A DNA stretch of 47,080 nt, taken from Synergistaceae bacterium. Its GTDB lineage: Bacteria; Synergistota; Synergistia; Synergistales; Aminobacteriaceae. The notes under the pieces are model-generated. The model had not been told where the DNA came from. It was given only the letters and a program-made list of their open reading frames with translations, and made no database searches. How positions within the stretch are numbered: the first letter of the stretch is position 1; each line of letters starts with the position of its first letter. Both the position numbers and the translations under genes were made by a program. The stretch is taken from the NCBI GenBank assembly GCA_017444345.1, contig JAFSWW010000055.1, positions 1-47,080 on the forward strand. The letters run 5' to 3'. This document shows positions 1 through 47,080 of the stretch, one piece after another.

Positions 1-16
1 AGTAATAGCGTGTTTT

Positions 17-59
17 TTCCGCCGCCGACGGGGTGGGCGGGTGGGAGGAGGCGGCGGAA
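17..59. repeat. GC-rich hairpin with G-quadruplex motif in its loop (copy 1)
   Basis: Perfect 10-bp inverted arms (TTCCGCCGCC at 17-26, GGCGGCGGAA at 50-59) enclose four G-runs separated by single bases (30-33, 35-37, 39-41, 43-45). This matches the textbook pattern for a stable parallel G-quadruplex on the plus strand and a C-rich strand on the minus. The right arm directly abuts the ftsK stop codon (60-62). Neither direction has a T-tract right after the hairpin, so it is not a normal intrinsic terminator. The 15-mer GGGCGGGTGGGAGGA at 35-49 recurs exactly at 27490-27504, and a related half-element follows the last gene of the window. Confidence 0.8.
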
Positions 60-2219
60 CTAAAAATTTAGCAGGTCAGGAAATCCTACGTTATTGCTTA
101 AGTACTCTACAAAATCAGAAATTTTCTCGTCTTCTATAAATGGAGCTTGCAATCTTATCGGCAAAGGATAGCCCGAACTCCTGAATAACATATCGCCTTT
201 ACTTGTGAGTCTCTCTGCTCCTGAAGAGTCAATTATATTTTTTGAGTCTTCAAGTGTCTGAAGCGTAAAAGCTGCCCTTGCCGGAATATTTGATTTAATC
301 AGGCTCGTTATTACATCATTTGAAGGAGTCTGAGTCGCTAAAATCATATAAATTCCTGAAGCTCCGGCCTTCTGTGCTAATCTTGCTATTAAACTTTCTG
401 TCTCATTTCCGGCCGAATACATTAAATCAGCTAGTTCGTTTATTATAATCACTATACGGGGCAATTTCTCATTTTTGCGATTGTAGGCTGATAAATTTCT
501 TACTTTAGCGGCTGAAAATTTTTCCGTGCGTTCCTGCATTTCGTGTAAAGCCCAGTTAAGAGCCTTTAAAGCCGTCTTCACGTCATAAACAGGAGTCGCT
601 ATTAAATGTGAAAGATTTTCATAAATCGCAAAATCTGTCTGTCTTGTGTCAATCATTAATAATTTAAGCTCATCGGGACGGCAATTTGCGCACATTCCGA
701 GAATGCAGGAATTAATGAATACACTTTTGCCCGCTCCTGAACTCCCGGCGATTAAAATATGAGGCATTGACTCGAGTCCCTGTATAAAAATTTCTCCGTC
801 GATTTTACAGCCAAGCGGCATAATTAATTTTGCTCGTGAATTAATGAACTCTTCAGAATCTATAATATTTCTCAATGGAATAATTTTACGTTCGAGCGCA
901 GGAACTTCAACTCCAGCATAATGAGTCCCCCATATAGGAGCCTCGATTCTTACCGGCATTACAGCGAGGGACATGGCCAAGTCGTCAGCAAGTTCAAGAA
1001 TGCGGCTCACTTTTGTGCCGGGGGCGAGTTCTAATTGATATTGAGTAACTGAAGCACCGTTTATAATTTTTGCGACACTGGCATTGACTCCGAAATTCTT
1101 TAATGATGAAATTATTTGCTTGCCTTGTCTCTCTGAAGATTTTATTAAATCCTTGTCGAACTCAATAACTTGTTTAGCTCCGTAAATATCAATAGGAGGC
1201 GGAAAATTTGCTATATCTTCATGCTGTGATTGCTGGGAGTCGTTGACTTGTTCGGGCTTGTTTGCTTGTAACTCGTCAATAGCATCAATAGAAGGAAGGG
1301 GGCGGCGAAATTTTTTCATACGTTTAGCGGGCTCTCTTTTCTCAGGAGCTGATATTTTGCTTTCGTCAAGTGAAGTAATAAGAGTGCTGAACATATTAAT
1401 TGCGGCTTTCATGGGATCTTTTTCGGGTTCTGGCTGCTGTGTATCATCCTGCTTTAAATTAGGGTCGGGGATTCGCATTGACTCAATTTCTGCCTTAGCA
1501 TTAAGAGCCGACAATAACGGCATTGGATCAGAAAATTGTATAGCATCGTCATAAACTCTGAATTTAGGGGCGGGAATCTTCTGCGGAAATAAAATATTTT
1601 CGGGCTTGTCTTCTGTATATGGATCTCCGCTATAATTTTCGCGCGGTTTTCGTCTTGATCTGGGTCTAGTTTTAGATTCAGAGTCTAAATCAGAATCAGA
1701 GTCCGAGTCTGAATCTGAATCAGAAAAATTCATAACTGGTATAGAAATTTTCAGAATCCTAGAGCCGAACAGATAAGCCGACAAAATAAATGACGCTATA
1801 ACGAGTAAAAGTGTTATAAACGTTCCTATATTCAAGACAAAAAATTTAGCGAGTCCGCTGCCTAGTCCCCCCGGTTGAAATAGAGTCCAGTCAGAATCCC
1901 AGCCTGTTTCACGCAAAAATCCCAGCATAAACGAGAACGAAATATAAAGCTGAAGAGTGCCTAAAACTTGACGAGGTACACGAGGGACTCGAAATCTAAA
2001 TAATTTAGCGGCACATAAATATATCACGAAAAATAACGGGACAATGAACGCGCCTCCCCATGTTGAACGTAAATATCTGCCCCATTCGCGCCCGCCGTCG
2101 CCTGTAAATGAACTGTCGAATAATGCCAATATACAATAAAAGCAAAATAATATGATTCCAAATAATAATAATTCTCGTAAATCGCCTTTATTCTTGTTAG
2201 TCTTTCTTCTTCGCGGCAA
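60..2219 (-). CDS. ftsK: FtsK/SpoIIIE-type DNA translocase, divergent, no gamma domain
   Basis: This is a membrane-anchored ATPase of the FtsK family, which pumps chromosomal DNA through the division septum. Three to four hydrophobic segments lie within residues 17-155, followed by a low-complexity linker (a Ser-Asp run at about 166-180, then a charged stretch to about 340) and the motor domain (345-700). Walker A is AGSSGAGKS at 491-499. Walker B reads IIINELADL, with Asn594 in place of the usual Asp; Glu595 is kept. The protein stops just after the motor core at residue 719, so the C-terminal winged-helix gamma domain that reads KOPS and contacts XerD is absent. The usual DPK after the second strand is also altered (IDTRQTD). 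The start is TTG with a strong AGGAGG upstream. It is the last gene of the pilus/nuclease operon. It may be a specialised translocase rather than the cell's main FtsK, but this is inference. Confidence 0.85.
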   Translation of the reverse strand: MPRRRKTNKNKGDLRELLLFGIILFCFYCILALFDSSFTGDGGREWGRYLRSTWGGAFIVPLFFVIYLCAAKLFRFRVPRVPRQVLGTLQLYISFSFMLGFLRETGWDSDWTLFQPGGLGSGLAKFFVLNIGTFITLLLVIASFILSAYLFGSRILKISIPVMNFSDSDSDSDSDSDLDSESKTRPRSRRKPRENYSGDPYTEDKPENILFPQKIPAPKFRVYDDAIQFSDPMPLLSALNAKAEIESMRIPDPNLKQDDTQQPEPEKDPMKAAINMFSTLITSLDESKISAPEKREPAKRMKKFRRPLPSIDAIDELQANKPEQVNDSQQSQHEDIANFPPPIDIYGAKQVIEFDKDLIKSSERQGKQIISSLKNFGVNASVAKIINGASVTQYQLELAPGTKVSRILELADDLAMSLAVMPVRIEAPIWGTHYAGVEVPALERKIIPLRNIIDSEEFINSRAKLIMPLGCKIDGEIFIQGLESMPHILIAGSSGAGKSVFINSCILGMCANCRPDELKLLMIDTRQTDFAIYENLSHLIATPVYDVKTALKALNWALHEMQERTEKFSAAKVRNLSAYNRKNEKLPRIVIIINELADLMYSAGNETESLIARLAQKAGASGIYMILATQTPSNDVITSLIKSNIPARAAFTLQTLEDSKNIIDSSGAERLTSKGDMLFRSSGYPLPIRLQAPFIEDEKISDFVEYLSNNVGFPDLLNF
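1675..1721. repeat. GANTC hexamer array inside ftsK
   Basis: GANTC sites begin at 1675, 1681, 1693, 1699, 1705, 1711 and 1717, an exact 6-nt period with one unit (1687) mutated. On the coding strand this gives the alternating Ser-Asp run of the FtsK linker. Synonymous codons vary between units, so it is an old or selected array rather than a fresh slippage product. Confidence 0.85.
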
Positions 2220-2244
2220 AAAATTCCCCTCCTGATTTAATTAA

Positions 2245-3360
2245 TTATTTTTCCGAGCGTACCAGCCTGATATTTTGCTGATGTTCACGGAAAGATTTAG
2301 AAAAATAGTGATAGCCGTTCTTATTCGCTACATAATAATAATAATCGTTTACTTCAGGTTCGAGGGCTGCTCCCCATGCTGCTGTGCCGGGTATACAAAT
2401 GGGCTTAGGGGGTAATCCTGAAATCTTATAAGTATTATACGGCGAGTCAATCTCTAAATCTTTATTCAATACGCGCGTTAGTTTACGGCCAGCGAGTCTC
2501 CATGCATACACAACTGTAGCGTCAATTTGCAGGGCCATATTTGATTTTATTCTGTTATTAATTACTCCGGCAACTGTAGGACATTCTGAGTCATGCAAGA
2601 CTTCACGCTCAATCATTGAGGCAATTATAGCAGCGTCAACTAAATGGCTTGAATCTAATTTTTTTGCTTTGATTAAATCGCCGCGTAATTTCCACCATGC
2701 AAGTGATGCCGCCTGAACAGCTTCGTCGGGTGTTCGTTCGACTAATAAATAAGTCTCAGGCTCAAGAAATGCTATTCTCGTGTATTCGTCATCGGTGATA
2801 GATTTTATTAAGTCCTGCATTTCGTCCGGATAATTTGAGTCGTTAAGTAATGCCCGTGTGAAAGCTGCTATATTAAATCTGCTGTCTTGAGTCTCTAAAT
2901 TTTCAGCAAGCGCAAAAATATCAAGTCCCGGCAAAATTTGTAATTTCAGTAGTGCTGGCTTGGCCGTCTTTAACTGTCTTGCTAAGTTCCACGGATCTGA
3001 AGGCACAACGGAATAATTACCGGCTCTAATTTTCTTGTCAATGCCGAATTTTGCGAGCCAACGCGCTAATTGTGAAGGTGAACCGCTTTCAAGTGCTCCC
3101 TGAATCTCAAAAGCACGTGCTGCCTGTAAAGCTGTCATGCCGCTTGAAATAGTAACACTTATTGTATTGCCATCAGGAATAGGCAGTAAACCGTCCCAGA
3201 ATTTCAGCGGAGTCTTTGTGTAATATGAGAAAGCCATTCCCGCAATTGCTGCCCATGATAACATAAAGAATATAATAAATATCCCGTATAATTTAGGCTT
3301 TCTCCGGGTTAATTTGTGAGGTCTGACTCGTTCACGTGAATTATTATATTTTGTCTGCAA
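2245..3360 (-). CDS. mltG: Endolytic murein transglycosylase MltG (YceG family)
   Basis: MltG cleaves nascent glycan strands at the inner membrane and so sets peptidoglycan chain length. The protein has a basic N-terminus, one membrane anchor at about 24-46, a LysM-like region, and the YceG catalytic domain. The conserved block IASMIEREV carries the presumed catalytic Glu251, followed by AGVINNR and the SPYNTY...GLPPKPI...G region typical of the family. The length of 371 aa is normal. The start is TTG with AGGATG upstream; no ATG fits better. It lies 64 nt downstream of the pseudopilin and 25 nt upstream of ftsK, so the operon arrangement is likely. A local wall-cutting enzyme would suit a machine crossing the peptidoglycan, but MltG is also a housekeeping protein. 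Confidence 0.92.
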   Translation of the reverse strand: MQTKYNNSRERVRPHKLTRRKPKLYGIFIIFFMLSWAAIAGMAFSYYTKTPLKFWDGLLPIPDGNTISVTISSGMTALQAARAFEIQGALESGSPSQLARWLAKFGIDKKIRAGNYSVVPSDPWNLARQLKTAKPALLKLQILPGLDIFALAENLETQDSRFNIAAFTRALLNDSNYPDEMQDLIKSITDDEYTRIAFLEPETYLLVERTPDEAVQAASLAWWKLRGDLIKAKKLDSSHLVDAAIIASMIEREVLHDSECPTVAGVINNRIKSNMALQIDATVVYAWRLAGRKLTRVLNKDLEIDSPYNTYKISGLPPKPICIPGTAAWGAALEPEVNDYYYYVANKNGYHYFSKSFREHQQNIRLVRSEK

Positions 3361-3424
3361 GTTCTTAGCACATCCTGTTATTATTTTGCGTTTATTATAG
3401 CAATTAACATAAAAATTTTATTCT

Positions 3425-3877
3425 TTATTCGTCATCGTCATTATTAGCAGGATCAGCGGAAATTCTTGCACGGCCTCTTGTACTGAAGATTATATAATAC
3501 TTGCTTTCGTCTGTGCCTGTTATTGTGATAGTTCCCGATGGTCTGTAAATATTAGAGAGTGTATATACAAATTTTTTATTAGGTGAATATTTGCAGCCTG
3601 AAGTAGCATTTAAACTTTCATCAGGATTTATATCATATGACTCATTATTCCATTGCATTGTGATATTATCATCATTAAATTCAAAAGAAAACGCTTGATG
3701 AGTCCTATTTGCCGTCTGAGTTAATTTATTAATCCATTCTAGGACTCTTGCTGCCTCGCGTTCGGCCGTCTGATTTGCCATTTTAGTATTAATGAGAAAT
3801 ACTGCTATACCCGTTAAGATTGCACAAGCTGTGATTAATTCTGTTAGAGTGAAAGCAAGCCGCTTATTATTTTGCAT
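3425..3877 (-). CDS. Type II/IV pseudopilin
   Basis: A short protein (150 aa) with a type IV prepilin N-terminus: a basic leader, then the segment AFTLTELITACAIL with Thr-Leu-Thr-Glu around the cleavage site, and a hydrophobic helix to about residue 30. The residue before the mature Phe is Ala rather than the usual Gly, which may slow prepilin peptidase; Glu at mature position 5 is present. The rest is a polar globular region resembling GspH/FimT-type minor pseudopilins only in general shape. The start overlaps the end of the PilM-PilN gene by 11 nt and has a GGAG ribosome-binding site, indicating coupled translation. No prepilin peptidase, assembly ATPase (PilB) or platform protein (PilC) is in the window, so these would have to be elsewhere. 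Confidence 0.75.
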   Translation of the reverse strand: MQNNKRLAFTLTELITACAILTGIAVFLINTKMANQTAEREAARVLEWINKLTQTANRTHQAFSFEFNDDNITMQWNNESYDINPDESLNATSGCKYSPNKKFVYTLSNIYRPSGTITITGTDESKYYIIFSTRGRARISADPANNDDDE

Positions 3878-5249
3878 TATAGAAATCTCCTTTTATGTTA
3901 AGAATAAGGCTGAAATTTACGAGATTCTTGACTTGAGAAGTCCCGGGAATTACTACACTCTCAAATAGTCCGCTTTGTTTGAGTCCCTCGCTCAAAGATT
4001 CCAAAGACTCAGCATCTGAAGCCGTACCGGTTATATTTACGACAAATCCCGTGCCTCCTGCTGTAAAATCTGCATTATTTAATTTGATTCCCGTGCCTGC
4101 ATTTGCCTCGATTGAGTTTAAGACTTCTAAAATGGGAATATCACCGCGCAAAAAATTTAATACCTGCTCAGTTTGTGATTTATTTTGAGAGAGTGAAGTA
4201 TTATTTTTCATGAGTTCCATTCTATGTTCTTGAAGCTCGCTGATAAGTTCGCGGTTATGATCTATAGCACGTGTTAAAATTCTAGCTCGTGAGTTTGCAA
4301 ATAAAATAGTTCCCAGTGATAGAATCCCGAATCCCGACATCAATAAAATTAACGCGATTCTATTTGGATTCATTGAGTTTTTGCGTTTCTCGAATGCTAT
4401 ATATTCGGCCGGGCGCAAGTCCATTATATATTCGTCATCGGGGTCTCTCATTGCTAGTCCGCGTGCTTTGTAGAACTGGCTGGAAAAATTTACGATTTCT
4501 ATATCAGTCCCGGAAGTTATATTTACGTTTACGTCTGCAAGAATTAATTTACTGAGTTTGACGCGCTTATATTGAGTCTCAACAAATTGCAGAGTGTTGC
4601 GAATGTCCCCGAAACTATTAGAATTATCTGCAGTCCTGAAAAAAATCCCGTGCCCTTCCCAAGTCGTTACTATATTGTGTCGATCTGCAAAAATACAAAG
4701 TCCCTCGCGGTCTTCAGGAATTGCGCGTAACATGGCAAAATTTGCGGGCTCTATTGCTTTAACAATAATTCCTAATTTGTTGGCGATTTCTATTAATTGA
4801 TCTATATAATTTCTTCTGACAGCTGCAGCAAGAACGCTAACAGTATCGACAGTTCTATTTGATGTAGGAGTCTCTATTATAATCGTGTCAAAAATTGCTT
4901 CAGAACTCGGAAATGGGAAACTCTCTTCAAGATTTAGTGCTAACGAGCTTTTTATGTCATCTAGGCTCATTGTCGGGAAGTTCAGGGGCCTTATTATTAC
5001 ATCGCCTGAAGGAATGCCTATAACTACTGGGACGGAAATTTTGCCGGTTTCTTTTATTAGCTGCTTAAATCCGCGCTCTAACATTTTAAAATTTTTCATT
5101 GAGTTATTACTCATGCAGCCTTCTTCTAAGGGAATTCTAATATGTCTAATATCTTCGCCGTTCTCGTCAATTTCTATATAACCGAGTCCGTCATTTCTTA
5201 TAGCAATTCCCGCATTTATACTTGATTTAACAGGATGAAATAGCCGCAT
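3867..5249 (-). CDS. PilM-PilN fusion, pilus inner-membrane assembly protein
   Basis: The N-terminal part (about residues 10-285) is an actin-like PilM domain. Recognisable blocks include a GIPSGDVIIRPL strand, a LEESFPF block corresponding to the E-IPF motif, and a VLAAAVRRNYIDQ helix. A single membrane helix follows (298-318), then a coiled coil and a PilN-like periplasmic domain to the end. PilM and PilN are normally separate proteins that dock through a PilN N-terminal peptide; here they are one chain. I chose the ATG at 5249 because it overlaps the upstream stop as TAATG; a GTG at 5264 would add five residues but has poor ribosome-binding spacing. Its place between two pilin-like genes supports a role in a pilus or pseudopilus. 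Confidence 0.8.
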   Translation of the reverse strand: MRLFHPVKSSINAGIAIRNDGLGYIEIDENGEDIRHIRIPLEEGCMSNNSMKNFKMLERGFKQLIKETGKISVPVVIGIPSGDVIIRPLNFPTMSLDDIKSSLALNLEESFPFPSSEAIFDTIIIETPTSNRTVDTVSVLAAAVRRNYIDQLIEIANKLGIIVKAIEPANFAMLRAIPEDREGLCIFADRHNIVTTWEGHGIFFRTADNSNSFGDIRNTLQFVETQYKRVKLSKLILADVNVNITSGTDIEIVNFSSQFYKARGLAMRDPDDEYIMDLRPAEYIAFEKRKNSMNPNRIALILLMSGFGILSLGTILFANSRARILTRAIDHNRELISELQEHRMELMKNNTSLSQNKSQTEQVLNFLRGDIPILEVLNSIEANAGTGIKLNNADFTAGGTGFVVNITGTASDAESLESLSEGLKQSGLFESVVIPGTSQVKNLVNFSLILNIKGDFYNAK

Positions 5250-6622
5250 TATTCTCTGAACCACACTTCCTGATGGAAAATTGTAGTCTTGTCTACATCA
5301 TTGCTTACAACTTCCTCAATCATTAAACAATTATTATTATTATCAATTGGAGCATAAGCCCTGATTAAAAATTTTCCGGGCATGGCTGGGAATAGCTGTT
5401 CATACGGTTTTTGCAAGATATATTTTCCTTCATCTTTCAAAGACGTATCATATAATTTATAATCCAGATTATGTATATTCACTGTCATTTTGCCGTCTGA
5501 TGCAGATTTTGATAATATTCTTGTCCCCTCATCAGAATAAAATGACTTAGCTTTATTTGTTATTTCGTAATAATAGACATCGTTTAAATTATTAATTTGA
5601 GTTATGGATTTTTTTGCTTGTGAAATTAAATTCTCAAGGGCGAGTCTAACTCCCATGATTTCGCGGTCTTCAGTGAGGGACTCAAATGACTGCACGGAGA
5701 AAAAGAAAACTTGAGTCATTATTAATGCTGCTGTCAGAAAGAAAACTAACAGACTCACAAGTGAAGCCCCGCGCCGACTCCTAAAATTTATCGCTCTGTC
5801 TTTATCGCATGAATATTTATATTTGCATTTAGCACACAATTTTTTATCGCCTCTGATTTCAGGAAATTTTTTAGATTTTAGCGAAATAACTTGCCAGACT
5901 GTATTAAATAAATCCGGCAAATTTGATTTTATCATAGCAGCAACGCTCACAGAGTCAAAAATATCGGGCGATTTCTCATCAAGATAAATTATCTCAATTG
6001 AGGGCGTTATACCTGTCTTCTTAGCAATCAGCCAAGCATAAACGAGACTTTGAGCAAGCGGCACAGTTATATCACTCTTGTTATATGCTTTGAACTCGAA
6101 TAATCGGACTTCACCTTTATCGGGATTAAATAATAGTGCGTCATAGCGTCCCTTAATCGACAAATAGCCGTATTCAAGAGTATAAATGCCTTGTAAATCC
6201 TGCTCAGGTTTAATAAAAATTTTATCGTGTGAATTAATCCCGCTGAAAAATTCAGACATTGCTTTAACCCATATTTTTATGCCTGAAGCGACCGCTAATA
6301 ATTGATTCGCCGTAAATTTTTCTGAGTTCATAGCGGCAAACGGCAAGAAAATTTTTTCACGAATCAAATTCTCAAGTTTTCCATTTTCCGGACTGCTTTT
6401 AACTGCGTCAATAATCTCATCGTGTAAAGGACTCATATCATTATAAGCTGCCTCAAAAAATACCTGCGCTATATTCTTGTGAAAAATTGAGCCGTAATAC
6501 TCACTTCCGTTAATTCCGACAGTCCACGCTGATTTTTGCCTCCTGTGCAATTTATAAGCGAGCAGGGCCGGACATCTTTGACACAAAGCAATATCGCTAA
6601 CTGTAATATAACAAGTCTTCAT
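5249..6622 (-). CDS. Cas4/RecB-type nuclease fused in frame to a pilin-like segment
   Basis: Residues 1-275 form a PD-(D/E)XK nuclease of the Cas4/RecB type. His48, Asp161, Glu176-X-Lys178 and a QSLVY motif (191-195) make up an intact active site. Cys17 (or Cys14) with Cys263, Cys266 and Cys272 fits the 1+3 cysteine 4Fe-4S cluster of Cas4 and AddB. Without a stop, the chain continues into RSRRGASLVSLLVFF, a prepilin-like leader and membrane helix (about 281-306), and a polar C-terminal domain of about 150 residues. A stop in another frame lies at the junction, so an ancestral pair of genes may have been joined by a small indel, or the junction may be an assembly error. The gene starts 13 nt after the ATPase gene and ends in TAATG with pilM. 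No CRISPR array is nearby. Confidence 0.8.
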   Translation of the reverse strand: MKTCYITVSDIALCQRCPALLAYKLHRRQKSAWTVGINGSEYYGSIFHKNIAQVFFEAAYNDMSPLHDEIIDAVKSSPENGKLENLIREKIFLPFAAMNSEKFTANQLLAVASGIKIWVKAMSEFFSGINSHDKIFIKPEQDLQGIYTLEYGYLSIKGRYDALLFNPDKGEVRLFEFKAYNKSDITVPLAQSLVYAWLIAKKTGITPSIEIIYLDEKSPDIFDSVSVAAMIKSNLPDLFNTVWQVISLKSKKFPEIRGDKKLCAKCKYKYSCDKDRAINFRSRRGASLVSLLVFFLTAALIMTQVFFFSVQSFESLTEDREIMGVRLALENLISQAKKSITQINNLNDVYYYEITNKAKSFYSDEGTRILSKSASDGKMTVNIHNLDYKLYDTSLKDEGKYILQKPYEQLFPAMPGKFLIRAYAPIDNNNNCLMIEEVVSNDVDKTTIFHQEVWFRE

Positions 6623-6635
6623 TATATAAATATAC

Positions 6636-8675
6636 TTACTTTCTATCAGCCATAGTGATTAAAATATCGTCTCTTGAGTTAAACAGCCTGAATTTATTAT
6701 TACTCTGCAAAAAATTCATGAATTCGGGGCGTGAAATTACATGATCCCGGGCTGCTAAGAATTCAAGTGATTTATTTATGCTGATTAATTTCATGGGCGA
6801 CGCGTTTACTATTTCTATCAGGACACTCTCAAAACTTGCCGGGACTTGTGATTCTGTTTTCTCCGGAGTCTGAGTCTGACTCTGACTCTTAGGCAAATTA
6901 ATATTTAATAGATTCAAGCTCCTGACAAAAATTTTTATATCGTCTCTAGTTGCTGCCCTTGCGCCTGTTGACGGGTAAATATTTACATCGCCGTTATCGA
7001 CCCGGTTGATTAAAGCTGCCAGCCCGTACCATTCAACACGAGTAAATTTATTAATTAATAAAACTTTCCCGCCCGCGTCTTGAAATTCCTGTAAAAGTTT
7101 AGCTACCTGCTTCCAAGTCGATTTATGTAATTGAGCTTCAGAAATATAATAGCAAATATACTCGTTTAAAAAATTTATTCCCTGCTTAAGTGCGTTGGAG
7201 TGTGAAAGATTATTATTGCCGGTTACTATAAAGAAAGCAAATTTTTTATTGTTGAATTCAGCGAAAACCTTTAAATGTTTGCTTGACCCGCGCGAGACCT
7301 TGAAATTTTCATGTGAAGACAGCCAGACTCTAAGAGATAACGCTAATAAATCAGCATTTGGAGGCCAAGATTTTACATCACGTTTTATTTTATTGCATTC
7401 GTCATTGAATACGCCTTTAAGAGTCATAAAAATTTCTTTCTCGTATTTATTATTGCCGGGTAAATCTAATAAAATTTGCGTATCTTGCTGTGATTCTTGC
7501 GTTTGTGATTGAGTTTGAGTCTGATTCTGAGTCTGAGTTTGAGTCGAGTCTTGATTTGGTGCTTCGTCCCTAAAAATTGCCCGGTTAGCAAGTTCTATTA
7601 CCATGCGGGGCGAGAATCCATTTTTTAATTTTACGCGATCGATTAAAAACTGGTAAAATTTTTCTTGAGTCTCGCTGTCTTTATCACAGAAGGCAAATGC
7701 TATTCTCTCTCTTATTAATTGCTGTGCTTGACTAATTGAACATTCTCCCATTGTGATTTTATGATGTTCGAGTCTCTGATACACTGACGAATTTAAACAC
7801 GGTTTTATTTTCACGTTCCATATATCAGGCTTCATGAAACACAGCGGCAAAATTCCTACTAGATTATCACTCAATAAATGAATGATATTACCAAATGCAA
7901 AAATTAATTCCTGATTCCCATTCATTGAGTCTAACTGGTCAAAGCATACAATCATAGGCACATGAGCATAAGCAAGCAATAATCCCAGTGAAATTAAAAT
8001 TTTTTCGGCGGCACTCTCTTTTTTTGCGTCAGTCATTGAGTTAATATCACGTGAAGGCAGGCCAAGTTTTAAAGAGTCCTCCTCGTCGAGTCCTTCTCTG
8101 AGCCAGTCAATAATTAAAGCGCGCATATTTTCATCAGTTGTCCCGGCATATAGCAAAATACATTTAAGCACGTTTTTATCGAGTCCCGGCATATCACGAG
8201 CTAAATAAATTCGCATGTCAATCTTGTCAATACTCGCAAAACCGTCATTGATTCTGCGTTCCCTGTATGAGCTTAGTACTTCATTTACAAGCATATCAAA
8301 TTGAGATTTATTCGAGCTGTGAATTTGCAGTAAACTTATAAAAATTTCTGATAATAAATCCTGTGTTACGCTTTCAGGATCGCGGAATGCCCTGACAGTT
8401 ACGAAAATTGCAGGCCTTGAATTAGTCCTGAGTCTGCGCAAGATTCTTGTCAGCATGTGAGTCTTCCCTGAGCCTGATTCACCTAGTATTAACCCGGCAA
8501 GAGGCATAGAAGGCTCCCGGCGTTTATGTCTGATTAATTGCTCAATTTCTTCAGACGCTGATCTATTTAATTGCTGTAAATCAGGATTCATATTCTCCCA
8601 CGGCACCGGCGACGCTGAAGACTCAAATGGGTTATTTTCTCGGAGCTGCTTAAGAATCAAATCATTATCTGACAT
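6636..8675 (-). CDS. P-loop ATPase of unknown function with Q/T-rich linkers
   Basis: The N-terminal half is an AAA+/STAND-like ATPase: Walker A GESGSGKT (65-72), Walker B MIVCFDQLD (241-249), and a helical lid with an arginine-rich segment ending near residue 368. A low-complexity linker rich in Gln-Thr (372-400) leads to a second domain (about 405-590), which has a Phe-Ala-Glu-Phe strand and an FTRVEWYGLAALI block. A shorter Gln/Ser/Thr linker leads to a final small helical domain. The architecture recalls large ATPases in phage-defence and DNA-segregation loci, but I cannot assign it to a named family. It overlaps the winged-helix gene by 11 nt and precedes the nuclease gene by 13 nt, so the three products probably work together. 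Confidence 0.7.
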   Translation of the reverse strand: MSDNDLILKQLRENNPFESSASPVPWENMNPDLQQLNRSASEEIEQLIRHKRREPSMPLAGLILGESGSGKTHMLTRILRRLRTNSRPAIFVTVRAFRDPESVTQDLLSEIFISLLQIHSSNKSQFDMLVNEVLSSYRERRINDGFASIDKIDMRIYLARDMPGLDKNVLKCILLYAGTTDENMRALIIDWLREGLDEEDSLKLGLPSRDINSMTDAKKESAAEKILISLGLLLAYAHVPMIVCFDQLDSMNGNQELIFAFGNIIHLLSDNLVGILPLCFMKPDIWNVKIKPCLNSSVYQRLEHHKITMGECSISQAQQLIRERIAFAFCDKDSETQEKFYQFLIDRVKLKNGFSPRMVIELANRAIFRDEAPNQDSTQTQTQNQTQTQSQTQESQQDTQILLDLPGNNKYEKEIFMTLKGVFNDECNKIKRDVKSWPPNADLLALSLRVWLSSHENFKVSRGSSKHLKVFAEFNNKKFAFFIVTGNNNLSHSNALKQGINFLNEYICYYISEAQLHKSTWKQVAKLLQEFQDAGGKVLLINKFTRVEWYGLAALINRVDNGDVNIYPSTGARAATRDDIKIFVRSLNLLNINLPKSQSQTQTPEKTESQVPASFESVLIEIVNASPMKLISINKSLEFLAARDHVISRPEFMNFLQSNNKFRLFNSRDDILITMADRK
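6866..6888. repeat. GANTC hexamer array, second linker of the ATPase gene
   Basis: GASTC sites start at 6866, 6872, 6878 and 6884, exactly 6 nt apart. On the coding strand they encode Ser-Gln-Ser-Gln-Thr-Gln-Thr. Confidence 0.8.
7517..7550. repeat. GANTC hexamer array, first linker of the ATPase gene
   Basis: Sites at 7517, 7523, 7529 and 7541 keep a 6-nt phase (7535 is GAGTT), with one extra site at 7546. The coding strand gives the Thr-Gln run of the inter-domain linker. The same DNA hexamer gives Ser-Asp in FtsK because it is read in another frame. Confidence 0.8.
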
Positions 8676-9408
8676 TTCTTGTAACAGTCCCCATTCTGTA
8701 ATTATTCTCGTCCATAAAGCAATCTTTTATCTCATCCGGAGTCATCGTTGACTCGTCTGCAATGTGCATTTGTATTAATTCCCTGTCGCGTAACATAGTC
8801 AACATTGAGTCAAATAAATCGCGGGGCCAGTTTAATTTTTTGCGTAAATCACAAATTCTCACAAAGATTCGGCCGTTATCGAGTTCGTCAAATGCTTTCA
8901 TGAATTCTTCCCGGCTGTAATCGCTCGGGTGTGTATTAGTTCGTTCAGGTTCGTGGATATGTTCAAATTTTTGAGTCTGTATCTTCCCCGAATTATCAAT
9001 CAAATAAAATTTAGTATCTAAATTTTCATCCAGTCTGCTTTTAACTCGGCCTGACTCGACTAAACTATTTAATATTTTAGCGACATCAGCTTTTGAGAAC
9101 GGCAGAGAACGGGCTATTAATTTCGCACTCTTACCCTTAACGCTGTCCATTTCGGCAATTACTAAATCTTCAGGCTGACAGGGTACGAGAATATAAGTTA
9201 TCGGGCCTTTCTTGTGAAAAATAAATTTGTCCTTCACTTGAGGCTCTATTACTTTGCGGATGGCTGAAGCTGTGTGACAGTCTTCAATACCGATTAGCCG
9301 CCTGATTTCTGCTCCCATTGTTATAGACAGCTTACTGACCGTCATAAATGGGCGTTTGTTATCGTCTAATATTTCTTGAATAATTCCTGAAACGCTTTGA
9401 TTATTCAT
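8665..9408 (-). CDS. Multi-winged-helix protein, partner of the ATPase
   Basis: A 247-aa cytoplasmic protein that looks like three successive helix-turn-helix/winged-helix units: about 1-85, about 88-138 (with AKLIARSLPFSKADVAKIL), and about 165-247 (with FVRICDLRKKLNWPRDLFD and a closing DENNYRMGTVTRNVR). No catalytic motif is seen. The last unit resembles DNA-binding modules found beside P-loop ATPases, but I cannot name the family. It is the first gene of the seven-gene operon and overlaps the ATPase start, so a DNA-recognition or adaptor role for that ATPase is a reasonable inference. The ribosome-binding site is GGGAG about 12 nt upstream of ATG. No convincing promoter is visible in the short gap before it, so transcription might come through hicB. 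Confidence 0.6.
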   Translation of the reverse strand: MNNQSVSGIIQEILDDNKRPFMTVSKLSITMGAEIRRLIGIEDCHTASAIRKVIEPQVKDKFIFHKKGPITYILVPCQPEDLVIAEMDSVKGKSAKLIARSLPFSKADVAKILNSLVESGRVKSRLDENLDTKFYLIDNSGKIQTQKFEHIHEPERTNTHPSDYSREEFMKAFDELDNGRIFVRICDLRKKLNWPRDLFDSMLTMLRDRELIQMHIADESTMTPDEIKDCFMDENNYRMGTVTRNVR

Positions 9409-9443
9409 TTATGAAAATTTCTCCCTTCTGTATAATTAATTTC

Positions 9444-9607
9444 TCAAATCAGCCGGATTATTCCTATGTCAGATAAAATTTGAAGCAGAAGTCCTGAACT
9501 TATTTTTTTCCTGCGTGACTCCATTTTTGTCTGACTTTGTGAAATCCCTGCGATTCTGCAAGTTTTATATTTTCACGGGCTGTCAATGACGGTAATTTAG
9601 GACTCAT
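9444..9607 (-). pseudogene. hicA: Decayed hicA toxin gene
   Basis: The start ATG overlaps the hicB stop as TAATG, the usual coupled arrangement. The first 33 codons read as a HicA N-terminus (KLPSLTAREN, then a block with QGFHKVRQKWSH) and end at TAA. The frame that follows encodes a HicA-like C-terminus (GLLLQILSDIGI) ending at TGA (44-46 of the 9400s). The middle of the domain, about 20-25 residues including the core strand, is missing. One internal deletion plus a frameshift explains the pattern. The N-terminal part keeps the SH of the catalytic His region but cannot fold as a toxin. Confidence 0.75.
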
Positions 9608-9810
9608 TACATAGCAATTTTTTGAAGTCCTATAAACTCAATATCATCATTATAATCATAAAGTTGTATAGCTTCCTTCATGTTTGAGTCAAGTTCTTCA
9701 AGAGTCCTCGCCTGAGTATGACACCCGGGCAATGATGGAATGCTCCCGATATAATAGCCGTCTTTATCTCTTGTGATTGTCATAAAATATTCGATTCCAG
9801 TTTTCGGCAT
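9607..9810 (-). CDS. hicB: HicB-family antitoxin
   Basis: A short protein (67 aa) with the HicB N-terminal fold signature: YFMTITRDKDGYYIGSIPSL followed by PGCHTQARTLEELDSNMKEAIQLY. HicB neutralises the HicA mRNA interferase and often represses its own promoter. Small one-domain HicB proteins of this length are common, though the C-terminal DNA-binding domain of longer forms is absent. Its partner hicA, starting on the last base of this gene's stop, is broken, so the antitoxin is an orphan remnant or has been kept for another reason. A weak purine-rich ribosome-binding site (AAAGAG) lies about 8 nt upstream. Confidence 0.85.
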   Translation of the reverse strand: MPKTGIEYFMTITRDKDGYYIGSIPSLPGCHTQARTLEELDSNMKEAIQLYDYNDDIEFIGLQKIAM

Positions 9811-10041
9811 TAAATCACTCTTTCACGAAAAAATTTTTTGATAATTATTTATAGAAATTTTATAGCATATACACGAAAAAATGACGAGATTTTTTGCGGA
9901 CTTTGTGAATTTGTAAACATATTAGTATACTTTTACAAATAATATCTTGCTGTGATGGTATACTCGCTTGAGTTTCTGCCATGTACACGGCGGATATTTT
10001 TTTATGGGCAATTTCTTTAATGCGGCCGTGAATATTATACA

Positions 10042-10094
10042 AAAATTTTTATTGCACGTCATAAATAAACACGTAAAGATTCACAAAAATTTTT
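10042..10094. repeat. Direct repeat upstream of rsmH, copy 1
   Basis: An approximately 52-bp unit with core ATTGCACGTCATAAATAAAC followed by ACGTAAAGATTCAC, flanked on both sides by A-run/T-run blocks. The second copy starts 89 bp further on and differs at about five positions. The unit contains short palindromic pieces but no obvious open frame. Confidence 0.75.
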
Positions 10095-10130
10095 AACTGG
10101 CTTGCGAATAATTAATAACGGGAATGCTCG

Positions 10131-10182
10131 AAAATTTTTATTGCACATCATAAATAAACGCGCAAAGATTCACGAAAAATTT
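10131..10182. repeat. Direct repeat upstream of rsmH, copy 2
   Basis: Same unit as copy 1, with core ATTGCACATCATAAATAAAC then GCGCAAAGATTCAC. It ends about 110 bp before the candidate rsmH promoter. It may be a regulator-binding repeat or a duplicated segment. Confidence 0.75.
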
Positions 10183-10294
10183 TCACGATAATTTTTTGCA
10201 ACATAAGAAAATTTTTTAGCTCTATGAGTTATTGCTATTACTTGAATTAAATCACATTCTTGTAGCTGTAAATGTAGCTGTAAAACTTGCACTC

Positions 10295-10323
10295 TTTCAC
10301 AAAAATTTTGCTGCTTATATAAT
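10295..10323 (+). promoter_or_regulatory. Candidate promoter of the rsmH-mraY cluster
   Basis: TTTCAC (10295-10300), a 17-bp spacer and a perfect TATAAT (10318-10323). Transcription would start near 10330, leaving a leader of about 16 nt that contains just the AAGGAG ribosome-binding site of rsmH. Confidence 0.55.
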
Positions 10324-10345
10324 ATCAAAAAAGGAGAAATTTTTT

Positions 10346-11233
10346 ATGTATCATGAGCCAGTAATGTTAAATGAAGTTATAGAATTAATACGCACTCACT
10401 CAAATAATAAATCAAACTTGCGAATCCTTGACGGGACACTTGGACTCGGCGGTTATTCTGAGGCACTGTTAAAAAATTTTAGTAATCCTTATATTCTCGG
10501 AATTGACAGGGACGAGTCAGCTATAAATTTTTCACGCGAGAGACTCAAGGATTTTAACAATTTCGAGGCACTTCACGCAAATTTCGGGGATCTTGACTCA
10601 ATAATAAAAAATTTTGATCCGTTCGATGTATTTGTCTTTGATTTAGGAGTGTCGAACATGCAAATTTCTTCACCTGAACGCGGCTTCTCGTTCAACATTG
10701 ACGGCCCTCTTGATATGCGAATGAATCCGGACGGCGACTCATTGACTGCACGGGAGATTTTGCGGGACTACGACTCTAAGACTCTTGCAAAAATTTTCTG
10801 GGACTACGGAGAAGAGAGATTTTCACGTCAAATAGCTTCAGCCATAAAACGCACTAAATCGCCGATTAATACTACATTTGAACTCGTGAATCTGATTCGC
10901 TCGACATTGCCGCAGCCCATTCAACGAAAAATGGGAACTCATCCCGCACGCAGAATCTTTCAGGCTCTGAGAATTTACATAAATAACGAGTCCGGAGAAC
11001 TTGAAAACTTGCTGAAATCTTTACGCAAAATAAATAATGACGCAATTATAATATTTGTCTCGTATCATTCACTTGAAGACAGGTTAATCAAGAAAAATTT
11101 TAGACAATGGCAAATTGATAATCACGGGAAGATTTTGACTCGGCATCCTTTGACACCTTCAGAAAATGAGATCGAATTAAATTATAAATCCCGCAGTGCA
11201 AAATTAAGGGCATTTTGTATTATTTCAAACTAG
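10346..11233 (+). CDS. rsmH: 16S rRNA (cytosine(1402)-N(4))-methyltransferase RsmH
   Basis: RsmH (MraW) methylates N4 of C1402 in 16S rRNA and is usually the first or second gene of the division/cell-wall cluster. The SAM-binding block LDGTLGLGGYSEALL, the family signature DLGVSNMQIS...PERGFSF with LDMRM, and the C-terminal FVSYHSLEDRLIKKNF and KSRSAKLRAF blocks are all present. An upstream ATG would add 38 residues, but the protein should start at MYHEPVML, which has AAGGAG eight bases before it and matches the family's N-terminus. This gives 295 aa, a normal length. The next gene begins 67 nt downstream. Confidence 0.95.
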   Translation: MYHEPVMLNEVIELIRTHSNNKSNLRILDGTLGLGGYSEALLKNFSNPYILGIDRDESAINFSRERLKDFNNFEALHANFGDLDSIIKNFDPFDVFVFDLGVSNMQISSPERGFSFNIDGPLDMRMNPDGDSLTAREILRDYDSKTLAKIFWDYGEERFSRQIASAIKRTKSPINTTFELVNLIRSTLPQPIQRKMGTHPARRIFQALRIYINNESGELENLLKSLRKINNDAIIIFVSYHSLEDRLIKKNFRQWQIDNHGKILTRHPLTPSENEIELNYKSRSAKLRAFCIISN

Positions 11234-11300
11234 GCAATTTACGCAAAATGTGTTATTATCTTTCACACGATTAACAAATTTATAAATAATTCGGGGGCGA

Positions 11301-11690
11301 ATGACAATGCGTAAAAGTAAACAAGGTAATAATAGAGTCAAAGTTACAGTAAGATTCGTGCTAGCATTGAGTCTCGTAGCTGGGTTAGTTGTAGGGCTTG
11401 GCATATTGAGATTTCACGCCGCTCGTCTTGCATATTATCTTGAGTCAATTAATCAATCAATACAGAAATATTCAGATGAGGAAGTTGTTTTGCGTCAAGA
11501 ACTCTCTGCACTAGTTGCGCCCATTAGGGTTTATTCGTACTGCAAAGAGAATCTGGGAATGCAAAAAGTTTTGAGGGCTGAGACTATTTCTGTGAGGTCA
11601 AGGAACGGAGAATTAACAGCGTCTCGCGATAATAAATCAGCAAATAAAGGCGGCTGGCGTTCGACACTTGCTTGGCTGCTGGGACAATAA
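11301..11690 (+). CDS. ftsL: FtsL-like septum protein
   Basis: A small bitopic membrane protein (129 aa): a basic N-terminus, one membrane helix (about residues 16-38), a periplasmic coiled coil of about 40 residues (including the SINQSIQKYSDEEVVLRQEL segment), and a basic tail. Sequence alone is weak, as always for FtsL. The position between rsmH and the transpeptidase gene ftsI is the classic place for ftsL, whose product joins FtsB and FtsQ to activate septal peptidoglycan synthesis. Two in-frame ATG codons (11301 and 11307) share one GGGGG ribosome-binding site; the second has the better spacing. Confidence 0.8.
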   Translation: MTMRKSKQGNNRVKVTVRFVLALSLVAGLVVGLGILRFHAARLAYYLESINQSIQKYSDEEVVLRQELSALVAPIRVYSYCKENLGMQKVLRAETISVRSRNGELTASRDNKSANKGGWRSTLAWLLGQ

Positions 11691-11700
11691 ACTATAAAAT

Positions 11701-13386
11701 ATGCCGTCAAAATCACGTCTTAACAGGGCTGGAAATCCCTGGATATTATTTATTCTTGCGTTCATTATTACCGGAGGAACTTTAACGGCTCGACATTGCT
11801 GGCCAAATCCCCGAATCGTTCAGCAATCACAGCATCAATATTGGAAACGAGTCCCCCTTGATGCAGCACGCGGAATAATTCAAGACTCAAAAGGTAACGC
11901 ATTAGTCATTTCTGAAACTCTGCCGTCATTTGCTATAGATCCGTCAATTATTGATATTTCGAACGATATTCCCGAACTCGCTCAAGTTTTATCGCCCGAT
12001 ATTCTTAATCGAGTCCGTAATGCAATGGGTACACGCTCGCGATTCATGTGGCTTAATCACAAAATTTCTGAATCACAGGCCGAAATCTTTCAAGAGTTAA
12101 TGCCAAAAATTAGAGCACTTATTCAAATCGATGAGCCGTATAGAAAATATACAAATCAGCGTTTAATGTCGCATATTTTAGGATTCTGCAACGTCGACAA
12201 CAGGGGACTCGCAGGAATCGAACAGGCATGGGACACGACTCTATACACTCCGCCCGGTCAAAAAATTGTAGTTCGCCGTCCGGGAAGTCAGCCCGCTTCA
12301 CTCTTAGAAGAAGAATCAGAACATAGAACAGTAACTCCGATTGTAACTCTTACAGTTGACAGCAGAATTCAATATGTCGTCGAGAAACATTTATTTAAGG
12401 CGGCAGAAGACAACGGGGCAAAATGGGCGGCCGCAATTTGTATGAATCCTAACACCGGCGAAATTTTATCAATGGCAAGCTGGCCTACTTATGACGCTTC
12501 TAATAGGAAGACTCTTTTAACGACTGAGTCATTATCAAACGGGGCTGTCAGTCGAGGCTATGAACCGGGATCTACTTTTAAGCCGATATATTTAAGTATT
12601 GCACTTGAACGGGGCTGGGCTCAGAAAGACGAAATATTTTTTTGCCCGGCAAGATTAAAAGTTGCTGACGGTTACATAAAAGAGTCTTATCCTGTAGCAA
12701 TGGGCAATATCGACACGGCTCAATTATTAATAAAATCTTCAAACGTGGGCATGGCTCAAATCGGAATCAGAGCAGAACGCACTAAAATGTATGAATGTCT
12801 TCAGGCACTCGGATTCGGTCAAGAGCCCGATATAGAATTACCCGGAGTCGCTCGCGGAATTTTGCCTTATCCTGAAAACTGGCGCGGAGTTACTCCCGCA
12901 AATATTGCGATCGGTCAGGGCTTGGCCGTTACTCCTTTGCAATTAATTACTGCGATGGCTCCAATCGTGAACGGCGGGAAGTTAATGAGTCCTTATATAG
13001 TTAAGGAAGCAATGAATTCACGCGGCGAAATAGTTTACAAGGGCGAACCTAAAGTAATGCGCGAGGTTATTACTCCTGAGACAGCCGAATGGATAAGAGG
13101 GGCAATGCGCAGAGTCGTTCTTGAAGGCACAGGCAGAAGAGCAGCTACTGATATTACGGAATTAGCAGGCAAAACAGGAACGGCACAAGTTCCGGAAAAA
13201 GGCAAATATTCGGCGACTCGTTATGTTGCTTCGTTTATAGGATTCTGGCCGTATGAAGACCCTAAATATTTAATGCTTGTAGTAATAGGCGAACCCACGA
13301 GCGGGAGAATTTACGGCGGTGAACTCGCTGCACCGTCATTTAAGGCAATTGTTGAAGAAATGGCAGAACTCGAATATTATTCATAA
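11701..13386 (+). CDS. ftsI: Penicillin-binding protein, FtsI/PBP2-3 class transpeptidase
   Basis: A class B penicillin-binding protein of 561 aa that cross-links septal peptidoglycan. It has one N-terminal membrane helix (about 13-31), a dimerisation domain, and a transpeptidase domain with the three hallmark motifs: STFK (291-294), SSN (346-348) and KTGT (481-484). The cluster position after ftsL points to FtsI rather than the elongation enzyme. The gene follows ftsL after 10 nt. A clear ribosome-binding site is lacking before the ATG, so translation is probably coupled to ftsL. There is no C-terminal PASTA domain, unlike the sporulation-type paralogue. Confidence 0.93.
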   Translation: MPSKSRLNRAGNPWILFILAFIITGGTLTARHCWPNPRIVQQSQHQYWKRVPLDAARGIIQDSKGNALVISETLPSFAIDPSIIDISNDIPELAQVLSPDILNRVRNAMGTRSRFMWLNHKISESQAEIFQELMPKIRALIQIDEPYRKYTNQRLMSHILGFCNVDNRGLAGIEQAWDTTLYTPPGQKIVVRRPGSQPASLLEEESEHRTVTPIVTLTVDSRIQYVVEKHLFKAAEDNGAKWAAAICMNPNTGEILSMASWPTYDASNRKTLLTTESLSNGAVSRGYEPGSTFKPIYLSIALERGWAQKDEIFFCPARLKVADGYIKESYPVAMGNIDTAQLLIKSSNVGMAQIGIRAERTKMYECLQALGFGQEPDIELPGVARGILPYPENWRGVTPANIAIGQGLAVTPLQLITAMAPIVNGGKLMSPYIVKEAMNSRGEIVYKGEPKVMREVITPETAEWIRGAMRRVVLEGTGRRAATDITELAGKTGTAQVPEKGKYSATRYVASFIGFWPYEDPKYLMLVVIGEPTSGRIYGGELAAPSFKAIVEEMAELEYYS

Positions 13387-13420
13387 ATAATAAATAAAGC
13401 ATGAAAGCAGGTTATAAAAT

Positions 13421-14899
13421 TTGAGCGCAAAATTTGATAATGTCCTGAGACTAATACGGGCAAATGACAAAAATAATTCTGTTCGCATTATTAATCAGGA
13501 CAATTTTAATCCCGAAATTTTTGACGTAATATCAGACAGCAGAGACGTTAAAGCAGGGACTTTATTTGCTGCAATCAAAGGCGATACTTCAGACGGACAT
13601 GACTATATTAATAACGCTGAGTCAAAAGGTGCGTGCGCTGTTTTGTGTGAACGCGAAGTAGATTCTAAATTGCCGCAAATTATCGTACCCAGAGTCCGCG
13701 ATTTTCTCGGTGAAGTAGCTTCACTTGTCTATGATCACCCTTCAAGTAAATTATTAATGGTCGGAGTTACAGGCACAAACGGCAAAACTACAACGACATA
13801 TATAATAAGAAGTATTTTACAGGCCGCAGGAATTAAAACGGGCTTACTCGGAACGATTATAGAGAGCGACGGCAATATCGAGAAAGATGCAGACAGGACG
13901 ACTCCTGAAAGCTGCATAATTCAGAGACAATTATTTAACATGGTAAATAATAAATGCGGTGCTTGCGTAATGGAGACTTCATCACACGGGCTGTATTTAG
14001 GGCGCATTAAGGGAGCTTTATACGACGTAGCAATCTTCACAAATTTATATCCTGAACACTTAGATTTTCATTTGAACATGGATAATTATTTCGCGGCGAA
14101 AAAATTATTATTTACTGATTATACAAAGCCGAATTTTACAGGAGCGGCAAATTTTGATGATTTATACGGGAAGAGATTATTAGCTGAATTTTACGGGAAG
14201 ATTCGCGGGTTCGGACTGAGTGAAGACGCTGACTCAAGAGTTGTTGTCTCACATGGCGCTATTAACGGCACTGATTTAGCTGTTAACTGCAATAAATACG
14301 GCCCTATCAGGCTTCATTCTCCATTAGTCGGCGATTTTAATATTATGAACACCCTTTGTGCTGTAACTGCAATGCGCGGACGAATTGATGACTCCGCAAT
14401 TATTGACGGAGTCGCAAATGTTCCGCAGATTCCCGGCCGTCTTGAAAGAATTGATTTACAAAACGGTGCTTGCTGCTTTGTAGATTTCGCTCATACTCCT
14501 TCAGCTTTAAAAAGTGTCTTGAGCGTAATTCGTAAATTATCAGGCAAAGACGCTAAAATTATTTCTATATTTGGACACGGGGGCGGACGTTACGAGAAAA
14601 ACCGGCCGGAACTAGCAAGGGCAGCTTCAGAATTTGCGGACGAAATTATTATCACGTCAGACAATGCACGCGACGAAGACCCGCAGTTAATAGCAAACTC
14701 AATCGCAGAGGGCGCAACTATACCATATAAAATTATTCTTGACCGAGCCGAAGCCGTAAAATTTGCGCTTGATAACTCAAAGAAGGGCGATATACTCGTA
14801 ATAACGGGTAAGGGGCCGGAAAAATTTTTGTTAATCAAGGATAAGAAAATTCCCTATAATGACACACAAGAAATCATAAAATGGAGGGACTCACACTAA
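13421..14899 (+). CDS. murE: UDP-MurNAc-tripeptide ligase MurE
   Basis: MurE adds the third amino acid to UDP-MurNAc-L-Ala-D-Glu in the cytoplasm. The three Mur ligase domains are present: an N-terminal UDP-binding part with SDSRDVKAGT, the P-loop GVTGTNGKTTTT, and the central METSSHGLYLGR and TNLYPEHLDFH motifs. The C-terminal domain has the specificity loop DNAR where meso-diaminopimelate enzymes have DNPR. The Arg that contacts the diaminopimelate carboxylate is kept, so meso-diaminopimelate is the likely substrate, but the Pro-to-Ala change leaves some doubt. The start is TTG with a short AGG upstream; the next in-frame ATG would remove conserved sequence. It is 1 nt from murF. Confidence 0.93.
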   Translation: MSAKFDNVLRLIRANDKNNSVRIINQDNFNPEIFDVISDSRDVKAGTLFAAIKGDTSDGHDYINNAESKGACAVLCEREVDSKLPQIIVPRVRDFLGEVASLVYDHPSSKLLMVGVTGTNGKTTTTYIIRSILQAAGIKTGLLGTIIESDGNIEKDADRTTPESCIIQRQLFNMVNNKCGACVMETSSHGLYLGRIKGALYDVAIFTNLYPEHLDFHLNMDNYFAAKKLLFTDYTKPNFTGAANFDDLYGKRLLAEFYGKIRGFGLSEDADSRVVVSHGAINGTDLAVNCNKYGPIRLHSPLVGDFNIMNTLCAVTAMRGRIDDSAIIDGVANVPQIPGRLERIDLQNGACCFVDFAHTPSALKSVLSVIRKLSGKDAKIISIFGHGGGRYEKNRPELARAASEFADEIIITSDNARDEDPQLIANSIAEGATIPYKIILDRAEAVKFALDNSKKGDILVITGKGPEKFLLIKDKKIPYNDTQEIIKWRDSH

Positions 14900-14900
14900 A

Positions 14901-15347
14901 ATGAATATGACACTAGGCAAATTATTCGGGGATAAAGCAAAAAATTTCGCAGATCTTGAATTTCCTTCACACTTGGCCACCGACAGCAGAGACGTTAAAC
15001 AGGGCAGCGCGTTTATTGCAATTGAAGGCGAAAAAGTTGACGGACATAATTATATCCCCCAAGCAATCGAGAACGGGGCAGCATTAATTATCGCACGAAC
15101 TGGGAAGGCTCCGGAAAATTTAAATATTCCTGTTATTGAACTTGATAATCCGGAAAAAGATTTAGCGGGTGTTGCAGCAAAGAAATTAGCAGCTCATGAA
15201 TTACAGGAAGTTATAGGAGTTACAGGCAGCGTGGGCAAGACTACAACAAGAGCAGCATTACAAAAAGTTTTGAGTTCACGCTTTAAAGTTCATGCACCTG
15301 TCAGGAGCTTTAATACTTTAATCGTCTGTACTGCTACAATTATGTGA
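14901..15347 (+). CDS. murF: MurF, N-terminal part, ended by an in-frame TGA
   Basis: MurF joins D-Ala-D-Ala to the UDP-MurNAc-tripeptide. This part (148 codons) has the N-terminal domain (TDSRDVKQGSAFIA) and the P-loop GVTGSVGKTTTR, then reads SFNTLIVCTATIM and meets TGA at 15345-15347. The very next codon is ATG in the same frame, and the rest of MurF follows. In other MurF proteins this place holds Ser, Gly or Arg just before the MPxDTE segment (Bacillus has SMPEDTE), so only one codon is affected. TGA serves as an ordinary stop for neighbouring genes such as mraY. Possible causes are a sequencing or assembly error, a point mutation, or a real two-subunit MurF with coupled restart. Confidence 0.9.
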   Translation: MNMTLGKLFGDKAKNFADLEFPSHLATDSRDVKQGSAFIAIEGEKVDGHNYIPQAIENGAALIIARTGKAPENLNIPVIELDNPEKDLAGVAAKKLAAHELQEVIGVTGSVGKTTTRAALQKVLSSRFKVHAPVRSFNTLIVCTATIM

Positions 15348-16250
15348 ATGCCGCTCGATACTGAAATATTAATTCTTGAGTTCGGAGCAAACAAGCCCGG
15401 AGAAATTCGCGAACTTACTGACTACTTCCCGCCCACTTTGGCAGTATTGACAGCTATTGAGCCCGTCCATCTTGAAGGATTCAAGACTCTTAGCGGTGTA
15501 TTGCGTGAAAAGCTCGAAATAACTAACTCGCCATTAATTGAAAGCATTGTTTATAATAACGATAATGCATTACTCAGCGAACATTTTAAATATGTCGTTA
15601 AATCAATGGGAGTCGGCGAATGGAAGGACTCGGATTTTGTAATCAGCCTCGATAATTCAGAATATAATTTGCCTGCTATGTCATTTGTCTTAGCTCACAG
15701 ACCGACTCAGGAAGTCGCGCGCTTTACTGCAAATGTATGGGGCCGTCATAACGTAATGCCTTTAGCTTTGGCCGCTTCAGTGGGTCATGAGTTAGGCATA
15801 AGATTACAGGACTCATCGGACGCGTTAAAAGATTTTGAGGCTTTATCAGGGCGGGGCAGAATAATATTCCCTGAAGAGAATAAATTTATAGTCGACGACG
15901 CATATAACGCGAACCCGGCATCAATGAAGGCATCACTTGAAACTTTTTCACGAGTCCAGACTTCCGGAAAAATAGCAGTGTTAGGCGACATGTTAGAACT
16001 CGGCGAAGATAAAATTTATTTTCACAAGGAACTAGAGCCGTTATTAGATGGGCTTGATAAAGTTATTCTTGTCGGAAGTTTATGGCGTGAGGCTTTGCAG
16101 GATAATGAGAGATATATTTTTGTACCTGACTGGCAGGGGGGCTTAAATGAATTAAGAAATCTCATGAATAATCTTGATTGGCACGGAATATTAATAAAGG
16201 CCTCTCAAAGTGTCGGACTTAGCAATATAGTAAAGGAAATCACAGCATGA
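15348..16250 (+). CDS. murF: MurF, C-terminal part, same frame as the N-terminal part
   Basis: This carries the rest of the central domain (ILEFGANKPGEIRELT, HLEGF, NNDN) and the C-terminal domain with the signature DDAYNANPASM, GDMLELG and ILIKASQSVGLSNIV. All 300 codons continue the frame of the upstream part, and sequence conservation resumes immediately after the TGA. Nothing else is broken, so the break looks recent or artefactual. If the ATG directly after TGA is used, ribosomes finishing the first part could restart here without a separate ribosome-binding site. Its own stop overlaps the mraY start as ATGA, so translation of mraY probably depends on it. Confidence 0.9.
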   Translation: MPLDTEILILEFGANKPGEIRELTDYFPPTLAVLTAIEPVHLEGFKTLSGVLREKLEITNSPLIESIVYNNDNALLSEHFKYVVKSMGVGEWKDSDFVISLDNSEYNLPAMSFVLAHRPTQEVARFTANVWGRHNVMPLALAASVGHELGIRLQDSSDALKDFEALSGRGRIIFPEENKFIVDDAYNANPASMKASLETFSRVQTSGKIAVLGDMLELGEDKIYFHKELEPLLDGLDKVILVGSLWREALQDNERYIFVPDWQGGLNELRNLMNNLDWHGILIKASQSVGLSNIVKEITA

Positions 16251-17170
16251 AATTTTTATACGCGTTAATTTTTCTAGTAATGAGTCTTGCGCTTCAATAT
16301 ATCTGGATAAAGATTCAGAGGCATATACACTTGACTCAACAGCAAAAATCCTACGGCGTAAATATAGAAGTCGAAATAAAATCAGCTACTCCTTCAATGG
16401 GGGGAGTAGTTTTTTTATGCTTGGCAATAATCGCATTAATTCTTGATTTTTCCGTTGACTCGTTAATATTCTGGTCATTGCCTGTCTTGAGCGGCGTTAT
16501 AGGCTTTATAGATGACTGGCTGAAATTCAGGACTCACACGAGCGAGGGATTTCGGAGTCTTTCAAAATTGAAGGCTCAATTAATTTTATGCGCTGTATGG
16601 GTAATAATTATATTTTTGCGCGGAAATTTGGCACTATGGCCGGGAGTTTATGATTTAGGGGGCTGGCTTGCGATTCCTGTAGCTTTCTTAATGACTGCGG
16701 GGACAATTAACGCAGTAAATATCACGGACGGACTTGACGGGCTTGCGACTGGGAGTTTTCTTATTTCGCTGGCTGTAATGCTTATATTAATTCCTGTTAA
16801 TGAGTTCAACGCAAAAATTTTGATTGAATTATTCTTTATGAGTGCCGGATTCTTATTCTTTAACACCCGGCCCGCAAAAACTTTCATGGGTGATACTGGC
16901 TCGCATTTTCTCGGAGGGGCTTTGGCTGCTTTATGCGTAATGAATGGCCGAACTCTTGCGATAATCCCGGCGGGATTTATATTTATTCTCGAAATGTTAT
17001 CATCGGCGATTCAGATTTTCACGATTCGCAAACTCAACAAAAAAGTTTTCTTAATGGCTCCGTTACATCATCACTATCAGAAAAAGGGACTTGACGAGAC
17101 GGCGGTAACTCTAAGATTCTGGCTCGTTCATGCGGTCGGCTCTGTGTTAATTTCGCTTGCTATGTTATGA
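16247..17170 (+). CDS. mraY: Phospho-MurNAc-pentapeptide transferase MraY
   Basis: MraY makes lipid I on the cytoplasmic face of the inner membrane. The protein (307 aa) has about ten hydrophobic segments and the family motifs: PSMGG near residue 50, the Mg-binding FIDDWLKF, KLKAQ, NITDGLDGLA, FMGDTGS and the His-rich APLHHHYQKKG. It is somewhat shorter than E. coli MraY (360 aa), as in other enzymes of this short form. The ATG overlaps the murF stop by 4 nt. The usual next genes (murD, ftsW, murG, murC, ftsQAZ) do not follow; a strong terminator does, so the cluster ends here. Confidence 0.95.
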   Translation: MKFLYALIFLVMSLALQYIWIKIQRHIHLTQQQKSYGVNIEVEIKSATPSMGGVVFLCLAIIALILDFSVDSLIFWSLPVLSGVIGFIDDWLKFRTHTSEGFRSLSKLKAQLILCAVWVIIIFLRGNLALWPGVYDLGGWLAIPVAFLMTAGTINAVNITDGLDGLATGSFLISLAVMLILIPVNEFNAKILIELFFMSAGFLFFNTRPAKTFMGDTGSHFLGGALAALCVMNGRTLAIIPAGFIFILEMLSSAIQIFTIRKLNKKVFLMAPLHHHYQKKGLDETAVTLRFWLVHAVGSVLISLAML

Positions 17171-17184
17171 AGGATTCAATTTTT

Positions 17185-17217
17185 AGCGGTGTCGTTAATG
17201 GCATCGCTATTTTTTTT
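17185..17217 (+). terminator. Intrinsic terminator after mraY
   Basis: A 7-bp stem (AGCGGTG at 17185-17191, CATCGCT at 17202-17208, one G-T pair) with a 10-nt loop, followed by A and eight T residues (17210-17217). It closes the rsmH-mraY transcript. Confidence 0.85.
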
Positions 17218-17231
17218 GCGAAAAATCTATC

Positions 17232-17260
17232 TTGAATATTATAATTTCTGTGAATATAAT
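17232..17260 (+). promoter_or_regulatory. Promoter of the surface-protein gene
   Basis: TTGAAT (17232-17237), an exact 17-bp spacer and TATAAT (17255-17260). The transcript would begin near 17267 and carry an AAAGGAG ribosome-binding site (17284-17290) before the ATG at 17303. Confidence 0.75.
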
Positions 17261-17302
17261 TACTAAACTTTAAAATATTATGAAAGGAGAAAAATTTTTA
17301 TA

Positions 17303-18994
17303 ATGTTACTTATGACCCCCCCCCCCCGTAAAATAACTGAAATTTTTAGGAGATATTTTTTCATAGCAATAATAAAAAAGTTTTTGCTTCTATGTTTGAT
17401 TATCTTGCTGGGAGCTTTTCCTGCGTGGAGTCAGACTTATACTGTCAATAATATAAATGGACTCACCAACACGCTGAGTAGTGCAAATGATGGAGATATA
17501 ATTATCCTTGCTTCAGGTGATTATGATTTAGACAGCACACTCACAATCAATAAATCAATCACTCTTAGGGGCAATACTTCAAGCGACACAATAATACAGC
17601 GTTCGAGCAGTGCAACCAGCAAATTTAGAAATATAAATATATCAGGAAGTGCTGTTATACTTCAAAACTTGACAATTCAGAATGCTAGTTCTAATGCTGA
17701 CGGCGGTGGAATTTATTATAATGTGAGTAATGGTACTCTCAGTATTGATAACTGCATTATAACCAACAATGCTGTCGGTAGTAGCTACTCCGGCGGCGGA
17801 ATTTATAGCGGCGGCATTGTAACTATCACGAATTCCACTATAACAGACAACAATGCAAACAACGGCGGCGGCGGGATTTTTAACGAAAGCACGGCAACTA
17901 TCACGAACTGCACTATTACAGAAAATACGGCAAACAACGACGGCCAAGACATTTATACTAGTACTAATATCTCAGCACTAAATACGCTAATATGGAATTC
18001 TGTATTGAATGAGAATGATGTTATATATGGTACTGTCAATCTAACAAATTGCGCAACGCCCAGCGGAATCGGCACTAATCCCGTTACATTAACTTCATGG
18101 TCTAATCCTGTATCATCAAGCGTAGAAGTAAACGGCGTGACTCATACAGTTTTTACGATTGAGAATAACACGGAATTACAAGGACTCGTGGGCAAGGGCA
18201 TACAAAGCGGCGACCAGACTCCGGCAACAGACCAGATCGGAACTCTCCGCGCAAGTAAGCCGACAATTGGAGCTATTGAGGGAGCTAGTATATCTGTTAT
18301 TACAATTTCATGCGATGTCGATACACTGGAAATTACAAAAGGTTATTCACGAGATATTACTCTTAGTGCGGACTTGGAAGATGATTATAAAGAATGGCCA
18401 ATCAGCTGGAGTATTTCTCCTGATGTCAGCGGCATTACAATATCAAATGACGGCGTTTTGACAGTGGGCGAAAGTGTCGCAGTGGGAGTTTACAGCGTTG
18501 ATATTATTGCGGCTATAACGAGTGGGGACGAGTCTTATTCGGACAATAAAACAATCACAGTGAGTGTATATCCGTATCCTGTTATAGTAATTTCGCAGGC
18601 CTCAGCGTCAGGAACAGCAGGGAGCGCATTTACTCAAACATTAACAGCAAATATAACAGTCAACAGCGCAGACTATACAGTAACGCCCGTATGGAGTTAT
18701 TCAGGAAATTTGCCGGAGGGAATTAGACTCAGCAATGATAAATTTGTAGGAACTCCGACACAAAGCGGCGATTATGAAATTACTATAAAAGTTTCTGCGG
18801 ACGTTACTACAATTGACAGCCATGATATTATTATTTCAAGTGAGAAAACTCTCACGCTAAATATATCAGCTGCAACGGTTACTATTTCAGGGACTCCGGC
18901 ACAGTCGGGGAATATAAATTTTTCTGCACATTCAGTGCAACGCCTAACACTCTTACTTACACATGGAGCGCGTCAGGACTTCCCAGAGAGTTAA
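17303..18994 (+). CDS. Surface beta-helix/Ig-like protein, 5' part of a frameshifted gene
   Basis: The first part of a very large secreted protein. After MLLMTPPPRK comes a basic segment and a signal peptide (about residues 25-43, ending AWSQ). Next are polymorphic-outer-membrane-protein-like repeats (about 60-230) with GGGIYSGG, GGGGIFNES and TITNCTIT turns of a right-handed beta-helix. From about 310 on there are Ig-like domains with the GTPTQSGDYEITIKVS block of putative Ig (He_PIG) repeats. The frame breaks at about 18926-18931; the last residues here are out-of-frame noise up to 18994. The codons for Pro come from a run of 12 C (17316-17327). With 11 or 13 C the protein would stop within a few codons, so expression should be switchable. 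Confidence 0.85.
   Translation: MLLMTPPPRKITEIFRRYFFIAIIKKFLLLCLIILLGAFPAWSQTYTVNNINGLTNTLSSANDGDIIILASGDYDLDSTLTINKSITLRGNTSSDTIIQRSSSATSKFRNINISGSAVILQNLTIQNASSNADGGGIYYNVSNGTLSIDNCIITNNAVGSSYSGGGIYSGGIVTITNSTITDNNANNGGGGIFNESTATITNCTITENTANNDGQDIYTSTNISALNTLIWNSVLNENDVIYGTVNLTNCATPSGIGTNPVTLTSWSNPVSSSVEVNGVTHTVFTIENNTELQGLVGKGIQSGDQTPATDQIGTLRASKPTIGAIEGASISVITISCDVDTLEITKGYSRDITLSADLEDDYKEWPISWSISPDVSGITISNDGVLTVGESVAVGVYSVDIIAAITSGDESYSDNKTITVSVYPYPVIVISQASASGTAGSAFTQTLTANITVNSADYTVTPVWSYSGNLPEGIRLSNDKFVGTPTQSGDYEITIKVSADVTTIDSHDIIISSEKTLTLNISAATVTISGTPAQSGNINFSAHSVQRLTLLLTHGARQDFPES
17316..17327 (+). repeat. Poly-C tract (12 C) in codons 5-9 of the surface-protein gene
   Basis: Twelve C in a row in an AT-rich region, immediately after ATG-TTA-CTT-ATG-A. 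With 12 C the frame is open; with 11 C it reads to GTA-AAA-TAA, and with 13 C to CCG-TAA. This is the layout of a phase-variable contingency locus. Confidence 0.85.
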
Positions 18995-21609
18995 CGCTCA
19001 ATGAGAACACAGGCGAATTATCAGGAACTCCTACGAAATCAGGAAGCTATCCTATAACAGTTATAGCGACTTCACCCGGCGGAACTGGAACAGCAAATTA
19101 TACGCTTGAGATAAGTTCTTCAGGCAGTCCGAGCTATTCATACCCTCAAACAGGAAAAAGAACAGAATCTCATAATCAGACCGATTCAACAACGGGCGAG
19201 GCATATTCTGAAACTTTCTCGACATTTAACGAGGTTGACTCAGATTCGGGCGGGACTCAAACGGCGACAGGATATATTATTGCTTCAGTCGACATAAAGA
19301 TTATCACTAAGGCCAACGAATTAAGCGGGGTTGCCGGCTATGATTTTGCAGAACCTGTAAAATTTTACGTGAATATCTCGCAAGATTCAGAGTATAATTA
19401 TACAAATTATGATCTTTCTGTTGATATATCGAATCTTCCCGACGGCTTTGAGGTCAGCGGCGACAAAGAATTTAATAATATTTCGTTTGATTCGCATGAC
19501 TTCACGATTTATATCAAGGGACTCACGAATTCGAGTTTTACGCAAGATAATATAATAATTTCTGCCTCCGTTGTAGTATCAGGCGATAACCCAGTTTTAA
19601 TAACTTCAGCAGATCACAATATATCAATCAACATTGCGGCCGGAATTCTCACAAGTTCAACTTTGAGCGTTAATGATTCAGCAATTGAAGGCGTATTCAC
19701 AGAAAAATTTGCGCCTTCTATGGATTTAAGCGGCGTAGTATCTGACGTAACCGGAAATTTCAGCGATGGAACGAGTCAAAGTATCAAGAATTCAAGCACT
19801 ATTACATTTTCTAGTTCTTCACTTCCGGACGAATTCACTATAGACGGCTCTATATTGCAAATTTCAGAGTCTGCGGCGGCGGGATCTTATGATATTTCCA
19901 TAACTGCAACGGCTAATAACAACGGCATAACATCATCAGGCACTAAAAATATAAGCGTTAGTCTTTATTCATACCCGACTATAACAATTAATACAAGTGA
20001 AATAGCAGCGGGCAAAATCGGCGAGAATTATTCTCAAACTTTCACAGCAAGTGCAATTGTAAATAATTCTGACGCGTCAATAACTCCGACATGGATTCTC
20101 GAAAATGGCACATTACCGGCGGGGCTTGTGTTAAATTCTGAAGGCACGATTTCAGGGACTCCGACACAAAGCGGCTCATTTGACATTAATATAAAAGTTT
20201 CTGCAGATGTTACAACGGTTGACAATCATAATATAATTATCTCGGCTGATAAAGAATTTATTTTGTCGATAATAGCAAGTGAAGATTTTAATATTCAAAT
20301 TGTCTCGTGTGAAGTAACTTTATCAGGAAATAACGAAATCACCCTAACTGAAGGCACGGGAGGGAGTTTGACATTTACGCCCGTTGTAAGTGCTCATTAC
20401 AGCGACGGCTCAGAAAGACTCTTAACGCCCGGCGAATACTCATACACATGGACAATTAATGAAAATTTCCTGACAATTTACAGAATGAGCTTCAATAATG
20501 GGACTCTCACAATCAGCGAAAACACCCCGGCCGACAAATATAATATCGCAGCAACTATAAATATTTCTGTGAATAATCTTACAGCGTCGGCAAGCAAATA
20601 TTTTAATGTTGTCATAGAGTCTAAATCAGGCGCACAAAGCAAAGATTTTATAATTGATGTAGGAGGCGACGGCGAGTCTGTTACTCTCACAATTAATAAT
20701 AATTCAGGGAATCCTGTAGAGTCTCTTGCTGATATAACAAATAAATTATCTCAAGCTGAGAAAGAGTTAATCACAGAAATCGACTTGAATAATAACACTA
20801 CTATTAAAGATTTAGCGGGTATTACTGAATTCAAGAATTTAAGTTCACTCAATGCGGGAGGCTGTGAATCTCTCAAAGAAGTAGACGTAAGAGGCTGCAA
20901 CAAACTGGAATATCTTGATGTATCTTCGTGCGATATAGAAATTTTATTAGTTGACGGCTGCGAATCTTTACGCGAGTTAATTTGCGGTAATAACTTAATA
21001 GAAACTCTTGACTTAAGCACATGCCCAAATCTTGAAGTTCTTGACTGCCAAGCTAACAATCTTTCAGAGCTCAATATCGAGTCAAATAATTTATTGATAG
21101 AGATAGATTGCAGCTATAATAATTTGCCCGCGCTTGATATTGCAGAAAGTTTCTTTACACTCTTGAATAACTTAATTTGCAACGGTCAAGAAATTTCCGG
21201 AGTAAATGCAGAGTTAGACGGCGATGTTTACCGCATAAATATTAATACTCTCGGCAATGTCTCTAACAGTGATATAGAAATCTCGGCGAATCCTTCAACG
21301 AGCGCGATAATGCCAGACAAAATTTATAACGTGAAAGCCTATAATAATGCCGGTGAAGAAATTATAATAAATTATGACTCTAAAACGGGAATATTTGAGT
21401 CGTCTCAACAGCCGGCAAGCATAAAATATTATTACATTACAGGCTTTGAAAATATAGATATGGACGTTACATTGCAAATTACAGGAGAAGACCCGGCACC
21501 GACTCCGACTCCGACACCTGATAATCAATTTACAAGCGGCGGAGGTTGTAATTCTGCGTTCGGGTTGATTTCGTTAATGGCTCTTGCTATGTTCAGACGG
21601 AAAAAATAA
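18931..21609 (+). CDS. Surface Ig-like/LRR protein with Synergist-type C-terminal sorting signal, 3' part
   Basis: This is the continuation of the gene starting at 17303, shifted by one base. The readable frame begins at about 18931 (FSATPNTLTYTW, then SGLPRELTLN and SGTPTKSGSYPITV), with no start codon of its own. The first internal ATG-like start is at 19369 (GTG), but domain continuity shows it is not the natural start. Several more Ig-like domains follow (GTISGTPTQSG near 20140), then a leucine-rich repeat of about 8 turns (20800-21170, with Cys-rich LxxLxxxxCxxL units), a Pro-Thr spacer (PTPTPTP), and the terminal SGGGCNSAFG, hydrophobic helix and FRRKK. That ending fits the Synergist C-terminal sorting signal, which suggests processing and surface attachment. 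Confidence 0.8.
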   Translation, partial: FSATPNTLTYTWSASGLPRELTLNENTGELSGTPTKSGSYPITVIATSPGGTGTANYTLEISSSGSPSYSYPQTGKRTESHNQTDSTTGEAYSETFSTFNEVDSDSGGTQTATGYIIASVDIKIITKANELSGVAGYDFAEPVKFYVNISQDSEYNYTNYDLSVDISNLPDGFEVSGDKEFNNISFDSHDFTIYIKGLTNSSFTQDNIIISASVVVSGDNPVLITSADHNISINIAAGILTSSTLSVNDSAIEGVFTEKFAPSMDLSGVVSDVTGNFSDGTSQSIKNSSTITFSSSSLPDEFTIDGSILQISESAAAGSYDISITATANNNGITSSGTKNISVSLYSYPTITINTSEIAAGKIGENYSQTFTASAIVNNSDASITPTWILENGTLPAGLVLNSEGTISGTPTQSGSFDINIKVSADVTTVDNHNIIISADKEFILSIIASEDFNIQIVSCEVTLSGNNEITLTEGTGGSLTFTPVVSAHYSDGSERLLTPGEYSYTWTINENFLTIYRMSFNNGTLTISENTPADKYNIAATINISVNNLTASASKYFNVVIESKSGAQSKDFIIDVGGDGESVTLTINNNSGNPVESLADITNKLSQAEKELITEIDLNNNTTIKDLAGITEFKNLSSLNAGGCESLKEVDVRGCNKLEYLDVSSCDIEILLVDGCESLRELICGNNLIETLDLSTCPNLEVLDCQANNLSELNIESNNLLIEIDCSYNNLPALDIAESFFTLLNNLICNGQEISGVNAELDGDVYRININTLGNVSNSDIEISANPSTSAIMPDKIYNVKAYNNAGEEIIINYDSKTGIFESSQQPASIKYYYITGFENIDMDVTLQITGEDPAPTPTPTPDNQFTSGGGCNSAFGLISLMALAMFRRKK

Positions 21610-21623
21610 TTTGATTTAAGCAA

Positions 21624-21663
21624 TAAAAAAATTCCCCGGTGAGATTCGCTCCCATCGGGGAAT
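21624..21663 (-). terminator. Intrinsic terminator after the rpiR-type gene
   Basis: The stem ATTCCCCG (21631-21638) with CGGGGAAT (21656-21663) is followed on the minus strand by seven T (plus-strand A run 21624-21631). It may also slow plus-strand transcripts from the surface gene, which ends at 21609. Confidence 0.85.
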
Positions 21664-21674
21664 AATATTATATT

Positions 21675-22550
21675 CTAGTAACGCAATCTATAAGCAGGGA
21701 AGTAAATTCGTTCGTCGCTTAAATTCTCTTTTTGTGCGGCGAGTGCTTTCTCTCCTTCAGTGCCCATCTTTCGCGCTAATACAGTCGTCAATACATGTAC
21801 TGCAAACATTGAGCCTATAAGGCTGCTTCCAAATAAAGGCGCTCTATCACTCACAAAAAACTGCATGTCCGCATATGAACACACAGGAGCGGCGGGGCTG
21901 TCAGTTATTACGGCGATTTTGCAATTAGTGCGTGAAGAAATTTCTTTAACTGACTCGGCTACTTCTATTACGTAACTCGGCAGCTCACACACAATTAACA
22001 TGTCATTTTTTCTGATTCCTCTTGCTTGTTCTAATAAAGATAGAGACCCCCTGCGCATTAAAACACTCTTGAGTCCAAGTTCCGCGAATCTCGTATAAAG
22101 CCACTCTGCAGGCATTGAAGAAATACCCCAGCCCATACAGTAAATTACATCGGATTTGATGACTGACTCGCAAAAATTAGTTACTCCTTCATGATTGACT
22201 ACAAGATTTCTGCAAGTTTCATGAATATTAGCTTGTTCAAGTTTCGCTAATTCTTCCGGACTCTCGTCGCCCAAATCTGAATATATTTCTGAAGTCGGGT
22301 TAATTTGCTTTAATAATTTCTGCTTAAGTGTATTCTTGAGATCCGCATAACCTTCAAAGCCGAGCATTCTCGAAACCCTCACAAGCTGCGCCCTTGAGAC
22401 TGATAATTTATCTGCTGTCTCGCTTATAGATTGGAAGGCTGCTTCAGAGGGATTTGCAAGTAGATACTCAGCCACGCGTCTTGTTTTTGCCGGGAAGTGA
22501 TTTAATCGGCTTCTGATTCTTTCTTCGAGTCGTTTAATGTCCATTGTCAA
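21675..22550 (-). CDS. MurR/RpiR-family transcriptional regulator
   Basis: A 291-aa regulator with an N-terminal RpiR helix-turn-helix domain (about 1-80, including SISETADKLSVSRAQLVRVS and GFEGYADLKN) and a C-terminal SIS sugar-phosphate-binding domain (about 125-255, with VIYCMGWGISSM, DMLIVCELPSY and CKIAVITDS). RpiR proteins sense phosphorylated sugars or amino sugars and control their catabolism. The target is unknown: no sugar-phosphate operon is adjacent, though kduD-kduI lies 12 kb away. The start overlaps the upstream OB-fold gene by 17 nt, so both are in one transcript, which is an unusual pairing. Confidence 0.88.
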   Translation of the reverse strand: MTMDIKRLEERIRSRLNHFPAKTRRVAEYLLANPSEAAFQSISETADKLSVSRAQLVRVSRMLGFEGYADLKNTLKQKLLKQINPTSEIYSDLGDESPEELAKLEQANIHETCRNLVVNHEGVTNFCESVIKSDVIYCMGWGISSMPAEWLYTRFAELGLKSVLMRRGSLSLLEQARGIRKNDMLIVCELPSYVIEVAESVKEISSRTNCKIAVITDSPAAPVCSYADMQFFVSDRAPLFGSSLIGSMFAVHVLTTVLARKMGTEGEKALAAQKENLSDERIYFPAYRLRY

Positions 22551-23115
22551 TACTCGCGCACCTCACGTAATTTACTCCGCTGCCCCTCGATGAGCGCAAA
22601 GTGCCTGTAACGCTTACGGGGTCGGAGTCATTCATGCCCGTTAAAATTTTTCGTAAATTTTCGTCGTAAACTCTCACAACAAGAAAATCACGCCTTGCAT
22701 GTCCGTCTAATTCTTGATTTTCCTGTCTTACTGCAAAACGTGTATATTTGCCCGTGCCTGTTTCGCCTTCTGCCTGAGCCTTGATAGTATGCACAAATCC
22801 CGAAATTTTTACGCTGTTTTCGAGTGTGCCTAATTCTTTAAGCTCTTCAACTTCTAAGACAGCAAGATATAATTCACCGCTGCCCTTTGACGAACGCAGA
22901 ACGCCCTTAACTTTCACGGGGGTATTCTCGGCCATAGCTCTTAATTTTTCCTGAACTTCTGAAGGAAACGCCCGAGCATTCAAGAAATCTTTGCGTGTTG
23001 TCCCGTCGCTCCATAAATTCTCGTGTCTGACTGCAAACGGGAAGTATTTTGCTGACTTCTTACCGCTCAAGTGATGAACAAGGCCGGATAAAATAACCTC
23101 GTTTAAATGATTCAT
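22534..23115 (-). CDS. Tandem OB-fold, SSB-like protein
   Basis: A protein of 193 aa made of two similar halves (about 1-92 and 97-190). Each runs through a strand (EVILSGLVHHL or SVKISGFVHTI), a YFPFAVRHEN or YTRFAVRQEN block, an RKDFLNARAF or RRDFLVVRVY block, and a VKGVLRSSKGSGE or VTGTLRSSRGSGV block. The pattern is that of single-stranded DNA-binding OB folds (PriB/SSB type). The acidic C-terminal tip that recruits partners in canonical SSB is absent. The duplication suggests that one chain does the work of two subunits. It has an AAGGATG ribosome-binding site. It is co-transcribed with the RpiR gene, which starts within its last codons. Confidence 0.7.
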   Translation of the reverse strand: MNHLNEVILSGLVHHLSGKKSAKYFPFAVRHENLWSDGTTRKDFLNARAFPSEVQEKLRAMAENTPVKVKGVLRSSKGSGELYLAVLEVEELKELGTLENSVKISGFVHTIKAQAEGETGTGKYTRFAVRQENQELDGHARRDFLVVRVYDENLRKILTGMNDSDPVSVTGTLRSSRGSGVNYVRCASIDNGH

Positions 23116-23132
23116 TGGGTATCATCCTTTCT

Positions 23133-23162
23133 ATTGTAGAAATTTGTAACACTTCTCTGTAA
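23133..23162 (-). promoter_or_regulatory. Candidate promoter of the OB-fold/rpiR pair
   Basis: Read on the minus strand: TTACAG, an 18-bp spacer, then TACAAT (plus-strand ATTGTA at 23133-23138). This leaves a leader of about ten bases with the AAGGATG site. It is divergent from the phosphomannomutase promoter. Confidence 0.45.
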
Positions 23163-23250
23163 TTTTACTACACTTTACATAATAAATTAAATCACGATAT
23201 TTGCTATATAATTTTACGGACATAATTATAATAAATTTTTTGCTTAAATA

Positions 23251-23279
23251 GTGAAATACTCACAGTTTTATTCTATAAT
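23251..23279 (+). promoter_or_regulatory. Promoter giving a probably leaderless phosphomannomutase mRNA
   Basis: GTGAAA (23251-23256), a 17-bp spacer, TATAAT (23274-23279). The ATG of the gene is at 23289, only nine bases after the -10 box, so transcription should begin at or within a few bases of the start codon. No ribosome-binding site precedes the ATG. Confidence 0.6.
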
Positions 23280-23288
23280 TCTATCATT

Positions 23289-24674
23289 ATGACAAATATA
23301 CCATTAAATATTTTCCGCGAGTATGACATACGCGGACAAGCAGACAAAGATTTAACAGATCAGACAGTGAACGCAATCGGGCGGGCTTATGGGTCATGGC
23401 TGATTCGTTCAGGCGTTGAGGGTGCTATAACAGTCGGAGGCGACGCAAGATTATCTACTCCACGAATTAAAGACGCGCTAATAAAGGGAATTCTTTCTTG
23501 CGGACTCGATGTTATTGACGTGGGACTCGTTACGACTCCTATGCTTTATTGGAGCTTGATTAAATTCGGAGTCAAAGGCGGAGTCATGATTACAGGCTCA
23601 CACAATCCCCCCGATATGAACGGCCTAAAATTATGCTTTGAGCACGGGACTTTATACGGTGAAGATGTCAAGAATATCGGCAAAATCGCGCAGTCAGAAT
23701 TTTTTGAGTCAGGGCAGGGCAAATTGAATCACGTAAATATTGATAATGATTATATAAAAATGTTGTTGTCAAAATTTATACTGCCATTCAACAAAAAATT
23801 TAAAGTCGTTCTTGACTCTGGCAACGGAGCAGCAGGGCCTACAGCTAGAAAATTTTTCGAGGGACTGGGCTGTGAAGTAATCTCATTATTTGATAAGCCG
23901 GACGGGAATTTTCCGAATCATCACCCTGACCCGCAAAAAAGTGAGAACTTGCAAATCTTAATCAACCGTGTTAAATCAGAACATGCTGATATAGGATTCG
24001 GCTTTGACGGCGACGCAGATAGAATCGGAGTAATCGATGACGAGGGCAATATAATTTTTTGCGATAGACTCATGTGTCTTTACTGGAAGGAAATTTTACG
24101 GACTAATCCCGGCGCAGTCGTCTTAGTTGAGCCTAAATGCAGTATGATTTTACCCGAATCAGCTGAGAAATACGGCGGGCAAGTTTTATACTGGAAATCG
24201 GGGCATTCACTCATAAAAGCTAAGATGCGCGAGACAGGGGCATTATTTGCGGGCGAATATTCGGGACACATGTTTTTTGCTGATGAGTTTTTCGGGCATG
24301 ATGACGCGTTTTATTCGGCCGGGCGTTTATTGCGGATAATGTCGGACGAGCAGAAATCTTTATCACAGTTAATGCAGGAATTCCCGCTTTACCCGTCAAG
24401 TGAAGAGATCAGAATCCCCTGTGATGATAATACAAAATTTCAAGTTGTCTCAAGAATTCAGGAGAAGGCGCAGAAAGATTATCAATGCAGCATAATTGAC
24501 GGCGTTAGAATTCTTTATCCTGACGGCTGGGGCTTGATTCGAGGCTCAAACACGCAGCCCGTTATAGTTGTAAGATGTGAGGGACGAGATAAAGACTCGC
24601 TCATGAGAATAGCAGACGACGTAAAATCAAGAGTCTTAGCTGAAGGACTGCCCGATTTCACATGGACATTTTAA
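23289..24674 (+). CDS. Phosphomannomutase/phosphoglucomutase
   Basis: An alpha-D-phosphohexomutase of 461 aa (ManB/AlgC type) that interconverts hexose 6- and 1-phosphates for surface sugar nucleotides. The four domains are clear: the active-site serine loop TGSHNPPDMNG, the Mg loop GFDGDADRIGV, the sugar-binding loop GEYSGHMFF and the phosphate loop RGSNTQPVIVVR. The N-terminus NIFREYDIRGQ is typical. The start is fixed by homology at MTNIPLNIF, yet it has no ribosome-binding site and sits nine bases after a perfect -10 box. The gene overlaps trmB by 13 nt. Confidence 0.93.
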   Translation: MTNIPLNIFREYDIRGQADKDLTDQTVNAIGRAYGSWLIRSGVEGAITVGGDARLSTPRIKDALIKGILSCGLDVIDVGLVTTPMLYWSLIKFGVKGGVMITGSHNPPDMNGLKLCFEHGTLYGEDVKNIGKIAQSEFFESGQGKLNHVNIDNDYIKMLLSKFILPFNKKFKVVLDSGNGAAGPTARKFFEGLGCEVISLFDKPDGNFPNHHPDPQKSENLQILINRVKSEHADIGFGFDGDADRIGVIDDEGNIIFCDRLMCLYWKEILRTNPGAVVLVEPKCSMILPESAEKYGGQVLYWKSGHSLIKAKMRETGALFAGEYSGHMFFADEFFGHDDAFYSAGRLLRIMSDEQKSLSQLMQEFPLYPSSEEIRIPCDDNTKFQVVSRIQEKAQKDYQCSIIDGVRILYPDGWGLIRGSNTQPVIVVRCEGRDKDSLMRIADDVKSRVLAEGLPDFTWTF

Positions 24675-25600
24675 GCGCGACAACTAATGCGAGGCCGCAA
24701 TATGGAGTAATAATTTATCCTGAAGGCGGCTTTGTATTGCCCGTAAAATCTCACACTGAATTAGAAATCGGCTTCGGCAACGGAGAATTTACTGTACAAT
24801 ACGCAAAGAATCACCCTGAAATTTTTTTATACGGTATAGAAATTTCTCAATCCTGCGTGCTTAGGTGTGCTAGGCGGGCTTATGGGCTCGAAAATTTGCG
24901 GATAATTAACACTGATGCCCGTTATATGCTCAAAGAATTATTTGACGACGAGTCACTAAATAAAATTATTATGCAATTTCCTTGTCCGTGGTCAGGGAGT
25001 TCGAACGCTCATAGACGAGTTACTGCGAAATGTTTTGCTGATGGACTCGCGGCTGTTCTTAAAATTGGCGGCATATTTGAATTTATTTCAGATGACAGCG
25101 AATATTCACAAGAAGTAAAAAATGTTTTAGGGAGTCACGAGGCTTTGAATAATATCAGCTTTGAAGTCAACCCCGCGCGCGAAATCACGACAAAATACGA
25201 GCGTAAATGGCTTGAAGAGGGCAAAAATATTTACAGGCTCGAATTCATGAAGACAAAGGCATTTACAACTATAAGGCAGGTCAACACACAGGAAATGCAC
25301 ATTAAAATCAATAAATTAATCACGAGTCAAGATATAGAGAAAGTGCGCAATATTACAGGCAAGGACTCCGAGAAAAAATCATTCTGGAAATTTGGCCGGA
25401 ATTTCATAGACAGCAATAATACAAGCTGGCTAGTTGAGACTCTGACAAGTGATGACGAGTTCGAACAAAAATTTTATATGAATATTTCTCACAAAGAAGG
25501 CGGATTCTCACTTGTTAGGCTTGATAAGACGGCGGACGCGTTTTTGACTCCGGCAGTTAGAGCAGCAATTACCGACGCAGCTAATAAATTATCACAATAA
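24662..25600 (+). CDS. trmB: tRNA (guanine(46)-N(7))-methyltransferase TrmB with C-terminal extension
   Basis: TrmB uses SAM to make m7G46 in tRNA. The SAM motif EIGFGNGEF, the YGIEI strand, the NTDARYML block and the C-terminal TKYERKW motif identify it. The usual FPDPWPKxRHxKRR block reads FPCPWSGSSNAHRR here, so the strongly conserved Asp is Cys. About 90 residues beyond the normal end (from about residue 215) form an extra domain of unknown role. At 312 aa it is much longer than the usual 200-240. Loss of the Asp could lower or change activity; homologues from the same group would show whether it is lineage-wide. It overlaps the phosphomannomutase gene. Confidence 0.85.
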   Translation: MDILSATTNARPQYGVIIYPEGGFVLPVKSHTELEIGFGNGEFTVQYAKNHPEIFLYGIEISQSCVLRCARRAYGLENLRIINTDARYMLKELFDDESLNKIIMQFPCPWSGSSNAHRRVTAKCFADGLAAVLKIGGIFEFISDDSEYSQEVKNVLGSHEALNNISFEVNPAREITTKYERKWLEEGKNIYRLEFMKTKAFTTIRQVNTQEMHIKINKLITSQDIEKVRNITGKDSEKKSFWKFGRNFIDSNNTSWLVETLTSDDEFEQKFYMNISHKEGGFSLVRLDKTADAFLTPAVRAAITDAANKLSQ

Positions 25601-25614
25601 ATATAATTCACAAC

Positions 25615-26100
25615 ATGAAAGAAATTCGCCCGACTTCAAATAAAGTCATGCTCGCATTGTTTAATATTTTAGGCGATAAAGTTAGAGACTCTAAATTTCT
25701 TGATTTATTTGCGGGAACTGGCACTATAGGACTTGAATCACTCAAACGGGGCGCAGAGTCCTGCGTATTTGTCGAGAGTGTGAGGGCACGGGCTGACTCA
25801 ATCAAACAAAAAACTGACTCTCTTGTCTTATCTCTTGAAATTCGGCGGGCTTTATCGTGGCTTACAAAACGGGGGATGAAATTTGATATTATTTTTGCTG
25901 ATCCACCGTATAATTCTGACTGGTGCGGGACTCTTCCGACATTAAGCAATCTCACAAAAATTTTTATGCCTGACTCTATATTTATAATCGAACACTCAAT
26001 CAGAGAAAAATTAACATTCAGCGAAAATCCCTATAACTTGCAAATAATTTCGACTCGTGAATACGGCGAAACCGCTTTAACGTTCATGAATCTGTTATAA
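25615..26100 (+). CDS. rsmD: 16S rRNA (guanine(966)-N(2))-methyltransferase RsmD
   Basis: RsmD methylates G966 of 16S rRNA. Clear blocks are RPTSNKVMLALFNIL, LDLFAGTGTIGLESLKRGA, and the catalytic ADPPY (where the target base is flipped in). The first 15-20 residues of typical RsmD (a beta-hairpin with GGxxKGRxL) are missing, so at 161 aa the protein is short. The ATG has no ribosome-binding site and lies 14 nt after trmB, so coupled translation is likely. An upstream non-standard start (for example ATT) cannot be excluded. rsmD is often next to coaD; here a MATE gene separates them. Confidence 0.9.
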   Translation: MKEIRPTSNKVMLALFNILGDKVRDSKFLDLFAGTGTIGLESLKRGAESCVFVESVRARADSIKQKTDSLVLSLEIRRALSWLTKRGMKFDIIFADPPYNSDWCGTLPTLSNLTKIFMPDSIFIIEHSIREKLTFSENPYNLQIISTREYGETALTFMNLL

Positions 26101-26138
26101 TAGCCTGCTGATATAAACGAGAAAGGAATTTATATAAT

Positions 26139-27461
26139 TTGCAGAATAAATCACTAGCTAAAGAAGTAATCTCGAATATTATTCCCGCAATAGTAGTCGA
26201 GATAATGATATTAATTTATAATCTTGCTGACACATTTTTTATAGCTCAGACAAATGACCCCTTGCAAATTGCGGCAGTCTCTATAGCCGGGCCGGTTTTC
26301 TTTGTGTTGATAGCTGCGGGAATAATTTTCATGGCCGGTTCAATGTCATGTATTTCTCGTGCACTGGGAGCAGGCGGCAAGGAACGGGCAAATAATATCG
26401 TGTCTTTCTGTGTATGGGCGGGGATTTTGACGGGGATAATTTTAGCGGTTATATTTATGTGCTTTATCGATAAAATTTTGCGCTTAATCGGAGCGAGTCC
26501 CGACACATTTAATTTTGCCTATAATTATTTGTCGATAGTAATAGCTTCAGGCCCGTTTGTAATATTCAGCATGACATGCGGGGGAATAATGCGCGCCGAG
26601 AATCACCCTTCAGCAGCAATGATCGGGCAGATTTTCGGAAATATGTTAAATGTAATTCTCGATCCCATAATGATTTTATATTTAGGCTGGGGAATAACAG
26701 GAGCAGCGATCGCAACTACTACGAGCATTATAATCGGCACGTTATATTATCTGGGATATTTTGTGTTAGGGCGTTCGTCGTTGAGAGTTCACGTTAAAAA
26801 TTTTCGCGCAAAAAACGGCATTGCTTCAGGAGTGTTTTATATAGGGATTCCGGCGTGTCTTGACCCGTTATTAATGAGTTTCTCGCAAATGACTCTAAGT
26901 TCCATGATGTCGGCATATGGAGATATGGCACTTGCTGCGACTGGTATAGCAATGAGAATAAATCAGATTGCGGGCTTGATTGCGATGGGATCAGGCCAAG
27001 GGGTTCAGCCTTTACTGGGCTATTGCGTGGGAGCTGAGATGTGGCAGAAATATAATGACATGTTAAAATTTGCGCTCAAGTTCACAATTATAATGAGTCT
27101 AATATTGACTGTAGGCTGCTTTGTGTTTACGCCTGAACTTGTAAGCATATTCTTGAATGAGCCTCAAGCATTTAATTATTCAGTAGATTTTGTGAGAATT
27201 TTACTCACTACAGTATTAGCATTCGGGATATTCTTTATATTTATTAACGCGCTGCAGGCAATGGGAGCGGGGCGGGCCTCGTTTATATTGAGCATTTGCA
27301 GACAGGCTTTAATATATGTTCCTATGATGATTATATTTAATTATTTCTGGGGAGCATACGGACTCGTGTGGGCATTGCCGGTTACTGAGATAATTTCACT
27401 TGCGCAGACTTATATAATTTACGGCAGAATTATATTTGATCCTAGAAAGCTAAATAAATAG
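26139..27461 (+). CDS. MATE-family efflux transporter
   Basis: A 440-aa integral membrane protein with 12 predicted helices in two related halves. Typical MATE sequence is found in the first helices (LIYNLADTFFIAQ), the AGSMSCISRALGAGG loop, the matching loop of the second half (GSGQGVQPLLGYCVGAE) and the final MGAGRASF helix. Such transporters export drugs or metabolites with Na+ or H+. The substrate cannot be read from sequence. The start is TTG with AAAGGA about 10 nt upstream, 38 nt after rsmD, so it is probably in the same transcript. It splits the common rsmD-coaD pair. Its stop is followed directly by the second G-rich element. Confidence 0.9.
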   Translation: MQNKSLAKEVISNIIPAIVVEIMILIYNLADTFFIAQTNDPLQIAAVSIAGPVFFVLIAAGIIFMAGSMSCISRALGAGGKERANNIVSFCVWAGILTGIILAVIFMCFIDKILRLIGASPDTFNFAYNYLSIVIASGPFVIFSMTCGGIMRAENHPSAAMIGQIFGNMLNVILDPIMILYLGWGITGAAIATTTSIIIGTLYYLGYFVLGRSSLRVHVKNFRAKNGIASGVFYIGIPACLDPLLMSFSQMTLSSMMSAYGDMALAATGIAMRINQIAGLIAMGSGQGVQPLLGYCVGAEMWQKYNDMLKFALKFTIIMSLILTVGCFVFTPELVSIFLNEPQAFNYSVDFVRILLTTVLAFGIFFIFINALQAMGAGRASFILSICRQALIYVPMMIIFNYFWGAYGLVWALPVTEIISLAQTYIIYGRIIFDPRKLNK

Positions 27462-27468
27462 CTCGTGC

Positions 27469-27524
27469 GGGGGAATCTCGTACTAGGGCGGGCGGGTGGG
27501 AGGAATCAGGCACGCGGCGGGGAA
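27469..27524. repeat. G-rich element with G-quadruplex motif (copy 2)
   Basis: Starting eight bases after the MATE stop, this stretch has a G5 run and then GGG-C-GGG-C-GGG-T-GGG at 27486-27500, four G-runs with single-base loops. The 15-mer at 27490-27504 is identical to 35-49. Flanking arms are weak (CGTGC at 27464-27468 with GCACG about 45 nt later). Relative to the upstream gene, this copy is in the opposite orientation to copies 1 and 3. Confidence 0.75.
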
Positions 27525-27573
27525 TAAACTTTTATGATAATTTGGGCGAAAAATTTTCAAGTAATCAAGCTCG

Positions 27574-27604
27574 TTACACAAATAATATAATTCTCTTGTA
27601 TAAT
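27574..27604 (+). promoter_or_regulatory. Candidate coaD promoter
   Basis: TTACAC (27574-27579), a 19-bp spacer (longer than ideal) and TATAAT (27599-27604). This gives a leader of about 28 nt with a CAGGGAG ribosome-binding site before the coaD ATG. Confidence 0.5.
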
Positions 27605-27638
27605 AGCTCTATAAAACTCTGGCAGGGAGAATTAAAAC

Positions 27639-28118
27639 ATGAAAATAAAAGCGGTTTATCCCGGTTCATTTGATCCCATAACTAACGGACATATTTATAT
27701 AGCAGAACGAGCCGCCGCAATTTTTGATCAAGTAATAGTAAGTGTATTAGTTAATGAGCGCAAAAATGCCGCCTTCACAGTCAAAGAACGCTGCGAGATG
27801 GCAAAAGAATCGCTAAATCACATAGAAAATATCAGCATAGACAGCTTTAACGGCCTGCTCGTTGATTATGTCAGGCAGGTGGGCGCAAGTGTAATAATTC
27901 GCGGACTCCGTGCTATGTCAGATTTTGAATATGAATTCCAGATGGCATTAATGAATCGCCGTCTAGCACCTGAAATTGAGACATTTTTTATCGTTACAGA
28001 TCCTAAATATTCGTACGTCTCAAGTTCAAGCGTTCGAGAAATTTTCCATTTCGGCGGAAGTGTTGAAGGAGTCGTGCCTGATTATGTGCTGGAAAAATTA
28101 AGAGAGCATTATAATTAA
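27639..28118 (+). CDS. coaD: Phosphopantetheine adenylyltransferase CoaD
   Basis: CoaD transfers AMP from ATP to 4'-phosphopantetheine, the penultimate step of coenzyme A synthesis. All family marks are there: YPGSFDPITNGHI (the nucleotidyltransferase T/HxGH-type motif), IIRGLRAMSDFEYEFQMALMN, and SYVSSSSVREI. The length of 159 aa is standard. The start has a CAGGGAG site. The 3' end overlaps that of the convergent SHOCT gene by 4 nt, and no terminator separates them, so the two transcripts must run into each other. Confidence 0.96.
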   Translation: MKIKAVYPGSFDPITNGHIYIAERAAAIFDQVIVSVLVNERKNAAFTVKERCEMAKESLNHIENISIDSFNGLLVDYVRQVGASVIIRGLRAMSDFEYEFQMALMNRRLAPEIETFFIVTDPKYSYVSSSSVREIFHFGGSVEGVVPDYVLEKLREHYN

Positions 28119-28708
28119 ATTCCCAGTATCATGCGTTTCTTTATCGCAAATTCCTCGTCCGTTATGATGCCCTTGTCTAAAAGCTGCTTAAGTCTCACAA
28201 GTTCGGCCGTGTAATTGTTATCATTAGCAGCCGGTGTGAAATCATTTTTTGCTGACTCAATCATGCGAATCCATTCCTTGCCGCCGTAGACTACGAATCT
28301 ATGAATTTTATCACCCTCGTGAACTAAAATATGCTGACTGACTAATAAATTTATGCCTGATTCGATTTTAGTAATATCAAGCAGGTTAATTTTTAGGTCG
28401 ACTTTATTCTGGAAAATTTTGTGTGATGAGAAATATAAATTTGTCTTAGTCAAGAATAATTTTCCGCCGACTCCTATAAATTTGCTCGTGTAATAATTAG
28501 CAAGTCCGAGCCTCAAAGGAATCTCACCTTTTCCGAGTAATGACCCATATACATAAACGCCCGGCGAGTCGTTATTTGTTGAGATTTCGCGAATAATATT
28601 ATCAGGCACGTTAAATTGTTTATCTTCATTCAGGAATACAAAGCTTCCGCAATACTCACATTTATATTTTGCTGGGTTATAGTCAGCTCCGCAATTCGGA
28701 CATTTCAT
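28115..28708 (-). CDS. Zinc-ribbon, GRAM-like and SHOCT domain protein
   Basis: A 197-aa protein starting MKCPNCGADYNPAKYKCEYC, a zinc ribbon with two CxxC pairs. A central beta-rich domain follows (about 55-150; GGKLFLTKTNLYF is typical of GRAM/PH-like bacterial domains). The end is a SHOCT helix pair (LVRLKQLLDKGIITDEEFAIKK). SHOCT domains are short oligomerisation or anchoring modules, and the biological role is unknown. I chose the start at 28708, with GGAG at good spacing. A longer frame from 28768 would add 20 residues with no family support. It is divergent from the ABC operon. Confidence 0.8.
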   Translation of the reverse strand: MKCPNCGADYNPAKYKCEYCGSFVFLNEDKQFNVPDNIIREISTNNDSPGVYVYGSLLGKGEIPLRLGLANYYTSKFIGVGGKLFLTKTNLYFSSHKIFQNKVDLKINLLDITKIESGINLLVSQHILVHEGDKIHRFVVYGGKEWIRMIESAKNDFTPAANDNNYTAELVRLKQLLDKGIITDEEFAIKKRMILGI

Positions 28709-28808
28709 GATTAAATTTCTCCTTTCATGATAATAAATTTCTAGCAGCAATATTATATAATCAAGCATAAATTATTTATATAAATTTATTATTGAGGGTG
28801 ATTAAATT

Positions 28809-30302
28809 TTGCAGCTTCTTAATTTCGCAGGTAAGTATAAAATTTTCGCGTTTATCTCGTTTATTCTTGCAGGTTTGAGCTCGTTACTTGCTGTTATTCC
28901 GATTTGGTATATATGGCAGATTATAATTTGCGTTATATTTCGTGAAAATCTTGATAATATTTCGCGTTATGGCATTATTTCTCTTGAGTTTGCACTGTCA
29001 GCTATAATTCTTTACTTGGCCGGACTCATTTTTTCTCACAAGGCAGCATTTAAGATTTCCAGCAATATCAAGATTAATTTATTAAAGCATATTTCTTTAT
29101 TGCCGCTCGGTGTAGTTGAAAATCTTGACTCGGATTATTTGCAGTGGGTCATACTTGAATCAAGTTCAGGAGCAGAAAATTATTTCTCGCTGAATCTTCC
29201 TAATAAATTCGCTGCTCTTGCGTCTTCAGCGGGACTCGTGGGATTGCTGTTTTATATTGACTGGAGATTTGCGTTATTGAGTCTAGCTCCGTTAGTAATA
29301 GGCTTTGTATTAATGGCCATGATGACGAATGAATCAATCCGCAATAAATTAATAATTTACAGCAAGGCACTAAATCTCTTATCGAGTGAGACTCTAGAAT
29401 ATATAAAAAATTTGCCGGTTACAAAAATGTTCGGGATAAGCGAGCACTCATTCAAGAAATTTAGACACGTTTTAGATAATTATGACTCGTCAAAAGCTGC
29501 GTATACCAGTGAAATAAGACTCCCGATTATGGCATTTACTATAGCAGTAAACGGGGCATTTATTTTCTTGATAATTTCAGGAGTATTTATCGCGTCAAGA
29601 TTCGGAGTCTCTCGTGAGTTCGTGCAAAATTTTATACTTGCTGCCATTGCCGCGCCCATAATCTCAATAAATTTAATGCGGGTAACTAGACAGGATAATA
29701 ACGCGATTTCACGAATAAATGAAATATTATCGTTAAAGCCTTTGAATTATGACAACGGGGGAATCAGCTTCCCTGTAAATCCCGATATAGAATTAAAAAA
29801 TGTCTCTTTCTCGTATAACAAAGCAAAAATATTATCAGATATAAATTTAACAATTAAGGCCGGGCAGACTCTCGCACTTGTCGGAGATTCTGACTCAGAG
29901 AAAATTACTCTTGCAAAATTAATAGCGCGATTCTTTGACGTGAACGACGGCAAAATTTTTATAGGCGGAATTGATATAAGGGATTTGGACATTGACGAAT
30001 TGACTCAAAAAATTTCGTTTTATGATTCCGGCTTGAATAATGACTCGCAAATAATAATTATTAACGACTCTGATTTTATGAGCGACTCAGATTTTCAGGA
30101 GGCACTAAAAAAATTCTCACCTGACAAGACAATTATAATAATTTCGCATAAATTAACGAGCTTGAATCATACAAATTTTATAGCATTACTTGACGACGGC
30201 AAATTAATAGAGTCAGGAAATTACGGCGAATTAATGAATCAAGACAGCAAATTTAAAGCATACATAAAGGGGGCTGCAAAAATTGTTATGGCTCAAGAAT
30301 AA
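28809..30302 (+). CDS. ABC transporter half, permease plus degenerate, shortened ATPase
   Basis: An exporter-fold ABC protein: six membrane helices (about 1-290), then an ATPase domain of only about 190 residues. Walker A reads GDSDSEKIT instead of GxSGSGKST. After the Q-loop region (TQKISFYDSG) the chain jumps almost directly to a Walker B-like IIIINDSD. The helical subdomain and the LSGGQ signature, about 70-80 residues, are missing with no frameshift. The H-loop His (IISHKL) remains. By known ABC mechanism it should not hydrolyse ATP normally. TTG start with GAGGGTG upstream. It overlaps the next ABC gene by 20 nt, so the two probably form a heterodimer. Confidence 0.85.
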   Translation: MQLLNFAGKYKIFAFISFILAGLSSLLAVIPIWYIWQIIICVIFRENLDNISRYGIISLEFALSAIILYLAGLIFSHKAAFKISSNIKINLLKHISLLPLGVVENLDSDYLQWVILESSSGAENYFSLNLPNKFAALASSAGLVGLLFYIDWRFALLSLAPLVIGFVLMAMMTNESIRNKLIIYSKALNLLSSETLEYIKNLPVTKMFGISEHSFKKFRHVLDNYDSSKAAYTSEIRLPIMAFTIAVNGAFIFLIISGVFIASRFGVSREFVQNFILAAIAAPIISINLMRVTRQDNNAISRINEILSLKPLNYDNGGISFPVNPDIELKNVSFSYNKAKILSDINLTIKAGQTLALVGDSDSEKITLAKLIARFFDVNDGKIFIGGIDIRDLDIDELTQKISFYDSGLNNDSQIIIINDSDFMSDSDFQEALKKFSPDKTIIIISHKLTSLNHTNFIALLDDGKLIESGNYGELMNQDSKFKAYIKGAAKIVMAQE

Positions 30303-32010
30303 ATTTACACTCTCAGACAGAGGCACTATAGAATTAGTACTTGCTATACTTGCGAGTGCGTTTCAAGATTTCGCGTTACTGCTTCCGACCGGGTTAATAT
30401 ACTCGTTTATAATGTTTATGAGCGTGTTAAGTATAGGCGGGGTAAACATGCCCGATTCAAGAGCAGTATTTTATCTCGGAGGAGCTTTTGTTTGTGCGAT
30501 GTTGATATTACTAACGTCATGGCTTCAGTATAATGCAACTTTTTCAGCGTCATATAAAGAGTCAAGTTTCAGGCGTTTGAATTTGGCAGAAATATTGCGG
30601 AGAATATCACTCTCATTCTTTGACGGGAGAAATTTAACGAGTTTGGCGGCCTCAATTATGAACGACTGCGCAGCTTTTGAGACTTCAGAGACTCATTTTA
30701 TAGCACCATTCGGGGGAGCAGCTATATTTATAATATTTATGGCATTCCCGTTAATTTATATAGATTGGCGTATGGCTCTGGCTTTATTATGGGTAGTGCC
30801 TGCTGCGTTTATTATTGTAGGATTTTCGCGGAAGATTCAAAAATTTTTCTCCCGTAACTCGTCAAATTATATAGATTTACAAGATAAAGGCATTAACGAG
30901 TTCATAAAATTTAACCGCGACTCACGAGTCAATAAATATATTGATAATCTCACTCAAAAAATTAATCTCGCTGAAAAGTTTTCTAGCAAATCGCATTTAT
31001 TCACGTCAATTTTTGCAGCAAGCTCGTATTTAATTTTAAGGCTGGGCATTGTATCGACTGCTTTAACGGGTGCTGTGTTATTTTCACGAAATTCTTTACA
31101 ATTTACGGATTTTATTTTGTTTATCATGATAGCATTACGAATATATGACCCTTTAGAGATAGCTTTACAAAATTTTGCTGCTATAATTCATGTGAGTAAT
31201 AATGAACAAGTAAACGAGATTATGACTCAAAATAAAGACAGACTCGCTAATAATGACACAATAAACGGGATAATTACTCAAAATTCGCAAGCGAATACGG
31301 TGCGACTCACGGGCAATAATGAACAAGTAAATGAGATTATGCCTCAAGATTTGCTAACAAGTTCAGGGAGACTCGCTAATAATGAACGAGTCAACGAAAA
31401 TATTACGCGCGGCAAAAATAAACTCGTGAATAAAAATTTTACTATAGAATTTCAGCACGTTAATTTTACTGACAATGACGGCCAAGAAATTTTACGCGAT
31501 ATATCATTTACTGCACGAGAAAAGCAAATTACTATTTTAACGGGTTCAGGAAATATCACAGCGGCTAAATTACTTCTTAAATTCTATGATATAAATCAGG
31601 GTGAAATCAGAATCGGCGGCGAAAATATAAATCAATTTGACCCTGAAAAATTAATGTCGTTATTCTCTATTATAAGTGATGACGTGCAATTAATAAATTC
31701 TCCCGTTATCGAAAATATCAGACTTGGCCGGAAAAATGCGAGCGATAAAGACGTGTTAAAAGCTGCTGAACTCGTAAAATTAAATTTATCGCGACTCCCT
31801 GAAGGCTATAAACTTTCAAGACTTGAGAGACAAAAAATTTCGATTGCCCGTGCTATACTGAAAGACGCTCCGATTGTGTTACTTGACGAGAGAATAATAT
31901 CGCCCGAAAACAAGCCCGCAATAACTCGCCTGATAAATAATAAAACAGTGATAATAATTTCTCATAATATGCAAAATTTCACAGGAGCAGACAAGGAAGT
32001 AATTTTATAA
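30283..32010 (+). CDS. ABC transporter half with repeat-expanded linker and lost Walker A
   Basis: The second half-transporter (575 aa): six helices to about 305, an inserted repeat-rich linker (about 306-380), then the ATPase domain (385-575). Walker A is TGSGNITAAK, lacking the GK-S/T core. The signature is LSRLERQ where LSGGERQ is expected; Walker B PIVLLDERI and the H-loop IISHNM are kept. Both subunits of the pair are therefore impaired at ATP binding, in different ways, yet both frames are open for about 3.2 kb. Pairs of this type followed by an MFS gene occur in metallophore uptake loci (YbtP-YbtQ-YbtX), but the resemblance is only in gene order. The MFS start overlaps its stop as TAATG. 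Confidence 0.85.
   Translation: MLWLKNKFTLSDRGTIELVLAILASAFQDFALLLPTGLIYSFIMFMSVLSIGGVNMPDSRAVFYLGGAFVCAMLILLTSWLQYNATFSASYKESSFRRLNLAEILRRISLSFFDGRNLTSLAASIMNDCAAFETSETHFIAPFGGAAIFIIFMAFPLIYIDWRMALALLWVVPAAFIIVGFSRKIQKFFSRNSSNYIDLQDKGINEFIKFNRDSRVNKYIDNLTQKINLAEKFSSKSHLFTSIFAASSYLILRLGIVSTALTGAVLFSRNSLQFTDFILFIMIALRIYDPLEIALQNFAAIIHVSNNEQVNEIMTQNKDRLANNDTINGIITQNSQANTVRLTGNNEQVNEIMPQDLLTSSGRLANNERVNENITRGKNKLVNKNFTIEFQHVNFTDNDGQEILRDISFTAREKQITILTGSGNITAAKLLLKFYDINQGEIRIGGENINQFDPEKLMSLFSIISDDVQLINSPVIENIRLGRKNASDKDVLKAAELVKLNLSRLPEGYKLSRLERQKISIARAILKDAPIVLLDERIISPENKPAITRLINNKTVIIISHNMQNFTGADKEVIL
31198..31428 (+). repeat. Four imperfect tandem repeats in the ABC linker
   Basis: Units start at 31198, 31249, 31315 and 31378 (51, 66, 63 and 51 bp, all multiples of 3). 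Each begins AATAATGA and encodes Asn-Asn-(Glu/Asp)-x-(Val/Ile)-Asn-(Glu/Gly)-(Ile/Asn)-(Met/Ile/Thr). The repeated motif QVNEIM resembles the normal ABC linker motif RINEIL, which is present once in the partner gene. This suggests local duplication of the linker. Confidence 0.8.
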
Positions 32011-33167
32011 TGCGCAATAAACTATTTTATACGTGCTTTTACGCGTTTTTTTACGGCGGTATTATTATGATAACTCTAGGCTGTTCATTGCCTGATATTA
32101 GAGCAGCTTATAATTTATCTGACACTTTGAGCGGGGCTTTATTGTCGTCATATTCATTCGGGAATTTAACGGCAGGGGTTATTATGGGACTCGCTGGGCT
32201 GTATTTCGGGCAAAAGAAGTCTATTATTATCGCAGTCTCGTTAATTATTATCGGGTTATTTTTGCTTATAACTAGTCATGTGAAAATTTTATTATTTCTA
32301 GCGTGTGCATTAATAGGTCTAGGGCGCGGAAGTTCTATAACATTTTCACAAAGGGGAGTCAGCATTTTATCGGGCGGGAATCCTCGAATAATAGGACTGT
32401 TACATGCTTTCTTTGCTGTCGGAGCTATTCTTGCACCGTTAATATTTTCTTTATTGAGGGTCATTACATGGCAGGCGGGAATAATTTTTGTGATAATTAT
32501 AGCGTTGATTGAGTTAATATTATTTGCCTCGATAAAAGATTACTCAGCACTTGAGACTTTAAAAGATTCAGATTCTGACTCTGACTCAGAAAATAATAAA
32601 TCGCGCAAAAGTATAGAATTCATGAAGGATTCGGGCTTTGTTATATTATGCTGCTCGATGTTCCTGTATTTATGCTGTGAGCAGTCAATAAGCGGCTGGC
32701 TTGTTACTTACATGAATTATAAATCAATGACTATGAATTTCAGCCAGTCAATGGCGGCATTATTATGGCTCGTTATGTTGATAGGGCGGTTGTCCTGCGT
32801 ATGGCTCGCGAAATATATATCTAATAAAAAAATTTTCCTGATCTCATCAATAAGTGCTGCTATTTTCTTTGCTTTCATGCTTAAATCAGAAGGTGAAATT
32901 TTTATAGCTCTTAGTGTTATATGTCTTGGCCTGTGTATGGCGGGAATAAGTCCGATAATTTATGCGTCATCAGCTCCATATACAAATAAATATCCCCTAG
33001 CACTGGGAATGTTATTCACTATAGGCTGCACAGGAGGGACTATAATGCCATTTATCACGGGATTTCTAGCTGATATTTACGGATTTGACGGGGGGATGTC
33101 TGCTATATTCTTTGCGTTTGCATTATTGATATTATTCGCAATTATAAATCTCAAGCATGAGAGATGA
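32010..33167 (+). CDS. MFS transporter
   Basis: A 385-aa major facilitator protein with about 12 helices. The start resembles the sugar/drug-like MFS group (CSLPDIRAAYNLSDTLSGALLSSYSFGN, given here as positions 26-53, with key residues Pro, Asp-Ile-Arg and Gly-Ala-Leu). The second loop motif is GLYFGQKKS, where many MFS have GxLaDrxGrr. The central cytoplasmic loop has an alternating Asp-Ser run coded by a GANTC hexamer array. The substrate is unknown. It is coupled to the ABC gene by a TAATG overlap and followed after 38 nt by the methyltransferase. Together they may form an export/import plus modification unit for one small molecule. Confidence 0.85.
   Translation: MRNKLFYTCFYAFFYGGIIMITLGCSLPDIRAAYNLSDTLSGALLSSYSFGNLTAGVIMGLAGLYFGQKKSIIIAVSLIIIGLFLLITSHVKILLFLACALIGLGRGSSITFSQRGVSILSGGNPRIIGLLHAFFAVGAILAPLIFSLLRVITWQAGIIFVIIIALIELILFASIKDYSALETLKDSDSDSDSENNKSRKSIEFMKDSGFVILCCSMFLYLCCEQSISGWLVTYMNYKSMTMNFSQSMAALLWLVMLIGRLSCVWLAKYISNKKIFLISSISAAIFFAFMLKSEGEIFIALSVICLGLCMAGISPIIYASSAPYTNKYPLALGMLFTIGCTGGTIMPFITGFLADIYGFDGGMSAIFFAFALLILFAIINLKHER
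32565..32587. repeat. GANTC hexamer array inside the MFS gene
   Basis: Sites start at 32565, 32571, 32577 and 32583, exactly 6 nt apart. They encode Asp-Ser-Asp-Ser-Asp-Ser-Asp-Ser in the central loop between the two transporter halves. Confidence 0.8.
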
Positions 33168-33205
33168 TAAAATTTACGCATTATTTTAACAGGAGGTATT
33201 AATTT

Positions 33206-33967
33206 ATGAATCAAAATTGGAACTCGGAAAATTACTCGCAAAAATTCTCGTTCGTGTATAAATACGGCTCTGATGTATTAGATTTAATAGATCCTGAAGG
33301 AGTCAAAAATGTAATTGATTTAGGCTGCGGGACTGGAGCATTAACAAGACAGCTCGCAGAAAAAGGCTTTAATGTTACCGGACTCGACGCTTCAGAAGAA
33401 ATGTTAAATCAGGCACGGGCAAATAATCCCGACATAAAATTTATACAGGCCGACGCGGCAAATTTCAAACTCGGTGAAAAAGTTGACGCTATATTTTCAA
33501 ATGCTGTGCTTCACTGGATAGATAAATATAAGCAGCCTTTAATGATGAAGTGCGTATATAATTCACTGAATCAGGGCGGGCAGTTCGTTTTTGAGATGGG
33601 CGGTTATGGGTGCTGCGCTATGATTCATGACGAACTTGCTAAAAATTTCGCTGCTCATGACTATAAATATATTATGCCGTTCTACTTCCCGACTATTGGC
33701 GAATATTCTTCACTGTTAGAGAACGCCGGTTTTACTGTTAGATACGCGATTTTATTTGACAGGCCCACTAAATTAGAAGGCGATGACGGTTTATATAACT
33801 GGATTAAAATGTTCGTAAATATCCCGTTTAAGTCAATTAATGAGTCTGACAGAGAAATAATTATATTAGATTCAGTGAATAATTTGCGGAATAATAATAA
33901 ATTATATAAGTCCGGAGTCTGGTATGCTGATTACGTGAGACTCAGAATTCGAGCCGTTAAAGAGTAA
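33206..33967 (+). CDS. Class I SAM-dependent methyltransferase, Tam-like
   Basis: A 253-aa cytosolic methyltransferase. SAM motif I is VIDLGCGTGALTRQLAEKG, motif II contains GLDASEEML, the DAANF acid follows, and the NAVLHWI segment is typical of the trans-aconitate 2-methyltransferase group. The C-terminal FYFPTIGEYSSLLENAGF and GLYNWIKMF blocks also match that group. The real substrate is not evident; small carboxylates are plausible. It has a full AGGAGG ribosome-binding site 10 nt before ATG. It is the last gene of the ABC-ABC-MFS operon, closed by a hairpin. Confidence 0.85.
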   Translation: MNQNWNSENYSQKFSFVYKYGSDVLDLIDPEGVKNVIDLGCGTGALTRQLAEKGFNVTGLDASEEMLNQARANNPDIKFIQADAANFKLGEKVDAIFSNAVLHWIDKYKQPLMMKCVYNSLNQGGQFVFEMGGYGCCAMIHDELAKNFAAHDYKYIMPFYFPTIGEYSSLLENAGFTVRYAILFDRPTKLEGDDGLYNWIKMFVNIPFKSINESDREIIILDSVNNLRNNNKLYKSGVWYADYVRLRIRAVKE

Positions 33968-33978
33968 TAATAATAAAA

Positions 33979-34004
33979 GCAGGGCAGTTATCGCGCTGTC
34001 CTGC
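33979..34004. terminator. Hairpin terminator between convergent genes
   Basis: A 9-bp stem (GCAGGGCAG at 33979-33987, CTGTCCTGC at 33996-34004, one G-T pair) with an 8-nt loop. On the minus strand it is followed by TTTTATTATTATT, a good terminator for the YbjN-like gene. On the plus strand it is followed by CTTGT, weaker, for the methyltransferase operon. Confidence 0.8.
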
Positions 34005-34013
34005 CTTGTAAAC

Positions 34014-34562
34014 TTAATCGCTTTCACATTTTTTAACTGCGTCAATGGGCTGTGCGTCCGTGAATATCAAATCAAGAATCCCCGGTGAATATCTCTCGAA
34101 CATCATAGCGGGAATAAGCATACTTGCTCGGACAATCTCACGGGATGGCGTTATATCGCTGCAATTAACGTAAATTTTGTAACGTATTTCTCCGTCGTTG
34201 CAGTCAAGCTCAAAATTTCCATTCTTGAGTCCGTAATTAGCCCTGCAAATAAATTCGGCCATTGCTGCAATAGCGAGTTTGCTGTCAGAGTCCGCACTAA
34301 TAGGCGATATAGCATAAACTGTATAAGCATTCTCATGAACTTGCACGAAAAAATTAATATTCTTGAGTTTCCCGCCTATATTAACGCCAAATCTAAATAT
34401 TCCGTTCTCATCGTCAAAGTTAAAATGCCACTCATCAACAAGTAAGAAATCACGAATTTCCGCCGCAATTTCCTGTGAATAATCTTCATCAGCAAAAGCC
34501 TTCTTTGCACTCACGCCCGCAAATAATATTATTAACGCACAAATAATTAATATACTCGTCAA
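34014..34562 (-). CDS. Exported YbjN-like protein
   Basis: A 182-aa protein with an N-terminal hydrophobic signal (about residues 2-24, ending in an Ala-x-Ala-type site SAKKAFA). The body matches the YbjN fold (type III secretion chaperone-like): a W-H-F-N-F strand, the MAEFICRANYGLKNGNFELD helix-strand, a DGEIRYKIYVNC strand and a closing RYSPGILDLIF helix. YbjN proteins are usually cytosolic, so the signal sequence is unusual. The function is unknown. It forms a single-gene unit with its own terminator, and a GAGGAATT ribosome-binding site lies before ATG. Confidence 0.75.
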   Translation of the reverse strand: MTSILIICALIILFAGVSAKKAFADEDYSQEIAAEIRDFLLVDEWHFNFDDENGIFRFGVNIGGKLKNINFFVQVHENAYTVYAISPISADSDSKLAIAAMAEFICRANYGLKNGNFELDCNDGEIRYKIYVNCSDITPSREIVRASMLIPAMMFERYSPGILDLIFTDAQPIDAVKKCESD

Positions 34563-34646
34563 AATAAATTCCTCCTTTATACACTTTATACAAATTATAT
34601 AAACACGCTTATATTGTATCAGTTAATCAGGAGAAAATTTTTATAA

Positions 34647-35402
34647 TTATCTAGCGAGCCAGCCTCCGTCGACTGCTAAAATATGGCCGTTCACGTAATT
34701 TGACGCTTGAGACGCAAGAAATACAGCAGCACCCTTCAAATCTTCAGGAGTCCCCCATCTGTCTGCGGGAATTCTCGATAAAATTTCTACGCTGCGTTTA
34801 GGGTCTTTAATGAGTGCGTCCGTGTTATTTGTTGCTATATAGCCCGGTGCTATTGCGTTGACCTGAATATTATATTTTGCGAGTTCATTTGCCATTAATT
34901 TGGTAATTCCTGCTACTGCGCTTTTACTGGCTGTGTAACTCACGACTCTTATACCGCCCTGAAATGAAAGCATTGACGCTATATTAATAATTTTGCCGCC
35001 GCCCTGAGCTTTCATGACTCTAGCTGCTGCCTGAGACAGGAAAAATAAAGATTTCTGATTCGTGTTAATTACGTCGTCCCAGTTTTTCTCGCTGAATTCG
35101 AGAACGTCCTCGCGCCTGATTATGCCTGCATTATTCACGAGAATATCAAGCCGCCCGAAAGTTTTTATTGTCGTATCGACTAAATCCTGAATCTTGTCTT
35201 GCTTGCTCATGTCGATATCATAATATAAAAATTTCCGGCCAAGTGATTCGATATATTGCTTAGTTTCGGGCATTTCGGCGTGCCCGGCTCCCACGACATT
35301 GCAGCCTGCTTCTGCTAAACCTTCAGCAATTCCGCGCCCGATTCCTGTTCTTGCACCTGTTACAAGTGCGATTTTGCCCTCAAGATTAAATAAATTTGTC
35401 AT
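34647..35402 (-). CDS. kduD: 2-dehydro-3-deoxy-D-gluconate 5-dehydrogenase KduD
   Basis: A short-chain dehydrogenase (251 aa) that reduces 3-deoxy-D-glycero-2,5-hexodiulosonate (DKII) to 2-keto-3-deoxygluconate. The NAD-binding TGARTGIGRGIAEGL, NNAG, catalytic Ser (IASMLSFQGG) and YTASKSAV (Tyr and Lys) motifs are all there, and the C-terminal VNGHILAVDGGWLAR is the KduD type. It lies 28 nt after kduI, which makes its substrate. Other pathway genes (kdgK, kdgA, lyases) are not in the window. Confidence 0.93.
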   Translation of the reverse strand: MTNLFNLEGKIALVTGARTGIGRGIAEGLAEAGCNVVGAGHAEMPETKQYIESLGRKFLYYDIDMSKQDKIQDLVDTTIKTFGRLDILVNNAGIIRREDVLEFSEKNWDDVINTNQKSLFFLSQAAARVMKAQGGGKIINIASMLSFQGGIRVVSYTASKSAVAGITKLMANELAKYNIQVNAIAPGYIATNNTDALIKDPKRSVEILSRIPADRWGTPEDLKGAAVFLASQASNYVNGHILAVDGGWLAR

Positions 35403-35429
35403 GATAATTTTTTCTCCTACATAAATAAA

Positions 35430-36272
35430 TTATTTCATGTCGACGGGCTGAATTACGTCCATATCGTCAAATTCTTGATTTTCTCCGCCCATTGCCCATA
35501 TGAAAGTATAACTTGCTGTGCCTGCTCCTGAATGAATCGACCAAGAAGGCGAAATTACAGCGTCAAAATTTTTCATGACTATGTGCCGAGTCTCTTGTCC
35601 TTGTCCCATAAAGTGAAATACTACGTTATTATCGGGAATCTCAAAATATGTGTAAATTTCCATTCTGCGCTCGTGGGTATGTGCGGGCATAGTGTTCCAA
35701 ACGCTGCCGGACTCAAGCTGAGTTAATCCCATTGAGAGCTGACAAGTTTTTAATACATCGGGGTGAATGAATTGATTAATAACGCGTTTATTTGACGTTG
35801 CAGAATCTCCGAGCGGACGTTTTGCGGCATCGGCAATCTTTATTAATTTAGTCTCGTAACTTGTATGAGCAGGAGCAGAGACCATATAAAATTTTGCGGG
35901 GTTATTTGCGTCATCGCTTGAGAAGTAAACTTTTTCGGTGCCTTTGGTAATATACAAGCAATCTTTATAGCCGAGTTCGTAAATTTTCGAGTCAGCTTCA
36001 ATCTTGCCTGCTCCGCCTAAATTGAATATGCCTATTTCGCGTCTCTCAAGAAAATAATGAGTCCCGAAATTTTTCCATACGTCAATGCCGTCATCAATTG
36101 AAAGTTTTTTACTAACCGGCATACATCCGAGTGTTACCATTCTATCAACATGGCTGTAAATTGCGTTGACTTTGTCGGGCGTGTAGAGATTCTCAATTAA
36201 GAATTCTTTTCGCAGCTCTTCAGTTGTGTAACGCTTGACATCATTCGGGCTGCATGAATAACGAATATCCAT
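35430..36272 (-). CDS. kduI: 5-dehydro-4-deoxy-D-glucuronate isomerase KduI
   Basis: KduI is a cupin-fold Zn isomerase (280 aa) acting on 4-deoxy-L-threo-5-hexosulose uronate from pectin or glycosaminoglycan breakdown. The Zn site PAHTHERRMEIY (His, His, Glu) and the fourth ligand in SIHSGAGTASYTFIWAMGGENQ are visible. The N-terminus MDIRYSCSPNDVKRYTTEEL is typical. The ribosome-binding site is AGGAGG. The promoter lies in the last bases of the adjacent HD gene. The pair lets the cell use unsaturated uronates made by itself or by neighbours, consistent with a gut habitat. Confidence 0.95.
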   Translation of the reverse strand: MDIRYSCSPNDVKRYTTEELRKEFLIENLYTPDKVNAIYSHVDRMVTLGCMPVSKKLSIDDGIDVWKNFGTHYFLERREIGIFNLGGAGKIEADSKIYELGYKDCLYITKGTEKVYFSSDDANNPAKFYMVSAPAHTSYETKLIKIADAAKRPLGDSATSNKRVINQFIHPDVLKTCQLSMGLTQLESGSVWNTMPAHTHERRMEIYTYFEIPDNNVVFHFMGQGQETRHIVMKNFDAVISPSWSIHSGAGTASYTFIWAMGGENQEFDDMDVIQPVDMK

Positions 36273-36324
36273 TTTGAAAAATTTGCCTCCTGTTAAAATA
36301 TAAAAATTTATGATTTATGCCTTA

Positions 36325-36352
36325 ATTGTAAAATAGAGTGCGTTAATTTCAA
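36325..36352 (-). promoter_or_regulatory. Promoter of kduI-kduD
   Basis: On the minus strand: TTGAAA (36352-36347), a 16-bp spacer and TACAAT (36330-36325). The leader is about 45 nt and ends in the kduI AGGAGG site. The -35 box overlaps the stop region of the HD gene. Confidence 0.65.
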
Positions 36353-36786
36353 GAGTTATTATTAAGAATTTCAAGAGCTCGATTATATTTTGCTTTTCTT
36401 TTCTCATAATTTGCGAGTAATTCGGGAGTTGTAAGTCTAGTTTTGTCTAAATTATGGGCAATATCAGCGAGTTTTACTTTTTTTGCGATGGGATTAGATT
36501 TTATTGCGCGTATATAGTCTTCATATTCGACTCCCTGTTTATGAGTCAAAAGATTCACAGCTTGTGTGATTTCAGGGGGGAATATTTTTTCAAGTTCCGA
36601 GAGAGTTATATTTGAGTCCTCTATAACGTCATGAAGAAGTGCCGCGCAAATTTCTGACTCGGTGTTCATACTTTGAGCGACTATCACAGGATGTAAGAAA
36701 TAAGGCCGCCCTGCTTTGTCAGTTTGTCCGTGATGTGCTTTATATGCAATGTCTATAGCTTGATTAATTAATTCAGAGTAAAACAT
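36349..36786 (-). CDS. Small HD-domain (p)ppGpp hydrolase-like protein
   Basis: A 145-aa stand-alone HD domain of the RelA/SpoT hydrolase (MESH1/SAH) type: HHGQTDKAGRPYFLHPV, then LLHDVIEDS (the metal-binding HD plus the ED motif), and VKLADIAHNL (second metal-binding Asp and Asn). The synthetase, TGS and ACT domains are absent. It probably hydrolyses ppGpp or a related nucleotide. It overlaps the DUF501 gene by 19 nt and has a GGGAG site inside it. Confidence 0.88.
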   Translation of the reverse strand: MFYSELINQAIDIAYKAHHGQTDKAGRPYFLHPVIVAQSMNTESEICAALLHDVIEDSNITLSELEKIFPPEITQAVNLLTHKQGVEYEDYIRAIKSNPIAKKVKLADIAHNLDKTRLTTPELLANYEKRKAKYNRALEILNNNS

Positions 36787-37364
36787 GATTTGCAGCTCCC
36801 TTTACAATTTGTGTTAAGTCCTTGACTCTTGAGCCACTCGCCGCCCGGGTGATAATTTAACGCAAGAAACGAGGCCGTTTGCAGGTGAAGGCACTTAATA
36901 TTAATCGAGCTGAAAAGATATTTTGTGCCTCCGACTCCGCCCCGCATTAGTGATTTATAGAGTGAAGATTTATATTTTCGCATGAAATCCCGCAAATTCC
37001 TATCAAGCAAATTCACGCGTATTAATTGATGCAGTAAATTATAATTATTCCAGTCATGAAATAAATTATTGTCTCGTAAAAATTTCTCAAGTTGTAAGAC
37101 TCCGCCATTAGATTCAATTTTGCCGGCGAGCTTTATTAAATATGGACAAGTCAGCCAAAAACTTGTAGGAAAAGGCCTTAAATTTTTAGCAATCGGCGAA
37201 CATGTTATAACTTGAACATGATTATATCTGCATTTCTTAGCAGCTCCCATGATAATAGACGAGTCAAACTTTCTTTTTTTGTCCGAAAAATTTGACTCGA
37301 TAGCTTTAACTTCACGCACAAAAATGGGAGACAGGAGTCCCCCCTTAAAAATTTTATGATTCAC
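36768..37364 (-). CDS. DUF501-family protein
   Basis: A 198-aa protein matching DUF501 by the PFPTSFWLTCPYLI block, with VQVITCSPIAKN before it and KIESNGGVLQLEKFL after. This is the family's conserved core, whose function is unknown. The C-terminal part adds a Cys-rich end (CKGSCKSC), giving possible metal ligands. It sits four bases after the S1-domain gene and overlaps the HD gene, in a likely operon with both. DUF501 genes often neighbour enolase, ppx or S1 genes, which matches only in part here. Confidence 0.75.
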   Translation of the reverse strand: MNHKIFKGGLLSPIFVREVKAIESNFSDKKRKFDSSIIMGAAKKCRYNHVQVITCSPIAKNLRPFPTSFWLTCPYLIKLAGKIESNGGVLQLEKFLRDNNLFHDWNNYNLLHQLIRVNLLDRNLRDFMRKYKSSLYKSLMRGGVGGTKYLFSSINIKCLHLQTASFLALNYHPGGEWLKSQGLNTNCKGSCKSCFTLN

Positions 37365-37368
37365 GGCT

Positions 37369-37902
37369 TTAATATTCGCGTCTGTCAGGTCTTCTCTTAC
37401 TGCGGCCGGTTCGTGCTGAATTCCGAGTGTTTAAGTCCGTAATTTTTGCCTCGCTGGTCTTAAGGAATGATGCCATTTTTTTCTCGAAACTGTCAACATC
37501 ATCAAGTGAAGAATTATTCTCATCCCCTGCCAACTCCCTAAAATCATGAAATATTCTCGGAGTCTCACGCGGCGGCCTTAACTCGTGATTTGCGAAATTA
37601 TTATTATTCATAAATTGATGATTTTGTCTCGGCGGTCTTGCTTGAATTTGCGGCTGTTCTGTCGCTTGCTTGATTGACAAGTCTATGCGGCCTTTATCGT
37701 CAATTCTGATAACTTTTGCTTTTACTTCCTGCTGAGGCTTTAACACCTCGTTAATATCTTTCACAAAATTATATGAGAGCTCAGAAATATGTACCATTCC
37801 TTTGCGTCCTAATTTTGAGATCCTGACAAAAGCTCCGTACGGCATGATTTGCTCAACGGTGCAGTCAACTATGTCGCCAATGTTTAAAGCATTATCGGCC
37901 AT
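37369..37902 (-). CDS. S1 RNA-binding domain protein
   Basis: The N-terminal 75 residues are one S1 domain (GDIVDCTVEQIMPYGAFVRI, MVHISELSYNFVKDIN, VKAKVIRIDDKGRIDLSIKQA). The rest is a disordered tail rich in Pro, Asn and Arg with a basic end (GRSKRRPDRR). It resembles the YabR/general stress protein 13 group, which binds RNA or ribosomes. The exact role is unknown. The ribosome-binding site is GAGGGAG. It heads the S1-DUF501-HD set, and its product may act on stable RNA. Confidence 0.85.
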   Translation of the reverse strand: MADNALNIGDIVDCTVEQIMPYGAFVRISKLGRKGMVHISELSYNFVKDINEVLKPQQEVKAKVIRIDDKGRIDLSIKQATEQPQIQARPPRQNHQFMNNNNFANHELRPPRETPRIFHDFRELAGDENNSSLDDVDSFEKKMASFLKTSEAKITDLNTRNSARTGRSKRRPDRREY

Positions 37903-37932
37903 TTAGAAAAATTCTCCCTCGAAAAAATTTTA

Positions 37933-38520
37933 TTATACCCAACGCCATTCGGGTTTCTCGCCAAGTCCCAGCCTGCGCACTAAATACACGCTTTTTGCCT
38001 TAGAGTGGCGGCTTGTTGTATTGTACCAGACAAGCAATGTCCCCCGGCTCTTGTTTAACGCTAATTTTATCACGGCACTATCAACTATAGGAGAGTACAA
38101 AGCTAGCAGCATTTCATTTTTTGCAAGTACAGGCTTAACCTTCAAAAATTTTAGCAGATTCGGGCGTTCCTGCGGCATTGATTGAATTAACTTGATCGCT
38201 TTATAACTATTCATGCCCCGCTTTGTTAATTTATTGACTCGTATATCCTGCTTTGTGAAATGCTTAATCTTGAATTTCCTGACTGTGATTTGCTTAGTAA
38301 CCGTAAAAGTAACTTTTTTGATATTGCACTGTATTTTCCGCGCAAAAATGGGCACTCTTAACACGTTTATTTTTATGTGAGATTCGAATTTATGAGTCTC
38401 TATTACCCTGCGCAATGAATGAATTTCGGGAATTTCCGTAAAAAATCCCTCGTCGAGCCTATGAACGTTAACGCGCCTGAAAAAATTTTCTGCTAGAGTC
38501 CTTCTTATTGAATCAAGCAT
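37933..38520 (-). CDS. Protein of unknown function
   Basis: A basic protein of 195 aa that I do not recognise. It has two similar-looking halves of beta-strand type, several IKxxT strand patterns near 75-105, and a conserved-looking end (RRLGLGEKPEWRWV). No signal peptide or membrane helix is seen. A longer frame from 38583 exists, but the ATG at 38520 lies four bases after the stop of the upstream gene with GGAG at fair spacing, so I prefer it. It is in one transcript with the gene at 38525-39076. Confidence 0.5.
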   Translation of the reverse strand: MLDSIRRTLAENFFRRVNVHRLDEGFFTEIPEIHSLRRVIETHKFESHIKINVLRVPIFARKIQCNIKKVTFTVTKQITVRKFKIKHFTKQDIRVNKLTKRGMNSYKAIKLIQSMPQERPNLLKFLKVKPVLAKNEMLLALYSPIVDSAVIKLALNKSRGTLLVWYNTTSRHSKAKSVYLVRRLGLGEKPEWRWV

Positions 38521-38524
38521 TATA

Positions 38525-39076
38525 TTAATTTGCTCCGGTTGACAGTGATAATAAAGCCTTCTGGATTCTCGTGAACGGCTCAAGAACGTCCATAGATTTA
38601 GCTGCTTCTGTCAAAATTTCTGCGGCCTGCTTTATCTCCTCAGGTCTGACATTATCAGGAAATTCGAGTCTCAACGGTGCCCCGTTCTCTGACGCCTGCA
38701 ATAAGAAGACTCCTTTTTCTGAAGTCGTCTCAACATGTCCGGCAGCATCTAAAGGCGCATGACTTGATTCGGAAATTAACGCGGCTTTAACTTGACCGAC
38801 AATTTTTAAAGGGTTAAGCAAATCGCTATCACTGCACAGCCATAATAACGGGTCAACTTCTATAGAGTCTAGCAAACTTTCAAGCATTAACTCTTCTTTC
38901 AAGTAAGTATCTAGTGAAGAGCCGTATAATATTCTTTCGAGTCTGGTAGGCTTTACGAGATCCGTATATCTGAAGTCAACAGGAATCCCCCGCGTATCAC
39001 AAGCAAGAGCAGCACCCCGCATTTGTCCCTCTGAGCCTTCTATTACGATATAGCCTAAATTATTTTGTGATGCCAT
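38525..39076 (-). CDS. Protein of unknown function
   Basis: A 183-aa acidic cytosolic protein with no membrane segment and no motif I can name. The first part (YIVIEGSEGQMRGAALACDT) looks like an alpha/beta strand-loop start, and an Arg-Leu-Glu-Arg helix (TRLERILYGS) follows. The ribosome-binding site is AGGGGAC. It is the first gene of the run going down to the HD gene, and its product probably works with that of the next gene, four bases away. Confidence 0.55.
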   Translation of the reverse strand: MASQNNLGYIVIEGSEGQMRGAALACDTRGIPVDFRYTDLVKPTRLERILYGSSLDTYLKEELMLESLLDSIEVDPLLWLCSDSDLLNPLKIVGQVKAALISESSHAPLDAAGHVETTSEKGVFLLQASENGAPLRLEFPDNVRPEEIKQAAEILTEAAKSMDVLEPFTRIQKALLSLSTGAN

Positions 39077-39156
39077 AAATTTTTGAGTCCCCTTTTATGT
39101 AATATATATATATTATCGTCAAAATTATAAACCTGAATTATTTATTTTATTGCTAT

Positions 39157-39197
39157 AAAAAAATTCTCCCGACCGATAAAGCTATCAAGCCGAGAGA
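39157..39197 (-). terminator. Intrinsic terminator after glnN
   Basis: On the minus strand a 7-bp stem (TCTCTCG at 39197-39191 with CGGGAGA at 39171-39165, one U-G pair) is followed by A and seven T (plus-strand A run 39157-39163). It ends the glnN transcript before the next operon. Confidence 0.75.
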
Positions 39198-39238
39198 TTT
39201 ATTTATTCACCAAAAATTTTTATGAGTACGATATATTT

Positions 39239-41344
39239 TTATGCCGACAAACTAAGCAAATTTCTATAAATCGGATATGGCCAAATTTCTGCACTTGTAA
39301 CGAGTTCGGCAGCGTCGCATTTACTCCTGATTGAATCCATCAAAGGCAAAATCTTTTGTGTCAAGAAATCCGCGCGTTCTCTTGCGTTCAAGTCCGATAA
39401 ATGGGCTTTGTACTCGCTCAAAATTTCAGCGTCGGCTATTAAAGCATTCTTTGCAGTTCCCAGTCCCTTAATGTAATCGCGCCACGGCCTGTCATCGCCG
39501 AAGTCTACACCGTCAAATGCATAAAGAGAATTTCTCTCAAGCACTAATTGTTTTGATAAAGCCGGTAAAACTCCTTCAAATAACATGTCATATAACACGG
39601 CTGCTTCAACTTCAAGACCGGTGCAGAAATTTTCAAGTCTAACGCTGTGCAGATTCTCAAGTTCGTGAGCCTTAAATACTCCCAGTTCTGATAACATCTC
39701 TTTATTTTCAGGCTTAAGCAATAAATCTATACGTCCGGGCATGTCTTCAGCCTCAATTAATCCGCGCTTTCTTGCCTCGTCCTGCCACTGCGAACTATAA
39801 GCATCACCCTCAAATAAAATTTTATTGCCCTCTTTGAATGCCTCAGTGCTTGCTATTAATGCTGACTCGATGGGATCATCTGAATTTTTCGCGGCGATCT
39901 TCCCCGTTAATTGCTCGATACCCCATGCCCATATGCTTGCGAACATTGTAACAGGGAGCGCAATACTTTGACTCGAACCCGGAGCCCTGAACTCAAATTT
40001 ATCACCGGTGAAAGCTATAGGACTCGTGCGATTTCTATCACTGTCGAACGGTATAATATCAGGCAATTTTGTGAGTCCTATATCAATTATGCCCTTATCA
40101 GGTAATTCAGCATCGCCCTTATTTATTAAATCAGTCAGTGCCGAGCCTAAATAAACGCTCATAATTGAAGGTGGAGCCTCATGACCTCCGAGCCTGAATA
40201 AATTTCCATAAGTCGCGATACTTGCCTGTAATAAGCTGTGAAATTTGCTAAGTCCCAGCACAGCAGCAGCCATGAAAGCAAGAAATATTACATTACGTCT
40301 ATTATTATGAGAAGGCTTTAAAAGGTTTCTGCCCTCACTGTCCATTAATGATATATTCGTGTGCTTTCCTGATCCGTTCATGCCGTTAAAAGGTTTCTCG
40401 TGAAATAATAATCTTAACTCATGAGTGCGGGCTAATTTTCTCATAGTCTCCATCAAAATTTGATTCTGATCACATGCTATATTTGCTTCATTAAATAAAT
40501 GTGCGAATTCAAATTGACACCTCGCGACCTCGTTATGTCTTGCAGTAAGAGAGATTCCGAGTCTCGCTAAATCACGTTCTACGTCTTCCATGTAACGCAG
40601 GACGCGCCCGGGAATCGCTCCCATATAGTGATGATCTAATTTCTGATCTTTGGCAGGCTGTGCACCGATTAGAGTCCTCCCGCAAAATCTTATGTCAGGT
40701 CGTTTCTGAGCTCGCGGCCTATCAAGTAAGAAATATTCCTGTTCAGCTCCGACTGTTAATTTAACGGATTTGACTCCGCGCTGGCCTAACATTCTTAAAA
40801 GTTTTAAGGCTCTTGACTCAACTGCGTCTAATGCCCTCAATAATGGAGTCTTTAAATCCAAAGGAGTCCCATCAAACGAGAGAAATACAGACGGAATGCA
40901 GAGTGTGCCGCCCTTTTCGCTTTTCACGATAAATGCAGGGCTTGAAATATCCCACGCAGAATATCCACGTGCCTCAAATGTAGAACGAGTCCCGGCACTT
41001 GGGAAGCTCGACGCGTCAGGTTCGCCCTGTGAAAGATTATGACCTCTGAAAATTTCTATAGGCCGGCCTTCAGAATCTCCGAGTGTAAAAGCTGCATGCT
41101 TTTCTGCTGTAAGTTCGCTCATAGGTTGGAACCAGTGCGCCCAGTGTGTAGCCCCGTTTGAGATTGCCCAGTCCTTTAATGCGTTTGCTACGATGTCAGC
41201 TGCCTGACTGTCGAGTCTGCTTCGGCCTTCTATTGCTGCTATGACTTGATCATAAATGTCAGGGTTTAGGCGTTCCTTCATGACCCGGCGGTTAAATATT
41301 AATGTCCCGTAGATTTCGCGGATAGATTTATATTTTTCACTCAT
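39239..41344 (-). CDS. glnN: Glutamine synthetase type III (GlnN)
   Basis: A large (701 aa) ATP-dependent glutamine synthetase of the type III group, forming ammonia-assimilating dodecamers. Family blocks: the N-terminal THWAHWFQPMSELTAEKH, the metal-binding VGAEQEYFLLD, ARHNEVARCQFEFAHLF, NGSGKHTNIS, and the adenylyl-region APGSSQSIALP. It starts at ATG with a full GGGAGG site. Its leader contains an 8-bp inverted repeat, possibly regulatory. It is alone in its transcript, divergent from the protease gene. Type III enzymes are usual in gut anaerobes. Confidence 0.95.
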   Translation of the reverse strand: MSEKYKSIREIYGTLIFNRRVMKERLNPDIYDQVIAAIEGRSRLDSQAADIVANALKDWAISNGATHWAHWFQPMSELTAEKHAAFTLGDSEGRPIEIFRGHNLSQGEPDASSFPSAGTRSTFEARGYSAWDISSPAFIVKSEKGGTLCIPSVFLSFDGTPLDLKTPLLRALDAVESRALKLLRMLGQRGVKSVKLTVGAEQEYFLLDRPRAQKRPDIRFCGRTLIGAQPAKDQKLDHHYMGAIPGRVLRYMEDVERDLARLGISLTARHNEVARCQFEFAHLFNEANIACDQNQILMETMRKLARTHELRLLFHEKPFNGMNGSGKHTNISLMDSEGRNLLKPSHNNRRNVIFLAFMAAAVLGLSKFHSLLQASIATYGNLFRLGGHEAPPSIMSVYLGSALTDLINKGDAELPDKGIIDIGLTKLPDIIPFDSDRNRTSPIAFTGDKFEFRAPGSSQSIALPVTMFASIWAWGIEQLTGKIAAKNSDDPIESALIASTEAFKEGNKILFEGDAYSSQWQDEARKRGLIEAEDMPGRIDLLLKPENKEMLSELGVFKAHELENLHSVRLENFCTGLEVEAAVLYDMLFEGVLPALSKQLVLERNSLYAFDGVDFGDDRPWRDYIKGLGTAKNALIADAEILSEYKAHLSDLNARERADFLTQKILPLMDSIRSKCDAAELVTSAEIWPYPIYRNLLSLSA

Positions 41345-41365
41345 TATGCAAATTACCTCCCACTA

Positions 41366-41398
41366 TTAAGCAATTTTTTCACGAATTTTTTTGCTTAA
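41366..41398 (-). promoter_or_regulatory. Inverted repeat in the glnN leader
   Basis: Perfect arms TTAAGCAA (41366-41373) and TTGCTTAA (41391-41398), 17 bases apart, just before the glnN ribosome-binding site (about 41356-41361). It could be an operator or an RNA hairpin that limits translation. Confidence 0.5.
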
Positions 41399-41522
41399 CT
41401 TGCGCGATATTTTAGCATGAATATATTTTTTTGCAAATTTTATTATATACAAAGAATAATTTTTCACGAGGGATTATTTTATTGTGTGAATCAGGAAAAA
41501 TAAACTTTATACAATCTTTCTT

Positions 41523-41541
41523 TTATGATGGACTATCATAA
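41523..41541. promoter_or_regulatory. Inverted repeat, possible operator between glnN and the protease gene
   Basis: TTATGAT-GGACT-ATCATAA: 7-bp arms around a 5-bp centre. It lies in the 343-bp AT-rich space between the divergent genes, which otherwise holds no gene. Confidence 0.4.
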
Positions 41542-41599
41542 TATATCATTCAAAAATTTATCACGTAATATTTTATATTAATTTGCCCTGCTTATTATG

Positions 41600-41608
41600 T
41601 GCTACAAT
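41600..41608 (+). promoter_or_regulatory. Candidate extended -10 box of the protease gene
   Basis: TGCTACAAT fits the extended -10 pattern TGnTAnAAT; the -35 region is poor. The transcript would have a leader of about 70 nt with AAGGAGG before the ATG at 41688. Confidence 0.4.
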
Positions 41609-41687
41609 TTAACCGAAAATTACATGATATTCACTGAATATTTAACAAGTATTTATATTTTGATATTTAAGGAGGTATAAATCTTTC

Positions 41688-44600
41688 ATGTTAAATAAGT
41701 TTATGGCTATGAGAATGAAAATATTTATTCTTGTCATGATTCTTTGTTCGTTTGCTTGTCCTGTCTTGGCCGGTGAACTGAAAGCAATATCGGGCGACGA
41801 AAAAATTTCACTGCTTGAGCCTGTACAAGTTAATTTACCTGTTCAGATTGAAAACGTGAAATCTTCAGCAGAGTCAGATCACAAGCCGGGCGAATTTATT
41901 GTAATGTTCAGGGAGAATATTTTAGAGGGCAGCGGAGACTCTCATGACTCACGAGTTAAAAATTTTGTTCAAGCACTAGGAGTCGAAATTATAAGCACTT
42001 ATCCCGCATTATCTAAACAGGCCGGACAAGTTTTTGCGCTAGTTCATGCGGATTCTAAATCAGAAAGTGAAATGCTCGAAGAATTACAGGCAAATCCAAA
42101 TGTCTTAGGTGTAAGTCTGAATTATAAGACTCATGCTTTAACGACTCCGAACGATAAATATTATAGCCAGCTCTGGGGAATGAGCGCAATTAAAGCCGAT
42201 AAATTATGGGATCAAGGCTACACAGGAGCAAGCGATATTTATGTTGCAGTCCTTGACTCGGGAATTTCGTACAATCATGAAGATTTAGCGGCAAATTTTG
42301 AGTCTTCAGGTTTCAGCAAAAATTTTAGTTCAACATCAAATTATTCTGACGGGGACGGACACGGGACTCACGTATCAGGCACAATAGCAGGCGTGGGCAA
42401 TAATTCAATCGGAGTCGCCGGTGTAAACTGGAAGGCAAAATTAATCGCTGTAAAAGTTCTTGACAATAACGGAAACGGTTATTTCAGCTGGATTCTTAAC
42501 GGGTTAAATTATCTTTGTGAGCTTCTCGACAATCACCCGGAAATAAATCTAGCGTCAATAAATTTATCACTGGGCGGCTATATGAGCACTTCTCCGCAGG
42601 AAATGAAAAGCTCTAATAATCCGACTTGGGTAGCTTTTAAGGCAATCAGCGATAAGAATAAAGCTGTAATTTGTGTAGCTGCAGGAAATGAAAAGATTCA
42701 GGTCGGCGCAAATACTTCTAAAGGTTATTGTTATCCTGCGTCATTAATTGACATTGATAATATGATAGTTGTAGCTGCGTCTGATAATAATTCGAGTTAT
42801 TCGCGCTCGTCATTCAGCAATTACAGCACTCAATATGTAGACGTTGCAGCACCGGGCAGGGGGATTTATAGCTCACTCCTGAATAATTCATATGGAAATC
42901 TCAGCGGGACTTCAATGGCTACACCTCATGTTACAGGAGCGGCGGCCTTGCTGCGTTCAATCTTCCCGAATACTACAGCGAGCGAGATAAAATCTGCAAT
43001 TATTAACGGTGCTAATAAGAATTACGCGACAAGTTACACAAAATACGGCTTTCTTGATGTAAAATCCGCGTTTGATATTCTCTCAAAAAATAATACACCT
43101 TCAAGTCTTGCGCCGGTTATTGAGACTGATTCACTAGATGACGCTACAATCGATAATTATTACAGCGCGACTCTTTCTGCGTCAGGAGCAAAATATATTA
43201 CATGGTCTCTTGAAAGCAGCTATAAAGATTTGCCCGATGGTATGAACTTTTCTTCAATGGGTATAATTTCAGGGACTCCGACAACAGCAGGGACTTATAC
43301 TTTTACGGTAAAAGCTAGTAATTTATACGGGAGCGCAAAGAAAACATTAACTCTTACTGTTAAGGATATTGACAAAGCTCCTATTATTCAAAATAGCGAA
43401 TTACCGGACGGATCTATTCAGGAATTCTACAGCGCGAGTCTTTATGCTTCAGGAACGAGTCCTATTACATGGAAAATTTCAAGCGGGAGTCTTCCAACTG
43501 GGTTAAATCTTGACTCATCGACGGGAATAATCAGCGGTGCACCGTCAAAAGCAGGTACGTTTGAATTCGCAGTTAAAGCAAGCAATAATACAGGCTCAGA
43601 CACAAAAAATTATTCACTCACAATAGAGGGAATTGCGCCGCAAATTTTGACTCTTATGTCGCTAAGAAATGCAGTACTCGGACAATATTACAGCGAAAAA
43701 CTTGAGGCAATAGGAACAGGCCCAGTTACATGGAATCTTTACAGCGGGAGTCTTCCGAACGGGTTAAAATTAAACTCTTCAACCGGAGTAATCAGCGGCA
43801 CTCCTAGAGAATCAAGCGATTCAAGCTACAATTTTGTTATTACCGCGTCAAATGCAGAAGGCTATGACTATGTAGAATTCTCTATGTATGTCGATGATAT
43901 GAGCACTAAATCAGGAATAAATATAAAAACGGAGACTCTGCCCTATGTGTTCTATAATCAGCCCTATTCTGCAAAACTCGAAGCAACGGGAACTAAGCCC
44001 ATAACATGGTCAATCATAGAAGGCTCTTTACCGGATGGAATAACTTTAGAGTCAGACGGCACACTCACGGGTTTAGGCTCATACGGTGAGGGCTTCACGG
44101 AAATTAAAGTCCAAGCGTCAAACTCTAAAGGCTCAATCACGAAAAATTTAACAGTGAGATATACAGCTTTGCAGACCCCTCAGGAGTTCGTGCGCGAGTC
44201 TCTTCCCGACGGCATAAAGGGCAGCGAATACAATCAATATTTATACATGATAGGTTACAGCCCATTTTATTTTGACGTGAAAGAAGGCACATTACCGCCC
44301 GGATTAATTTTGAACAGTGAAGGCTACATAACAGGGACTCCGACAAAATCAGGAAGTTATACATTTACAATTCGCGGGACTTGTCAATATAGCGGCTGGG
44401 GACTCTATGATATCAAGACATTCACGATCACTATACGAGATAACGAAAAAAAGCCCTCAATAACTAGCAAAAATTTACCCGACGGGACTAACGGACTAAT
44501 TTATAATACCGGGCTTAAATATTCGGGCACTCATGATATTAGCTGGACTTGTGATTATGACTCGCTGCCGCCGGGACTTTATCTGGCTGGAGACGGCGAT

Positions 44601-47048
44601 TTGATTTCAGGAATTCCCACGCAGGCAGGCACTTATACATTCAATATTTACGCGGAAAATTCGGCCGGTTCTGCTTCTCAATTATTAACTATAAAAATTA
44701 ACGATGTCCCGAATTATGCGAATCACGAAATTTTGACGGATTCAGATTTAGGCACTTATTCACAAGGCAGCTATTATGCTTTCACTTTTTCTGCTGACGA
44801 GGGCGCGACATGGACTCATACAGACGGAAATATACCCGACGGAATGACTTTCTATAAATATGGGATTCTTTCAGGACGGCCGGCTGAAACTGGAGAATTT
44901 AATTTTACTGTGAGTGCCTTATTTGACGATGATATAAGCGTATCAAAAAATTTCAAGATCGTAATCTCAAGTGCTGCTCCAGTTATAGAGTCTAACTCAA
45001 AACTTGATCCCGGCACAGACGGCGAGTCATATAATTATGAGTTAAAGGCATCGGGCGCGGAGTCTTTCACGTGGGAATTGAAATCCGGTTCATTGCCTGA
45101 AGGTTTAGAGCTTGACTCAACTGGTATAATTTCAGGAATTCCGACACAAACGGGCAAATTTAATTTTATAATTCAAGTAAATAACTCTTATGGGAGCGAC
45201 TCGCAAAATTTCACACTCACAATAAAAGCAGCTGCACCAGTCATAACAAGCGAGACTCTTTCAGACGGCAAAATCGGCGAGTATTATAATTCTGAATTAC
45301 AGGCTACAGGCTCGACTCCTTTAAAGTGGTCAATCAGCGGACAATTTCCTAAGGGCTTAAAACTCAACGCAAGCACGGGGCAAATTACAGGAACTCCGAC
45401 AAAAGCAGGGACATTTACATTTACTGCAAAAGTTAAGAACTCAGGAGGCAATGACTCAAAGTCTTTCACTATAGAAATTTCTTTACCTGATAACGCCGTC
45501 CCAGTCATAAACGATGACTCGTTAATAAATCCTGAAGCAGGCAAATATTACTCTCATCAATTTACAGCGGCCGGAATAAATCCTATCACATGGACGAAAA
45601 TAGCGGGGCAAATTCCTTCAGGTTTGAAGCTCAATAAATCGGGCTTGCTTGCCGGGACTCCTAAACAGTCAGGCGAATTTGATTTTACTATCAAAGCAGC
45701 TAACAAATACGGCAATGATACGAAATCTTATACTTTGAGAATAACGCCCGTTATAATCACAAGCAAATTAAACTCTGGAATATTCAATAAATCATATAGT
45801 GCCGCTTTGAGTGTTCAGGGGTCAAAGTCTAATATAATTTGGCAAGTCGTCTCGGGTTCATTGCCTGAAGGGTTAAAGCTCAACGAGTCAACCGGCAAAA
45901 TTTCAGGGAAGCCGACAAGTTCAGGCGAATATAATTTTACAGTCCGTGCTGAAGTCGAGAATGTAACGCCCGCCCTTTACGATGAGCAGTCATACACGAT
46001 AAAGATAACGGGAATAGCTCCTAAAATTAATACGTCGAGTCTCAAGAAAGGCACGATTAATAAAGATTATTCAGCAGCAATCAAGACTACAGGATCTACA
46101 CCCATGAATCTGGAAATCAGCGGACTCCCTGAAGGACTCTCACTGAACTATGACTCTGAAACAGGACAAGGCACAATTACAGGAACTCCGACTGAATGCG
46201 GAAATTTCAGCGTGAAATTAACGGCCTCAAACGAGACTAATACGACATCAAGAACGTTCAATCTTGTAATAAATAATATAAAGCCGTCATTTACTTCTTT
46301 GAGCTTACCTGATGCAATTATCGGGCAGTCTTACTCGGCAAATATTCAGGCTACAGGAGCAGCAAAGGGCGATAATTTGAGCTTTACTCTTTCATGGTCG
46401 GGCAAAAATATTGGCGGATTCACTCTTGATAATTCTGACGCGTCAATAACAGGGACTCCCGCTGAGACTTCAGGAAAGAATTTCAACGCGCCGGGGACTT
46501 ATAGAGTCAAAGTCATTGCTAAGAATTCAGCCGGGACAAAATCAAAAACTTTCAAGATAAAATTAAACGCTGCGCAAATTACAGAAGTCGAGAGTGCGCA
46601 AAAAGTTTTATCAGAGTCAGAGTTTGAGTCTGAGTCAGAGTCATTAAGCTCAATTTTTCCAGATAATCAAGAAAGTAACGCGCAAAAATTATCATTTCTC
46701 GAAAATTTTGCAGGAAACAATAAAGACTTTACCGCAGGAGATCTTGCAGAAATTGACGGAAAGAAATACATTATTGCGGCTGTTATTGCGCCTGTTAAAT
46801 CACTAGAATCAGGACAATTTGATTTTAACGTCGAATTAAGCGAGAAAGCTCCGACGGGGGCAAAATTAACCTGGCTTGCATGTCCTTATGACAGCGAGGA
46901 CTCACAGGATGACGAGATAGCTGACTTTTACGACGAGACAGGCAAAGAAATTTTTACAGTTCCGGAGAGTCATTCAATAACAGTGTCTCCGTGGCTGCGT
47001 AAATGTGTGATTTATGAGCCTTTGATATTGGCCGAGATTATGGAATAA
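41688..47048 (+). CDS. Giant secreted subtilisin-like protease with Ig-like repeats
   Basis: A protein of 1786 aa. Signal peptide at about 8-28 (ending VLA); propeptide with an inhibitor_I9-like region (about 66-145). The S8 catalytic domain (about 155-465) has Asp190 in VAVLDSGI, His225 in GDGHGTHVSG, Asn334 in AAGNE and Ser409 in GTSMATPHV, so it should be active. After it come about 13 putative-Ig (He_PIG) repeats of about 85-100 residues, each with a GxISGTPTxxGxYxFTVxAxN-like core. A Ser-Glu linker (from a GANTC array) and a C-terminal beta domain follow. It lacks the Synergist sorting tail seen at 21609. It probably degrades extracellular protein, in keeping with the amino-acid lifestyle of the group. 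Confidence 0.92.
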   Translation: MLNKFMAMRMKIFILVMILCSFACPVLAGELKAISGDEKISLLEPVQVNLPVQIENVKSSAESDHKPGEFIVMFRENILEGSGDSHDSRVKNFVQALGVEIISTYPALSKQAGQVFALVHADSKSESEMLEELQANPNVLGVSLNYKTHALTTPNDKYYSQLWGMSAIKADKLWDQGYTGASDIYVAVLDSGISYNHEDLAANFESSGFSKNFSSTSNYSDGDGHGTHVSGTIAGVGNNSIGVAGVNWKAKLIAVKVLDNNGNGYFSWILNGLNYLCELLDNHPEINLASINLSLGGYMSTSPQEMKSSNNPTWVAFKAISDKNKAVICVAAGNEKIQVGANTSKGYCYPASLIDIDNMIVVAASDNNSSYSRSSFSNYSTQYVDVAAPGRGIYSSLLNNSYGNLSGTSMATPHVTGAAALLRSIFPNTTASEIKSAIINGANKNYATSYTKYGFLDVKSAFDILSKNNTPSSLAPVIETDSLDDATIDNYYSATLSASGAKYITWSLESSYKDLPDGMNFSSMGIISGTPTTAGTYTFTVKASNLYGSAKKTLTLTVKDIDKAPIIQNSELPDGSIQEFYSASLYASGTSPITWKISSGSLPTGLNLDSSTGIISGAPSKAGTFEFAVKASNNTGSDTKNYSLTIEGIAPQILTLMSLRNAVLGQYYSEKLEAIGTGPVTWNLYSGSLPNGLKLNSSTGVISGTPRESSDSSYNFVITASNAEGYDYVEFSMYVDDMSTKSGINIKTETLPYVFYNQPYSAKLEATGTKPITWSIIEGSLPDGITLESDGTLTGLGSYGEGFTEIKVQASNSKGSITKNLTVRYTALQTPQEFVRESLPDGIKGSEYNQYLYMIGYSPFYFDVKEGTLPPGLILNSEGYITGTPTKSGSYTFTIRGTCQYSGWGLYDIKTFTITIRDNEKKPSITSKNLPDGTNGLIYNTGLKYSGTHDISWTCDYDSLPPGLYLAGDGDLISGIPTQAGTYTFNIYAENSAGSASQLLTIKINDVPNYANHEILTDSDLGTYSQGSYYAFTFSADEGATWTHTDGNIPDGMTFYKYGILSGRPAETGEFNFTVSALFDDDISVSKNFKIVISSAAPVIESNSKLDPGTDGESYNYELKASGAESFTWELKSGSLPEGLELDSTGIISGIPTQTGKFNFIIQVNNSYGSDSQNFTLTIKAAAPVITSETLSDGKIGEYYNSELQATGSTPLKWSISGQFPKGLKLNASTGQITGTPTKAGTFTFTAKVKNSGGNDSKSFTIEISLPDNAVPVINDDSLINPEAGKYYSHQFTAAGINPITWTKIAGQIPSGLKLNKSGLLAGTPKQSGEFDFTIKAANKYGNDTKSYTLRITPVIITSKLNSGIFNKSYSAALSVQGSKSNIIWQVVSGSLPEGLKLNESTGKISGKPTSSGEYNFTVRAEVENVTPALYDEQSYTIKITGIAPKINTSSLKKGTINKDYSAAIKTTGSTPMNLEISGLPEGLSLNYDSETGQGTITGTPTECGNFSVKLTASNETNTTSRTFNLVINNIKPSFTSLSLPDAIIGQSYSANIQATGAAKGDNLSFTLSWSGKNIGGFTLDNSDASITGTPAETSGKNFNAPGTYRVKVIAKNSAGTKSKTFKIKLNAAQITEVESAQKVLSESEFESESESLSSIFPDNQESNAQKLSFLENFAGNNKDFTAGDLAEIDGKKYIIAAVIAPVKSLESGQFDFNVELSEKAPTGAKLTWLACPYDSEDSQDDEIADFYDETGKEIFTVPESHSITVSPWLRKCVIYEPLILAEIME
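46614..46642. repeat. GANTC hexamer array inside the protease gene
   Basis: GAGTC sites at 46614, 46626, 46632 and 46638 (46620 is GAGTT) keep a 6-nt phase and encode an alternating Ser-Glu linker before the last domain. Confidence 0.8.
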
Positions 47049-47059
47049 TTTGCAATTAT

Positions 47060-47080
47060 TTCCGCCGACTCCCCCACCCG
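47060..47080. repeat. GC-rich hairpin/C-run element (copy 3, cut by window end)
   Basis: TTCCGCCG (47060-47067), identical to the left arm of copy 1, is followed by C5-A-C3 and then the window ends. It starts 11 bases after the protease stop codon. Read on the sense strand, the layout matches copy 1 behind ftsK: arm first, then C-runs. Confidence 0.65.

Follow-up and report, generated by a model that had tools for sequence, protein, structure and literature searches.

Hairpins capped by a predicted G-quadruplex look like an undescribed, structure-conserved family of small dispersed repeats in rumen Synergistaceae

The REP and BIME sequences of enterobacteria and pseudomonads, which occur with RAYT transposases, are short, multi-copy and mostly extragenic imperfect palindromes that lie near gene 3' ends, have conserved stem mismatches, and carry a constant GTAG/GGAG head beside the palindrome. 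Kaplan is said to have reported in 2016 a putative switch between quadruplex, hairpin and duplex. The TMECO/BoxC repeats of E. coli are intergenic C-rich/G-rich palindromic repeats with quadruplex potential that are dispersed in the genome; they require three homopurine/homopyrimidine blocks, form a triplex by NMR, and are more often found upstream of ORFs (PMC4666352). The GGGAATC and GGGGA(C/T)T heptamers of Xanthomonas and Nostoc are dispersed intergenic quadruplex-forming repeats, tandem and variable in number, that lie between convergent ORFs in 16% (Xanthomonas) and 11% (Nostoc) of cases (PMC4692102). The palindromic elements of Rickettsia are ~150 bp long, have a conserved peptide, and lie in frame inside unrelated protein genes (PMC10969869).

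The element considered here occupies positions 17-59 of the window, by which we mean the whole stretch of 47,080 nt that was analysed. The window is the entire contig C55 of a MAG (G000; 2.33 Mb, 141 contigs, 96% complete), with position 17 near the contig edge, and has a G+C content of 39.3%. A search with the Der protein of a relative led to rumen Synergistaceae / Fretibacterium-like MAGs, which gives the lineage. Its relevant features are as follows.

17..26, + strand: left arm TTCCGCCGCC (from the sequence)
30..45, G-strand on +, antisense to ftsK: quadruplex core GGGGTGGGCGGGTGGG (from the sequence; quadruplex and stem in the predicted fold)
50..59, + strand: right arm GGCGGCGGAA (from the sequence)
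60..2219, - strand: ftsK (ORF call; its stop at 60-62 adjoins the right arm)
26139..27461, + strand: MatE-family gene upstream of the D-type copy (ORF call, Pfam)
27464..27527, + strand: D-type relative, direct repeats around a core at 27486-27500 (from the sequence; the orthologous site in G016 is strongly diverged)
47060..47080, - strand: probable third copy, cut short where the contig ends (its C-strand is the plus strand; its G-strand is antisense to ORF 41688-47048)

As the initial annotation had read them, the arms at 17-26 and 50-59 are a perfect 10-bp inverted repeat around four G-runs; between them lie, 5' to 3', GAC, GGGG T GGG C GGG T GGG (30-45) and AGGA. The right arm stands directly beside the ftsK stop (TAG on the minus strand, 60-62), also as first described. 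By sequence, the core qualifies as a parallel G-quadruplex, having four G-runs that are each three or more bases long and joined by short loops. Neither strand has a T-run behind the hairpin. The ftsK product matched FtsK_SpoIIIE and FtsK_alpha in Pfam, which gave no gamma domain there, and the core does not match KOPS, the FtsK-directing motif GGGNAGGG; KOPS was set aside on these two grounds. A conserved element behind ftsK was looked for and not found: among 30 ftsK loci (this one included, and with those of G016 and G014 ending before any downstream sequence) only the window copy has the element, and the other loci are followed by different sequence, in many cases by what looks like an ordinary terminator or by the next gene. 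The arms of the window copy, again with four G-runs, are also found at C70, C74 and C86, and contig C70 terminates in the identical 59 nt behind a solute-binding-protein gene (PF00496). The left neighbor is missing in the window, but as the end of C70 lies behind that gene, the window site is probably convergent.

Within the window, GGGCGGGTGGGAGGA with up to 3 mismatches gave 3 matches, with 0.25 expected. The core of the second copy is 24 nt past the stop of the MATE gene, between tandem genes, and is accompanied by the direct repeats GCGGGGGAAT and GCGGCGGGGAAT without a simple enclosing hairpin; the third copy lies 11 nt past the stop of ORF 41688-47048. The idea that these two match the first in kind and in placement is not supported as proposed, the second being D-type between tandem genes and the third truncated. 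More broadly, the proposed family is real in being multi-copy, and the notion of one kind in one placement gives way to at least three architectures with differing placements.

Several other repeats were seen in the window. In the stretch at about 17303-17330, the start codon of ORF 17303-18994 (+) is closely followed by a 12-C run, read as 12 G on the minus strand, which may be phase-variable; in G031, G003 and G017, runs of at least 15 G are frequent. A 56-nt direct repeat pair (10042-10097 and 10131-10186), 89% alike, lies in the intergenic region before ORF 10232-11233. The first 1000 residues of the long ORF 41688-47048 (+) contain an S8 peptidase domain along with six Ig-like stretches (He_PIG), which match the direct repeats found in the DNA.

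In the 2.33-Mb MAG, the 15-mer GGGCGGGTGGGAGGA occurs 11 times exactly and the reversed control not at all (56 against 29 with up to 2 mismatches), which speaks against chance occurrence, an outcome that the initial annotation had named as fatal to its proposal. The least biased test against chance is a search with A-type arms only (CCGCCG-N12-40-CGGCGG, loop unspecified) in G000, G016 and G017. There were 17 sites in G000, 15 of which have four G3 runs in the loop, the others being a broken run at C32 and an unrelated stretch at C46 that is present in the sister genome G016 too; 20 of the 21 sites in G017 have four runs and one is unrelated; no A-type hairpin was recovered from G016 by this search; and the reversed control gave 0 in all three genomes. 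With B-type arms (TTCTACT-N16-45-AGTAGAA), all 13 sites in G000 have four runs (reversed control, 1 per strand), and the one site in G016 has a broken fourth run.

Copies called A- or B-type by rule are present in 9 of the 43 genomes of the rumen Synergistaceae genus, a count based on fetched matches that are incomplete for some genomes. Six of 61 relatives, every one of them a member of the same genus, contain the exact 15-nt core, which is absent from the 24 genomes of other genera; a loose four-run pattern matched in 26 of the 43 genus genomes, many of these matches being poly-G runs. On a rough ftsK tree of 30 genomes, which has no support values and an unreliable G014 branch, most carriers are grouped in one part of the genus. 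Rfam gave no match in the window at gathering score. Phage or plasmid origin was rejected, there being no match in phages or plasmids and 0 and 1 matches in viral contigs; the sole match (L331) is a G+C-rich stretch in which no enclosing hairpin was seen. No description of this family was found in the open-licence PubMed Central literature; the hairpins seem to be a new family of small repeats, scattered over the genome and conserved in structure.

To describe the architectures, we used 166 distinct copies from 14 genomes (184 before duplicate removal), which are those fetched and not all that exist; poly-G, overlapping and duplicate places were dropped before counting, and G017 contributes 31 copies against 96 loose-pattern matches that include poly-G and overlapping ones. 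Genes were called with a home-made codon-usage caller trained on the window. Type A, as at 17-59, comprises 73 copies in which a GC-rich stem directly encloses the quadruplex (rule: stem beside the core, energy at or below -17; the rule also catches at least one copy, L005, that is D-type by eye). In the 27 type B copies an outer stem holds an inner hairpin as well as the quadruplex, as in TATTCTACT-CTGCTAC-GAA-GTAGCAG-GGTGGGCGGGTGGG-AGTAGAATA. Among the remaining 66 are D copies like that at 27464-27527, which carry direct repeats such as GCGGGGAATA. In other species the core recurs on unrelated arms (TATTTACC in G033, CTCGCGCCCTC in G014, ACCTATGC in G024, TAGCCGCGCTC in G026 and ACCGCGACTTTTC in G028). 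In three G014 copies (L220, L223 and L226, two of them inside called ORFs) C-run/G-run/G-run blocks come after the quadruplex core, an arrangement that could fold as an intrastrand triplex. Another type of repeat was seen on the G-strand near position ~1501 of L106 (G061), L110 (G005), L114 (G022) and L116 (G027): GGGCGGGTGGGCGGG or similar, then a hairpin with a variable stem and the near-constant loop gaaggcctgacga.

The arms differ between species and between copies yet remain paired, with changes on both sides of the pairs. Among the 7 B copies of G033, all 112 of 112 cells are paired, 5 of 16 pairs have changed on both sides, and there are 16 double-change cells against 6.8 in shuffles, with no slid version comparable; among the 10 B copies of G000 and G016, 4 of 16 pairs have changed on both sides (5 double-change cells against 1.0). 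A copies fold with a median of -22.6 with their own arms and of -12.3 when arms are swapped between copies; 18.7% of the swapped versions reach -17, as do 5 of 3,000 random window positions. The A-copy stem is interrupted in 51 of 73 cases, with a GA-type first internal loop in 40 (exactly GA/GA in 31), and the tandem GA/GA mismatch often adjoins the G4. Tandem G.A pairs are stabilizing, and the complement would hold pyrimidine mismatches, which suggests that the G-strand is probably the folded strand. When quadruplex energies were included, 73 of 73 A copies and 24 of 27 B copies were predicted to fold with the quadruplex inside a stem, a prediction made with RNA parameters and not a proof for DNA. 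The number of G-runs differs between close relatives (G008 has three where G062 has four), and a strict quadruplex constraint across species is therefore unsupported.

Our preferred reading, held with moderate confidence, is that 17-59 is a REP-like, non-autonomous, dispersed palindromic repeat that is capped by a quadruplex, has spread as units, is kept at 3' ends and is a probable barrier there. Once single-stranded, the G-strand would form a stem with a parallel, three-tier G-quadruplex as its cap. Discrete units of ~33-45 nt would spread by means of a hypothetical mobilizing enzyme, and copies would persist mainly just behind stops, above all between convergent genes, where they may do least harm. 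There they would probably stand in the way of RNA polymerase or of 3' exonucleases. Obstacles to read-through or exonucleases may be a quadruplex on the DNA strand from which the abutting gene is transcribed, an RNA quadruplex or a C-rich RNA hairpin. Rho is encoded in the genome and could act at the C-rich loop. (G3T)4 repeats fold and are unstable in E. coli (PMC10530614), which would fit barrier action and rapid change alike.

Signs of copying and of decay come from copies inside genes and from comparisons of sites. Six of the 73 A copies lie within called ORFs, and there are in-frame copies in der, dnaX and yedF (genes identified by family match). In G062, dnaX and yedF (the latter a YedF match below the curated cut-off) have in common one hairpin of ~40 nt, in the same frame and with different flanks, which points to copying as a small unit, in line with the miniature unit that was first suggested; in yedF of G014, a hairpin with different arms is found at the matching place. 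The der copy of G024 is in a linker that is much shorter in 29 relatives; 44 other loci were scanned, and those beyond the 29 lacked a match to the search motif. The repeat units are about 33-45 nt long. In the dpp operon the left arm has been lost in G000 and kept in G016, and the presence of repeats is patchy within the genus, with G000, G017, G062 and G024 rich in the element and G009 and G020 free of it. No clean empty site was found in G016, where recognizable copies are few and contig ends many, and true absence is therefore inseparable from failed assembly. No mobilizing enzyme was found: Y1_Tnp (PF01797) had 0 matches in the 96%-complete genome, with control genomes positive, and no target duplication was evident by eye at the copies. 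A bolder version of the preferred reading, which we regard as rather unlikely, is that of a class of short mobile element with a constant quadruplex head and a free stem, copied from the G-strand as ssDNA by an enzyme that reads the quadruplex and GA/GA, and with copies since domesticated to insulate 3' ends; a stem at liberty to change would account for the same head on unrelated arms across species.

A bias to 3' ends, the initial annotation's own test, was found for the hairpin type: 45 of the 67 A copies outside ORFs have, within 60 nt, the stop of a gene on their antisense side (G-strand antisense to that gene), usually 14-28 nt away and most commonly 22; a sense-side stop is within 60 nt in 23 of 67. 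Of the 48 A copies with both neighbors called, 23 lie between convergent genes and 5 between divergent ones, while in tandem settings the G-strand is antisense at 16 and sense at 4 (convergent control pairs, 4 of 76 at the same loci and 3 of 37 in the window); the orientation bias of the tandem copies is modest (16 against 4, p 0.012, uncorrected). B copies are tandem with the G-strand sense in 13 of the 18 with both neighbors called. An ordinary intrinsic terminator, already doubted at the outset, was rejected as the rule, with at least 5 T in the 8 nt past the hairpin in 3 of 64 copies for the G-strand and in 14 of 64 for the C-strand, and no such stretch at the window copy; in those 14, the T-rich sequence that follows the C-strand hairpin may end transcription of the abutting gene. 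Among the antisense-side genes, 18 of 45 have a run of T5 or longer no more than 14 nt from the stop, against 1 of 37 other gene ends, and the repeat unit may thus include that run.

The convergent excess and tight spacing to stops, together with the T5+ runs in 18 of 45 abutting genes (1 of 37 controls) and an encoded Rho, would also be expected of an element that only serves its host, a two-way transcription barrier between convergent genes that is selected and without mobility of its own. We consider this unlikely, as we do its more detailed form with Rho assisting through a C-rich RNA loop on one strand and an RNA quadruplex acting on the other, given the in-frame copies in der, dnaX and yedF, an identical unit in two unrelated genes, 5 of 48 copies in divergent positions, none behind ftsK of relatives, decay in place, and T-runs behind the hairpin only as exceptions.

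Two G024 copies (L092 and L087) share the inner arms ACCTATGC/GCATAGGT and have outer flanks that differ yet are complementary (cgccg/cggcg and aagttc/gaactt), as if units had entered, or created, longer palindromes. Such a pattern, like the instability of (G3T)4 in E. coli (PMC10530614), would also suit a selfish or mutational product in which quadruplex-stalled replication and template switching make and perfect palindromes at G-rich seeds, with placement reflecting only tolerance. Alone, this distinctly improbable process leaves unexplained one core over many loci, the identical dnaX/yedF unit, the GA/GA step, and the strand and spacing bias.

Nine of the 16 element-like arms-only sites in G000 are within ~200 nt of a contig end, and hairpin repeats probably break short-read assemblies. 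The contig-end sites are on C2, C35, C40, C55, C70, C74, C84, C86 and C141. An assembly artefact or chance G-rich sequence, which the position of the finding and of these nine sites at contig ends might suggest, is very improbable, since reversed-pattern controls gave 0, internal copies exist in several independent MAGs, and repeats themselves cause contig ends in short-read assembly.

If the preferred reading of a spreading, quadruplex-capped repeat is true, these genomes provide a natural replicated set of quadruplex-duplex hairpins, dozens per genome, whose arms show compensatory changes and whose position and strand are defined with respect to gene ends, and the use, as opposed to the mere tolerance, of G-quadruplexes at bacterial transcript ends becomes directly testable. 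The known small-repeat families would gain one in which a four-stranded fold is the part conserved, and one that probably accounts for some contig breaks in rumen Synergistaceae MAGs.

When the family is compared with known systems, it is REP-like in being a short, dispersed, mostly extragenic palindrome in many copies. Unlike in REP/BIME, the loop is a quadruplex and the arms change freely while the core stays; there is by eye no constant GTAG/GGAG tetranucleotide in the flanks listed, and no RAYT (Y1) transposase in the genome. With both Y1_Tnp and the tetranucleotide head missing, membership in REP/RAYT was rejected. Dispersed intergenic C-rich/G-rich palindromes with quadruplex potential resemble TMECO/BoxC and the switch reportedly described by Kaplan in 2016. 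In contrast to TMECO, the arms here are of mixed sequence and copies lie at 3' ends, and the mixed-sequence arms of the B, G014, G024, G026 and G028 copies led us to reject a TMECO-like intrastrand triplex as the general case. With the Xanthomonas and Nostoc heptamers the family shares dispersal between genes and quadruplex-forming sequence; unlike those tandem repeats, the cores here are single and inside covarying hairpins. In-frame copies in protein genes are shared with the Rickettsia palindromic elements, whereas units of ~33-45 nt, mostly outside ORFs and with a quadruplex loop, differ from them. Each nearest known system thus fails in at least one tested defining feature, and the family is a member of none; we call it a family of dispersed bacterial palindromic repeats distinct from REP/BIME, TMECO/BoxC, the heptamers and the RPEs.

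What the first reader, a model, noticed from the sequence alone, without database searches (positions are those of the whole stretch)
60..9408. Candidate undescribed system: DNA-handling enzymes embedded in a pseudopilus operon
Seven genes on one strand, most overlapping or within 25 nt (largest gap 64 nt), join a winged-helix protein, a P-loop ATPase, a Cas4/RecB-type nuclease fused to a pilin-like segment, a PilM-PilN fusion, a pseudopilin, MltG and an odd FtsK. This could be a DNA uptake or export machine with built-in processing, or a defence module that uses the envelope. The individual families are known; the combination is not one I recognise.
Basis: partly seen in the sequence, partly recalled or inferred. 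Interest (0 to 1): 0.85.

Follow-up and report, generated by a model that had tools for sequence, protein, structure and literature searches.

The report
Predicted DNA-capture nuclease joined to pilus genes
A three-gene DNA-binding, ATPase and nuclease module, a variant of a predicted but untested class of anti-invader "FtsK capture" systems, has lost its own DNA pump in this gut-bacterium genus and now shares one gene row with pilus genes and the cell-division pump FtsK, which itself has lost its chromosome-unlinking part.

Summary
Seven tightly packed minus-strand genes (60-9408) are conserved across the genus; three independent units have been joined.

(1) A triple winged-helix protein, an Orc/Cdc6-type AAA+ ATPase and a Cas4/RecB-like nuclease with all catalytic residues and its cysteines kept. 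In sister genera the nuclease is fused to its own FtsK motor; in one genus (g7) that motor is a fresh pseudogene. Relatives occur in archaea and several other bacterial phyla. The architecture matches the "Orc/CDC6 HerA/FtsK capture systems" that Rakesh et al. 2024 predicted to be anti-invader systems, so the core is not undescribed, only untested.

(2) Type IV pilus genes (pilin, PilM-PilN, pseudopilin), found without the module in other genomes.

(3) MltG and the ordinary cell FtsK, neighbours throughout much of the family.

New here: a motor-less variant whose nuclease is followed directly by a pilin gene in 26 of 26 loci (one ORF in the window, with a prepilin-peptidase-like site at the joint, so it is probably cut apart). 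It lies in a genus that has lost both FtsK-gamma and XerC/XerD in 38 of 38 genomes. Whether module, pilus and FtsK cooperate is open. The module stands apart from FtsK in 5 of 21 decidable species, so I favour operon merging over one machine.

The parts
8665..9408 (-). Triple winged-helix (3x wHTH) protein, 247 aa; wHTH units about aa 5-75, 79-137 and 165-245
   Evidence: AlphaFold2 model, mean pLDDT 87.9, three helix-helix-helix-wing units; Foldseek hits are winged-helix proteins; co-conserved with the ATPase
6636..8675 (-). Orc/Cdc6-type AAA+ ATPase, 679 aa
   Evidence: Walker A GESGSGKT and Walker B CFDQLD near-invariant in 40 relatives; AlphaFold2 model pLDDT 86.5 whose best PDB matches are ORC subunits and CDC6
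7572..8564 (-). AAA+ core of the ATPase (aa 38-368)
6996..7355 (-). ATPase aa 441-560: REase-like a-b-b-b-a-b order without a conserved D...ExK, read here as an inactive REase domain
   Evidence: secondary structure of the model; no conserved catalytic residues in the alignment; fold not confirmed as a separate domain
6651..6839 (-). C-terminal winged helix of the ATPase (aa 613-675)
5789..6622 (-). Cas4/RecB-like PD-(D/E)XK nuclease (aa 1-278 of the fusion): H48, D161, E176-x-K178, Q191xxxY195, Cys14/17/263/266/272
   Evidence: Pfam PF12705 and Cas4 models; catalytic residues invariant in 36 relatives, cysteines in nearly all
5249..5788 (-). Pilin-like half of the fusion (aa 279-457)
   Evidence: homologous to a stand-alone pilin gene in congeners and in G099 and G037
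5765..5770 (-). Putative prepilin-peptidase cleavage position, SRRG285 | A286SLVS, which would release the nuclease from the pilin
   Evidence: sequence at the joint; the same basic-G-[A/S/V]S-hydrophobic pattern in nearly all congeners, fused or split; a prepilin peptidase gene exists in G000; inference
3867..5264 (-). PilM-PilN fusion, 465 aa
   Evidence: Pfam PF11104 and PF05137; separate PilM and PilN in G099
3425..3877 (-). Pseudopilin, 150 aa (FTLTEL N-terminus)
   Evidence: NCBIfam ComGD/ComGE, sub-threshold; duplicated in some congeners
2245..3360 (-). MltG endolytic transglycosylase, 371 aa
   Evidence: PF02618, TIGR00247 above cut-off; adjacent to the cell FtsK across much of the family
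60..2219 (-). Cell-division DNA translocase FtsK without gamma domain, 719 aa; the only FtsK/SpoIIIE-family match in the genome
   Evidence: PF17854 and PF01580; groups with canonical family FtsK; PF09397 absent; single PF01580 match in G000

Best explanation
The finding is a merged transcription unit. Its first three genes are a motor-less variant of an Orc/Cdc6-type HerA/FtsK capture module, a predicted anti-invader nuclease system. Its last genes are ordinary type IV pilus genes, MltG and the cell FtsK. SHOWN: domain content, gene order, retention of catalytic residues, the nuclease-FtsK fusion in sister genera, decay of that motor in g7, and absence of any second FtsK-type motor in the window's genome. 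INFERRED: the triple winged-helix protein recognises DNA (a site, structure or modification state). It loads the Orc/Cdc6 ATPase, whose inactive REase and wHTH tail hold the duplex. The complex delivers the FeS-type Cas4/RecB-like nuclease to that DNA, which is degraded. In relatives a fused FtsK motor pumps the DNA to the nuclease. Here the motor is gone, so either ATPase plus nuclease suffice on DNA ends or passing forks, or the resident FtsK, encoded at the end of the same unit, supplies the pumping. The nuclease is made as the cytoplasmic N-terminus of a pilin precursor and is probably released by prepilin peptidase.
For: Nuclease-FtsK alpha/motor fusions next to WH and ATPase in 8 loci of 5 sister genera, and ATPase-FtsK in G099; fused motors form one clade apart from cell FtsK (100/100). 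Motor pseudogene right behind the nuclease in G040, pieces 72-96% identical to intact motors. Same three-part order in Methanospirillum, Desulfobacterales, Planctomycetes and Acidobacteria; SAR324 has the ATPase-FtsK form. The N-terminal domain of those FtsK fusions keeps H, D, ExK, QxxxY and aligns with our nuclease at 96.6% probability. ATPase model matches ORC/CDC6; WH model is three wHTH. Architecture as described in PMC10853773. Purifying selection, dN/dS 0.13-0.16 for the three genes against the congener G117. Pilus genes and MltG-FtsK exist without the module.
Against: No activity of a capture system of this Orc/Cdc6 class is reported in the papers read, so 'anti-invader' rests on prediction. 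The family tree and high retention in this genus (34 of 38 genomes) look more vertical and core-like than a typical defence island. The key motor is missing here. The inactive-REase reading rests on secondary-structure order only.
Confidence: 0.62

Rival explanations
1. Domesticated chromosome-maintenance role: after this genus lost XerC/XerD and FtsK-gamma, the module became a partner of the cell FtsK at the septum, cutting or processing unresolved or trapped chromosome DNA.
For: FtsK-gamma absent in 38/38 genomes of the genus and XerC/D-strength recombinases absent in 38/38 (best E 2e-29 against about 1e-42 to 1e-51 elsewhere); g7, the other lineage lacking both, also has a motor-less module with stand-alone nuclease. 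Module and FtsK in one unit in 16 of 21 decidable loci. High retention and purifying selection.
Against: g3 (G028) has a motor-less module but keeps Xer and gamma. FtsK is unlinked in G045, G093, G094, G027 and G055 and in g7. G037 lacks Xer, gamma and an intact module. Only two co-loss events.
Confidence: 0.13
2. Interception of DNA entering by the pilus: nuclease, ATPase and WH act with the type IV pilus/competence machinery to degrade or process incoming transforming DNA.
For: Pilin gene directly after the nuclease in 26 of 26 loci, even where the other pilus genes are elsewhere (G055); PilB/PilT-type ATPases, secretins, prepilin peptidase and ComEC in the genome.
Against: In sister genera the same module has no pilus neighbours. 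The pilin is part of the pilus cluster in G099, without the module. The fusion places the nuclease in the cytoplasm and a prepilin-peptidase-like site separates the two; fused and split forms interchange (5 changes among 24 rows), so the fusion itself seems dispensable.
Confidence: 0.1
3. Accidental operon read-through: the three units are merely neighbours near the dcw cluster, with no functional link, and the module works alone.
For: Units separate in 5 species and in other genera; the link sites differ.
Against: Overlapping reading frames and absence of minus-strand terminator-like sites predict co-expression; conserved across most of the genus.
Confidence: 0.15

Closest known systems
Orc/CDC6-type HerA/FtsK capture systems (Rakesh, Aravind & Krishnan 2024, PMC10853773)
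   Same: Orc/Cdc6 AAA+ ATPase with REase-like insert before a C-terminal wHTH, active PD-(D/E)XK nuclease, multi-wHTH protein, and in sister genera an FtsK alpha plus motor domain
   Different: In this genus the HerA/FtsK motor is lost, the nuclease is a Cas4-like type with cysteines and is fused or adjacent to a pilin, and the module sits ahead of the pilus-MltG-FtsK genes
BREX-Related Capture (BRC) systems (PMC12839542)
   Same: ORC/Cdc6 AAA+ ATPase, tripartite DNA-binding protein and HerA/FtsK logic
   Different: BRC has PglZ, DUF6079, a STAND NTPase and DUF4007; none was recognised next to our module
SspFGH and DndFGH restriction modules (PMC8092258, PMC10853773)
   Same: Three-gene logic: P-loop protein, DNA-binding protein, FtsK-like translocase with nuclease
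   Different: PADLOC SspH hits of our motors are not specific, canonical FtsK scores the same; no sulfur-modification genes recognised nearby
HerA-NurA DNA-end resection pair of archaea
   Same: Hexameric FtsK-superfamily pump coupled to a nuclease (from general knowledge)
   Different: NurA is not a Cas4-type nuclease; there is no Orc/Cdc6 or triple wHTH partner

Membership tests
Orc/CDC6 HerA/FtsK capture system | Orc/Cdc6-family AAA+ ATPase | tested here: met
   Foldseek best matches ORC/CDC6 (best E 4.7e-6); Walker motifs invariant
Orc/CDC6 HerA/FtsK capture system | Inactive REase inserted between AAA+ core and C-terminal wHTH | tested here: inconclusive
   Model shows a-b-b-b-a-b then wHTH at the right place and no conserved D/ExK; the domain was not searched on its own
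Orc/CDC6 HerA/FtsK capture system | Active REase-type nuclease | tested here: met
   PF12705 match; H, D, ExK, QxxxY invariant in 36 sequences; activity not tested
Orc/CDC6 HerA/FtsK capture system | HerA/FtsK translocase as part of the system | tested here: not met
   No module motor in the window or genome; present in sister genera and a pseudogene in g7. Hence filed as a derived motor-less variant of the kind, not a standard member
[quoted passage not shown]
   Three wHTH in the model; kinship to DndG/SspB/FokI not shown
Orc/CDC6 HerA/FtsK capture system | Anti-invader activity | not testable with these tools
   Predicted only in the literature read
Type IV pilus / competence machine | Pilins, PilM, PilN, extension ATPase, prepilin peptidase, secretin, ComEC | tested here: met
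   First three in the window, the rest elsewhere in the genome; a PilC homologue was not searched
SspFGH / DndFGH | Specific SspH/DndH homology and adjacent sulfur-modification genes | tested here: not met
   SspH hits equal those of canonical FtsK; no such genes recognised in the neighbourhoods
CRISPR-associated Cas4 | Neighbouring cas1/cas2 and a CRISPR array | not tested
   Cas genes and arrays were not searched; Cas4 scores are below the curated cut-offs

The most novel reading that the evidence does not exclude
A predicted anti-invader capture module was domesticated in a genus that has dispensed with XerCD-dif and FtsK-gamma. It surrendered its own pump and now works with the cell-division FtsK encoded in the same unit to clear unresolved or trapped DNA at the septum.
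Probability: 0.12. Interest if true: 0.88.

Novelty: new variant of a known kind. Interest (0 to 1): 0.56.

Why it matters
It gives a natural series (motor fused to the nuclease, fused to the ATPase, decaying, lost) for a predicted but untested class of DNA-capture systems, and so shows which parts are dispensable. It also flags a bacterial genus, and one further lineage, without XerCD and without FtsK-gamma. There one can ask how chromosome dimers are handled and whether a nuclease module next to FtsK took part.

Tried and rejected
PADLOC SspH, MADS and HerA hits of the fused motor: rejected as generic, because canonical FtsK scores as high. BrxC, Avs2 and KAP hits of WH and ATPase: weak, P-loop or HTH level only. 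Sequence searches of the PDB with ATPase and WH profiles: nothing significant. Phage origin: no relative in viral contigs; cyanobacterial plasmids carry an exonuclease-ATPase relative. Window FtsK as the module's own motor released from a fusion: rejected by the tree and by MltG synteny. A sequencing artefact behind the nuclease-pilin fusion: rejected, 16 of 24 scored congeners including close relatives have it. Promoter scan: uninformative.

Full report
OBSERVATION. The seven minus-strand genes exist as described: WH 8665-9408, ATPase 6636-8675, nuclease-pilin 5249-6622, PilM-PilN 3867-5264, pseudopilin 3425-3877, MltG 2245-3360, FtsK 60-2219. Frames overlap or are close, with a largest gap of 64 nt. 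The window begins at the contig start, so anything downstream of FtsK is not visible here. Pfam and NCBIfam give FtsK alpha plus motor, MltG above cut-off, PilM plus PilN, ComGD/ComGE-like pseudopilin, PD-(D/E)XK/Cas4-like nuclease and an AAA ATPase; the WH protein has no convincing family.

CONSERVATION. Among 151 Synergistota genomes the ATPase is found only in the window's family: 34 of 38 genomes of the window's genus (g1) plus a fragment in G037, and 14 genomes of ten other genera. The nuclease follows much the same pattern. I fetched 40 regions around the module and mapped them. In g1, WH-ATPase-nuclease-pilin is kept in 26 of 26 loci. The row continues to FtsK in 16, is visibly broken before FtsK in 5 (G045, G093, G094, G027, G055) and is cut by contig ends in 5.

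THREE UNITS. In five other genera (8 loci) the row has three genes: WH, ATPase, and the nuclease fused to an FtsK alpha/motor domain. In G099 the ATPase is fused to the motor and no nuclease was found. Those genomes for which the canonical FtsK was fetched carry it separately, about 970 aa, beside MltG. A tree of motor domains puts the window FtsK with the canonical cell FtsKs and the fused motors in one distant clade (100/100). So MltG-FtsK is the ordinary cell pair. The pilus genes occur without the module in G099 (about 60 kb away) and in G037, where they precede MltG-FtsK. The module and the pilus/MltG/FtsK genes are therefore separable units that were joined in g1, mostly beside the rsmH-ftsL-ftsI cluster.

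THE MOTOR WAS LOST. Nuclease-FtsK fusions in Methanospirillum, Desulfobacterales, Planctomycetes and Acidobacteria suggest that the motor is ancestral. In G040 (g7) a broken motor lies right behind the nuclease, with pieces 72-96% identical to intact motors: decay caught in the act. In the window's genome the cell FtsK is the only FtsK/SpoIIIE match. The remaining genes are not decaying. Catalytic residues of nuclease and ATPase are invariant or nearly so, and dN/dS is 0.145, 0.163 and 0.127 for WH, ATPase and nuclease against the congener G117, similar to FtsK at 0.166.

WHAT THE PARTS ARE. The WH protein is predicted as three winged helices in a row (pLDDT 87.9). The ATPase model (pLDDT 86.5) matches ORC subunits and CDC6 best. 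Its C-terminal part shows an a-b-b-b-a-b order without conserved nuclease residues, then a winged helix; I read this as an inactive REase domain plus wHTH, but did not confirm the fold separately. The nuclease carries H, D, ExK, QxxxY and cysteines in the Cas4/AddB pattern.

KNOWN KIND. Rakesh, Aravind and Krishnan 2024 (PMC10853773) describe, from genomes alone, "HerA/FtsK capture systems" with these parts: Orc/CDC6 ATPase, inactive REase before a C-terminal wHTH, active REase, HerA/FtsK (some with FtsK alpha) and, in a subset, a protein of 2-4 wHTH. A relative, BRC, was added in 2026 (PMC12839542). The papers propose that the system locates invading DNA during segregation, transfer or packaging and pumps it to the nuclease; I found no experiment on this class. 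The module is thus not undescribed. Because the window copy lacks the HerA/FtsK part, I file it as a motor-less variant of the kind, not as a standard member.

THE PILIN FUSION. One ORF in 16 and two genes in 8 of the scored congeners, with 5 changes on the ATPase tree. The joint has a basic-G-[A/S/V]S-hydrophobic pattern like a prepilin-peptidase site, lacking the usual Glu at +5, and a prepilin peptidase gene is present. A nuclease placed before a pilin's membrane helix would lie in the cytoplasm and could be freed by processing. These points are inference. In G055 the pilin stays with the nuclease although the rest of the pilus row is not next to it, so a link with the pilin itself cannot be dismissed.

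XER AND GAMMA. FtsK-gamma (PF09397) is absent in 38 of 38 g1 genomes and in G040, and present in 30 of 33 other family members tested; the other two lacking it, G090 and G148, are incomplete genomes. XerC/XerD-strength tyrosine recombinases (E about 1e-42 or better) are absent in the same 38 and in G040; apart from G040, only the incomplete G090 and G129 lack them among the others. This co-loss is the most unexpected by-product. It makes a chromosome-related role of the neighbouring nuclease module worth testing, but G028 (motor-less module, Xer and gamma kept), the unlinked species and G037 (all lost) argue against a simple rule.

VERDICT. Observation confirmed, interpretation partly supported, novelty: new variant of a known (predicted) kind. 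Most likely mechanism: WH-guided Orc/Cdc6 ATPase bringing a Cas4-like nuclease to target DNA, with the pump lost or supplied by the resident FtsK. Steps beyond sequence are unproven.

Noticed in passing
whole genus g1 (G000, G008, G014 and others) and G040: Co-loss of XerC/XerD recombinases and the FtsK gamma domain, i.e. the standard chromosome dimer resolution system, in a whole genus and in one further lineage.
   Followed up: partly
L073:6900-7500 (G040): Frameshifted, deleted remnant of the FtsK motor directly behind the nuclease, up to 96% identical to intact motors of other genera.
   Followed up: yes
L180:7536-10025 and cyanobacterial plasmids such as AP018209.1, NZ_CP050441.1: Cyanobacterial relatives have a DnaQ/RNase T-like exonuclease fused in front of the ATPase and no FtsK neighbour recognised: a nuclease swap on the same ATPase, also on plasmids.
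   Followed up: partly
L224:7920-11393 (Myxococcus): 1157-aa protein joining the ATPase to a HerA/TraD-like translocase, next to a 347-aa protein of unknown family.
   Followed up: no
window 9500-9810, minus strand: HicB-like antitoxin ORF (67 aa) followed by a short 35-aa HicA-like fragment between the WH gene and rsmH; looks like a broken HicAB pair (from sequence and general knowledge).
   Followed up: no
window 14901-16250, plus strand: The Mur-ligase-like gene after murE appears as two abutting ORFs (148 and 300 aa), possibly a frameshift or an assembly error.
   Followed up: no
L088:9672-11049 (G032): The nuclease gene is interrupted near residue 217, so the module may be decaying in this species.
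   Followed up: no

Follow-up and report, generated by a model that had tools for sequence, protein, structure and literature searches.

Does a single bacterial gene make both a nuclease and a pilus subunit, and if so, how are the two products parted? The question is raised by an open reading frame in a Synergistaceae contig (JAFSWW010000055.1), whose stretch of 47,080 nucleotides is here called the window. The original prediction had placed a nuclease with four cluster cysteines and a prepilin-like segment in one frame, and this is borne out by the ORF list and the translation, as the frame starts with ATG and runs without internal stops (Table 1). In many members of the host genus, a group of uncultured gut-type bacteria, the nuclease and what is probably a pilus-tip protein share a single polypeptide. 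We favour, with moderate confidence, the reading that this one gene gives a two-protein precursor, in which the nuclease serves as a giant prepilin ‘leader’ of 285 aa that is freed by prepilin peptidase.

A nuclease and a pilin in one frame

Table 1. Position of the fused frame, its parts and its neighbours in the window.
Feature	Residues	Position	Strand	Remarks
Whole fused ORF	457 aa + stop	5249..6622	(-)	
Cas4-like PD-(D/E)XK nuclease domain	1-275	5798..6622	(-)	profile matches, conserved residues
Linker and leader motif	273-285	5768..5806	(-)	ends in RRG; no ATG/GTG/TTG codon
Hydrophobic segment (ASLVSLLVFF...) after predicted cleavage site	286-306	5705..5767	(-)	no Glu5
Minor-pilin domain	286-457	5252..5767	(-)	GspK-like by fold
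AAA ATPase		6636..8675	(-)	directly upstream of fused ORF
Protein with weak winged-helix matches		8665..9408	(-)	upstream of ATPase
PilM-PilN protein in one frame		3867..5264	(-)	directly downstream
Second minor pilin, ComGD/ComGE-like		3425..3877	(-)	below curated cut-offs

The nuclease half matches PDDEXK_1 (PF12705) above the Pfam cut-off (38.3 bits, cut-off 22), and its cluster cysteines (C17, C263, C266 and C272) as well as the core residues H48, D161, E176, K178, Q191 and Y195 show no variation in any of the 43 rows of the alignment. AddB and Dna2 are Fe-S PD-(D/E)XK nucleases, and with these and Cas4 the protein shares the core and the pattern of one N-terminal and three C-terminal cysteines. 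The term ‘Cas4-like’ can nevertheless be kept for the resemblance only and not for membership, since the curated cut-offs of both TIGR00372 (26.7 bits, cut-off 65) and PF01930 (21.4 bits, cut-off 22.7) were missed, and we discarded a true Cas4 identity; the neighbours here, in distinction from Cas4, are an ATPase, a winged-helix-like gene and pilus genes. An anti-phage system was considered and rejected as well, PADLOC giving Cas4 models on the nuclease and, on its neighbours, matches that include weak Avs2, mads_8 and BrxC. A PDB sequence search with the fusion found no match, and the predicted structure of the whole fusion, built from two rows only, has a mean pLDDT of 31. A search of genome contigs for related loci led to a single locus, and the own genome (G000) holds no second copy of either half (1 match from 7 candidates).

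The leader motif FRSRRG (residues 280-285) is followed by ASLVSLLVFFLTAALIMTQVFFF, with a predicted prepilin cleavage after G285 (RRG/A, window 5768-5770). For the pilin part a model from two rows, with a mean pLDDT of 61, gave a helix (5-62) and five strands. VIA-align placed XcpX (Z 8.9), the XcpK filament (8.4) and GspK (7.9) on top of the list, followed by PilA of S. sanguinis (6.9) and XcpX (6.6) before a drop to 5.0, the top five all being pilins. Foldseek with this model returned nothing at E <= 0.001 (best E 0.32), no pilin family of Pfam matched any of 19 pilins, and the NCBIfam GspK model matched weakly in 2 of the 19 members (best E 1.9e-4), the pilin of the window not being one of them. 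A leader ending in Gly or Ala, about 21 hydrophobic residues thereafter and the lack of Glu5 are shared with type IV prepilins and the minor pseudopilin GspK, whereas the matched XcpX/GspK chains have 259-295 aa and the pilin of the window 172 aa. Tip-capping pilin subunits lack Glu5 according to the accessible part of PMC10191384; the modelled fold suggests that the pilin resembles tip-capping GspK, and such a role fits the absence of Glu5. Orthologous pilins are also found free-standing, with leaders of 6-13 aa and without a preceding nuclease, namely in L048 (leader MRRRPG), L049 (MRRKKA) and L050 (13 residues, ending in RRG), and all three adjoin PilM/PilN-type genes in the ORFs read.

The ORFs at 1-14000 of the window were read by eye and seven of them were analysed with Pfam. 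The nuclease lies behind AAA and winged-helix-like genes both in the window and in L036, L039, L040, L041, L043 and L046, and in L038 the AAA gene is there and the contig ends beyond it; a PDB sequence search with the AAA protein gave no match. Together with the nuclease these genes likely form a cassette that would act in DNA processing. On the other side, PilM and PilN (window 3867-5264, minus strand) are one protein, in a layout which we take to be that of GspL, and they look like two genes in L048 of a sister genus. A prepilin peptidase (PilD, A24) with both Pfam domains is encoded on contig 30 of G000. A search of 37 genus genomes detected such a peptidase in 35; the 22 fused genomes in this set had it in 21 cases, all except G016 (89% complete), and G039-G042, also fused, lay outside this search. 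The families of the PilB-type ATPase and the platform protein are present in 9 of 9 genomes tested.

Predicted cleavage site, start codons and the likely fate of the chain

The search for relatives covered 100 genomes (G000-G099), 43 of them from the genus (G000-G042), and gave matches in 47, after which the junctions of all genus loci were read one by one. Among the 43, the frame is open through the cleavage site in 26 (L001-L020 and L022-L027) and split in 10 (L021, L028-L030, L032-L035, L039 and L040); one is fused with a frameshifted nuclease and six are without the nuclease (no match in G001, G035, G037 and G038; G019 and G025 carry only the pilin). G023 has a further, partial copy (L037) that is cut before the junction and was left out of the count, and five fused rows (L002, L014, L015, L023 and L026) meet a contig end before or at the stop. 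In the frameshifted case, G033 (L036), the nuclease frame is broken at L036:5250-5400, the junction downstream is still fused and no start lies near the site.

The predicted cleavage site is conserved across the fused rows with Arg at -3 and Phe at +9 in 26 of 26 each, and at positions -6 to -10 the commonest residue reaches at most 10 of 26. The leader ends in Gly (24) or Ala (2) in all 26 fused rows and in one of the two in all 10 split rows, each time followed by a hydrophobic stretch like the 20-25 residues of type IV prepilins, and Glu5 is absent in all 36, under a search motif that itself demanded G/A at -1 and N/S/G/I at +5, that no row failed and whose register is held by F+9 in 36 of 36. 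Gly at -1 is called ‘absolutely critical’ for cleavage in the available text of PMC4471445, and Ala is allowed in that of PMC10191384; the two rows with Ala, L015 and L019, are natural candidates for slow processing. Counted from the start of the ORF, the leader would be the whole 285-residue enzyme, which sets it apart from type IV prepilins and lies outside the ranges of 6-26 (PMC4471445) and 6-51 residues (PMC6916266) that the accessible parts of these reviews give. The linkers vary from 12 to 28 residues, all in frame, and in 9 of the 26 fused rows (L001, L002, L003, L006, L007, L010, L015, L018 and L024), among them the window and the two relatives closest to it, there is no ATG, GTG or TTG between the fourth cysteine and the site; eight of these nine have Gly and one has Ala at -1.

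We infer cleavage, release, partners, functional coupling and a ratchet from this arrangement. Translation would first produce the Fe-S nuclease in the cytosol, to be followed by a short basic linker and the type III (prepilin) signal. The hydrophobic segment would be inserted N-in/C-out, with PilD cutting after G285 at the cytoplasmic face. The nuclease set free in this way would have the upstream-encoded AAA and winged-helix proteins as its partners, and the mature GspK-like tip minor pilin would enter a filament to whose assembly the PilM-PilN protein, encoded downstream, contributes. The fusion itself may have arisen from two overlapping operon genes through one-base indels, and the loss of the pilin's own start would then have made the frame obligatory in the manner of a ratchet, which would be tolerated because PilD would separate the products anyway. 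Cutting by PilD would also account for the retention of Gly/Ala and Arg where there is no internal start, for the continued selection on both halves and for the interchange between fused and split states.

The pilin might instead be translated from a start of its own, the fusion being an incidental read-through from the overlapping upstream gene. This has a modest chance of being right, as the linker contains an in-frame start of some kind in 17 of the 26 fused rows, three of them with a 5-nt Shine-Dalgarno match, and L016, L017 and L019 carry GTG or ATG at leader position 6 with GGAGG or AGGAG; the nine start-free rows speak against it, however, and a linker start preceded by 5 nt of Shine-Dalgarno match occurs in no fused row outside the mosaic clade described below. 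The split genes have a match of at least 5 nt in 6 of 10 cases. In the window, a TTG further upstream at codon 262, behind a weak GAGG, could give a leader of 24 aa, and this codon is the main loophole in the preferred reading.

The original prediction had left open whether the nuclease is tethered at the membrane or released by prepilin peptidase. Release is the better supported of the two, and the retention of the cleavage site weighs against permanent tethering. A nuclease that stays uncut, or is cut only on a signal, would be held near the pilus base and the DNA-entry site (ComEC) and would act there on incoming DNA. Along with internal initiation, this is one of the two serious competitors of release. 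We regard this as unlikely, even though the topology would place the nuclease on the cytosolic side, the ComEC family is found in 8 of 9 genomes tested and Ala instead of Gly at -1 in two fused species might slow the cutting: besides the conserved site, the nuclease is a separate gene in ten relatives, and in sister genera it goes with an FtsK-like domain and with no pilus part. An extension of the preferred reading, release by PilD, would make this protease not only mature a polyprotein but also act as a release switch, so that a membrane-held nuclease ‘leader’ at the pilus and DNA-entry site is freed one-for-one with each tip pilin and pilus start-up is coupled to cytosolic DNA processing, an idea that we put forward as a speculation with little probability at present.

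Selection, spread and history of the fusion

Both the nuclease and the pilin are under purifying selection. In pairwise comparisons (NG86) the window and L002 gave dN/dS values of 0.07 for the nuclease and 0.28 for the pilin, and the window and L003 values of 0.14 and 0.26. Among six other pairs the pilin dN exceeds the nuclease dN in five, the exception being L004/L014 (0.018 against 0.021, on 46 pilin codons), and in L015/L018 the pilin dS is saturated. Faster evolution of the pilin in most pairs, and a fused pilin cut short in L025, could be taken for decay, with the pilin as a pseudogene-like tail on a working nuclease, but a pilin dN/dS of about 0.26-0.28 in the window's clade, motifs that are kept over the fused, split and free forms and an intact copy beside the broken one in L025 make this very improbable.

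A sequencing or assembly error that joined two genes can practically be dismissed, for although fused and split forms differ by one base in three near-relative pairs, the open junction is shared by 26 of 43 genomes whose identity to the window ranges over 46-84%, every linker being in frame, and it can be neither chance nor an assembly error. One of these cases comes from an independent assembly, CAJOEQ010000303.1 (‘uncultured Synergistales bacterium isolate Red_deer_3_mag_11’), which is 84% identical and fused too. Orthologues that are all two separate genes, or an indel error in the reads, had been named as the outcome that would speak against the fusion, and the 26 open and 10 split loci show otherwise; the supposed one-base joining of two genes fails as an error and survives as an evolutionary event. 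A phylum-wide search over 185 genomes and 62 genera found the nuclease in 51 genomes of 10 genera, all from one family, and among the loci read outside the genus there was no fusion to a pilin.

For the history of the fusion we reconstructed a nuclease tree with 43 rows, of which the genus contributes 36, leaving out L036 (frameshift), L037 (cut before the junction) and L031 and L051, which take the same places as L002 and L029. The fused and split states require at least six changes on this tree, and the starred branches force five for the fused label. One unstarred group (81/93) holds 21 fused rows and one split row, the split L039 standing on a long branch, and a mosaic group (88/97) holds four fused and five split rows. 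The AU test against a single clade of all fused rows gave p 1.5e-26, and p 0.018 without the four rows of the mosaic clade; both values are descriptive only, as the test was run after the tree was seen. Within the mosaic group, the fused and split members of the pairs L019/L028, L016/L028 and L017/L030 align with one gap only, of one base and placed at the junction, if the end of the region is disregarded, and more or larger gaps are seen in L017/L034, L026/L033, L016/L029 and L008/L039. In three of the four mosaic fusions the pilin start survives at leader position 6, behind GGAGG or AGGAG, and such start-retaining fusions may be the younger ones, a direction that the tree does not prove.

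The fused frame of L025 ends after some 25 residues of the pilin, and a decayed repeat comes next, followed by an intact free pilin with AGAGGAG and ATG, so that judging from its sequence a fused gene has apparently been re-freed by duplication. At L025:2340-3140 it is a TGA that breaks the fused pilin, and two tandem repeats follow, each after a AGAGGAGATAATCT-like ribosome site, the last being the intact free pilin.

Comparison with known fusions

The modular pilins described in PMC8179133 are alike in that a pilin is fused to a domain foreign to pilus biology, but in the accessible part of this survey the filament displays a module that lies C-terminal to the pilin, whereas the nuclease here comes before the signal and would remain cytosolic. 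As the survey, in the same part, required an N-terminal IPR012902, an order with the nuclease before the pilin would have been missed. A search by title and abstract, mostly of journals outside subscription, returned no description of a nuclease-pilin fusion or of such a long prepilin leader. Pilins of this kind will be overlooked by annotation in which the prepilin motif is sought at the N-terminus alone. If the cut does occur, release by prepilin peptidase extends beyond short leaders to whole folded enzymes, and a single bacterial frame is the source of two unrelated proteins, of which one goes to the cytosol and the other to a filament. The fused, split, start-retaining and apparently re-freed forms that coexist in the genus thus offer a natural series for two operon genes joining and parting again.

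In sister genera a second fusion is found that involves this nuclease family and, where this was read, again lies behind the AAA gene; its C-terminal partner is an FtsK/SpoIIIE-like translocase instead of the pilin. In L038 and L042-L045 the nuclease frame runs 343-406 codons past the fourth cysteine, the extension consisting of FtsK_alpha and FtsK_SpoIIIE in L038 and L043, the two that were scanned, and all five genomes (G043, G052, G053, G054 and G057) have FtsK matches in the frame of the nuclease. Being fused to a pilin in one case and to an FtsK-like domain in the other, the nuclease is a fusion-prone part of the putative DNA-processing cassette. The same five genomes also carry a separate strong FtsK beside the one fused to the nuclease, and in the window the only FtsK match of the genome (60-2219, minus strand) lies inside the same gene cluster as the fusion.

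Follow-up and report, generated by a model that had tools for sequence, protein, structure and literature searches.

A poly-C tract at the start of a predicted surface-protein gene belongs to a genus-wide set of C/G tracts in Synergistaceae, about half of which adjoin an AT-rich dyad

The window, a stretch of 47,080 nucleotides from a Synergistaceae bacterium (assembly GCA_017444345.1, contig JAFSWW010000055.1; the genome is designated G000), carries a gene for a predicted secreted surface protein with a homopolymeric run of C at its very start. The gene is located just 3' of mraY, and genes of the rpiR regulator type, the phosphomannomutase type and the tRNA-methyltransferase type follow on its other side. 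The features of the locus are as follows:

17178-21625, no strand: segment of about 4.45 kb that spans the entire surface gene; the nearest relative, G016, lacks it at this position
17283-17289, + strand: AAAGGAG, resembling a ribosome-binding site, 13 nt upstream of ATG 17303
17303-17314, + strand: two in-frame start codons, ATG 17303 and ATG 17312, directly 5' of the tract
17303-18994, + strand: open reading frame of 563 residues opened by 12 C, with a signal-peptide-like start and beta-helix-like repeats
17316-17327, + strand: poly-C tract of 12 C that starts at codon 5; predicted site of slippage, with 12 as the ON length
17328-17343, + strand: GTAAAATAACTGAAAT, the window copy of a GTAAWTTAC-like dyad, matrix score 12.06
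18890-18940, + strand: second frame break, in the middle of a He_PIG-like repeat that goes on in another frame
18901-21609, + strand: remainder of the gene, read in the other frame, with He_PIG repeats, leucine-rich repeats and a C-terminal sorting-like end

The tract is bounded by A17315 on one side and G17328 on the other, and no other C/G run of at least 7 occurs in the window. Under a first-order Markov model fitted to the fetched stretches of the genome, only 0.009 runs of at least 12 are expected in the whole 2.33 Mb. The two ATG codons lie 13 and 4 nt upstream of the tract, and the leader sequence has a single occurrence in G000. Past the tract, the frame that contains both ATG codons stays open for 554 codons, against 2 and 0 codons in the other two frames. 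This bears out an earlier reading of the sequence alone (the sequence-only reading), according to which 12 C opens the frame and 11 or 13 C halt it within a few codons. That reading had also considered a true start 3' of the tract. Such a start is unlikely, because the sole in-frame candidates among ATG, GTG and TTG in the 100 nt past the tract are TTG codons within the hydrophobic core of the signal peptide, and a reading of these 100 nt revealed no ribosome-binding site just 5' of them.

The 563-residue open reading frame begins with a basic stretch, followed by a hydrophobic segment that resembles a signal peptide by eye (17381-17431). Its Pfam Beta_helix match reached 17.6 bits, under the cut-off of 25.9 bits. 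The position of the second frame break was judged by where the sense of the repeat switches frame, and no long homopolymer is present at this break, near 18.9 kb. Above the Pfam cut-off, the remainder of the gene matched He_PIG (68.5 bits) and LRR_4 (27.5 bits), and the top NCBIfam match of its last 35 residues was Synergist_CTERM (TIGR04564), at 14.7 bits under the cut-off of 22.5 bits. Because the rest of the gene, up to position 21609, is in another frame, no single tract length yields the full protein in this assembly, and 12 C gives a truncated product. Here the window gene has its ON length, yet the second break, which may be either a genuine mutation or an error of the draft, cuts it short. 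A search of 42 other genomes of the genus found homologues of the first part of the protein in 40, most of them short matches or matches to the repeats only. Two of the better homologues, from G007 and G009, carry G12 and G13, respectively, on the coding strand near their starts. Elsewhere in the window (41688-47048), a subtilase-type protein of 1786 residues contains 13 He_PIG repeats and has no C/G tract.

On either side of the gene, the window aligns at 89-90% to the nearest relative. Positions 15684-17177 and 21626-25161 match adjacent stretches of G016 (L251 1-1494 and 1486-5001), and in none of the 42 congeners did the alignment run past mraY into a gene at this place. Since G016 is contiguous across the site and no congener aligns into the gene, the whole gene, its tract included, is a lineage-specific segment of about 4.45 kb.

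Long C/G runs are in large excess in this genome. G000 contains 46 runs of at least 9 (44 by pattern), against 1.3-1.7 expected. They are 9-18 bases long, these lengths, like those of the other species, coming from one draft assembly per genome or species, in which runs can be miscalled. Many of them lie at surface genes, which is where the sequence-only reading had suggested looking for further runs. Runs of at least 10 were present in 23 of 24 congeners searched, with up to 35 per genome, whereas among 16 genomes of other families nine had 1-5 and seven had none. The nearest relative has only 3 such runs in an assembly of about 350 pieces, so tract turnover is probably fast. In G000, 27 of the 46 tracts lie within an open reading frame of at least 100 residues, and seven are found in the last tenth of the frame (L036, L049, L050, L051, L053, L055, L056). 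The genes at tracts carry the Pfam domains FkbM and TylF (both methyltransferases), glycosyltransferases 1, 2 and 6, LicD, AlgX and EpsG, as well as GNAT, epimerase, nucleotidyltransferase, PEP mutase, solute-binding protein and hybrid histidine kinase domains. These are typical envelope functions, sugar-nucleotide genes among them, and other tracts lie near the starts of flagellin and surface-protein genes.

Some further features of the set were noted. The C9 run at L058 was counted as a tract, lacks the dyad and may be there by chance. Two predicted surface proteins near tracts (L042:993-3158 and L046:1496-2953) gave weak Leukocidin/Hemolysin Pfam matches of about 28 bits. Four G000 contigs (C17, C31, C42 and C91) start or finish at a C/G run of 14-18. 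In three of them a similar sequence, A-Y-TACTCGA..., stands past the run, a context unlike the dyad.

Both open and broken copies of tract genes were observed. Some genes are open through the tract, while others break exactly there. The frame of the start and the frame of the domain disagree at the tract in L032 (at its second tract), L034, L048, L053 (FkbM) and L054, where a single nucleotidyltransferase domain is spread over two frames. Ten orthologous sites share the tract, and when G000 was compared with other species at these sites, the lengths were unequal in 10 of 13 cases. At the site between pepA and licD, the tract reads C14, C8, C10, C10 and C12 in the five species concerned. This tract (L031:5113; orthologues L100, L105, L114 and L103) lies within a conserved leader frame that is short and has a start codon; past the tract this frame stays open for 35-39 codons. 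In one of the five species the start is in frame. The leader stops near the beginning of licD, an arrangement that may point to coupled translation of licD. Among the named Synergistaceae loci (pepA relatives; rumen and reticulum metagenome-assembled genomes, including Synergistes sp.), no tract of at least 9 was found after pepA. For the comparison locus L057, no orthologues were found.

An AT-rich dyad is found 3' of the C run, within about 5 bases, its clearest form being GTAAWTTAC followed by K-N-A. The clearest copy, TTGCGTAAATTACGTA, accompanies a C13 tract (L040:3044-3056) located 43 bp before the gene of a 987-residue flagellin. The regular expression GTA-N2-5-TRC matched within 5 nt of the C run in 46 of 100 tracts from five species. 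The other side of the run gave 3 matches in 100 tracts, random places in the stretches concerned matched at 0.8-1.4%, and the 7 tracts of other families had none. The five species include G017, G005, G003 and G004, of which part of the listed tracts was fetched. Motif searches with 99 tracts at several widths scored 697-716 downstream of the run, 413-437 on the other side and 359-390 at random places. With a matrix built from 58 tracts of four other species, 23 of 42 G000 tracts scored above the 99th percentile of the controls; the other four of the 46, which lie too near a contig end, were omitted. A clear dyad is lacking in about half of the tracts, and in G003 it is present in just 3 of 13.

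For the window copy, the score of 12.06 was obtained with this 58-tract matrix, and 0.0001 of control places scored as high. With matrices from G000 only or G017 only, 7% and 65% of controls, respectively, were as high, and with pooled matrices 46% at 10 columns and 3.1-0.7% at 12-16 columns. As one matrix scores the site high and the others lower, its membership in the dyad family is likely, not firm.

Where the dyad falls in coding sequence, each of the three codon phases is represented (16 tracts scoring above 6), and intergenic tracts have it as well. The use of three phases suggests that the dyad acts at the level of DNA. Its sequence drifts among species yet stays dyad-like (L059 versus L153). 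Away from tracts it occurs at about 1.4-1.9 times the random expectation and its information content is low; given this ratio, it forms part of the setting of the tracts and is no rare signal. A strict tract-plus-dyad pattern gave 0 matches across the collection, the pattern being stricter than most sites are and the collection possibly lacking records near the window's genome. Several origins of the motif were rejected. A cause at the protein level does not fit the three codon phases and the non-coding tracts with a dyad. A stop-codon trap fails because the coding strand mostly carries G, which places the dyad before the tract, where it cannot end out-of-frame products. A DNA hairpin seems unlikely since, by eye, the loop left by the dyad is too short.

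One gene, coding for a flavin oxidase and present in many congeners, provided a series in which copies with and without a tract could be compared. It comprises 13 sequences, of which 12 were scored and one, the truncated L204, was omitted. The tract is present in four species and missing from eight of the scored orthologues. The dyad score was above the 99th percentile in all four tract-bearing copies, one of which was in the training set, and below it in all eight tract-less copies; the tract-less copy of G017 had an intermediate score. Coding lengths with and without the tract are no more than 1-3 alignment columns apart. Since these lengths hardly differ, the tract and dyad of this one gene probably evolved in place, with nothing inserted.

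Campylobacter and Helicobacter represent a repair-poor state. In the present genus, unlike those two, mutS and mutL were each found above the cut-off in 34 of 41 genomes, with which slippage is still compatible. As both families are present, loss of mismatch repair across the genus was rejected, and the tracts do not owe their existence to a general absence of repair. In G000 itself, mutS (C138:229-2749, L248) lies in two frames split at about C138:2009, while it is whole in most congeners. No homopolymer was found at the junction, and the split could be a draft error or the mark of a natural mutator.

For the set of tracts, the mechanism with the best support is slipped-strand translational phase variation of surface genes, which we consider very probable. 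The C run would gain or lose bases during replication. At 12 C, the start codon or codons of the window gene would be linked to the secreted protein, and lengths that do not return to this frame would end translation within a few codons. The window tract would belong to an extensive poly-C/G phasome of a rumen-type Synergistaceae genus, aimed mainly at genes for surface glycans, lipoproteins and other envelope components, and the tracts of this genus would tend to carry the GTAAWTTAC-K-N-A dyad directly 3' of the C run. The tract and its frames, the genomic excess, the gene classes, the ON and OFF copies, the lengths in different species and the dyad enrichment are observations; slippage as the mutation and switching within the population are what we infer. 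For the window gene, the claim of a phase-variable contingency tract of a secreted surface protein remains the best reading, with strong backing from the genome and the genus. The sequence-only reading is supported in part: even at the ON length the second break leaves only the first 563 residues, no relative offers an orthologous tract for a comparison of length, and membership in a genus-wide family with a flanking motif lay outside what that reading could see.

That break near 18.9 kb, together with the absence of the gene from the nearest relative, would also fit a decaying pseudogene in which the tract has no function now. However, one error in the draft assembly could account for the break, and all other downstream domains stay open for 900 codons, so we regard decay as possible but doubtful. 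The runs themselves might be artefacts of assembly or sequencing, for example poly-G of two-colour chemistry, and 4 of the 46 are indeed located at a contig end or no more than 15 bp from one. An artefact would hardly place the same runs at orthologous positions in separately assembled genomes with both flanks matched, nor would it be mostly confined to one genus and accompanied by a sequence motif, and this explanation is highly improbable. The origin of the tracts is a separate matter. Tract and dyad could be a small mobile or copied cassette inserted into many genes. Two unrelated loci (L036:4555 and L060:2971) have 38 bp in common at 89%, tract and dyad included, which may reflect copying, and the consensus reaches to the other side of the run as TAATR. 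Against this, the flavin-oxidase site, the one site compared, shows a difference of a few columns and no inserted cassette, and after this comparison a mobile cassette was rejected as a general explanation. The location of the L043 tract, which we take to be where members of the family carry a PPE stretch, also counts against a cassette. The targets of diversity-generating retroelements are marked by a G/C run and an inverted repeat; such an element was rejected since the 96% complete G000 genome contains no RVT_1 (PF00078) match, a result that speaks against the cassette as well. Altogether, we consider a cassette improbable.

Slipped-strand phase variation could also involve the dyad as a working part of the switch. 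A protein bound to it, or the dyad itself hindering the polymerase, would raise slippage, and the cell would thereby pick its hypermutable sites. This is in line with the enrichment at tracts over random places, the other side of the run and the tracts of other families, and with the higher motif-search scores downstream. The three codon phases and the intergenic tracts leave protein sequence no explanation of the dyad, which moreover tracks tract presence across the 12 flavin-oxidase orthologues and keeps its dyad form while drifting between species. On the other hand, around half of the tracts, and most of those of G003, have no clear dyad, the motif is low in information and mildly over-represented away from tracts, and one of the four tract-bearing flavin-oxidase orthologues belonged to the training set. 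The dyad may also mark where tracts survive. We hold a working role to be unlikely. Bolder, and rather unlikely in our estimate, is the proposal that the genus marks its contingency tracts with a cis-acting dyad, such that slippage would be directed by a sequence signal, probably through a putative binding protein, and not by length alone.

Poly-G/C phasomes are well known in Campylobacter, Helicobacter and Neisseria, and many Campylobacter tracts lie in surface-glycan genes. In the open-licence literature we found no report of phase variation in Synergistota or Synergistaceae and no description of a flanking dyad at such tracts. The present set would add a very large poly-C/G phasome in Synergistaceae, in members that are gut commensals with mismatch-repair genes. 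In Neisseria, poly-G/poly-C switching of surface proteins is described (PMC5084427), and there, as in the window, the homopolymer adjoins the start codon of an exported protein; the genus-wide repeat repertoire of Neisseria is different, and the available text of that paper does not mention a shared dyad. The available text on Helicobacter canadensis (PMC2823697) describes poly-G near gene starts, before genes and in last codons, where slippage alters only the C-terminus; the seven tracts found here in the last tenth of a reading frame resemble this C-terminal switching. Unlike here, a flanking motif is not reported in that text, in which 'flanking' and 'motif' have 0 occurrences.

As far as the main text of the PhasomeIt study goes (PMC6321876), poly-G/C is the main repeat type in Campylobacter, where a genome has tens of tracts and most of them lie within reading frames, with homologues differing in length and a core of phase-variable genes joined by rare ones, all of which applies here too. 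The two differ in phylum and in tract length, 9-18 here against mostly 9-10 G there. They also differ in the dyad beside the tract, since the main text of PMC6321876 contains no 'motif' and one 'flanking', which concerns open reading frames. The same work names as an open question the origin of poly-G tracts and the reason for their presence at those particular genes. For this question, the recurring dyad offers a concrete and cheap test, and the flavin-oxidase series provides a probable case of a tract arising in place within a coding sequence rather than by insertion.
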